A DNA stretch of 36,644 nt from NCBI GenBank assembly GCA_030603215.1, contig JAUVYF010000007.1, forward strand, positions 1-36,644. The letters are read 5' to 3'. The position numbers and the translations under genes are program-made. This stretch comes from Candidatus Bipolaricaulota bacterium. Lineage in GTDB: Bacteria; Bipolaricaulota; Bipolaricaulia; UBA7950; UBA9294. Positions 1 through 36,644 of this stretch are shown here, in pieces (the first letter of the stretch is position 1; every line of letters starts with the position of its first letter). The notes beneath the pieces were generated by a model. It did not search any database, was not told the origin of the DNA, and was given only the letters and a program-made list of their open reading frames with translations.

Positions 1-178
1 AGCTATTGGGCGTCTTTTCGTGTACGAAAACCCAGGTAGCCTCATCTAAGAGATGTACTCGAAATGGAAGGATTACCCCGTGGAATAGGAAAGATGATGT
101 TCGACCACGGATATCTAGTTAGAAGGGAATGGACATGTTGGGAGCTTCGCCTTGACATTGGGCCTTTGTGCGCAGCGT

Positions 179-769
179 TCAAGCGGTACTCCTTCGGCTA
201 CCCGGTTCAGTACATGGGACCCTCTGACGACACAAAGGGCAATCCTCTGGAGCATAGAGCTCGAGTTCCATTCTTGCTAGGGAGATAACGGGGAACTCCA
301 AAGTGTTGTCACCAACTTGTCGGTCAACGATGCAAGCGATTCCCATAACTCTTCCCTGCCACGCTGTTACTACCTGGGCTACTTCGAGCGAAGAGCGCCC
401 AGTAGTTACCACATCTTCCGCTATGAGCACTCTGTCCCCAGGGAGGATTTGGAAGCCTCGAGGTAGCGTCATCTGGTTTGCCTTTCTTTCGGTAAAAATC
501 CCTCGCACTTCAAGGCACCTGGCTAGTTCGTATGCAACAATGATCCCACCCAAAGCGGGGCCAATTACCGCGTCGATGGTCCCAAATGCACTAGCTTTTT
601 CTGCCAGCATCAGGCATATCCGGTGGGCTAGGGCTGGATATTGCAGGAGTTTAGCACACTGAATGAATCTATTGGTATGCTTTCCGGACGACAACAGAAA
701 ATGGCCTTCCAAAAAGGCGCCAGTGGATTGGAGCAAAGTTAGAACATCTCTACTGATGGGCACAGCCAC
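179..769 (-). CDS. pyrE: Orotate phosphoribosyltransferase
   Basis: PRPP-binding motif VLIAEDVVTTGRS, N-terminal FLLSSGKHT, C-terminal CPLC...PGSR tail; last gene of an overlapping pyr operon. Confidence 0.93.
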   Translation of the reverse strand: MAVPISRDVLTLLQSTGAFLEGHFLLSSGKHTNRFIQCAKLLQYPALAHRICLMLAEKASAFGTIDAVIGPALGGIIVAYELARCLEVRGIFTERKANQMTLPRGFQILPGDRVLIAEDVVTTGRSSLEVAQVVTAWQGRVMGIACIVDRQVGDNTLEFPVISLARMELELYAPEDCPLCRQRVPCTEPGSRRSTA

Positions 770-1658
770 GAATATCCTCCCAACTTTTAATTGACTCGTT
801 TTCCATAAAGGTAGTTAGTCCCTCTGTGATTTTTATCCCGCAGAACGGATCTATGAAGTTTGCTGTGCCGATCTGTACAGCATAGGCTCCAGCCATGATG
901 AACTCCACCGCGTCCTGCCAATTTGTGATCCCTCCGACGCCTATGACGGGTATCTCTAAGGCTAGTGAAAGTTCATAAACTATTCCTAGAGTAATGGGTT
1001 TAATGGCAGGCCCGGAGAGCCCTGCAAAAATGTTTCTAAACACGGGCTTGCGCTCGGTAATATCGATTGCCATTGCTCGAAATGTGTTTGCCGCACAGAC
1101 GGCATTTGCTCCTTCGGCTTGTATCGCTCTCGCTAGCTGCAAACTACTACCCTCGCCAGTTGGGGACAGCTTGACCCATAGCGGTTTCTTACATGCCTTT
1201 CTTGCTTCACGCACCACTCTCGCTGTTCTTGCTATCTGTTCGCCTGTGATGGGCTGACCGGGGATATTTGGACAGGAGATGTTTATCTCAATAGCATCGA
1301 CTGAAGTATTGGAGAGCTTTCGCACTACTTGTCCATATTCCTTCACCGTGTTACCCCATACATTGGCGATTACTACGAGCCCCATTTCTTTCATTTTCGG
1401 GAGATCTTCCTCAACAAAGCTAGTTACCCCAGGATTCTGAAGGCCAATGGAATTTAGGAGGCCGCAAGGTGTTTCCCAGAGACGAGGCCCGGGATTTCCC
1501 TGTTGAGGGTGGAGGGTTAGCCCCTTTGTGCATATGGCGCCCAGGCGTGACGTATCATAGAGTTGGCTGTACTCTTGGCCGAAACCAAATGTGCCTGAAG
1601 CTGCAATGACGGGGTTTCTTAGGGCGAGGTTTCCGATCTGAACCGAAAGATTAATCAT
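750..1658 (-). CDS. pyrD: Dihydroorotate dehydrogenase, class 1B catalytic subunit
   Basis: NPVIAASGTFGFG, EINISCPN, GVGGITNWQDAVEFIMAGA motifs; adjacent pyrK. Confidence 0.93.
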   Translation of the reverse strand: MINLSVQIGNLALRNPVIAASGTFGFGQEYSQLYDTSRLGAICTKGLTLHPQQGNPGPRLWETPCGLLNSIGLQNPGVTSFVEEDLPKMKEMGLVVIANVWGNTVKEYGQVVRKLSNTSVDAIEINISCPNIPGQPITGEQIARTARVVREARKACKKPLWVKLSPTGEGSSLQLARAIQAEGANAVCAANTFRAMAIDITERKPVFRNIFAGLSGPAIKPITLGIVYELSLALEIPVIGVGGITNWQDAVEFIMAGAYAVQIGTANFIDPFCGIKITEGLTTFMENESIKSWEDIRGCAHQ

Positions 1659-2382
1659 CCCAGATTACATCCTTGGCGCGGAATACAGGTCCATCTTGGC
1701 AGACACGGCGTAGGCCTTGGGTTGTTCTCACCATACAACCCAAGCAAGCGCCGATTCCGCAAGCCATCCTTTCTTCTAGAGAGACAAATAGTGGCACTCC
1801 TGCATTTTGACACGGGTGACGCAAAGCTTCTAGCATCGCGTAGGGGCCACAAGCATAGCATGTGTCATAGCCATGTGGCTGGAACACATTGCTGATCAGC
1901 CCCTTCTGCCCATTTTCACCGGATTCGGAAGATACATATAACTGCTTAGCGACCTGCTCAAAGGTTCTTAATAGAAACGGCTTGGCGTGAAAACCAAGGT
2001 AGACATCCACTTTGCCAAACACCTTAGCAGTATAAAACAATGGGGCAATCCCTGATCCTCCTCCAACTAGAGCGATCTGGTCACCCTGCTGGTTCCAGCC
2101 ATTACCCAAGGGGCCAAATAGGACGAGCTTGTCTCCCGGTAAAAGACGAGCCAAGAGCTGTGTGCCTTGCCCCTGCATTGCGTAAAGGAAGGAAAGCAAC
2201 TTGTCGGTGCGGTCAAAGACGCTCATTGGGCGGGAAAGGGGCGGGTTGATCCCCCATGCTCGCAACATATAGAATTGGCCCGGTTTAGCTGGAAAGGCTC
2301 CCTGCACCCGTAGCAAAAACATATCTGGGGCAACTTGGTCATTGGCTATTACTGGTGCCGTTCTAACATCTATCTTGTCCAT
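1651..2382 (-). CDS. pyrK: Dihydroorotate dehydrogenase electron transfer subunit (FAD/2Fe-2S)
   Basis: PGQFYMLRAW, RPMSVFD, C-terminal ERMACGIGACLGCMV iron-sulfur motif; overlaps pyrD. Confidence 0.93.
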   Translation of the reverse strand: MDKIDVRTAPVIANDQVAPDMFLLRVQGAFPAKPGQFYMLRAWGINPPLSRPMSVFDRTDKLLSFLYAMQGQGTQLLARLLPGDKLVLFGPLGNGWNQQGDQIALVGGGSGIAPLFYTAKVFGKVDVYLGFHAKPFLLRTFEQVAKQLYVSSESGENGQKGLISNVFQPHGYDTCYACGPYAMLEALRHPCQNAGVPLFVSLEERMACGIGACLGCMVRTTQGLRRVCQDGPVFRAKDVIWDD

Positions 2383-3227
2383 TGCCGAATATCCTTCTTC
2401 ATTCTTAGCGTTGCTTCACGTGCATAGTCATCGAACCGACGGTCTGCATCCGCTCTATTCTTATGTGCGCCTAGAATTGATCGAGAGGCATTGATCAGGG
2501 CTCCATTTCCGTGAATAAACGCTTTGCTCACTTCTTGTCCCCCAGCACCTTGAGCTCCGTAACCGGGGATCAGAAGGAAAAGCCCAGGGAAAGACCGTCG
2601 TATCATGGCTAACTCTTGGCTTCCAGTGGCTCCCACTACGCCGCCAATAAGGCTGTATCCATGGCTTCCTCGGTAGTCCTTTCCCCACTCTGAGACCCGC
2701 CTGGCTACGTGCATGAACAGAGGCTGGTTTATACAATGCAGATCTTGGAAATCTTCTGCCGAAATATTGGAGGTTCTTATCAAAATGAAAACCCCCTTTT
2801 CTTTCTGCTCCAAATATGGAAGAAAAGGGGTGATGGCGTCGGATCCCACATAGGGGTTAAGGGTAACAAAATCGGTCTCAAAATCTCCCGAAAAGTGTGC
2901 CTGAGCATACATTTCCCCGGTGGAGGCAATATCGCCGCGCTTGATGTCGCCGATCACAATTGTTCCTTTACCTCTAGCGTATCGAATGGTATCCCGGTAA
3001 CAGGAAAGTCCCTCTACTCCTAGTGATTCATAATGTGCGATCTGTACCTTATAGCAGGAGACCAAATCCACGGTTGCGTCAATTATCCTCCGATTGAATT
3101 CAAGGATAGCGCTCGGGATTGCTGGCTCCGCGGCGAGGACTTGTGGCAGGAGTTTAGGTGATGTGTCTAATCCAACGCAGACCGGTCCGCATTTTTCCAC
3201 TGCGTCGAATAACCTATCAATAATCAT
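2370..3227 (-). CDS. pyrF: Orotidine 5'-phosphate decarboxylase, type 2
   Basis: VCVGLDTSP, VIGDIKRGDIAST, IPGYGAQGAGG motifs; first gene of the pyr operon. Confidence 0.9.
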   Translation of the reverse strand: MIIDRLFDAVEKCGPVCVGLDTSPKLLPQVLAAEPAIPSAILEFNRRIIDATVDLVSCYKVQIAHYESLGVEGLSCYRDTIRYARGKGTIVIGDIKRGDIASTGEMYAQAHFSGDFETDFVTLNPYVGSDAITPFLPYLEQKEKGVFILIRTSNISAEDFQDLHCINQPLFMHVARRVSEWGKDYRGSHGYSLIGGVVGATGSQELAMIRRSFPGLFLLIPGYGAQGAGGQEVSKAFIHGNGALINASRSILGAHKNRADADRRFDDYAREATLRMKKDIRQWTR

Positions 3228-3332
3228 CGAAACTCATTTGTTTGACCCTGCCATCAAGGCAGACAATCTCCGAATGAAGAAGACGTTCGTTGTTTATCTG
3301 AGCCTCCCTTAGGTAAGTGAACTCTGAGGGGA

Positions 3333-3338
3333 ATTATA
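3333..3338 (-). promoter_or_regulatory. Candidate -10 box (TATAAT on minus strand) of pyr operon promoter
   Basis: ATTATA on + strand about 105 bp upstream of pyrF; -35 match weak. Confidence 0.4.
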
Positions 3339-3384
3339 AGTGTGCCTTAGGCATAGAGCAAGGTTACACATTGCCGGTTATTCA

Positions 3385-3413
3385 ATGCCAAGTCACCTGA
3401 TAGGTAGTATAAT
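3385..3413 (+). promoter_or_regulatory. Candidate sigma70-type promoter of xpt-guaA (ATGCCA-17-TATAAT)
   Basis: Perfect TATAAT at 3408-3413, 4/6 -35 at 3385-3390 with 17-bp spacing; 40 bp upstream of xpt ATG. Confidence 0.5.
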
Positions 3414-3453
3414 AAACTATGGATGAGTACGAAAAAGGTGGTATAAGAGGTCA

Positions 3454-4029
3454 ATGAATAGACTTACACAATGGATTTGCCGCGAGGGAAGGGTCATAAG
3501 TCCTGAGTTTCTTCGGGTGGATGGGTTTCTCAACCATCAGATCGCCCCAGCCTTTGTGGAAGAGGCTGGAAAACAGCTTGCAAACAGGTTCTGTAAAGCT
3601 GATGTTAGCTGTGTTCTTACTGCTGAAGCGGCGGGAAATGTGATCGCCTATGAGGTAGCCCGAAGGCTGCAGGCACATGCCCTTTATGCCAAGAAGGGGC
3701 GAACAGCGACCATGGCCAACCCTCTTGTTCGAACTGTGCGGTCACCAACCAAAGGTACTGAGACAGAGCTTGCCGTATCTGGGGATTACCTTAAGTCAGG
3801 AGAACGTGTTCTTATCGTAGATGACTTTCTTTACCGGGGGCTCACAAGTACTGCTCTTGCAGAGATGGTTAGGGAGAGTGGCGCAGAGCTTGTTGGTTTT
3901 GGTTTTGTGATCGAGAAAAGATTCGCGAAAGGCCGTGAGGTTCTGGGGAAGTTTGGCGTTTCAGTTACAAGTTTGGCCTCTGTGGTGCGGATGGATCCCA
4001 ATAGTGGAAGAATCGATTTTGAAGAATAG
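3454..4029 (+). CDS. xpt: Xanthine phosphoribosyltransferase
   Basis: FLNHQIAP, ERVLIVDDFLYRG PRPP motif, FVIEKRFAKGR; resembles Bacillus Xpt; followed by guaA. Confidence 0.88.
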   Translation: MNRLTQWICREGRVISPEFLRVDGFLNHQIAPAFVEEAGKQLANRFCKADVSCVLTAEAAGNVIAYEVARRLQAHALYAKKGRTATMANPLVRTVRSPTKGTETELAVSGDYLKSGERVLIVDDFLYRGLTSTALAEMVRESGAELVGFGFVIEKRFAKGREVLGKFGVSVTSLASVVRMDPNSGRIDFEE

Positions 4030-4066
4030 GAATCAGCTAAACTTCCTATATCTAGAGTCTTAGCCA

Positions 4067-5581
4067 ATGAGCATAGTAATTCTTGATTTTGGCTCTCAGT
4101 ATACACCGTTAATTGCCCGACGCCTGCGAGAACTTCGAGTGTATTCAGTCGTCTTGCCTGGTACATCACCGGTTGAGGAAATCTGTACACAAGAGCCCCA
4201 AGCCCTTATTTTTTCGGGTGGTCCGGCCTCAGTCTTTGATAGTGATGCCCCCTTGCCTGATCCAAGAGTTTATGATCTGGATATTCCCATCCTGGGAATT
4301 TGTTATGGCATGTATTTGCTTGCCCAGCATTTCGAAGGCCAGATGAAGCAGATTGGCCGCCGTGAATATGGCAAAGCCCTTCTAACTCACTGTGAGGGCC
4401 CTTTATTCGCTGGGTTTCCTGGAGAAACGCAGGTTTGGATGAGTCACTCCGGTACAGTTACTGCTTTACCATCGGGCTGGCGAGTGGTAGCTGCTACCAA
4501 GGAGAATCCCGTGGCAGCAATCGAGTGTCCTGATGCCCGTTACTTTGGGGTTCAGTTCCATCCCGAGGTGGTTCACACTGTGGAAGGGAGGCTGATGCTA
4601 GAAAATTTTCTTCAGGCTATGAAGATTCCGCGTGATTGGGTACCCGAGCACACACTGGAGCTGTTGGTTCGGGAAGTGAAGGAAAAGGTTGGTTCAGGGC
4701 GAGTCTTGCTCGCTCTCTCTGGGGGGGTGGATTCAAGCACCCTGGCCTTGCTCCTTGCCCATGCAGGTATAGAACACATAGCGGTATTTGTTGATCACGG
4801 GCTCCTGCGTCAGGGAGAGCGAGCTGAAGTCGAGCAAGCACTGCATGCTCTTGGGGTTAACGTGATCACGGTAGATGCAGCAGGACAGTTCATCCAGGCA
4901 CTGCAGGATGTTTGGGATCCTGAAGAGAAACGCAAGATTATCGGACAAGAGTTTATCACAGTGTTAGAAGAGAAAGCTCGCGAATATGGACCATTCCAAT
5001 TTCTAGCCCAAGGAACGCTTTACCCAGACGTAATCGAATCTGCGGGTGGAGCAGGCACAGCCAGCATAAAGAGCCACCATAATGTAGGGGGGCTTCCAAA
5101 GGAACTAGTTTTCAAGCTTCTCGAACCGTTACGATTCTTGTTCAAGGATGAGGTGCGGGAGCTGGCCCGTTTACTTGGGCTTCCTGATGCAATTCGCTTA
5201 CGGCATCCTTTTCCTGGGCCTGGACTTGCGATCCGTATCTTGGGTGAAGTTACGCAAGAAAAACTGGAAGTCTTACGTCAAGCCGATGCCATTTTTATTG
5301 AAGCGCTTCGGATGACTAACCTTTACCAGGATGTTTGGCAGGCTCTTGCGGTCTTGACCCCGTGGCATAGCGTTGGAGTTATGGGCGATGAACGTCACTA
5401 CGGCTATGTGCTGGCCCTGCGGGCGGTAACAGGAGTTGATGGGATGACCGCTGACTGGGCTCGACTTCCCGCAGAATTCCTCGACAAGGTGGCTCGGAAG
5501 ATTACGTGTCAGGTTCCTGAGGTTGGACGGGTTGTCTATGACATAACTAGCAAGCCGCCGGCTACTATTGAATGGGAGTAA
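4067..5581 (+). CDS. guaA: GMP synthase (glutamine-hydrolysing)
   Basis: GATase motifs GICYGMY and [11 protein letters not shown]-loop [12 protein letters not shown]-terminal [12 protein letters not shown]. Confidence 0.96.
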
Positions 5582-5746
5582 TTATTACTTGGAGGGCGTG
5601 GGACAAAGAAGCTGGCTGGCGCTACGCATAATATCAGTCAAGTGCGTAGCGGCAGGCTTTGCTTGGCAGTTCACTTGTTTAATGCGATAGAAAGAATCGA
5701 TCAAGTGGCTTCCTGGTTCCTCGCAGTTAAGGCAAGGTAACCCAGA

Positions 5747-5771
5747 GAAAGACTCATAAGATGAGTCTTTC
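5747..5771. repeat. Perfect 11-bp foldback downstream of guaA (loop AAG)
   Basis: GAAAGACTCAT-AAG-ATGAGTCTTTC; no clear T-run, so terminator function uncertain. Confidence 0.5.
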
Positions 5772-6108
5772 GCAAAGCCGTAGAGAATACAGAGCGTGAG
5801 AACAAATAATCCTTGGCAAGCTAAGCTTAGCGCCTTGAGTGAGTGAAACGAACGAGTGAGAAAAGGCATATTACTCTCGCAAAGACGCAGAGAACGCAGG
5901 GGAAGACAGTAATAAGTGATGGGTAATGAGTGATGGGTGAAAAGCAAAGACATCTAAATGCTAAAGACAGATACATTTAACCGCAGAGGACGCAGAGGAC
6001 GCTGAGGAAACCAGGAAAGAAAGTTATTAGTTCCCAGTAGTCAGTTGTCAGACCGTTCGTAGCGTTGGAAAACAGTTGAGTAGTTGATTGGTGGAATAGT
6101 TAAATGGT

Positions 6109-6161
6109 GAGAACCAGTAAGATTGCTTGCTTAAGTGTTTCTCCACTCTGTACTGGTTCTC
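6109..6161. repeat. Perfect 11-bp inverted repeat GAGAACCAGTA/TACTGGTTCTC with 31-nt loop
   Basis: Arms 6109-6119 and 6151-6161. Confidence 0.75.
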
Positions 6162-6173
6162 TGTAGTTACTCT

Positions 6174-6210
6174 TCAGGGACTGGCTCGTTAAAAACCAGC
6201 CAGTCCCTGA
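6174..6210. repeat. Perfect 13-bp foldback TCAGGGACTGGCT/AGCCAGTCCCTGA with 11-nt loop
   Basis: Arms 6174-6186 and 6198-6210; imperfect second copy at 36287-36337. Confidence 0.8.
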
Positions 6211-6395
6211 CCAGCAACGTAGCGGGAACGGTCAGACCGTCTGTAGCGTGGGAACCTGTGTCCGACGTTAGAGACAACGCTGCACATAAAGTGCGACATT
6301 GCGCAAATTTTTAGTTGTCAGTTCGTCCTTCCTTTCTTAACCAATCAACCATTTAGCTCGCCTTTGCCTTTCACCCGTCACCATTCGTCGACATC

Positions 6396-6490
6396 TGGAT
6401 GCCGGGTCAAGTCCGGCATGACAGTATGCGTCGTCATTCCGGTGAACCCCGGATCGGGTTCCAGGGCAGGCGCTGGAATCCAGCGCAATA
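6396..6490. repeat. Dispersed hairpin repeat (ATGCCGG..CCGGCAT; GCGCTGG-AAT-CCAGCGC)
   Basis: tggatgccgggtcaagtccggcatgacagt...gtcattccggtgaaccccggatcgggttccagg; resembles the widespread 'CTGGATTCC..GGAATGACG' intergenic repeats. Confidence 0.65.
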
Positions 6491-6672
6491 GTGGTTCTAC
6501 GTTACACATCACTGTTCTTCGACTCCCGACTATGTTCTCCCTTAATCCGTACTCCTTGATCCTTAATCCTGTCTTTCGACCTTGGGCGTTGGACTTTGGA
6601 CCTTGGACCATGCCTGGAGCGCGAGGAGCCGGTTTCTCTCCTTCAAAATGATCTAGAACAAGTATTAGCCAG

Positions 6673-7233
6673 TTATCGTGGGAGGGTCACTCCTTGTTGG
6701 TCTTGGTAGGTTGCACCGGTCTCTTTTTCTGCATAGGTGCGTAATGGCCTTCTGCCTTGGAAAAAGACCACCTGGGTTATTCCTTGATGAATGTGAAGCC
6801 GGATCGGAAGAGGTGAAAGGTTGGCAAGTTCGAGGGTAAGTTTCCCCTTCCATCCTGGCTCAAGTGGTGTTACATTTACTAGAAGGCCACAGCGAGCATA
6901 GGAGCTTTTTCCCCAACAAACAGCACAAACATTGTCCGGTATGTTGAACCACTCGACAGATTCAGCGAGTACCTGGGAGCCTGCAGCGATTTCAAGAATT
7001 TCATTAACTTCGATCTCTCTGAAGTGCTGCACAGGAAAAGCTATCGGGTCAAGTACGGTGTTGATGCCGCCTAGTGGTACTAAGAACTTGTTTCCTAGTC
7101 GTAGGTCATAGCCAAAACTTCCCAACCCATAGGAAGGTTTCCCTTCTTGAAAAGGAACGAAGGGATCAATCATCGGGTTATTGCGCTTGCATAGGGCAGA
7201 GATTTCGTGATCAGATAAGATACCATTGTTCAT
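6673..7233 (-). CDS. dcd: dCTP deaminase
   Basis: SFGYDLRLGN, LAESVEWFNIPDNV, GKSSYARCGL, PLEPGWKGKLTLEL; overlaps upstream ThyA-like ORF by 4 bp. Confidence 0.9.
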   Translation of the reverse strand: MNNGILSDHEISALCKRNNPMIDPFVPFQEGKPSYGLGSFGYDLRLGNKFLVPLGGINTVLDPIAFPVQHFREIEVNEILEIAAGSQVLAESVEWFNIPDNVCAVCWGKSSYARCGLLVNVTPLEPGWKGKLTLELANLSPLPIRLHIHQGITQVVFFQGRRPLRTYAEKETGATYQDQQGVTLPR

Positions 7234-8051
7234 TTGGCCTCCCTTGCTTTTTCAAAGAAAGGAGCAGCAAAGCTGGTTGTCCATGTACGTTTGTCAAAAG
7301 GTCGGGTTCTTACGGAAGACAGGAATCTCTCAAATTCTTTCCAATCCTTGCCGTAGATATGATAAGAGTCCGAAATATCCATGTATCCTCCGCTATACAC
7401 AGGCTGTTTGATCTGATTTTGCAGTTGCTCTGCGACAGCACGTTGTAAGTCGGTTAATGCCCACATGTTCATAAATGCTGCTCTGAAAGCATCTCTTGAT
7501 CTCCAGTGGGCGTTCATGTTGAGTACTAGACCATCATTGCCAGGAAGTAGGCGAAAGTGGAGGCGCTGAAGACAAGGTGGTTCATCACTGCGCGAATCCC
7601 GTGCAGGAATCCAGGTTATCGCCTGAGCGCGGCGAGTATACGGTGTTTTAGCAAGCTTTCTTACTACGCAGGAAAGTTGGTCAATTTCACCAGCATACGA
7701 GAATAATCGCTGATGGTAGCTGTATGGCCATCTGCCCTCTCCCACGCGGTTATCATGGATACCGTTTACTACTTCCAGGCGGTAGGTCTCCAGGTCTTCC
7801 AGTTTTGCAGGAAAAGATCGATGGATTCGTGGTTCAGCAAGAGGCTCCTTGACTGTTATCATCATCGTGCAATCCTTGCTTGGAGGATCATTAGGGCGAT
7901 CATATTCGGTCTCTACCTCGATTCCGTTCTGCCAAGCCGAAAGAACCGATTTCTCCCAAGCTTCGGGCAGAAGCCTTTCTGAAACATGCAACACCGGAAT
8001 GTGTCCTTTCATCTTGTGTTCTTGGCTCCTCACTGGTTTTGTGTCACTCAT
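7230..8051 (-). CDS. Divergent thymidylate synthase (ThyA) family protein; likely start at internal Met MKGHIP
   Basis: Catalytic-Cys context EPPCLQRLHFRL, RSRDAFRAAFMNM (ThyA RSxDxxxxxPxN-like), GGYMDISDSYHIYG (ThyA HxY-like); coupled to dcd. Confidence 0.75.
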   Translation of the reverse strand: MSDTKPVRSQEHKMKGHIPVLHVSERLLPEAWEKSVLSAWQNGIEVETEYDRPNDPPSKDCTMMITVKEPLAEPRIHRSFPAKLEDLETYRLEVVNGIHDNRVGEGRWPYSYHQRLFSYAGEIDQLSCVVRKLAKTPYTRRAQAITWIPARDSRSDEPPCLQRLHFRLLPGNDGLVLNMNAHWRSRDAFRAAFMNMWALTDLQRAVAEQLQNQIKQPVYSGGYMDISDSYHIYGKDWKEFERFLSSVRTRPFDKRTWTTSFAAPFFEKAREAK

Positions 8052-8116
8052 TACGCACTACAGTTATCAGAAAAGAAAGTTGTCAGTTATCAGTTTTCAG
8101 CAAAGGAAGGAAGCTT

Positions 8117-8209
8117 TCAGCTATCAGCTTTCAGTTCCTGCCATCCAACCATTCAACTATTCAACTATTTAACTGGTGTTGGCTGCCGACTGCTTCTCGA
8201 CTCCCGACT
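8117..8209. repeat. Long direct repeat, copy 1 (93 bp)
   Basis: Matches 8492-8576 except for one additional 8-bp attcaact unit. Confidence 0.85.
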
Positions 8210-8491
8210 CCCGACTGTCTTTTCACCCATCACTCATTGCTGTCCTCTTCTCCCCCTCCCTTTAATTCCCTCCCTCGATCGGGGAGGGAAAATCATTTGA
8301 GATCAGTCATCAGTCGTCAGTTATTCAGAAACAGCTATGAGACCTCTGAAAAACCCTGTTTGCTGTGAATTCTACGCATCTTGCCTGTCAAGATCGGCAG
8401 CCGCAAATCCAGTGCTAGTCTCTGCTTGCACATATTGGCGAAATCCATATCTGTCATATAATTCGGGGATGGCAAGGGCTTTTCAGAGCTC

Positions 8492-8576
8492 TCAGCTATC
8501 AGCTTTCAGTTCCTGCCATCCAACCATTCAACTATTTAACTGGTGTTGGCTGCCGACTGCTTCTCGACTCCCGACT
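8492..8576. repeat. Long direct repeat, copy 2 (85 bp)
   Basis: tcagctatcagctttcagttcctgccatccaaccattcaactatttaactggtgttggctgccgactgcttctcgactcccgact. Confidence 0.85.
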
Positions 8577-8738
8577 ATGTTTTCAACTCAACGAACTCAA
8601 TGACCTCTATCAACCCAACGAACCCAACTGACTCCCGGCTCTTGGTTCTGGACTATCTTCTGTCCTCTAATCCTTAATCCATAATCCTTGATCCTGTATT
8701 TTGCGCTCATCACTCATCACAATTTACCGTTCCTCTCA

Positions 8739-9440
8739 TTAGCGTACCCCTCCCGCAGGAAAAGCACTTTTTATCTGTTCCCAAATCGCACCCAGCTCTT
8801 CCTCTGAGAAAGCTTGCTTATTCTTCCAGGCGGGATCAACCAAGGCTTTGTCCTGTGGTATCACGAACCTCTGTAGATAGTAACGTTTTGCTCCGGAAAC
8901 CATAGGAACTGTCTCCTTTATGTCACCAACAGTGATTGTTGGGGCAATAGTTGTGCGAAACTCGTAATCAGGGGCATTATGAATTATGAGACGGATCGAG
9001 TCTTGGATTGCATTGATATCAACGTGGACTCCCGCTAGTTCGTCATATCGCGCTGGTGGGCCCTTGACGTCCATTGCGACGTAGTCAAGGAGGTGGGCTC
9101 GAAATAGTGCTTCAAGAATCTCAGGCTGTGATCCATTAGTGTCAAGCTTGACTAGAAGACCGAGGTGTTTGGCGCGCGTGATGAATCGGCCTAGGCCAGG
9201 CTGCAGGGTTGGTTCTCCGCCGGTGATAACCAGGGCATCGATGAACCTCTGTCGTTCATGTAAGGTGACGAAGATATCATTTTCCGGGATGAGGTGGAGC
9301 TTGCTCGTTTCCTCTGGCAACACTAATTCTGAGTTATGGCAGAAGGGACAACGAAAATTGCAGGCTGCCGCGTAGGCCAGTGCCGCAATGTGGTCTGGGT
9401 AATCAATTAGCGTCATAGGAAGTAGGTGAGCGAATTTCAC
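8739..9440 (-). CDS. nrdG: Anaerobic ribonucleoside-triphosphate reductase activating protein (radical SAM)
   Basis: CNFRCPFCHN radical SAM motif, VITGGEPTLQPGL; directly downstream of nrdD. Confidence 0.9.
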   Translation of the reverse strand: MKFAHLLPMTLIDYPDHIAALAYAAACNFRCPFCHNSELVLPEETSKLHLIPENDIFVTLHERQRFIDALVITGGEPTLQPGLGRFITRAKHLGLLVKLDTNGSQPEILEALFRAHLLDYVAMDVKGPPARYDELAGVHVDINAIQDSIRLIIHNAPDYEFRTTIAPTITVGDIKETVPMVSGAKRYYLQRFVIPQDKALVDPAWKNKQAFSEEELGAIWEQIKSAFPAGGVR

Positions 9441-9568
9441 ATGAGACCCCCGGCTAATATATTAAGGCTTGTCCGCATATTCCAGGCACACAAGACTCAG
9501 TTCTAATCTTGGGCATTATCTCTCTTAATACCGAGCCTTATGCGGGGTGTTTTCCACGTAGATTCTCA

Positions 9569-11686
9569 TTACTCCGCATCCGCGGATATCTTTACGGGTT
9601 GAGCGGGTGAGTATACCTTGCGGTCAGCAAACTCGGCGCGTTTCCCGTCATTCCACTGCTCTACCGGTCTCAGGTATCCAACTATGCGGGAGTAAACCTC
9701 GGTGTGTGCGCCACATAGCGGACAACTTTCTTGCTCTCCTGCAAGGTATCCATGCCCCGGACAAATAGAGAAGCTCGGCGTAAGGGTATAGTACGGGAGA
9801 TGGAAGCCCTCGGCTATCTTTCGTACTAGTTGCTTGGTCGCCTCGGGGCTTGGCAAATGCTCGCCAAGGAATCCATGAAAGACCGTTCCGCCGGTGTAGC
9901 GAGTCTGCAATGGATCCTGCAGCTGTAGTGCTTGGAATAGATCGTCGGTCAACCCGACAGGTAAGTGAGTGGAGTTGGTGTAGTATGGCTCCTTGCCCCC
10001 ATAACGCTCCAGGGTGTAGATACGAATACTCGGATAGCGATCGAGGTCTTTCCTTGCTAAGCTGTAGCTCGTTCCTTCGGCCGGAGTTGCCTCTAGGTTA
10101 AAGATTTCGCCGGTTTCCTCCTGAAAAGCCCTCAGCTTTTCTCGCATGAAGTCGAGCGTTCTTAGGGCGAAGGCTTGTCCGGCAGGATCAGCGATCGAAA
10201 GGCCATACAAGTTGAGTAGGGCATCATTCATTCCAATTAGGCCAATTGTGGAGAAGTGATTTCTCCAGTAACCTCCTGTGATTTGCTTGATCTCTTGCAG
10301 ATAAAACTTCGAATAGGGGTAAAGCCCTCTTTCTGTAAGGTTCTCTAAAGTCTTGCGCTTGATCAACAGTGATTCTCTGGCGCGATCCATCAGATCATCC
10401 AAGCGATTGAAGAAATCAGACTCGTTCTTAGACAGGTAACCCAAGCGGGGCATGTTGATCGTTACCACCCCGATCGATCCAGTAAGTGGGTTTGCCCCGA
10501 ACAGTCCGCCGCCGCGTTTCCTAAGCTCACGATTGTCGATACGAAGGCGGCAACACATACTGCGGGCATCCTCTGGCTTCATGTCGCTTCCTATGAAATT
10601 AGAAAAGTATGGTATCCCATACCTTGCTGTCATCTCCCACAGCGGAGCGAAATTGTCATTTTCCCACTCGAAATCCTCTGTTATGTTGTAGGTGGGAATA
10701 GGAAAGGTGAACGGCCGATCGTGCATGTCTCCCTTGACCATAACCTCGGCAAAGGCACGATTGAACATGTCCATTTCGTGTTGATAGTCGCCATAGACAG
10801 AGTCTTGCAGCTTTCCGTCAATAACTATTGGCTCTCCTCTCATGTAGCGTGGGACCTCTAGGTCAAAGGTTACGTTAGTAAACGGGGTCTGAAAGCCAAC
10901 CCTTGTCGGGACGTTCATGTTGTACACAAACTCTTGCAGGTTCTGTTTTACCTCGCCGTAGGAGAGATTGTCGTGTCGGATGAAGGGAGCAAGATAAGTG
11001 TCGAGGTTTGAGAAGGCTTGTGCTCCGGCCGCTTCGCCCTGCAGAGTGTACAAGAAGTTTACCACCTGGAGTAACGCAACACGGAAGTGTCTTGCTGGTC
11101 TGGCCTCTATTTTTCCCCGTACACCTCGGAAGCCACGCATGAGCAAATCATGCAAGTCCCACCCCACACAGTAGGCGCCAAGGGTTCCCAGGTCGTGGAT
11201 GTGGAAGTCCCCCTCGATATGAAGCTCGCGAATCTCCTTGGGGTAGACCTTATTCAGCCAATAGCGCGAGATTACTCTATCTGTAATATGGGTGTTTAAC
11301 CCTTGTAGCGAGTAGGTCATGTTGCTGTTCTCACGCACCCGCCAGTTGCGGTCCTGCAAGTAGTCTTCCACGAGGGGGATTTCAGTAAGGAGGCCGCGCA
11401 TTTCGCGCATGTCGGCGTGTTGTTTGCGGTAGAGAATGTAAGCCTTGGCTGCTTTGATGTATCCTGTTTCGATGAGCACTCTTTCTACTGCATCCTGGAT
11501 TTCTTCTACCTTGGGCGGCTTATCTGTGAATGTCTCGTTAAGGTACTCCGCAACCCGACCCGACAATTGCTCAGCCGCTGCTCTGTCAAGGTTTCCTACA
11601 GCGTGCATTGCTTTCCAGATAGCAGTTGTGATCTTTCCCCCATCAAAGGGCATTACACGGCCATTGCGCTTAATGATTTTGTCCAA
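9569..11686 (-). CDS. nrdD: Anaerobic ribonucleoside-triphosphate reductase (class III)
   Basis: N-terminal ATP-cone MDKIIKRNGRVMPFDGGKI; C-terminal CPGHGY..CPLCG and glycyl-radical RIVGYLRPVEQWNDGK. Confidence 0.96.
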   Translation of the reverse strand: MDKIIKRNGRVMPFDGGKITTAIWKAMHAVGNLDRAAAEQLSGRVAEYLNETFTDKPPKVEEIQDAVERVLIETGYIKAAKAYILYRKQHADMREMRGLLTEIPLVEDYLQDRNWRVRENSNMTYSLQGLNTHITDRVISRYWLNKVYPKEIRELHIEGDFHIHDLGTLGAYCVGWDLHDLLMRGFRGVRGKIEARPARHFRVALLQVVNFLYTLQGEAAGAQAFSNLDTYLAPFIRHDNLSYGEVKQNLQEFVYNMNVPTRVGFQTPFTNVTFDLEVPRYMRGEPIVIDGKLQDSVYGDYQHEMDMFNRAFAEVMVKGDMHDRPFTFPIPTYNITEDFEWENDNFAPLWEMTARYGIPYFSNFIGSDMKPEDARSMCCRLRIDNRELRKRGGGLFGANPLTGSIGVVTINMPRLGYLSKNESDFFNRLDDLMDRARESLLIKRKTLENLTERGLYPYSKFYLQEIKQITGGYWRNHFSTIGLIGMNDALLNLYGLSIADPAGQAFALRTLDFMREKLRAFQEETGEIFNLEATPAEGTSYSLARKDLDRYPSIRIYTLERYGGKEPYYTNSTHLPVGLTDDLFQALQLQDPLQTRYTGGTVFHGFLGEHLPSPEATKQLVRKIAEGFHLPYYTLTPSFSICPGHGYLAGEQESCPLCGAHTEVYSRIVGYLRPVEQWNDGKRAEFADRKVYSPAQPVKISADAE

Positions 11687-12217
11687 TATTGTTCCCCCTC
11701 ATTGAAACATGCGTTGATACGTAAGACCGAGCTCAGCGTAGCTTATGGAGCGATATGAAATCAACTGTAACTTGTTCGGCTATGTAGTAATGAAGTAGTG
11801 ACTGCCAGGGGATAAGAACAAATGCCATATACAAAAAGGTGATGGAGGTCTAACAATGGGGCAAAGAGTGATGAGTAGGAAGCGGTGAGTGACGAGTTGT
11901 AGAAGCAACGCCAAAAGAAGAACCAAGCACAGGACTAAGGATGCGGGCTATTGATCAAGGTAAGAAATCCCGAGGAACAGTGAATCAAGTTACAGGCTCC
12001 GGATTATTGAGAAAAAGATCACCCTCTAGTCCTGCTTCTCGCACCGACTCTTGACCGCTGACACCAGACTGTAGCAGGCAGGTCAGATGAGGAAGAACAT
12101 CTCTTGCCTGAATCGCAGAGGAGCTTCAAGTGTAAGGCCGTGGAGCTTGATTTTGCCGTGACCATGAGATAAGCTTCTGCAGTACTGAATAATTGGACAA
12201 TTAGTAATCCAGGAGAG

Positions 12218-12487
12218 GTGATCAAAATACCTAATATTCGTTCAGCAAAGAAGCGTTTGCGGCAGAGTAGAAAACGCCGAGGACTCAATCGAGCAAAAAA
12301 GTCAGCGCTAAAGCATGTCACTAAACAGATAAAGACCCACCTGGCTGCTGGCGATAGAGATTCGGCACGCGCGCTCTTGCCCGAGCTCGCTAAGGTAACC
12401 GATAAAGCGGCTAAACATCACACGATTCACAAGAATAAGGCCAGTCGAATTAAGTCTCGGTGGACGAGGAAGGTGGGAGCAGTTTAA
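12218..12487 (+). CDS. rpsT: 30S ribosomal protein S20 (GTG start)
   Basis: IPNIRSAKKRLRQSRKRRGLNRAKKSALKH...HKNKASRIKSR; RBS aggagag. Confidence 0.93.
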   Translation: MIKIPNIRSAKKRLRQSRKRRGLNRAKKSALKHVTKQIKTHLAAGDRDSARALLPELAKVTDKAAKHHTIHKNKASRIKSRWTRKVGAV

Positions 12488-12498
12488 GGGAGGTTTGC

Positions 12499-13398
12499 GT
12501 GCGACAGTACGATTTTCTTGGCAAAGCAAAGTACTTGGTTCCCATCTCCATCATTCTCGTAGCGGCGAGCATCGTTCTCCTGATCCCTCAAGTGCGAGGT
12601 CTAAACCCAGGGATTGAGTTTACGGGTGGAACCGAATTCACAGTTAAGTTTGCAGGGCCAGTAGAAATAGCTGATTTGCGTAGCGTATTGGCCGGGCTTT
12701 CCCTTGAGGGTGCGGATTTAGGACAGAGCGCTATCCAGGATGTTTCTGGCAAGAACACCAAGGTTATCACAACACAGTTGGACGTAGAAGCCAATCAGTC
12801 GACAATTGATCAGATCGAAAAGACGATAATGGCTCAATTTGCAGTGGAGGACATCAACCGTCGCTCAATTGGCAAGCAGGTTAGCCGGGAGCTAGCTGAA
12901 AAGGGTTGGCAAGCTGTGTTGCTTGCTCTGGTGGTGATACTGGTCTACGTCTCGTGGCGATTTCGCTTGCGGTACGCTATCGGGGCTGTGGCGGCAGTTA
13001 CGCATGACGTAATCATCGCAATGGGTATCTTCGCTCTTTTTAGGATTCAAGTGAACCTAGCTACAATTGCTGCTTTCTTGACTATCGTTGGGTATTCACT
13101 TAATGATACAATAGTTATCTTTGACCGCATTCGTGAGAATATCAAGATAAACAAGAAAAGGTCGATCTTTGATACAATCAACCTCAGTGTTAATCAATCA
13201 TTGACGCGGACCCTAAACACTTCGTTTACAACTTTTATTCCCGTTTTGATCCTGTTTTTGTTTGGAGGAACGGTTTTGCGCGGGTTCTCTGTGGCTCTTT
13301 TTATTGGGGTGGCTGTAGGCACGTATTCTTCTATGTACATAGCTAACCCAATTCTTTACGCGTGGACACTCAGGGCAGGTGGAGCGAAGAAGGGTTAA
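12499..13398 (+). CDS. secF: Protein translocase subunit SecF (GTG start at 12499 preferred over 12460)
   Basis: GIEFTGGTEFTVKF, IVGYSLNDTIVIFDRIREN, SLTRTLNTSFTTF; RBS gggagg just upstream. Confidence 0.93.
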   Translation: MRQYDFLGKAKYLVPISIILVAASIVLLIPQVRGLNPGIEFTGGTEFTVKFAGPVEIADLRSVLAGLSLEGADLGQSAIQDVSGKNTKVITTQLDVEANQSTIDQIEKTIMAQFAVEDINRRSIGKQVSRELAEKGWQAVLLALVVILVYVSWRFRLRYAIGAVAAVTHDVIIAMGIFALFRIQVNLATIAAFLTIVGYSLNDTIVIFDRIRENIKINKKRSIFDTINLSVNQSLTRTLNTSFTTFIPVLILFLFGGTVLRGFSVALFIGVAVGTYSSMYIANPILYAWTLRAGGAKKG

Positions 13399-15122
13399 TG
13401 AAGTCTCTTATCCATCCGGGGAAGGAATGGAAGCTCTCTGCTTGTCCAAGTGATAGCCTGATTCACGAGATTCAAGAAGCAATTCCCTGTAAACGGCCGT
13501 TTGCTGTCTTGCTCGCGCAACGTGGCGGGCAGAAATGGGAGACACTGATGAATCCTTGTTCTCGGGATCTTCATTGCTCTTCTCTGATGCTGGGAGTGGA
13601 AAAGGCCGTCTCCCGATTGATTCAGGCAATTGAGAAGAAGGAAAAGGTATTCATCCACGGAGATTTTGACGTAGACGGCTTGAGTGGAGCAGCCGTCCTT
13701 TACAAGGGCCTGCTACCCCTGTTCCCCAAAGAAACAATAAAGGTTGAGGTCGGTACTCGCAAGCAAGGGCACGGCTTGTCAGTCGGTTTTGTGCACCGGG
13801 CGATAGGTGGGTTGTTTTCACTTGTTCTCACCGTTGATTGTGGGATCTCCAACCGGGAAGAGATTTCCGAGCTACGTGATGCGGGGATTGACACAATCAT
13901 CACGGATCACCATCTGCCCAGCGGGGGGCAACTGCCTCCGGCTGTGGCCATCCTCGATCCGCATCAGGCGGGTGAAACATATCCTAACTGTGATTTGGCG
14001 GGAGTAGGTGTGGCCTACAAGTTGATCTGCGGGCTGTACAAACAACTAGGGCGAGAAGTTCCCTATTCTTTTCTAGATTTGGTTGGTCTGGGAACGATTG
14101 CGGACCTTGTTCCCCTTGCCAGGGGCTCAGAAATGGAGAACCGGGCGATAGTACAGGAGGCGTTTTCACTGTTAGCCAGCGGTACGGGATCTTCACTTGG
14201 CCTACGCGTATTAATGGATAAAATGTCAGTTAACGCAAGGAGAGTGACAACCAGAGACATTGCTTACATCATTGCTCCCAAGCTAAACGCGGCGAATCGT
14301 GCTGGTGATCCCAAGGTGGCTTTTCTTCTTCTTTGCACCGAAAGGCGCGCGCGCGCGCGATATCTAGCCGAGATCCTACTAGACTACAATCGCGATCGTG
14401 AGATCGCGCAAGATTATTTGTTGGGTCAGGCTGAGGAGAAGATAGTAGAACAGGGAACAAACCCGACAAGGGATGGCATCGTTATTCTTGCTGGAACGTA
14501 TTGGAATGAAGGGATACTAGGGCTTGCAGCTTCTAGGTTAGTCGACCGTTATCATGTTCCGGCAGTTGTTGTTTCTCGTGGAGATCGAGTGAGTCGCGCA
14601 TCTTGCCGGAGTATAGAAGGATTTGATATGGCGGAGTGCCTTGAGGCACATTCCGATCTGCTTATCCGTTATGGTGGGCACAAGATGGCAGCGGGGTTTT
14701 CGGTTTCAAATGATCTGCTTCCCGCATTGCGCAAGCGACTCTTGCTTTATGCTGCAGAAAAGAATCTGGCTCCTTTACCCGCGGCTGACAGCATTGATGT
14801 GGAGGTTGTCCCTGATGGGATCGATATACAGCTCCATACCAACCTGCGCTCGTTAGCTCCTTACGGCCAAGGCAATCCTTTACCCATCTTTCTCTTACGG
14901 GGATGTTCATTTGACGGTCTCTCTCTGGTGGGCGCACGAAAGCAACACCTAAAGGGAAAGGTTGCGTGTGATGAATCACGGGTTCCATTTATTGCTTTCC
15001 GGATGTCAAGGTATGTCAATGCCTTTGACAGCGCATGTGACGTTGCCGTTGTTTTTAGGGCTGGATTCGATCGCTGGCATAAAAAAGTGCAACTAGAAGT
15101 TATTGACTTGGTGGAAAACTAA
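13398..15122 (+). CDS. recJ: Single-stranded-DNA-specific exonuclease RecJ
   Basis: HGDFDVDGLSGAAVL, TVDCGISN, TDHHLP, GVGVAYKLICGL (DHH/DHHA1), RYGGHKMAAGFSV; overlaps secF stop. Confidence 0.9.
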   Translation: MKSLIHPGKEWKLSACPSDSLIHEIQEAIPCKRPFAVLLAQRGGQKWETLMNPCSRDLHCSSLMLGVEKAVSRLIQAIEKKEKVFIHGDFDVDGLSGAAVLYKGLLPLFPKETIKVEVGTRKQGHGLSVGFVHRAIGGLFSLVLTVDCGISNREEISELRDAGIDTIITDHHLPSGGQLPPAVAILDPHQAGETYPNCDLAGVGVAYKLICGLYKQLGREVPYSFLDLVGLGTIADLVPLARGSEMENRAIVQEAFSLLASGTGSSLGLRVLMDKMSVNARRVTTRDIAYIIAPKLNAANRAGDPKVAFLLLCTERRARARYLAEILLDYNRDREIAQDYLLGQAEEKIVEQGTNPTRDGIVILAGTYWNEGILGLAASRLVDRYHVPAVVVSRGDRVSRASCRSIEGFDMAECLEAHSDLLIRYGGHKMAAGFSVSNDLLPALRKRLLLYAAEKNLAPLPAADSIDVEVVPDGIDIQLHTNLRSLAPYGQGNPLPIFLLRGCSFDGLSLVGARKQHLKGKVACDESRVPFIAFRMSRYVNAFDSACDVAVVFRAGFDRWHKKVQLEVIDLVEN

Positions 15123-16819
15123 CCATTCTCTTCGCTAATGGAGATGAAAGCAAACAGATCTAGGACGAGACGGGCTACAAGAACCCTGGCAATGAAAATT
15201 GGTATTGTAATAGCGCTCTTGATTCGATATGGTTGGCGCAACAGGCGGTACAACCATTCTAGACCCATCCGTTGCCAGTGAATCGGCGCTCGTCTGCAAT
15301 TGCCGGCAAACACATCGAGCGCTCCTCCAACCCCGAGCATCAGAGGTACATGAAGTCTATCTTTGTGCTTGGCCATCCATAACTCTTGCTTGGGAGCTCC
15401 CATTCCTACTAGAAGAATATCTGGGGTTGCTTGTGTAATTGTTCTTATTATCGTTTCATCATCGTCGAAGTAGCCGTGATGGGCGCCCACAATAGTAAGG
15501 CTGGGGAAGCGCTCTTTTATCCTGTCTCTTGCTCGCCCCGCCACTCCTTCTCTCCCTCCAAGAAGGAAGATACGGTAACCTTTTCTGTTTGCGAGCTCTA
15601 ACAGGCGTTTTGTGAGGTCAATTCCTGTGACTCGTTCTTTGAGTGGTAGGCCAAGCAAGCGAGTTGCCCAAATGATCCCTACTCCATCTGGAGCTATAAG
15701 ATCCGCGCTCAGGTATGCCTTGCGAAGGATCTGATTCTTTCTTGCTCGCAGCAAAGCCACGCTGTCCGGCGTTACGATAACATGAGGCCGCCTAGGAACG
15801 AGAAGCATCTTTTCTAGACGGCAAAGAGCTTCGTCCAATGCTAGGTTGTTAAATCCTATTCCGAAAACGAGACGCCGAGATCCCTGCTTAGTTACCCAAC
15901 GTTTGGCAAGCCCATTGGAAACAGGCTTACGAAGAAAGTGTACCGCAAACAGGAAAGGTATGACTGCAGCAGCAAGAAACCCATACACTGGAGAGAGATG
16001 AACACCAAGCACAGCTCCTATGGTGAGGGCGCTTGACAGGACCAATAGCAGGAACGCGACTTCACCTTGAGTGTACCCCCGTGCAACAAGCCATGGAGGC
16101 AGAGGCTTTACCCTGGCTCTGGCCGATCCCTGAGCGATAAGTCCATAAGAAGTGGTCATGATTGGAAGGGTGATGATAGCAAGTGGAGCTAGTAACGAGA
16201 GGGAAATCGGTGTTTTCATGACCCCGCTGATTCCATAGAGCGCCAAACAGAATGCTACTGTGCGATGAAGTTTGATCAACAGTCCACGGTGGCCTTGATA
16301 GACAGCAACTGCCGTTGCTAACAGAATCCCCAACAGGGCGAATGGGAGGTGAATTGCGATTTGCTCCAGGCGTGCTTGTGGCGATATCACTGTGAGTAGA
16401 ATAGCATTAACCACCAGAATAGCATCAAAAGCAAGCTGTAGCGCTGGACGAGGAAGAAGTCGAGAGAGCTCCTCGCGCGAGCGCATGATGATGAGAATCC
16501 AAACGACAGTAAGGGGAAGGGAGATCCAGTTAAGGTATATGTAGCCACCCGCTGGATTGGTGAAAAAGTGTATGCGAAAACCGAATAGAACAGCTATAAG
16601 AGCTGCAACGAGTCCTTGAAGGAAAGGTGTAGCTCCTCGATTGGGTAGATCGAGAGAGAGTACAAAAAGCCCTAATCCCAGCCCGAGAATCTCTATTCGA
16701 GGTCCGACTGTGAATAGCAGTGCTAGTACTGGCAGGCACCAGGCCGTACGGTGTAGATAACGTGTCCCCGATATGCCCACCAATCCGGCTATGGCTGAGG
16801 AAACAAGCCCATATATCAT
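15119..16819 (-). CDS. WecG/TagA/CpsF-family glycosyltransferase fused to an N-terminal polytopic domain resembling WecA/MraY-type phosphoglycosyltransferase
   Basis: C-terminus: PDGVGIIWATRLLGLPLKERVTGIDL, LLGGREGVAGRA, MGAPKQELWM, GVGGALDVFAGNCRRAPIHWQRMGLEWLYRLLRQPYR; N-terminus: GFRIHFFTNPAGGYIYLNWISLPLTVVWIL, similar to WecA. Confidence 0.85.
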   Translation of the reverse strand: MIYGLVSSAIAGLVGISGTRYLHRTAWCLPVLALLFTVGPRIEILGLGLGLFVLSLDLPNRGATPFLQGLVAALIAVLFGFRIHFFTNPAGGYIYLNWISLPLTVVWILIIMRSREELSRLLPRPALQLAFDAILVVNAILLTVISPQARLEQIAIHLPFALLGILLATAVAVYQGHRGLLIKLHRTVAFCLALYGISGVMKTPISLSLLAPLAIITLPIMTTSYGLIAQGSARARVKPLPPWLVARGYTQGEVAFLLLVLSSALTIGAVLGVHLSPVYGFLAAAVIPFLFAVHFLRKPVSNGLAKRWVTKQGSRRLVFGIGFNNLALDEALCRLEKMLLVPRRPHVIVTPDSVALLRARKNQILRKAYLSADLIAPDGVGIIWATRLLGLPLKERVTGIDLTKRLLELANRKGYRIFLLGGREGVAGRARDRIKERFPSLTIVGAHHGYFDDDETIIRTITQATPDILLVGMGAPKQELWMAKHKDRLHVPLMLGVGGALDVFAGNCRRAPIHWQRMGLEWLYRLLRQPYRIKSAITIPIFIARVLVARLVLDLFAFISISEENG

Positions 16820-16908
16820 GACATATTATGGTGGTGATTTTGTCTGGTAAGAAAAGGGAAGAGGTCTCTATTCGCAATGCTGTTGGTCACTAGACTGCGT
16901 GATAATTG

Positions 16909-18270
16909 TCACTTCCCAATGCAAAAGCGAGCGAAAATGTGATTAAGAACATCTTCGCTTAGATCGATTCCCTGAAGCTCGCCGGCAACCTTGTGTGCCG
17001 AACGCAGCTGTTCGGCGACCATGTCGGGTGATTGAGCGCTCTTCAGTGCCCCTACCGCGTTATTTAGGAGATTGTTGACGCGAAGAAGGAGGTCTTGTTC
17101 CCATACATCAAGCAGAAGGATCGTTTGCTTGCTGGGGATGTGTCCCCCGAGCAACAGGCTGACTATACCATGAGATAGTTGCTTGATTCCCTCTCCGTTT
17201 TTTGCGGAGATCTTATAGGCATTTTTCGCTGTGCCGGGGATTGTCTGTTGGATCTTGCACGGAAGATCCGATTTATTGATTACAACCAGTACCGGTTTCC
17301 CCCAGTTTGTTTCTAGTAGAGCATGATCTTCGCTTGTGAGAGGAGAACTTCCGTCTAGGAGGAGTAGCACAAGATCAGCACGGCTGATTGCGAGCTCAGC
17401 CCGTTTTACTCCTTGTTCTTCTATTTGGCCGGTAGGTTCGCATAATCCGGCAGTGTCTATGATGTGAAATAGCACTCCGCTGATTGCAGCCTCTTCTTCT
17501 ACTGTGTCTCGTGTCGTTCCAGGAATTGGTGTAACGATAGCTCTTTCTTCGGCCAGCAGAGCGTTAAACAACGTTGACTTGCCAACGTTCGGTCGACCAG
17601 CCAGGGTAATGGTAAGTCCATCTGTTACAATCTTTCCTTGCTCCGCTTGTCTAAGCAGGTTGTAAGTGTAATCGATAACTTTGACTAAGCGAGGAAGAAT
17701 TTGCCCGATCTGTCCAACCTGGTCCGGGAAGTCAATTCCTGCATCGATCTGGGCGAGCAATTCAGCTATTGTGTCACGAATAGAGGCGATTCCTTGTGAG
17801 AAGCGCCCGTGCAATTGGTCAACTGCGGCTTCCAAGCCGAGTCTTGTCTTTGCCTTGACGATGTCCAGAACCGACTTGGCTTGGTCGAGTGATATACGGC
17901 CATTTAGGAACGCTCGTTTGGTAAACTCTCCTCGTTCTGCTAATCGTGCTCCTTTCCTTAGGGTAAGGTCAAGCACTGTGCGTAGAGCGACAATTCCGCC
18001 ATGGCAGTTGATCTCGACGATGTTTTCGCGCGTATATGTGCGAGGGGAGTGCATTACCGTGACAAGGACCTCGTCGATTTCCCTTCCTTGAGAGACGATA
18101 GTGCCGTAGTGCAGGGTGTGGCTCTTGGCTTCCTGGAGAGAAATGCCGTGCGCGGAAAAAAAAATGCCTTCAGCGATTGCAATTGCTTGTGGACCGCTCA
18201 TGCGAACGATTCCGATTCCTCCCTCACCGAGAGGGGTAGAGATGGCGGAGATGGTGTCGTCGTACATCAT
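16909..18270 (-). CDS. mnmE: tRNA uridine-5-carboxymethylaminomethyl synthesis GTPase MnmE
   Basis: DTISAISTPLGEGGIGIVRMSG, G-domain GRPNVGKSTLFN, IPGTTRDT, NKSD, C-terminal FCIGK. Confidence 0.96.
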   Translation of the reverse strand: MMYDDTISAISTPLGEGGIGIVRMSGPQAIAIAEGIFFSAHGISLQEAKSHTLHYGTIVSQGREIDEVLVTVMHSPRTYTRENIVEINCHGGIVALRTVLDLTLRKGARLAERGEFTKRAFLNGRISLDQAKSVLDIVKAKTRLGLEAAVDQLHGRFSQGIASIRDTIAELLAQIDAGIDFPDQVGQIGQILPRLVKVIDYTYNLLRQAEQGKIVTDGLTITLAGRPNVGKSTLFNALLAEERAIVTPIPGTTRDTVEEEAAISGVLFHIIDTAGLCEPTGQIEEQGVKRAELAISRADLVLLLLDGSSPLTSEDHALLETNWGKPVLVVINKSDLPCKIQQTIPGTAKNAYKISAKNGEGIKQLSHGIVSLLLGGHIPSKQTILLLDVWEQDLLLRVNNLLNNAVGALKSAQSPDMVAEQLRSAHKVAGELQGIDLSEDVLNHIFARFCIGK

Positions 18271-18737
18271 ATCTGGGTGGGCTCGATGACCACTCGACGC
18301 TGATCTCCTCTACCTATGCTATATGTCTTAACCGCCGGGAAACTAGCAAGGGTAACGTGAATCGTTCGCCGTTCTCGAGCAGGCATTGGGTTCAGGCGGA
18401 TTCTCTTGTGCTCTTTTCTAGCGGATTCGGCGGCTGTGAGCGCAAACCGAATTAGAGCGGCTTTCTTCCGCTTTATTGCCCCATTTGTATCGATGACAAC
18501 TCTGCATTCAGTCTCTGTTTCGCGCTCCAAATGGGCCTGGAGAAGACGCTCAAGCGAGGTTAGGATAGGACGTTCTTCCGGGATGGAAAATATGTTTCCT
18601 GTGATATTAACATAGATGTCTTTGGGGGCTTGGCCCTGGATTTCAAACGTTGCTTCCTCTTCCATGATAGAGAGAATGCCCTGCAGGTAGTCCTCAATCT
18701 GCGCTCTGATCTTCTCCATCATCCGTTTCTCCATCAT
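18267..18737 (-). CDS. jag: Jag/KhpB-like KH-R3H RNA-binding protein lacking an obvious Jag_N domain
   Basis: R3H-like LNPMPARERRTIHVTLA...VKTYSIGRGDQRRVVIEP; located between yidC and mnmE; true start probably 18722 or 18719. Confidence 0.85.
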   Translation of the reverse strand: MMEKRMMEKIRAQIEDYLQGILSIMEEEATFEIQGQAPKDIYVNITGNIFSIPEERPILTSLERLLQAHLERETETECRVVIDTNGAIKRKKAALIRFALTAAESARKEHKRIRLNPMPARERRTIHVTLASFPAVKTYSIGRGDQRRVVIEPTQI

Positions 18738-20265
18738 CCAGGAGTCCCTCGGCTGGGGCTGCTGACATGGATGTTATCGTCCCTTCTTTAGCCATTTCCC
18801 AGTTGACGAAGTACTGCTGTCCAACCTGGAAAAGCGTGGTCAGCAGATAGTAGAGCCATAACCCTGCGGGGAAGCTATATAGGAAAACTGCCATGAATAT
18901 GGGGAATATGTACCCCATGTATTTCTGGCTTCCACCGGTACTGCTAGCCGTCATTGGCGTCATCATTCGCTGCTGCAGAATCATGAGCAATGTAGTGATC
19001 CCGACAAGGATGAAGTAGGGATCACGTAAGCTAAGATCGGGTACCCAGAGGAACCCAGGAGAAAGATGAATCTGCTCAGCCGAGTACAGGATTGCTTTCC
19101 AGAGAAGAATCAAGATCGGAAGCTGCACAAACATTGGAAGACATCCGCCCATTGGGTTGACCCCTTCTTGTTTGTATAACTGCATCATTTTTCGCTGTAG
19201 TAGCTGGCGGTCATCTTTGAATCGTGCCTGGATTTTCTTAAGCTTGGGTTGTAGTTTCTGCATTTTGGCCATTGAGTGGTACTGTTTGCGCATTAGCGGA
19301 AACAGGATCACCCTAGTCACGATCGTGAACAAAATGATTGCCCAGGCATAGTTTCCTGTATGACGATATAGGAAATTGAGAAATTGAATTACTGGCACCA
19401 TCATTCGTGCCATGGTTCCTGGCGAGTCGAGTTTTCCTAACCCAGCGCTGTCCATGAGTAGGAACCGGCGACGCCCGCCGTACAGAGAAAATGAATAGTT
19501 GGTTGTTCCTTGTGTCAAAGGTAGGCTCGCTCCGAAGCGCTGGCTGCCGGCCGGTGTACGCTCCGAGAAAGGCACAACTTCTGTCGAATCAACTGGCTGG
19601 AGGAAGAAGACGGTTTGTTTGTCCATCAACCCGAGCCCACCAAACGAGGCATAGGAGTTTGGAACAAGCAGGACTTCTGCTGGGGCATCATCGAATAGAT
19701 ATACTAAATCCGGAGTGTTCTTGCCAGGCAGATGATCTGCGAGGACCATATGTAATGTGGAAGCGGAATCCTCCCCATCCGGGTTATCGATCACGAGCTC
19801 CATGTCAACCGTGTAGTAAGGATCGTTACGGATGGTAAAACGTTTTATGAAACCAATGCCACCCGCTTCACCCTTGAATTCAACAATGACTTCATCTTCA
19901 TAGGCTTGTATCGGGGTAGAAAGCACGCAGTCGACTTCCGCGCCATCTACTAGTAGGGTAAATGGAAATACGGTGTTGGCCACATATTGCCTCTCTAGAT
20001 CATCAGGATCTGTCCTTGTCCCTGGCACAAGCTCGCTTGATTTTGACCCATAGGCAGAGAAGGTCAAGAACACGCTTCGTAGCGTGCCTTTCTCTTCTGA
20101 AAAAACATAACTTGCTAGGGCTGTCCTGACTTCAATCTCTTGATAGTTGCCGGACTGGTAAATCCTATAGGTTAGATCTCTTTCTACTCCCCAGCTCGGG
20201 ACTCCCAGTAAGAGGAGGAAAGACAATGCAATGAATATCGTTAACCAAGCATGGATTTTTCTCAA
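18694..20265 (-). CDS. yidC: Membrane protein insertase YidC with N-terminal periplasmic domain and acidic C-terminal tail
   Basis: NYAWAIILFTIVTRVILFPLMRKQYHSMAKMQKLQPKLKKIQ, EGVNPMGGCLPMFVQLPILI. Confidence 0.95.
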   Translation of the reverse strand: MRKIHAWLTIFIALSFLLLLGVPSWGVERDLTYRIYQSGNYQEIEVRTALASYVFSEEKGTLRSVFLTFSAYGSKSSELVPGTRTDPDDLERQYVANTVFPFTLLVDGAEVDCVLSTPIQAYEDEVIVEFKGEAGGIGFIKRFTIRNDPYYTVDMELVIDNPDGEDSASTLHMVLADHLPGKNTPDLVYLFDDAPAEVLLVPNSYASFGGLGLMDKQTVFFLQPVDSTEVVPFSERTPAGSQRFGASLPLTQGTTNYSFSLYGGRRRFLLMDSAGLGKLDSPGTMARMMVPVIQFLNFLYRHTGNYAWAIILFTIVTRVILFPLMRKQYHSMAKMQKLQPKLKKIQARFKDDRQLLQRKMMQLYKQEGVNPMGGCLPMFVQLPILILLWKAILYSAEQIHLSPGFLWVPDLSLRDPYFILVGITTLLMILQQRMMTPMTASSTGGSQKYMGYIFPIFMAVFLYSFPAGLWLYYLLTTLFQVGQQYFVNWEMAKEGTITSMSAAPAEGLLDDGETDDGEDQSAD

Positions 20266-20355
20266 TATAACCTCCTTGTGATAGGGTATCCTAGTGACTA
20301 GAAGGTTGCAACTCCGTTGATAGGGGCGAAGCCTTGCAGTAAACTCCTAGTGTCG

Positions 20356-20940
20356 ATGTTTACAGGGATTATTCAGAACCTAGGAGTGTTGCGTAGACGA
20401 AGGACGGGTGTCCTTGAAGTGGAAGTGCCCGCGTCGATCCGGGAACGATTGACTGTAGGGGCAAGCATCGCGGTGAATGGGGTTTGCGTGACTGTTAGCG
20501 AGCTATCGGCCGGAACGTTTTCGGCAGGCATCTCACAACAGACCCTTTCCTGTACTACAATCGGAAGATTGAGGGAGAGGACGCCGGTTAATTTAGAGCT
20601 TCCGGTTGGCCCAGAGAGGGCCTTTGACGGACACATTGTGCTTGGGCATGTTGATACAATTGGTCGAGTGCGAGGCTTTTTTCGCGCTCGAGAAGGCCGG
20701 GTATTCATATTTTCCTTTGCCCGTGAGTTTTGTCGCTATGTAGCAGATAAGGGGGCGGTGAGTGTGGACGGAATTAGTCTTACCCCATTTGCTGTCAGCA
20801 AAGATGATTTTCGCTGCGCAGTGATCCCGCAAACACTTGCCTTAACAAATCTACAGTATCGAGCCAAGGGAGATTCGGTGAACTTGGAGTTTGACATCTT
20901 AGCAAAGTATGTAGAAGGGATGATAAAAAGTGTCCATTGA
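20356..20940 (+). CDS. ribE: Riboflavin synthase alpha chain
   Basis: [27 protein letters not shown] duplicated lumazine-binding motifs; ORF 20317 shortened to MFTGI start. Confidence 0.93.
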
Positions 20941-22129
20941 AATAGAGGAAGCGATCAAGCGATTTAGTGCCGGGGAAATGCTGATAATCGTTGATGAGGA
21001 AAGCAGGGAGAATGAAGGCGATCTGATGGTAGCAGCCGATCATGTTACCCCAGATGCGATCAATTTCATGTCCAAGTACGGCCGTGGATTGGTCTGTTTG
21101 GCCATCGATAGAAAGCGAGCCCATTTCCTCGCGCTGGGCCCGATGGTCTCCGAGAACACCGCTTTGCATGGAACCCATTTTGCCGTATCCGTCGATGCGC
21201 GCGATGGCGTAACTTCTGGTATATCTGCTCAAGATCGGGCTCGTACAATACAGGTAATGATGGATGAGGCGACACATCCAGATGATCTAGCTCGCCCTGG
21301 GCATATCTTCCCACTGATTGCTTGTGAGGGAGGCGTGCTCAAGCGTAGTGGACACACGGAGGCCGCAGTTGATCTGGCGCGGCTGGCCGGCCTAAAACCG
21401 GCTACCGTCCTTTGTGAAGTGCTAAATGATGACGGAACCATGGCGCGTTTGCCCCAACTGAAAATACTAGCGGATAAACACAATCTAGGTATTGCCAGCG
21501 TTGCCGATCTGATTAGTTATAGAAAGCGGAATGAACCCTTGGTTGCGCGGACGTCGAGCGCGGAGCTTCCTACTATCTATGGTGATTTTAAGATCTATAG
21601 TTACTCCAGCCCAATAGAAGACGAAGAACATGTGGCTTTGGTGAAGGGAAATGTCGCCGGGAAGAAGAACGTCTTGGTTCGGGTTCACTCAGAATGCCTT
21701 ACCGGTGACGTGTTTGGTTCGCTGCGGTGTGACTGCGGAGATCAGCTGCGCCGTGCCCTTGATATGATTGAGCAGGAAGAGTGTGGGGTGTGCCTGTACA
21801 TGCGACAGGAGGGAAGGGGAATTGGCTTAAGCAATAAAGTCTGTGCCTACGAACTACAGGATCGGGGCCTGGATACCGTGGAGGCAAATGAGCGGCTTGG
21901 CTTTGGGGCCGACCTGCGTGATTATGGTATTGGCGCTCAGATCTTGTGCGATTTGGGCCTGTCCACCATCCGTCTTCTCACCAATAACCCAAAGAAAGTA
22001 ATCGGCCTCTCTGGTTACGGCCTGCAGATTATAGAGCAGATCCCTATTGAGGCCTCTCCGAATGAACATAACCGTCACTATTTGAAGACCAAGAAGGAAA
22101 AACTGGGGCACCGCCTGACAAATGTCTAG
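20930..22129 (+). CDS. ribBA: Bifunctional 3,4-DHBP synthase/GTP cyclohydrolase II (GTG start)
   Basis: [66 protein letters not shown]. Confidence 0.95.
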
Positions 22130-22177
22130 AGTAGTCTTGCGGATTAGCTACAGGACGAAGAGATGGCCTAAGGAGGG

Positions 22178-22651
22178 ATGAGTATGGGAAATACGTATGA
22201 AGGAAAACTGGATGGACATAGCCAGCGAGTAGGAATTGTTGTCAGCCGGTTCAATGATTTCGTCACAAGTAGGCTTCTTAATGGAGCACTCGATCGGCTG
22301 AAGCGGTCAAATGTGCCACAGGAATCAACGGATGTATGCTGGGTTCCGGGTGCCTTTGAGGTTCCTAAGGCAGTAAGACAGATGGCTAATACAAACCGTT
22401 ACGATGGGGTAATTGCGCTAGCTGCGGTAATTCGAGGGGCGACCCCGCACTTTGAATATATTGCTAGTGAAATCACCAAGGGGCTGGCCAGAGTTAACAT
22501 GGAAGTAGCTATTCCAGTGTCATTTGGCGTCATTACCTCTGATACTGTCGAGGAAGCGATTGAGCGAGCCGGTACGAAACTAGGAAACAAGGGAGCGCAG
22601 GCGGCGGAAAGCTTGATTGAAATGATCAATGTGCTGCAAGAGATTGGATGA
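22178..22651 (+). CDS. ribH: 6,7-dimethyl-8-ribityllumazine synthase
   Basis: VVSRFND, WVPGAFEVP, AVIRGATPHFEYIASE, PVSFGVIT. Confidence 0.95.
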   Translation: MSMGNTYEGKLDGHSQRVGIVVSRFNDFVTSRLLNGALDRLKRSNVPQESTDVCWVPGAFEVPKAVRQMANTNRYDGVIALAAVIRGATPHFEYIASEITKGLARVNMEVAIPVSFGVITSDTVEEAIERAGTKLGNKGAQAAESLIEMINVLQEIG

Positions 22652-23922
22652 AGTACGAATCGGTTCGCGGGATGCGCGATATCTTGCCAGGCGAGATTGG
22701 CTACTGGAAGCAGGTTGAGGAAAAGGTACGTGAAGTAGCCGCATGTTTCTATTATCGCGAGATCCGCCTACCCCTTATGGAGCATACCGAACTCTTCTCG
22801 CGTGGTATTGGCGAAGAGACAGATGTCGTAAATAAGGAAATGTACACCTTTTTGGATAAGAAGAATCGTAGCTTAACCTTACGGCCAGAGGCAACAGCGT
22901 CAGTTGCGCGAGCCTATCTTGAACATGGCCTTCATGTTACGGAACCGTTCCAAAAACTCTTCTATATTGGGCCAATGTTCCGTTATGAAAAACCGCAGAA
23001 AGGGCGTAGTCGTCAATTTCATCAGTATGGGGTAGAGGCAATTGGCTCACTTGATCCAGCATTGGATGCAGATGTAATAAGCTTTGCTTGGACATTGATG
23101 GATATATTGGGTCTTTCTGGCTTGTCGCTGCGATTGAATAGTATTGGTTGCGCGGAGGATCGACAACGTTACAAGAAGGCCTTATCCGGTTACTTTGCCG
23201 CCCACATTGATGAGATGTGTACGGACTGTCGAAGGCGTTATGATTCTAATCCGTTACGCATTCTTGACTGTAAGAAAAGCCATTGTCAGCCGTATATTCA
23301 ACAGGCGCCAGCTAGTATTGACTACTTGTGTGCCGACTGCGATCGACACTTTGTAGAGGTACAAGGTTACTTGGATAAGCTAGGATTGAATTATAGGCTT
23401 GATGCACGCCTTATCCGCGGGCTGGATTACTACACGCGCACCGTGTTTGAACTCATCTCTAAGGAGCTTGGCGCCCAAGATGCCTTGCTTGGCGGAGGAA
23501 GGTACGATGGATTGGTTCAGTTGCTAGGCGGCCCAGCTACTCCCGGCGTTGGTTTTGCCGGGGGGATGGAGCGATTGATCCTTGTTCTACAGAAAAAAAA
23601 CAAGTCCTTTGGGCGAGAAAAGCGGCTCGACCTGTTTCTTGCTGCGTTGGGGGAAGAGGGACGGTTGCTTGCCCTTACGCTTGCACAAAGCTTGCGTAGT
23701 CAGGGAATATCGGTTGACCTTGATTACCGTGGGCGATCCTTGCGCAAGCAACTTGGCTATGCCGATCAAATCGAAGCACGTTACTTGATTGTGCTTGGCG
23801 AAGATGAACTTAGTTCAAAACAAGGCAGAATCAAGAATATGGACAAAAGGGAAGAATACGAAATCTCCCTAACCGCTGATGCAATAGCGCATATTGTTCA
23901 TGGGAGTAAGCATGGAGATTAG
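22648..23922 (+). CDS. hisS: Histidyl-tRNA synthetase
   Basis: RGMRDILPGEIGYW, LTLRPEATASVARAYLEHG, MFRYEKPQKGRSRQFHQYGVE, GGRYDGLVQLLGG. Confidence 0.96.
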   Translation: MKYESVRGMRDILPGEIGYWKQVEEKVREVAACFYYREIRLPLMEHTELFSRGIGEETDVVNKEMYTFLDKKNRSLTLRPEATASVARAYLEHGLHVTEPFQKLFYIGPMFRYEKPQKGRSRQFHQYGVEAIGSLDPALDADVISFAWTLMDILGLSGLSLRLNSIGCAEDRQRYKKALSGYFAAHIDEMCTDCRRRYDSNPLRILDCKKSHCQPYIQQAPASIDYLCADCDRHFVEVQGYLDKLGLNYRLDARLIRGLDYYTRTVFELISKELGAQDALLGGGRYDGLVQLLGGPATPGVGFAGGMERLILVLQKKNKSFGREKRLDLFLAALGEEGRLLALTLAQSLRSQGISVDLDYRGRSLRKQLGYADQIEARYLIVLGEDELSSKQGRIKNMDKREEYEISLTADAIAHIVHGSKHGD

Positions 23923-24394
23923 GGTTGTTGAAGTTGATAATCCACGAGGATTGAATCTTGTCCTTGGTCAAGCGCACTTCATCAAATCAGTAGAGGATTT
24001 GCACGAGGCACTAGTCACCGCAGTACCGGGAATCAAGTTTGGGATAGCATTCTGTGAGGCGTCTGGCCCGGCGCTTGTTCGTTACTCTGGAACTGACCAG
24101 AAGCTAATTGACCTTGCTATCGGCAACGCAGAGGAGATTGGGGCTGGACACGCGTTCATCATATTCCTAGACGGGACCTTCCCAATCAACGTATTGAATA
24201 GGATCAAGCAAGTCCCGGAAGTGTGTAGCATATACTGCGCCACTGCCAACGCAGTGCAGGTAGTCATCGCCGAAACAGAGAAGGGGCGCGGGATACTTGG
24301 TGTGGTTGATGGCATTTCGCCGAAGGGAGTGGAAACGGAGACTGATATCGCTGAGCGCAAATCGTTCCTGCGAAAGATTGGATATAAGTTGTAG
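23912..24394 (+). CDS. Adenosine-specific kinase family protein (DUF355/COG1839)
   Basis: LVLGQAHFIKSVEDLHEAL, IKFGIAFCEASGPALVRYSG, CATANAVQVV, GRGILGVVDG. Confidence 0.85.
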   Translation: MEIRVVEVDNPRGLNLVLGQAHFIKSVEDLHEALVTAVPGIKFGIAFCEASGPALVRYSGTDQKLIDLAIGNAEEIGAGHAFIIFLDGTFPINVLNRIKQVPEVCSIYCATANAVQVVIAETEKGRGILGVVDGISPKGVETETDIAERKSFLRKIGYKL

Positions 24395-24402
24395 GTTAAC
24401 GC

Positions 24403-25056
24403 TTATCCGATTTCGCCGTTATTCTCCCATAGAGAGTGTAGAAGGGTCTCAATCCTGTCCTTGGATTCATTGGAGCGTGGGCGTTTCACTTTTCCCTGAT
24501 ACAGACGGTTTACTAGTTTCACATCTACCTTTGCGATTCGCGCAAATTCTGTGAGCGCGATACCAAAATGATCGAGGGTTGCTTCTAGTTTAAGACTCAA
24601 TGGCGCTGAATTCTCCAGCTCCGGAGGAACGCCACACAGTTCCCAATCAATCTTTCCCGACTCAGTTCTGTCGCACGCGTTACTCAATAGCGGATGTGTC
24701 TTGTCATTGAGTGTTTGTCGTTGTTTGCCACCGCTCTTCCCCGGAATAACGATCCCATACAGTGCTATTGGCTTCATACGAGGTTCTTTTCCCTGAGTAG
24801 CAGCCTTGCGCTTCTTGGGAGGTTTCCTGTATGCGGTGCAGTGTGGTTTCTCTGAACGGACAAAACCGTCTGCTCCTACCATGCGAACCAGAGCCTTATC
24901 GGGGGTTAGTTCAACAACGCTGACCTCAAGCTCTCCCAGTCCTTTGTCGACTAGCTCGGTCAAGAAAGCGTGGATCGAAAGATCTGTTTCCGCTTTGGTG
25001 TTGACCAGGCGGTATCCTCTGTTTATCAGCGACTGAATTGCGGCTTGATATCTCAT
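24403..25056 (-). CDS. Orphan protein with C-terminal XRE/lambda-repressor-like helix-turn-helix; start at MRYQ (25056) preferred over 25119
   Basis: C-terminus LEATLDHFGIALTEFARIAKVDVKLVNRLYQGKVKRPRSNESKDRIETLL; minus-strand TATACT at 25101-25096 lies inside the longer ORF call. Confidence 0.6.
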   Translation of the reverse strand: MRYQAAIQSLINRGYRLVNTKAETDLSIHAFLTELVDKGLGELEVSVVELTPDKALVRMVGADGFVRSEKPHCTAYRKPPKKRKAATQGKEPRMKPIALYGIVIPGKSGGKQRQTLNDKTHPLLSNACDRTESGKIDWELCGVPPELENSAPLSLKLEATLDHFGIALTEFARIAKVDVKLVNRLYQGKVKRPRSNESKDRIETLLHSLWENNGEIG

Positions 25057-25204
25057 CTGACACGAAACCCCTCTCGGTCTGACTGCTCTGTTGATAGTAT
25101 ATCTGTCAGCCGGTAGCAAGTCTCCCCCAGAGCCGCTCTCGGCAATTGAAGTACTTATGAGAGGGATACATTAGCTACTTGGTGTGCCACGCATTAGTGA
25201 GTCG

Positions 25205-25232
25205 TTGTTTGCCGAAGGAGAACGGGTAGAAT
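25205..25232 (+). promoter_or_regulatory. Candidate promoter TTGTTT-16-TAGAAT
   Basis: 25205-25210 and 25227-25232, about 65 bp upstream of the saccharopine-DH-like start. Confidence 0.45.
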
Positions 25233-25297
25233 GTACTTAAAGCAGTAAAGGGAATAACTTCTAAAGATTAGAATACGACGCATTGGGGAGGGAGTTG

Positions 25298-26446
25298 ATG
25301 AGAATAATGGTGATTGGTGCTGGGATGATGGCGCGGGCAATTACCTTCAACCTAGCTCAACGCGAGGAGATTGATGAAATCTGTCTTGTCGATCGGAAAG
25401 TGAAGAAAGCCGAGCAGATTGCGAATTGGTTATCAGATAAGAGGGTGATTCCTATGCGGTTAGACGTAACTGCCCCTCGCGCTGTACGTGAAGCAATGCG
25501 TGGATGCGTAGCTGCAATAAGTGCTGTACCCTATTTTCTTAATCTTTCACTTGCGCAGGCAGCAGTAGCTAGCGGTACTCATTTCTGCGATCTTGGAGGG
25601 AACAACCGTATAGTAGAAAAGGAATTTGCCCTTGATGAACAGGCAAAACAAGCAAGAGTAACAATAATCCCTGATTGCGGTCTTGCCCCGGGCTTGGTTA
25701 ATATCCTTACTGCGGGAGCAATTGCCGAACTTACAGATATAGAGGTGGTTAAGATCCGAGTAGGTGGACTTCCTCAGTGCCCGCACCCACCCCTTGACTA
25801 CCAGGTCGTATTCTCTGCCCATGGTTTGATCAACGAATACATGGAACAAGCGACCATTATCCGTGATGGAAAAGCTGTTAAGCTGTCATCTTTGACGGAA
25901 CCAGAAGAGATTTCGTTCCCCGGGTATGAACGTCTGGAAGCATTTCACACCTCAGGAGGTACTTCCACTTTGCCGCAGACGATGCTTGGCCGAGTGGCCA
26001 ACCTGGATTACAAAACGATTCGTTATCCAGGGCATCTTGAGAAGATCAGCGCGATGGCAAAGCTTGGTTTTTTTGATACAACGCCACGGCTGGTAAACGA
26101 AGTTGAGGTAAGCCCACGAGAACTAGCGGTACGGCTATTGAGTGAGAATCTTTCATTTGATGAGCCGGATGTTATGTTGTTGCGCGTGACGGCAAACGGA
26201 AGCATGGATGACCAAGCGGTGGAAGTGTGCTACCAGATAATTGATCACTTCGATGAGAAGACCGGGCTTTCTGCGCTGATGCGTACAACCGGGTTTCCTG
26301 CGGCTCAGGTTGTTTTTATGCTTGCGAGTGGAGGGATCAATGAATGTGGCACGCTCAAACAAGAAACTCACGTACCGCACGAGGAGTTTATTGCCGGATT
26401 ACGTAAATTCGGTATAAGGGTTGAACGTACGGTCACCAGGCAATGA
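25298..26446 (+). CDS. Saccharopine dehydrogenase / lysine 6-dehydrogenase-like oxidoreductase
   Basis: VIGAGMMARAITFNLAQ Rossmann motif, GTHFCDLGGNNRIV, IPDCGLAPGLVNIL; RBS gggaggg. Confidence 0.82.
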   Translation: MRIMVIGAGMMARAITFNLAQREEIDEICLVDRKVKKAEQIANWLSDKRVIPMRLDVTAPRAVREAMRGCVAAISAVPYFLNLSLAQAAVASGTHFCDLGGNNRIVEKEFALDEQAKQARVTIIPDCGLAPGLVNILTAGAIAELTDIEVVKIRVGGLPQCPHPPLDYQVVFSAHGLINEYMEQATIIRDGKAVKLSSLTEPEEISFPGYERLEAFHTSGGTSTLPQTMLGRVANLDYKTIRYPGHLEKISAMAKLGFFDTTPRLVNEVEVSPRELAVRLLSENLSFDEPDVMLLRVTANGSMDDQAVEVCYQIIDHFDEKTGLSALMRTTGFPAAQVVFMLASGGINECGTLKQETHVPHEEFIAGLRKFGIRVERTVTRQ

Positions 26447-27087
26447 CAAAGTTACTTGGATTTGATATGGACGGAGTTATCCTGGATTCAGATAACCTTA
26501 GCCAAGGTAATTGGTTTGTGGAGCTATTCAACCAGACTTTGCGGGAGTTTGGCATCCCAGAAACAGAAGAAAATGCTCGTTTGTTGTATATCAAGAATCT
26601 GCGCAACAATGCTGGGGCCATCTGTAGGAAGTTTGGGATTGACAATGCAGAGGAATTGTGGAATCGCCGTGATGCCAATTATGTTGCGGGTAAACTTGCT
26701 GCACTTGAAGCAGGCGAAATTCCCCTTTATCGTGATGTTGTCGCCCTGGAAGAGTTGGCGACAGACCCCAACTATCGGATTGGCATTGTAAGCAATTCTC
26801 CGCAAATAGTAGTGGATCGAGTAGTTGCCTACTTCTCTCTGGATCGTATATTCGACACTTGGATCGGTCGCGGGACTACATTGAGTGACATTCAGTTTGC
26901 CAAGCCTGCTCCAAACCTGCTTGAACGCCTGAAAGCGATCCTTGGAGTGGTCCATGGCTATTATATCGGAGACCAGCCCGAGGATGCCCAGGCTGCTCGT
27001 GCCGCCTCACTTGTTCCCATTATCATCACTCGCAATGGAGATGGCGGAGATATAAAGAGCCTCACAGAGCTGAAGCATTTGCTCTGA
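26443..27087 (+). CDS. HAD-superfamily hydrolase (phosphoglycolate-phosphatase-like)
   Basis: LGFDMDGVILDSD, GIVSNSP, KPAPNLL, YYIGDQPEDAQAARAAS. Confidence 0.85.
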   Translation: MTKLLGFDMDGVILDSDNLSQGNWFVELFNQTLREFGIPETEENARLLYIKNLRNNAGAICRKFGIDNAEELWNRRDANYVAGKLAALEAGEIPLYRDVVALEELATDPNYRIGIVSNSPQIVVDRVVAYFSLDRIFDTWIGRGTTLSDIQFAKPAPNLLERLKAILGVVHGYYIGDQPEDAQAARAASLVPIIITRNGDGGDIKSLTELKHLL

Positions 27088-27105
27088 TAACCATGATGGC
27101 CATAT

Positions 27106-28440
27106 GTGGCAACAACATGTCCACCGGATGAAGCTGGGTATATGGTTTCAATCATCCCTGACAAAGCCTATAATAGCTCTATGTTGAAGAAAAGCGCTAT
27201 TGAAGCTAGACTGCGCAGTGCCAGCCTTCCAGGACTGCCGAAAGAAAAGCTGGTTATCCCCGACTATCAGGGTTTCTGCATTGATGCTATTCCCGATCTT
27301 GCATGTTCGCTGTATGGTCTCTCGAGCACAAGAGCGCCCTTGTTGAACTCGGAACTCTCTTCTTTGATTGATTCAGGGTTCAAGAAAGTGGTTCTATTTG
27401 TTATAGACGGGTTGGGCTACCTGTACCTATGTGATCTTCTCGATCGTTTTGAGGACCTCTATTTGCATCATCTGATAAGAGATGGGTCTTTCCTTCCACT
27501 TACTTCTGTCTTTCCTGCCACAACAGCGACTGCCTTGGCAACCTATAGCACCGGATGTACACCCCAAGAGCATGGGATGCTAGGGTATCGTCTGTACCTT
27601 AAGGAAACCTGCGCGATTACCAATATGGTACGTCTGTCGCTTCTGGGCAACAGTGAGAGCAACTCTGCGGTCAAAGCGGGAATGGATCTTGATACTTTCC
27701 TTGGAGTTCCCACGGTGTACGAGAAACTAAGCGCGATGGGCGTGCAGACGCATCTGATATTGAGCAGGCATATCGCGTCGAGTGGGCTGTCCTCAATTCT
27801 TTATAAGAGGGTTGACCGCGTTAGTCCTGCGGTTAATCTGTCGGATATGCTTGTCATCGCTCGTCGAGTGCTGGAACAGGCGAGTGATAGAGTCTTTGTG
27901 AGTCTTTATTGGGGAGCAATGGATGCCATTGCGCATACGTATGGGCCAGGGGGCGAGGAACTTGTTGCTGAGTTCCGGGCAATCGATGCGGCATTAGAGC
28001 GCGAGCTGAAAGACAGTAAAGACACACTGTTGATTCTGTGTGCGGACCATGGATTTGTGGGGATGGAGGAGTCTGACTATCTATCAATTTGTGACTATCC
28101 AGAACTAGAGCAAAATCTTGTCATGCCCCCAGTGGGAGAAACACGGGCCTCATATCTATTTGTAAAGACGGGTAAGAAAGCTGCTGTAGCCGGATGTATC
28201 AACAAGAATTTTGCCGCAGATATCGTATGCATCGACTCTCGAGATGCACTTGCTCAGGGTCTGTTTGGGCTGGGGGAGCCAGGGTCGCGGATCTATGATC
28301 GTATCGGTGATCTTATCGCTCTTTCCACGGGTAAGCGTGCTCTTTACTATCCATACAAGAACGGTGCCAAGCTCAGAGGGATGCATGGTGGGATGACGCC
28401 CCAGGAGATGCTTGTTCCACTCATTGCCTGTCCCTTGTAG
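27106..28440 (+). CDS. Type I phosphodiesterase/nucleotide pyrophosphatase (alkaline phosphatase superfamily)
   Basis: KVVLFVIDGLGYLYL, VFPATTATALATYSTGCTPQEHGMLGYRLYLKE, LILCADHGFVGM; start uncertain (27106, 27142 or 27181). Confidence 0.8.
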   Translation: MATTCPPDEAGYMVSIIPDKAYNSSMLKKSAIEARLRSASLPGLPKEKLVIPDYQGFCIDAIPDLACSLYGLSSTRAPLLNSELSSLIDSGFKKVVLFVIDGLGYLYLCDLLDRFEDLYLHHLIRDGSFLPLTSVFPATTATALATYSTGCTPQEHGMLGYRLYLKETCAITNMVRLSLLGNSESNSAVKAGMDLDTFLGVPTVYEKLSAMGVQTHLILSRHIASSGLSSILYKRVDRVSPAVNLSDMLVIARRVLEQASDRVFVSLYWGAMDAIAHTYGPGGEELVAEFRAIDAALERELKDSKDTLLILCADHGFVGMEESDYLSICDYPELEQNLVMPPVGETRASYLFVKTGKKAAVAGCINKNFAADIVCIDSRDALAQGLFGLGEPGSRIYDRIGDLIALSTGKRALYYPYKNGAKLRGMHGGMTPQEMLVPLIACPL

Positions 28441-28451
28441 GTGGAGGAATA

Positions 28452-28805
28452 ATGATTGTAAAAGGCAAAAGTAGAAAGGTAGCTGCGCTTGACCTTAGTG
28501 ATGGAAAGACGGTTTGTAATACAACCAAGCAAGTTCTAATAGGGCCGGATCAAGGCGCAGGCAATTTTGTGATGCGTCTGTTTGTGCTCAAAGAAGGTGG
28601 CCACAGCCCGAGTCATTCTCATCCTTGGGAGCACGAGGTTTTTGTCCTGACTGGAAAGGGGAGAGTGAAATCTCAAGATGACGAAATCCCAGTTGAGAAG
28701 GGAGATTTTGTTTACGTGCCTCCAATGGAGAAACATCAATTCCTAAACGCTGGCCCTACTCCATTCGAGTTCTTGTGCATTGTGCCTGTCGAGAACAAGA
28801 GGTAA
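28452..28805 (+). CDS. Small cupin-domain protein
   Basis: GGHSPSHSHPWEHEVFVLTGKGRV...VEKGDFVYVPPMEKHQFLN. Confidence 0.85.
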   Translation: MIVKGKSRKVAALDLSDGKTVCNTTKQVLIGPDQGAGNFVMRLFVLKEGGHSPSHSHPWEHEVFVLTGKGRVKSQDDEIPVEKGDFVYVPPMEKHQFLNAGPTPFEFLCIVPVENKR

Positions 28806-28806
28806 T

Positions 28807-29862
28807 GTGAACAAGCGCGTCGTTGTCTGCATGAGTGGCGGTGTGGATAGCACTGTAGCCGCGCATCTACTGCAAGAACAGGGTTATGAAGTTGAGGGAA
28901 TCACTTTTTTGTTGTGGTCCTTTTCTGGGGCTCCCCATTACCTGGAGAGAGCGGGGCGTTGCCTGGCCAACACTGCAAGTCTTGCTGCACGCGAGCTTGA
29001 AATTCCTCATCATACGATCGATGTCAGCGCACAATTCTACGACCTTGTGTTGCGCGATTTTGTCAAGCTCTCGCTCCTTGGAGAGACCCCCAATCCTTGC
29101 GGCCGGTGCAATCGTTACTTACGCTTTGATCTTGCTCTGCATTATGCTGCTGAGCATGGCTTTGACCGGGTGGCGACTGGTCACCATGCGCAAATCATCA
29201 GGGCAGAGGATGGACTACTCCATCTCTGTAAAGGGAGAGATTCGCAGAAGGATCAGTCCTATTTCTTGTACGGGTTGAAAGCAAAGGATTTGGGTCGCCT
29301 TGTCTTTCCAGTGGGAGGGATGACCAAGAAGGAAGTGTTCGCCATTGCCGATGCTCAAGGGTTACGCGCAGCATCCCTTCCGGAAAGTCAGGACCTCTGT
29401 TTTATCCAAGCGGGCCGTGCCGATTTTCTGTTTTCTTCGAAGGATCTTACCCCCGGGCCAATACTCGATCGGCAGGGACATATCCTTGGGGAACACAGGG
29501 GCCTCCCTTGCTATACTGTTGGCCAACGGCGAAGTCTTGGGGTTACGGCAAAGCGCCCACTGTATGTAATTGGCATTGATAAGACAAGAAACGCACTTAT
29601 TGTGGGACAAGAGGAAGACCTTTACACGAGCAGCCTTGTCGCTAGAGAGAGGCACTTTCTTTTTGCAGAGGCCATGCGTGCTGAATCACGTGTTGGCGCA
29701 AAGATTCGTTACCGCTCACCGGCCTCCGCTTGTACTCTATGTCCTTTGGATAACGAGCGATTCTCCATTCACTTTGATGAACCACAGAGAGCAATTACTC
29801 CTGGCCAGATTGTTGCCATCTATGATGGGGCACGCCTTCTTGGTGGCGGGATAATCGAATGA
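28807..29862 (+). CDS. mnmA: tRNA-specific 2-thiouridylase MnmA (GTG start preferred)
   Basis: VVVCMSGGVDSTVAAHLL PP-loop, TPNPCGRCNRYLRF, VATGHHAQI, ESQDLCFI, YTVGQRRSLGV. Confidence 0.9.
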   Translation: MNKRVVVCMSGGVDSTVAAHLLQEQGYEVEGITFLLWSFSGAPHYLERAGRCLANTASLAARELEIPHHTIDVSAQFYDLVLRDFVKLSLLGETPNPCGRCNRYLRFDLALHYAAEHGFDRVATGHHAQIIRAEDGLLHLCKGRDSQKDQSYFLYGLKAKDLGRLVFPVGGMTKKEVFAIADAQGLRAASLPESQDLCFIQAGRADFLFSSKDLTPGPILDRQGHILGEHRGLPCYTVGQRRSLGVTAKRPLYVIGIDKTRNALIVGQEEDLYTSSLVARERHFLFAEAMRAESRVGAKIRYRSPASACTLCPLDNERFSIHFDEPQRAITPGQIVAIYDGARLLGGGIIE

Positions 29863-29916
29863 AAGACTCGATTGTTCTTCATTCTCTAGGCGTGTGAGGA
29901 ACAGAAGAGCAATGTG

Positions 29917-29922
29917 TATAAT
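29917..29922 (+). promoter_or_regulatory. Candidate -10 box (TATAAT) for tRNA-Ser(UGA)
   Basis: Perfect TATAAT with 7 nt to the mature tRNA 5' end; -35 weak. Confidence 0.5.
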
Positions 29923-29929
29923 GATTCTT

Positions 29930-30017
29930 GGAGGGGTGGGCGAGCGGACTAAACCACCGGTCTTGAAAACCGGCGAACCATCGTGTTCCGCGGGTTCAAA
30001 TCCCGCCCCCTCCGCCA
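29930..30017 (+). tRNA. tRNA-Ser (anticodon TGA), CCA encoded
   Basis: GGAGGGG/CCCCTCC acceptor, anticodon arm CCGGT-CTTGAAA-ACCGG, long variable arm, GCGGGTTCAAATCCCGC T-arm, GCCA end. Confidence 0.95.
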
Positions 30018-30102
30018 ACAAGGACATGAACTACTAGTGCATCTTGCATGTGAAATTCCGGGTTGTGCGATTGCATGACTATCGGGAAGAGGAGAGGAAT
30101 TT

Positions 30103-31554
30103 ATGGCAGCACAAGGCGTAACTAAGCGCACTGAAGATTACTCCCGATGGTACACCGATGTGGTCAAGATGGCAGACCTGGCTGACTATGCAGCGGTTCG
30201 TGGGTGCATGATTATCAAGCCTTATGGGTACGAGCTATGGGAGAATATCAAGAGTGGGCTTGACAAACGATTCAAGGCCACCGGACATAGGAATGCCTAC
30301 TTCCCGCTGTTCATTCCGATGAGCTTCATCGAAAAGGAAGCAAAGCATGTGGAGGGATTCGCACCCCAACTTGCTATTGTTACCCATGCCGGGGGTAAGA
30401 AACTTGATGAACCGCTTGCCATTCGTCCGACATCAGAGACGGTGATCGGCCACGCCTATTCGCAGTGGATTCACTCCTATCGTGACCTTCCTGTTCTCAT
30501 AAATCAGTGGGCGAATGTTGTTCGCTGGGAGATGCGACCACGTCTATTCCTGCGCACATCGGAGTTTCTATGGCAAGAGGGGCACACGGCACATGCTACC
30601 GAGGAAGAGGCGGAAGAAGAGACGATACGCATGCTTGATATCTACGCTGACTTTGCGGTGAAGGATGCAGCGATCCCAGTGATCAAGGGAGAAAAGAGTG
30701 GGCAGGAGAAGTTCGCGGGCGCCAGCAGATCGTTCACTATTGAGGCGATGATGGGGAATACCTGGGCTCTGCAATCTGGGACATCACACTACCTCGCCCA
30801 GAACTTTGCGCGTGCCTTTGATATTAAGTTTGTTGACGAGGAGAACAAACTCAAGTATTGCTATACCACCTCATGGGGGGTGAGCACTCGCATGGTGGGC
30901 GGGATTGTCATGGCACATGGCGATGATAAGGGACTGCGTCTTCCTCCTCATCTTGCTCCGATACAGGTGGTGATCGTCCCTATCTGGCGGACTGTTGATC
31001 AGCGAGGTGTGGTGATGAAGGCGATCGATGACATACGTGACGTGCTTGTGGATGCGGGCGTGCGAGTGCACATCGATAAGCGCGAGGGGATGACACCTGG
31101 CTTCAAGTTCAACGACTGGGAGATGCGCGGGGTTCCGATGCGTATGGAGATTGGTCCGCGTGACGTTGAGAGCGGTACGGCAATCCTTGCACGACGTGAC
31201 ATGGAAGGGAAGGACGCGAAGCAGTCTGTATCGCAAGACGGGATTGCGCAGAGAGTCCTTGAGCTATTGGCTGATATCCAGAATCACATGCTGGCACAGG
31301 CAACAGAGTTTCGCGATGCCCACCTACATCGGGCAAACTCCTACGATGAGTTAAAGGAGATTGTAACCGATGGCTGGGCCCTCATTCCTCACTGTGGTAC
31401 TTCGGAGTGTGAGCAGAAGATTAAGGAGGAGACGAAGAGCTCATCGCGGTGCTACCCGATTACAGAGAACAAGGATTGGGATCCGCGTGGAAAAAGCTGT
31501 CCCATTTGCGGTAAGCCGGCAGTTGGTCTCGCTTATTTTGCTCGCTCCTACTAA
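30103..31554 (+). CDS. proS: Prolyl-tRNA synthetase, archaeal/eukaryotic type
   Basis: RTEDYSRWYTDVV, IIKPYGYELWENIK, LAIRPTSETVIGHAYSQWI, RTSEFLWQEGHTAHAT, GRSCPICG-type C-terminal Cys motif (GKSCPICG). Confidence 0.95.
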   Translation: MAAQGVTKRTEDYSRWYTDVVKMADLADYAAVRGCMIIKPYGYELWENIKSGLDKRFKATGHRNAYFPLFIPMSFIEKEAKHVEGFAPQLAIVTHAGGKKLDEPLAIRPTSETVIGHAYSQWIHSYRDLPVLINQWANVVRWEMRPRLFLRTSEFLWQEGHTAHATEEEAEEETIRMLDIYADFAVKDAAIPVIKGEKSGQEKFAGASRSFTIEAMMGNTWALQSGTSHYLAQNFARAFDIKFVDEENKLKYCYTTSWGVSTRMVGGIVMAHGDDKGLRLPPHLAPIQVVIVPIWRTVDQRGVVMKAIDDIRDVLVDAGVRVHIDKREGMTPGFKFNDWEMRGVPMRMEIGPRDVESGTAILARRDMEGKDAKQSVSQDGIAQRVLELLADIQNHMLAQATEFRDAHLHRANSYDELKEIVTDGWALIPHCGTSECEQKIKEETKSSSRCYPITENKDWDPRGKSCPICGKPAVGLAYFARSY

Positions 31555-31765
31555 AGCTATAGAACAATTATCCCCTTCCACAGTCTTAAATAGAGGCTGT
31601 TATGTGTCTTTACCGAATTCAGTGGAGCCTGGCCTCCGATCCCAAAGTTGGCAGAGAGGTTTGCGCTGATGACGAGATCGTGTATGGAGTGATGAATCTC
31701 GCATCAATTCTTAGACATTCTACACCGAGGGAGGAAGAATAAACCGGGCCTATGGATGCCAAAAC

Positions 31766-32608
31766 ATGGCTGGCTATCTGCGGCGGGTTCTTGTCAAGCG
31801 CCCTGATTCTGCATTTGCCGTAAGCGATGCGACAAGGTGGCACTACACCGGTCGGCCGAATCTGGAGATTGCCCTGAAGGAACATGAGCGGCTCGTTGAG
31901 CTTCTGCGGCGGGCTGGCACGGAGGTTATCTATCATGAAGAGCCACAGCCTAAGAGGGCTGATGCGATCTACGTTCATGATCCCGCGCTCGTAACCGATA
32001 ACGGGGCGATCCTCCTGCATATGGGGAAATTGCTTCGACATGGGGAAGAAGAGGCAATTGGTCGACGATTTGAAAGCCTTGGAATTCCGATCTTCTACAA
32101 GCTGCATGGCGATGCGACCGCAGAAGGAGGAGATCTTCTGTGGATCGACCACGATACCCTTGCTGTTGGCCAGGGATTCCGCACCAATGCGGAGGGTTTG
32201 CGACAGCTAACGCTGGCGATGCACGCCCTGGAGGTAACGGTAATCCCAGTTCCTCTTCCTTACTTCCAGGGGCCTAATGCTTGCCTGCACCTGATGTCGT
32301 TCATCAGTATCATCGGAGAGAAGGCCGCGGTTGTCTATCCGTCTCTTATACCGATCCCGTTCTGGCAAGAGTTACACAGCCGTGGATTTAGCTTTGTCGA
32401 GGTAACGGATGAGGAGTTCCTAACTATGGCGGCGAACGTTCTTTCCCTCACACCGACAAGCTGCGTGATGCTTGCGGGGAACCCGATTACCAAGAGGCGG
32501 CTTGAACAAGTAGGATTCGAGGTATTAACCTATGTAGGCAACGAGATCTCACTAAAAGCAGAAGGCGGCCCAACTTGCCTTACCCGACCGATCCTGCGTA
32601 CTGGCTAG
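31766..32608 (+). CDS. Amidinotransferase/dimethylarginine dimethylaminohydrolase (DDAH)-like, guanidino-group modifying enzyme family
   Basis: DATAEGGDLLWIDHDTLAVGQGFRTN, ACLHLMSFISII, GGPTCLTRP: conserved Glu/His/Cys catalytic residues. Confidence 0.8.
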   Translation: MAGYLRRVLVKRPDSAFAVSDATRWHYTGRPNLEIALKEHERLVELLRRAGTEVIYHEEPQPKRADAIYVHDPALVTDNGAILLHMGKLLRHGEEEAIGRRFESLGIPIFYKLHGDATAEGGDLLWIDHDTLAVGQGFRTNAEGLRQLTLAMHALEVTVIPVPLPYFQGPNACLHLMSFISIIGEKAAVVYPSLIPIPFWQELHSRGFSFVEVTDEEFLTMAANVLSLTPTSCVMLAGNPITKRRLEQVGFEVLTYVGNEISLKAEGGPTCLTRPILRTG

Positions 32609-32619
32609 ATCGATACGTT

Positions 32620-32890
32620 GTGAGTGAAGAGCCAAGAGTCGAAAAACGGTGAAGAGTAACACGTGATGGGTAATGGGTAAAAGACCAGGAGCGGTGAGGC
32701 AGTTGAGTAGGGAAATAGTTGATTGGTTGATTGGTTGAGTAAGGAATCGCGAGCTGATTGCTGACCGCTGATAGCTTCCTTTCCTGATAGCTGCTTTTCT
32801 CGCTGACCGCTGATAGCTCTTTCCTGAAAGCTGATAGCTGTTTGCTGAGGACTGAAAACTGAGAACTAGTGACTGATGAGGGGATCTGCA
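32620..32890. repeat. Repeat-word island D (mostly reverse-complement of island B words)
   Basis: gttgagtagggaaatagttgattggttgattggttgag; gctgaccgctgatagctcttt..gaaagctgatagctg..ggactgaaaactgagaact. Confidence 0.8.
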
Positions 32891-32992
32891 ACGAGGGATG
32901 AAGCGGTGCCAAGTTGCCCCAGTCGTTTTTCTAAGCCGTGTCACTGCATAGTCGTATCGGGAACATGCAGAAACCCGCAAGACACCGCAAGG

Positions 32993-33021
32993 TTGACTGG
33001 AACTTCTCTCACATGTAGAAT
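32993..33021 (+). promoter_or_regulatory. tRNA-Ser(GCU)-tRNA-Arg promoter TTGACT-17-TAGAAT
   Basis: -35 32993-32998, -10 33016-33021. Confidence 0.7.
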
Positions 33022-33032
33022 GGCTAGTAATC

Positions 33033-33125
33033 GGAGGGGTAGTCAAGAGGTCTAAGACAACGGTTTGCTAAACCGTCGATGGGTTCAGAGCTCATCCGCG
33101 GGTTCAAATCCCGCCCCCTCCGCCA
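33033..33125 (+). tRNA. tRNA-Ser (anticodon GCT), CCA encoded
   Basis: GGAGGGG/CCCCTCC acceptor, anticodon arm ACGGT-TTGCTAA-ACCGT, long variable arm, GCCA end. Confidence 0.95.
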
Positions 33126-33130
33126 GATCT

Positions 33131-33204
33131 GCGCCCGTAGCTCAGTGGATTAGAGCGTCGCACTCCGGATGCGAAGGTCGGAGGTTCGAATCCTCTCGGG
33201 CGTA
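33131..33204 (+). tRNA. tRNA-Arg (anticodon CCG), CCA not encoded
   Basis: GCGCCCG/CGGGCGT acceptor, TCGCA-CTCCGGA-TGCGA anticodon arm, GAGGTTCGAATCCTC T-arm. Confidence 0.94.
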
Positions 33205-33320
33205 TTCTCAGAACGTCGCTTTTGCTGCCGATTATTGAGACCTTGGCTACTGTATATTGTGAGATGCCGTCATTAATCTCTCTTTGCAGGCTTGTGGGCG
33301 CTCGGGTTAGAATGTAAGCG

Positions 33321-34103
33321 ATGATGGATCAGCAGGAACAACAGACGTTTACCGTGGCGCTTCTGCAACTGGCAATTTCTAGCGCGAAGGATACGGATTG
33401 GCCAGAACGGATCAACCGACTCCTCTACCGGGTGGGCGAGGTAGATCTTATAATCCTGCCCGAACTGTGGCGGGTTGGGTATTATAACTTTGCTTCCTAC
33501 CATAGCAGGGCCGAGACACTAGAGGGTGAAACCGTCTGTTTCTTGGCAAAGCTTGCAGAGAATCTGCGAGCCTATGTGCTGGGGGGGAGCTTCATTGAGG
33601 AATGTGCGGGAAGTCTTTACAACACCGCGATACTCTTGGATCGTGAAGGAAATGTTCTTGACTGTTACCGGAAGACGCACTTGCTTAACTATGGCTCTAA
33701 GGAACGAGCGATCCTCTCTCCGGGAGACGGTGGCAGGGTGGTGAAAACAGGACTAGGCAGTTTTGGGATTGCCATTTGCTATGATCTTCGTTTCCCTGAA
33801 CTCTTCAGAGAAATGAGCGTGAAAGGCGCAGAAGTATTTCTCCTTCCGGCGGCTTGGCCGCTGAGTCGCGTGGAGGCATGGGAAGTTCTTTGCCGGGCGC
33901 GAGCGACAGAGAATCAGGCTTATGTTATCGCCTGTAATAGTGCTGGCCGAGGACTGCTAGGCAGAAGCATGGTCGTGGATCCGTGGGGGGTTAAGATTGC
34001 TGCTCTAGGGAATGGCGAAGGAGTGCTTCGTGCACAGATTGATCTTGCCGCGGAAGGGCGTTTCCGGAGTGAGTTTCCCGCATGGCGCGAGCGGACGAGC
34101 TGA
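33321..34103 (+). CDS. Carbon-nitrogen (nitrilase-family) hydrolase, omega-amidase-like
   Basis: ILPELWRVGYYN (Glu), YRKTHLLNYGSKE (Lys), GIAICYDLRFPELFR (Cys). Confidence 0.88.
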   Translation: MMDQQEQQTFTVALLQLAISSAKDTDWPERINRLLYRVGEVDLIILPELWRVGYYNFASYHSRAETLEGETVCFLAKLAENLRAYVLGGSFIEECAGSLYNTAILLDREGNVLDCYRKTHLLNYGSKERAILSPGDGGRVVKTGLGSFGIAICYDLRFPELFREMSVKGAEVFLLPAAWPLSRVEAWEVLCRARATENQAYVIACNSAGRGLLGRSMVVDPWGVKIAALGNGEGVLRAQIDLAAEGRFRSEFPAWRERTS

Positions 34104-34133
34104 TTGCCCCAATGGAGCCCTTCTTGACATGAC

Positions 34134-34162
34134 TTGACCGGCTACTTACACTGATTTAGTAT
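34134..34162 (+). promoter_or_regulatory. tRNA-Leu promoter TTGACC-17-TAGTAT
   Basis: -35 34134-34139, -10 34157-34162, 7 nt to tRNA +1. Confidence 0.7.
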
Positions 34163-34169
34163 GTTGTCA

Positions 34170-34255
<86 letters not shown>

Positions 34256-34257
34256 TT

Positions 34258-34296
34258 ATCGAAGAGATTATGTTGGTTACCGCCCGTCTCTTCGAT
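34258..34296 (+). terminator. Foldback ATCGAAGAGA/TCTCTTCGAT immediately after tRNA-Leu, possible terminator
   Basis: Perfect 10-bp arms 34258-34267 and 34287-34296; no strong U-tract. Confidence 0.35.
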
Positions 34297-34319
34297 TCTT
34301 GGGCTTTCCATGGTAAGAC

Positions 34320-34964
34320 ACTGCCAAACCGCAGAGAAGATAATCGTCCAACGTCTGAAAGCCGGTGAAGACAGGAGAGATTATGGCAATTAAGCGGTTT
34401 GAAGATATCGAGGCATGGAAAGCCGCTCGAACAAGCAGTTAACCGCGGAGGAAGGCAGAAAACGGGTTAAAAGTAAAGATGTCTTACTGCTAGAAACAAA
34501 GTCATTTTACCGCAGAGGAAACCAGAAAAAGAAAGTCATCAGTTCTCAGTAAACAGCGATCAGTTGTTAGTTGAACACAAGAATACGTAGACCGTTTAGA
34601 CATTGGAAATAAGGGCGAGTCTCGAATTGCGAAGATGGAATTGCATACCTGGTAAGACAGTCAAGAGAAGCCCGAATCTGCAATTCCAATATTCGTGCTT
34701 CGGGTTTTCTGCTTTCAAATTCGCCATTCGCAATTCAGAGTTCTATCTTTGCCTTTCAGGAGTTCTGTTTCAGATCCGATATCCGCCATTCGCCATTCGC
34801 CATCACCCGTTACCCATCACCCATCACTCATCACTGTCTCTTACTCCCCCTCCCTTGAATGCCCTCCTTGACCCCATGTAGTAACTCCAATCCTACTACT
34901 ACACGGGGCGAGGTCGGGGAGGGAAGACTCCTTATCATCCCTCTCCCTCGATGAAGGGAGAGGC
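34320..34964. repeat. Repeat-word island E
   Basis: aaccgcagagaag, ttaccgcagaggaaacc, tcatcagttctcag, gccattcgccattcgcc, cacccatcactcatcac, C-rich foldbacks. Confidence 0.75.
34383..34442 (+). pseudogene. Truncated N-terminus of a four-helix-bundle (23S rRNA intervening-sequence-protein-like) gene
   Basis: RBS caggagag then ATG: MAIKRFEDIEAWKAARTSS*; the first ~16 residues resemble this family's N-terminus, then abrupt stop at an aaccgcggagg repeat. Confidence 0.6.
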
Positions 34965-34994
34965 TGATCTTCCCCCGAAATAACAGACACCAAG

Positions 34995-35858
34995 TTAAGC
35001 TACCATAGACAACCTGCCAAAATCAACAGGGGAAACATATCCCAAATATGAATGTCTCCTGACACGATTGTAGAATATCTCTATGTATTCAAAGATGCTC
35101 TCACGTGCCTCCGATCGACTGTTGTATGTTTCACCGTACATAAGTTCCGTCTTTAATGTGTGGAAGAAGCTTTCTGTTACCGCGTTATCGTAACAGTTTC
35201 CCTTGCCGCTCATGCTCTGGATACAATGATGCTTTTCCAGAAGCCTTCTAAATTCATGACTCGCATACTGACTCCCCCGATCTGAATGAAAGACTAACCC
35301 TTTCTGTGGTCTCTTTCGGTTGATAGCCATGGCAAGGGCTTCTATCACCATATCCCTTGTCATCCTTGTTCGCATTGACCAGCCGACAACCTCACGATTG
35401 AAACAATCTAACACGACAGCAAGATACATGAAGCCCTGCATTGTCCAAACATAGGTTATGTCTCCCGTCCACTTCTTATGACGAGCACGGGCAGTAAAGT
35501 CTTGATGGAGAAGGTTCGGGGATATCGCTAACCTATGCTTTGAATCCGTGGTAATCCTAAATCTGCGCTTTGTCTTTGCCGCTATTTGGTTCTCACGCAT
35601 AAGACGGGCAACACGGTTCTTACCGCATCTGATATCCTTGGCACGCAGTTCAGCAGTAATCCTGGGACTACCATAGGTCTTGCGGCTCTTTTCATGGATC
35701 GCTCTGATCTCTAAGACAAGACGGTCATTGGTCTTCTCTCTCATGCTCTTTCCCCGTTTCTTCCATGTGTAATAACTACTGCGACCCACTCTTAATATCC
35801 GGCACATCTTCTCTACTCGATATATGGTGCGGTATCTGTCAATGAACTGGTATTTCAT
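34995..35858 (-). CDS. IS3-family transposase OrfB (DDE integrase domain)
   Basis: TGDITYV, HSDRGSQYAS, GNCYDNAVTESFFHTLK DDE residues intact; NRVRRHSYLGYVSPVDF. Confidence 0.95.
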   Translation of the reverse strand: MKYQFIDRYRTIYRVEKMCRILRVGRSSYYTWKKRGKSMREKTNDRLVLEIRAIHEKSRKTYGSPRITAELRAKDIRCGKNRVARLMRENQIAAKTKRRFRITTDSKHRLAISPNLLHQDFTARARHKKWTGDITYVWTMQGFMYLAVVLDCFNREVVGWSMRTRMTRDMVIEALAMAINRKRPQKGLVFHSDRGSQYASHEFRRLLEKHHCIQSMSGKGNCYDNAVTESFFHTLKTELMYGETYNSRSEARESIFEYIEIFYNRVRRHSYLGYVSPVDFGRLSMVA

Positions 35859-36157
35859 CGAGGGTGTTGTGAGAAGATGGCCAACGCTTTTTTTAGTATG
35901 TCACGCTCCTCTGTTACATCCGTTAGTTTCTTCCTTAATGTTCGTAGTTCCTCTTCTGCGGGTAACATGTATCCTTTACCGGGAAATGCATGTTCGATGT
36001 CTTGCAGGTATTCCTGTCTCCATCGATATATCACATTGGGGTGGATATCTAAATCCCGTGCTAGCTCTGAAACCATGCGCCCCTTGTCTGTAACCAAGGA
36101 GACTACTCCCTTCTTGAATTCCTTGTCAAAGGTTCTTCTGCCCTTCCTCTTATCCAC
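35855..36157 (-). CDS. IS3-family transposase OrfA (HTH)
   Basis: RRTFDKEFKKGVVSLVTDKGRMVSELARDLDIHPNVIYRWRQEY, C-terminal leucine zipper. Confidence 0.93.
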   Translation of the reverse strand: MDKRKGRRTFDKEFKKGVVSLVTDKGRMVSELARDLDIHPNVIYRWRQEYLQDIEHAFPGKGYMLPAEEELRTLRKKLTDVTEERDILKKALAIFSQHPR

Positions 36158-36230
36158 TACACACCTCCAAGTTCCTTTCTTTTTACCTCTAACCTTTCGG
36201 TGTGTCCATCTTTTTAGGGGAACTACAGGC

Positions 36231-36644
36231 TAGGTGAGGGTGAGAAGGCAGTTGTCAGTTGTTAGACCGTGTGTAGCGTCGGAAGACAGGGACAGGCATC
36301 TTTTCTCTCAAGTTACTTGAAAAGCAGCCAGTCCCTGATGAGCAACGTTGCACGTGATCATCGACGATAATAACGTGGTGCCTGCCCATGATGTCGTGTT
36401 GTCCGATGATGGATCGATTGTGGGGGCGTCGGACCACGATGTCGTACCGGTTAATACGAGGGCAACCACAAGGGTTGCCCCTACATTGGGTCATGTGATC
36501 GGCACATACAAATCCCTTGTTACCATTCAACCAATCAACTATTCAACTCGCCTTTTCTCGATTCCCGACTGGGTTTTCGTGTCTTTTCCCTTAATCCATA
36601 CTCCATAATCCTGTGTCTTCCACGCATCACTGGCTACCGTCTTT
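36231..36644. repeat. Repeat-word island F
   Basis: ggcagttgtcagttgttagaccgt, aagggttgcccc/ggggcaacc-type hairpin, caaccaatcaactattcaactcg, cttaatccatactccataatcctg. Confidence 0.7.
36460..36480. repeat. Foldback GGGCAACC/GGTTGCCC
   Basis: Arms 36460-36467 and 36473-36480. Confidence 0.6.

Follow-up and report, generated by a model that had tools for sequence, protein, structure and literature searches.

A predicted WecA/TagO-derived pseudoenzyme domain fused to a WecG/TagA glycosyltransferase in Candidatus Bipolaricaulota and four other phyla

How scarce polyprenyl-linked intermediates are transferred from enzyme to enzyme is an open question in the teichoic acid, ECA, and capsule pathways. 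In the Wec pathway, WecA produces Und-PP-GlcNAc and WecB produces UDP-ManNAc. Here we ask what is encoded by a gene whose product appears to join a relative of the first membrane enzyme to the glycosyltransferase of the second step, and what such a membrane domain could contribute. The window, i.e. the whole stretch of DNA that was analyzed (36,644 nucleotides), comes from a Candidatus Bipolaricaulota MAG. At the position given in an earlier note made from the sequence, an open reading frame of 566 codons starts with ATG and runs without interruption on the minus strand. Its upstream neighbors are yidC-jag-mnmE, and it is convergent with recJ, which it overlaps by 4 bp. The N-terminal part is polytopic as that note proposed, with about 9-11 predicted membrane helices and an outer beta-hairpin, but it spans ~313 aa rather than ~330 aa. 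The gene, its two domains, and the landmarks of the second domain are as follows.

15119..16819 (-): whole pseudo-WecA::WecG fusion gene, 566 aa (ORF from ATG without internal stop)
15881..16819 (-): N-terminal domain, residues 1-313, WecA/TagO-like (PNPT fold) pseudoenzyme (profile-profile comparison with controls, AlphaFold/Foldseek)
15122..15880 (-): C-terminal domain, residues 314-566, WecG/TagA/CpsF (GT26) glycosyltransferase with C-terminal appendage (PF03808, 7mpk/5wb4, Foldseek)
15770..15772 (-): T350, equivalent of TagA Thr37 (alignment to 7mpk)
15686..15688 (-): D378, equivalent of the TagA catalytic Asp65 (7mpk alignment; invariant in the family alignment)
15170..15265 (-): C-terminal appendage, residues 519-550, in which R525/R532 are the equivalents of TagA Arg214/Arg221 (7mpk alignment)

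The C-terminal domain looks like an intact enzyme. Residues 372-535 match PF03808 (WecG/TagA/CpsF) with an E-value of 1.5e-65 over profile positions 1-166 of 168, residues 314-566 match Thermoanaerobacter italicus TagA (7mpk/5wb4; E 5e-53), and a Foldseek structure comparison of this domain gave 1.7e-12. All of the motifs that had been read from the sequence (PDGVG, GALDVFAG, RAP, and GLEWLYRLL..P.R) were found. The fold, the catalytic Thr/Asp pair, and the appendage arginines are shared with TagA/TarA and WecG of GT26, and functional roles for Thr37, Asp65, and these arginines of TagA have been described (PMC6493773). The equivalent of TagA Arg224 is S535, and the protein scores under the equivalog cut-offs of both TarA (350 bits) and WecG (323 bits). 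Known TagA and WecG proteins are ~250 aa long and otherwise peripheral, and the free enzymes require a membrane helix (PMC6493773; PMC12212991), whereas the window protein places an integral domain of ~313 aa ahead of the enzyme.

A Pfam scan of the window protein gave no match to PF00953, so profiles and relatives were needed to reveal its resemblance to WecA. When a profile of the N-terminal domain was aligned by hhalign to eight genuine WecA/TagO proteins, we obtained an E-value of 2.9e-16 over 229 collinear columns; the single window sequence gave 1.2e-09, and the controls gave 0.075 (reversed), 0.58-0.81 (column-shuffled), and >0.2 (YidC and SecF). The string that had been singled out as WecA-like, GFRIHFFTNPAGGYIYLNWISLPLTVVWIL, lies at residues 80-109, and with controls at or above 0.07 its resemblance goes beyond chance. 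Residues ~40-300 are collinear with E. coli WecA and follow the same helix order, including the EL4 hairpin, and what has been kept from WecA/TagO comprises GFRI-FxTNPxGG and a TM8-TM9 stretch. Since the N-domain profile found nothing when searched against PDB sequences, a comparison of folds was needed. The 12 best PDB matches to the AlphaFold model were all MraY/DPAGT1 (Foldseek probability 0.99-1.00), although with weak E-values (0.02-0.2) and TM-scores of about 0.5. The predicted fold is thus MraY/DPAGT1-like, which agrees with the family proposed earlier. These nearest solved folds of the PNPT superfamily are active enzymes with Mg-binding Asn/Asp and without a glycosyltransferase fusion, unlike the window protein. 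The missing Pfam match and the modest Foldseek values could suggest that the N-domain is a polytopic protein of other origin whose WecA-like stretch arose by chance, or that the prediction is an artifact. We regard this reading as hardly credible and rejected it on the basis of the profile-profile comparison against reversed, shuffled, and other-membrane-protein controls. Moreover, PF00953 is matched above cut-off in fusions of the same architecture from Atribacterota, Armatimonadota, and one member of Synergistota, intermediate sequences still carry ADDVHTLP and PARMMLGSSG, and the domain is conserved across phyla.

Relatives were located in the genome collection with a full-length fusion profile. 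As the earlier note had suggested looking for, the same two-domain architecture occurs elsewhere: it is found in nearly every Synergistota genome as well as in Atribacterota, Armatimonadota, Bipolaricaulota, and Riflebacteria, and the 79 pseudo-domains form one clade. The N-domain is under purifying selection similar to that on the WecG half (dN/dS 0.12-0.20; L018/L020, with codons out of register, were left out). With dN/dS this low and a frame that is open in nearly all relatives, a recently broken gene or local decay was ruled out.

All four catalytic motifs of WecA are lost in the window protein, and two stretches are retained.

16643..16648 (-): lost site 1, WecA D90/D91 replaced by L58-P59 (alignment)
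16493..16582 (-): retained residues 80-109, the string given above, covering outer loop EL4 and the start of TM5 (conservation, model)
16433..16483 (-): lost site 2, NxxNxxDGxDG replaced by RSREELSRLLPRPALQL, residues 113-129 (alignment)
16256..16294 (-): lost site 3, FMGDxGS replaced by GHRGLLIKLHRTV, residues 176-188 (alignment)
16154..16255 (-): retained TM8-TM9 stretch, residues 189-222, AFCLALYGISGVMKTPISLSLLAPLAIITLPIMT (conservation)
16076..16114 (-): lost site 4, HxHH replaced by RVKPLPPWLVARG, residues 236-248 (alignment)

None of the eight catalytic Asp/His positions checked is preserved. In the alignment to E. coli WecA, N153, D156, and D159 fall on E116, S119, and L127, G216/D217 (D217 being the Mg-binding Asp of GDxGS) on L181/I182, and H279/H281/H282 on P239/P241/P242. 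The earlier mapping of the motif losses is thus correct, give or take a few residues. The first cytoplasmic loop of WecA (D35, R40, K41, H43) is gone as well. Across the five phyla, each of the 79 pseudo-domains keeps at most three of the eight catalytic residues, compared to 7-8 in genuine full-coverage enzymes. No catalytically intact WecA::WecG fusion that could represent an ancestor was found among these 79 N-domains, the closest being one from Armatimonadota (L155) with 3/8. Because all catalytic residues are lost, GlcNAc-1-P transferase activity of the N-domain is predicted to be absent. An enzyme with altered chemistry (e.g. another transfer, a hydrolysis, or a flipping step) seems very improbable to us. 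Such an enzyme could account for lineage-specific residues fixed at former catalytic positions (D156 and Y281, for instance, in 20/20 Synergistota pseudo-domains), but these residues vary by phylum so that no shared active site is visible, the Mg-binding Asn153 and Asp217 are missing in nearly all pseudo-domains, and the window protein keeps none of the former Asp/His. Neither of the outcomes that the earlier note had named as refuting its reading, an unrelated fold or preserved catalytic aspartates, was observed. Taken together, these results support the view that the membrane domain derives from WecA/TagO, is catalytically dead, and is fused to a WecG/TagA domain that looks intact.

The invariant residues of the pseudo-domains cluster in the two retained stretches. 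In EL4/TM5, where the predicted model places the two beta strands of the hairpin at residues 85-87 and 93-95, G80 is conserved in 97.5% and W107 in 100% of the 79 pseudo-domains; in TM8-TM9, G199, K202, P212, and P219 are conserved, with K202 and P219 at 100%. In DPAGT1, dolichyl-P is bound in a groove between TMH4, TMH5, and TMH9, below EL4 (PMC6218659). Assigned by helix correspondence with DPAGT1, the conserved columns would fall on the polyprenyl-lipid groove side (TM4/TM5/TM9 plus EL4). The loss in Bipolaricaulota, including the window, of the equivalent of DPAGT1 Lys125, which contacts the lipid phosphate, would count against lipid docking in this lineage; the position is K/R in 14/14 Atribacterota.

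As to where the substrate would come from, the source genome encodes an intact MraY, WecB epimerases, an LCP ligase, and a separate WecA with intact motifs, for which a search had been suggested. The fusion as a replacement for WecA was therefore ruled out. At least two PF00953 genes were present in 18/18 fusion genomes of at least 80% completeness and in 15/29 others (Fisher p 2.5e-4, kinship uncorrected). In several Bipolaricaulota, the N-domain has been lost and WecG alone kept, which implies that the N-domain is not strictly required. Among 15 fusion-free genomes searched, we found no split pseudo-WecA gene; all that turned up was genuine WecA, fragments of it, and a single broken remnant.

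In our most likely reading, to which we give a probability of roughly 0.5, the dead domain is a lipid-binding or docking module that keeps WecG where Und-PP-GlcNAc arises. The separate WecA would supply Und-PP-GlcNAc and WecB would supply UDP-ManNAc, as their genes are present. The dead domain would have given up UDP-GlcNAc/Mg binding, judging from its residue losses, and retained EL4, the TM5 entry, and a kinked TM9, i.e. the lining of the DPAGT1 polyprenyl-phosphate groove. It could then receive or hold the undecaprenyl portion of Und-PP-GlcNAc, possibly beside WecA, and the WecG domain, with its catalytic residues kept, would add the second sugar (presumably ManNAc) at the cytoplasmic face. 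WecG would thus be stationed permanently at the source of its substrate instead of searching for it by way of a weak peripheral membrane helix.

Two other roles compete with docking. One is possible, if rather unlikely: the dead domain may act mainly as a hetero-oligomer scaffold that pairs with intact WecA and tethers WecG, lipid binding being secondary. The family members MraY and DPAGT1 are dimers (PMC6218659), a separate WecA is present in nearly all fusion genomes, and in Atribacterota an intact TagO and the fusion share one gene cluster. In addition, conservation of the outer-face residues G199 and K202 is higher among the dead domains than among genuine WecA proteins, suggesting a further role beyond lipid binding. 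However, the dimer interfaces of MraY and DPAGT1 differ, so that none can be assumed (PMC6218659), and the WecA of the window genome sits on a different contig from the fusion. We consider it improbable that the domain is a plain anchor that merely fixes WecG to the membrane. A cytoplasmic fusion point, the helix requirement of free TagA/WecG, and the repeated losses among Bipolaricaulota would fit an anchor, but the C-terminal membrane helix of WecG is still there in the alignment to TagA, about ten helices would be unnecessary, W107, K202, and P219 are invariant across five phyla, and dN/dS is as low as in the enzyme half. Because particular residues within the membrane and on its outer face do not vary, substrate docking appears better supported than mere anchoring.

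Beyond this locus, we tentatively propose an ancient pseudoenzyme family of single TagO/WecA origin that is fixed in Synergistota as well as in parts of the four other phyla and serves as a subunit for handing the lipid intermediate from WecA to WecG and so channels the first two glycopolymer steps. A dead first-step enzyme fused to the second-step enzyme and maintained by selection across five phyla would offer a natural model of such handover, suggesting an ancient, unrecognized route for passing lipid-linked sugar between enzymes. We know of no earlier pseudoenzyme of the MraY/WecA superfamily, and a literature search for one found none. Likewise, the literature searched contained no report of a TagO/WecA-like domain joined to TagA/WecG, which is weak evidence as subscription journals lay largely outside it. 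Most annotation models label the fusion genes only as WecG/TagA glycosyltransferase, leaving the N-domain largely invisible in current annotation. Lastly, an initiating sugar-phosphate transferase domain also precedes WecG in one Armatimonadota genome (L180), where Bac_transf (PF02397), a member of an unrelated monotopic family whose Pfam match spans only profile positions 81-178 of 179, is fused ahead of the enzyme.

One open frame encodes the fusion. It comes after the co-directional genes yidC, jag and mnmE, and it shares 4 bp with the end of the convergent recJ:

15119-16819, (-) strand, fusion gene, 566 aa, ATG start, without internal stop

The earlier note had read an intact WecG/TagA transferase in the C-terminal part of the product. 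In a Pfam scan, residues 372-535 indeed matched PF03808 (WecG/TagA/CpsF) at 1.5e-65, and residues 314-566 aligned with the TagA structure from Thermoanaerobacter italicus (7mpk) with an E-value of 5.4e-53. In this alignment T350, D378, R525, and R532 occupy the positions of TagA Thr37, Asp65, Arg214, and Arg221, all tied to catalysis in the TagA structure paper (PMC6493773), and a serine stands at the equivalent of Arg224. Since these key residues are matched, the WecG half looks intact from its sequence. NCBIfam scores fell well short of the equivalog cut-offs for TarA and WecG, so the sugar that this half transfers is not fixed by family.

The Pfam scan gave no match on the N-domain (residues 1-313), which had been likened to WecA/MraY. 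To compare profiles, we built one from the N-domains of 19 relatives (alignment A1) and set it against eight genuine WecA/TagO sequences, which yielded a probability of 98.7 and an E-value of 2.9e-16 over 229 collinear columns. The true homologue pair MraY and WecA scored 3.8e-17 in the same comparison, and the window sequence alone matched the WecA profile at 1.2e-09. Against the N-domain profile, the reversed WecA alignment gave 0.075, column-shuffled versions 0.58-0.81, and YidC and SecF >0.2. Furthermore, PF00953 exceeded its curated cut-off in same-architecture fusions of other phyla, for example at loci L155 (4.9e-19), L159, L039, and L130. AlphaFold models, made from an alignment that contained no genuine WecA (pLDDT 75 for the full protein; pLDDT 73 and pTM 0.73 for the N-domain alone), show the membrane helices and outer beta-hairpin of the superfamily. 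MraY and DPAGT1 structures account for each of the 12 best PDB matches of the N-domain model (TM-score about 0.45-0.5, probability 0.99-1.00, with modest Foldseek E-values of 0.02-0.2), below which the probability drops to 0.41. The N-domain is thus homologous to WecA/TagO.

The family's catalytic signatures are lost from this domain, as the earlier note proposed. We aligned 79 fusion N-domains with 13 genuine enzymes, E. coli WecA among them, and scored eight catalytic Asp/His positions. Genuine enzymes retain 7-8 of the eight, apart from two with five, which are truncated sequences without the HxHH region. The window N-domain keeps 0/8, and the highest of the 79, L155, keeps 3/8. Nearly all have lost E. 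coli WecA Asn153 and Asp217, which family alignment would equate with Asn185 and Asp252, the Mg-binding residues in DPAGT1 (PMC6218659). We infer that the fusion N-domain would have no first-step activity. Among the intermediates, for example, L155 reads GVADDVHTLP and PARMMLGSSG where genuine enzymes have DD and GDSG, and L039 reads NSIGQADELGD at the site of NSINLIDGLDG; such traces are what stepwise loss would leave.

The dead domain is under selection, with dN/dS among close relatives of the window of 0.12-0.20 for the N-domain and 0.09-0.30 for the WecG half. W107, K202, and P219 are invariant (100%) in the 79 domains, which come from five phyla, and conservation of G80 and G199 reaches 97.5%. 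Because G199 and K202 are kept in only 5/13 and 7/13 genuine enzymes, respectively, their constraint belongs to the dead family itself. K202 (16214-16216 in the window) is the invariant lysine of a GxxK motif that, in each of the 79 domains, is predicted to sit where TM8 ends on the outer side.

The N-domain has lost its set of cytoplasmic catalytic motifs and retains outer loop EL4, the beginning of TM5, and a TM8-TM9 stretch with kink prolines. Basic residues cluster in the predicted cytoplasmic loops of the model (RSREELSRLLPR, HRGLLIKLHR, ARARVKPL, RKPVSNGLAKRWVTKQGSRR) and are scarce outside, a charge pattern that agrees with WecA topology and places the WecG domain at the cytoplasmic face, the side on which its substrate is produced. 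The dolichyl-phosphate groove of DPAGT1 lies between TMH4, TMH5, and TMH9, below EL4 (PMC6218659), and by helix correspondence the retained parts appear to match it. Opposing this match, the lysine that guides the lipid phosphate (DPAGT1 Lys125) is K/R in 14/14 Atribacterota but not in most Bipolaricaulota, including the window. The N-domain may bind or dock the lipid and hand it over to WecG; pairing with WecA is also possible. When not fused, TagA and WecG are peripheral proteins that C-terminal helices hold in place (PMC6493773; PMC12212991), so there would be a plausible benefit in tying WecG permanently to the place where Und-PP-GlcNAc is produced.

A separate intact WecA is present in the window genome (C134), as are MraY (C48) and an LCP-type ligase, as in wall teichoic acid pathways. 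A WecB-type UDP-GlcNAc 2-epimerase, adjoined by a GalE-like epimerase, lies about 1.7 kb from the intact WecA. Among 59 relatives, 18/18 fusion genomes at least 80% complete carry at least two PF00953 genes, compared with 15/29 without the fusion (Fisher p 2.5e-4, which ignores kinship). The genes at L039 (Atribacterota) run pgi/pmi-like, intact tagO, galE-like, dead-TagO::TagA, mreD, PBP2, rodA, where names besides tagO were read from sequence alone, with no domain scan. Ten further Atribacterota loci have an intact tagO (NxxNLIDGLDG) upstream, about 1.1-1.3 kb from the fusion. The position of the L039 cluster just before mreD, PBP2 and rodA-like genes hints that its polymer may be linked with cell elongation. 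At L166, only the mreD-like gene of the mreD/PBP2/rodA-like set was seen downstream of tagO/galE-like/dead-TagO::TagA. The fusion combines known parts in a new way.

The reading in the earlier note was essentially correct and fell short of the extent: the architecture recurs in five phyla. A contig search placed relatives of the window in Candidatus Bipolaricaulota. Surveying PF03808 matches by open-frame length, we found long WecG frames (at least 500 aa) in about 113/118 WecG-positive Synergistota genomes, 27/53 Bipolaricaulota, 19/41 Atribacterota, and many Armatimonadota. Since frame length alone is no proof of a domain, loci were fetched and read, and the N-domain was a pseudo-WecA in 20/20 Synergistota, 14 Atribacterota, 25 Bipolaricaulota, 1 Riflebacteria, and 19/21 Armatimonadota loci, the other two being a different fusion. 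The N-domain tree gathers the 56 dead domains into one clade, separate from genuine WecA/TagO (SH-aLRT 99), although this was a quick search with long branches, and shared loss of constraint may help to group them. Armatimonadota, Atribacterota, and Bipolaricaulota are each a single clade. This suggests a single origin of the dead domain. Free WecG of Bipolaricaulota fall among fused ones in the WecG-domain tree, so several losses of the N-domain probably took place in this phylum. A search of 15 genomes that lack the fusion found no separate pseudo-WecA gene. L193 (G028:C194:2233-2520), in a genome without a PF03808 match, is an N-domain remnant with an in-frame TGA that looks like a decaying copy.

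Armatimonadota also hold other WecG fusions. Four loci (L156, L164, L179, L181) have two STAS domains fused at the C-terminus of WecG, confirmed by Pfam (PF01740/PF13466) in L164 and L179 and alike by eye in L156 and L181; these could be a regulatory form. At L180:3875-5284, a Bac_transf domain (PF02397) precedes WecG, its match limited to profile positions 81-178 of 179. The usual motif of that family is SLDELPQLxN, and L180 reads RLHRLPALLN at this site, so this may be another dead initiating transferase that was joined to WecG independently.
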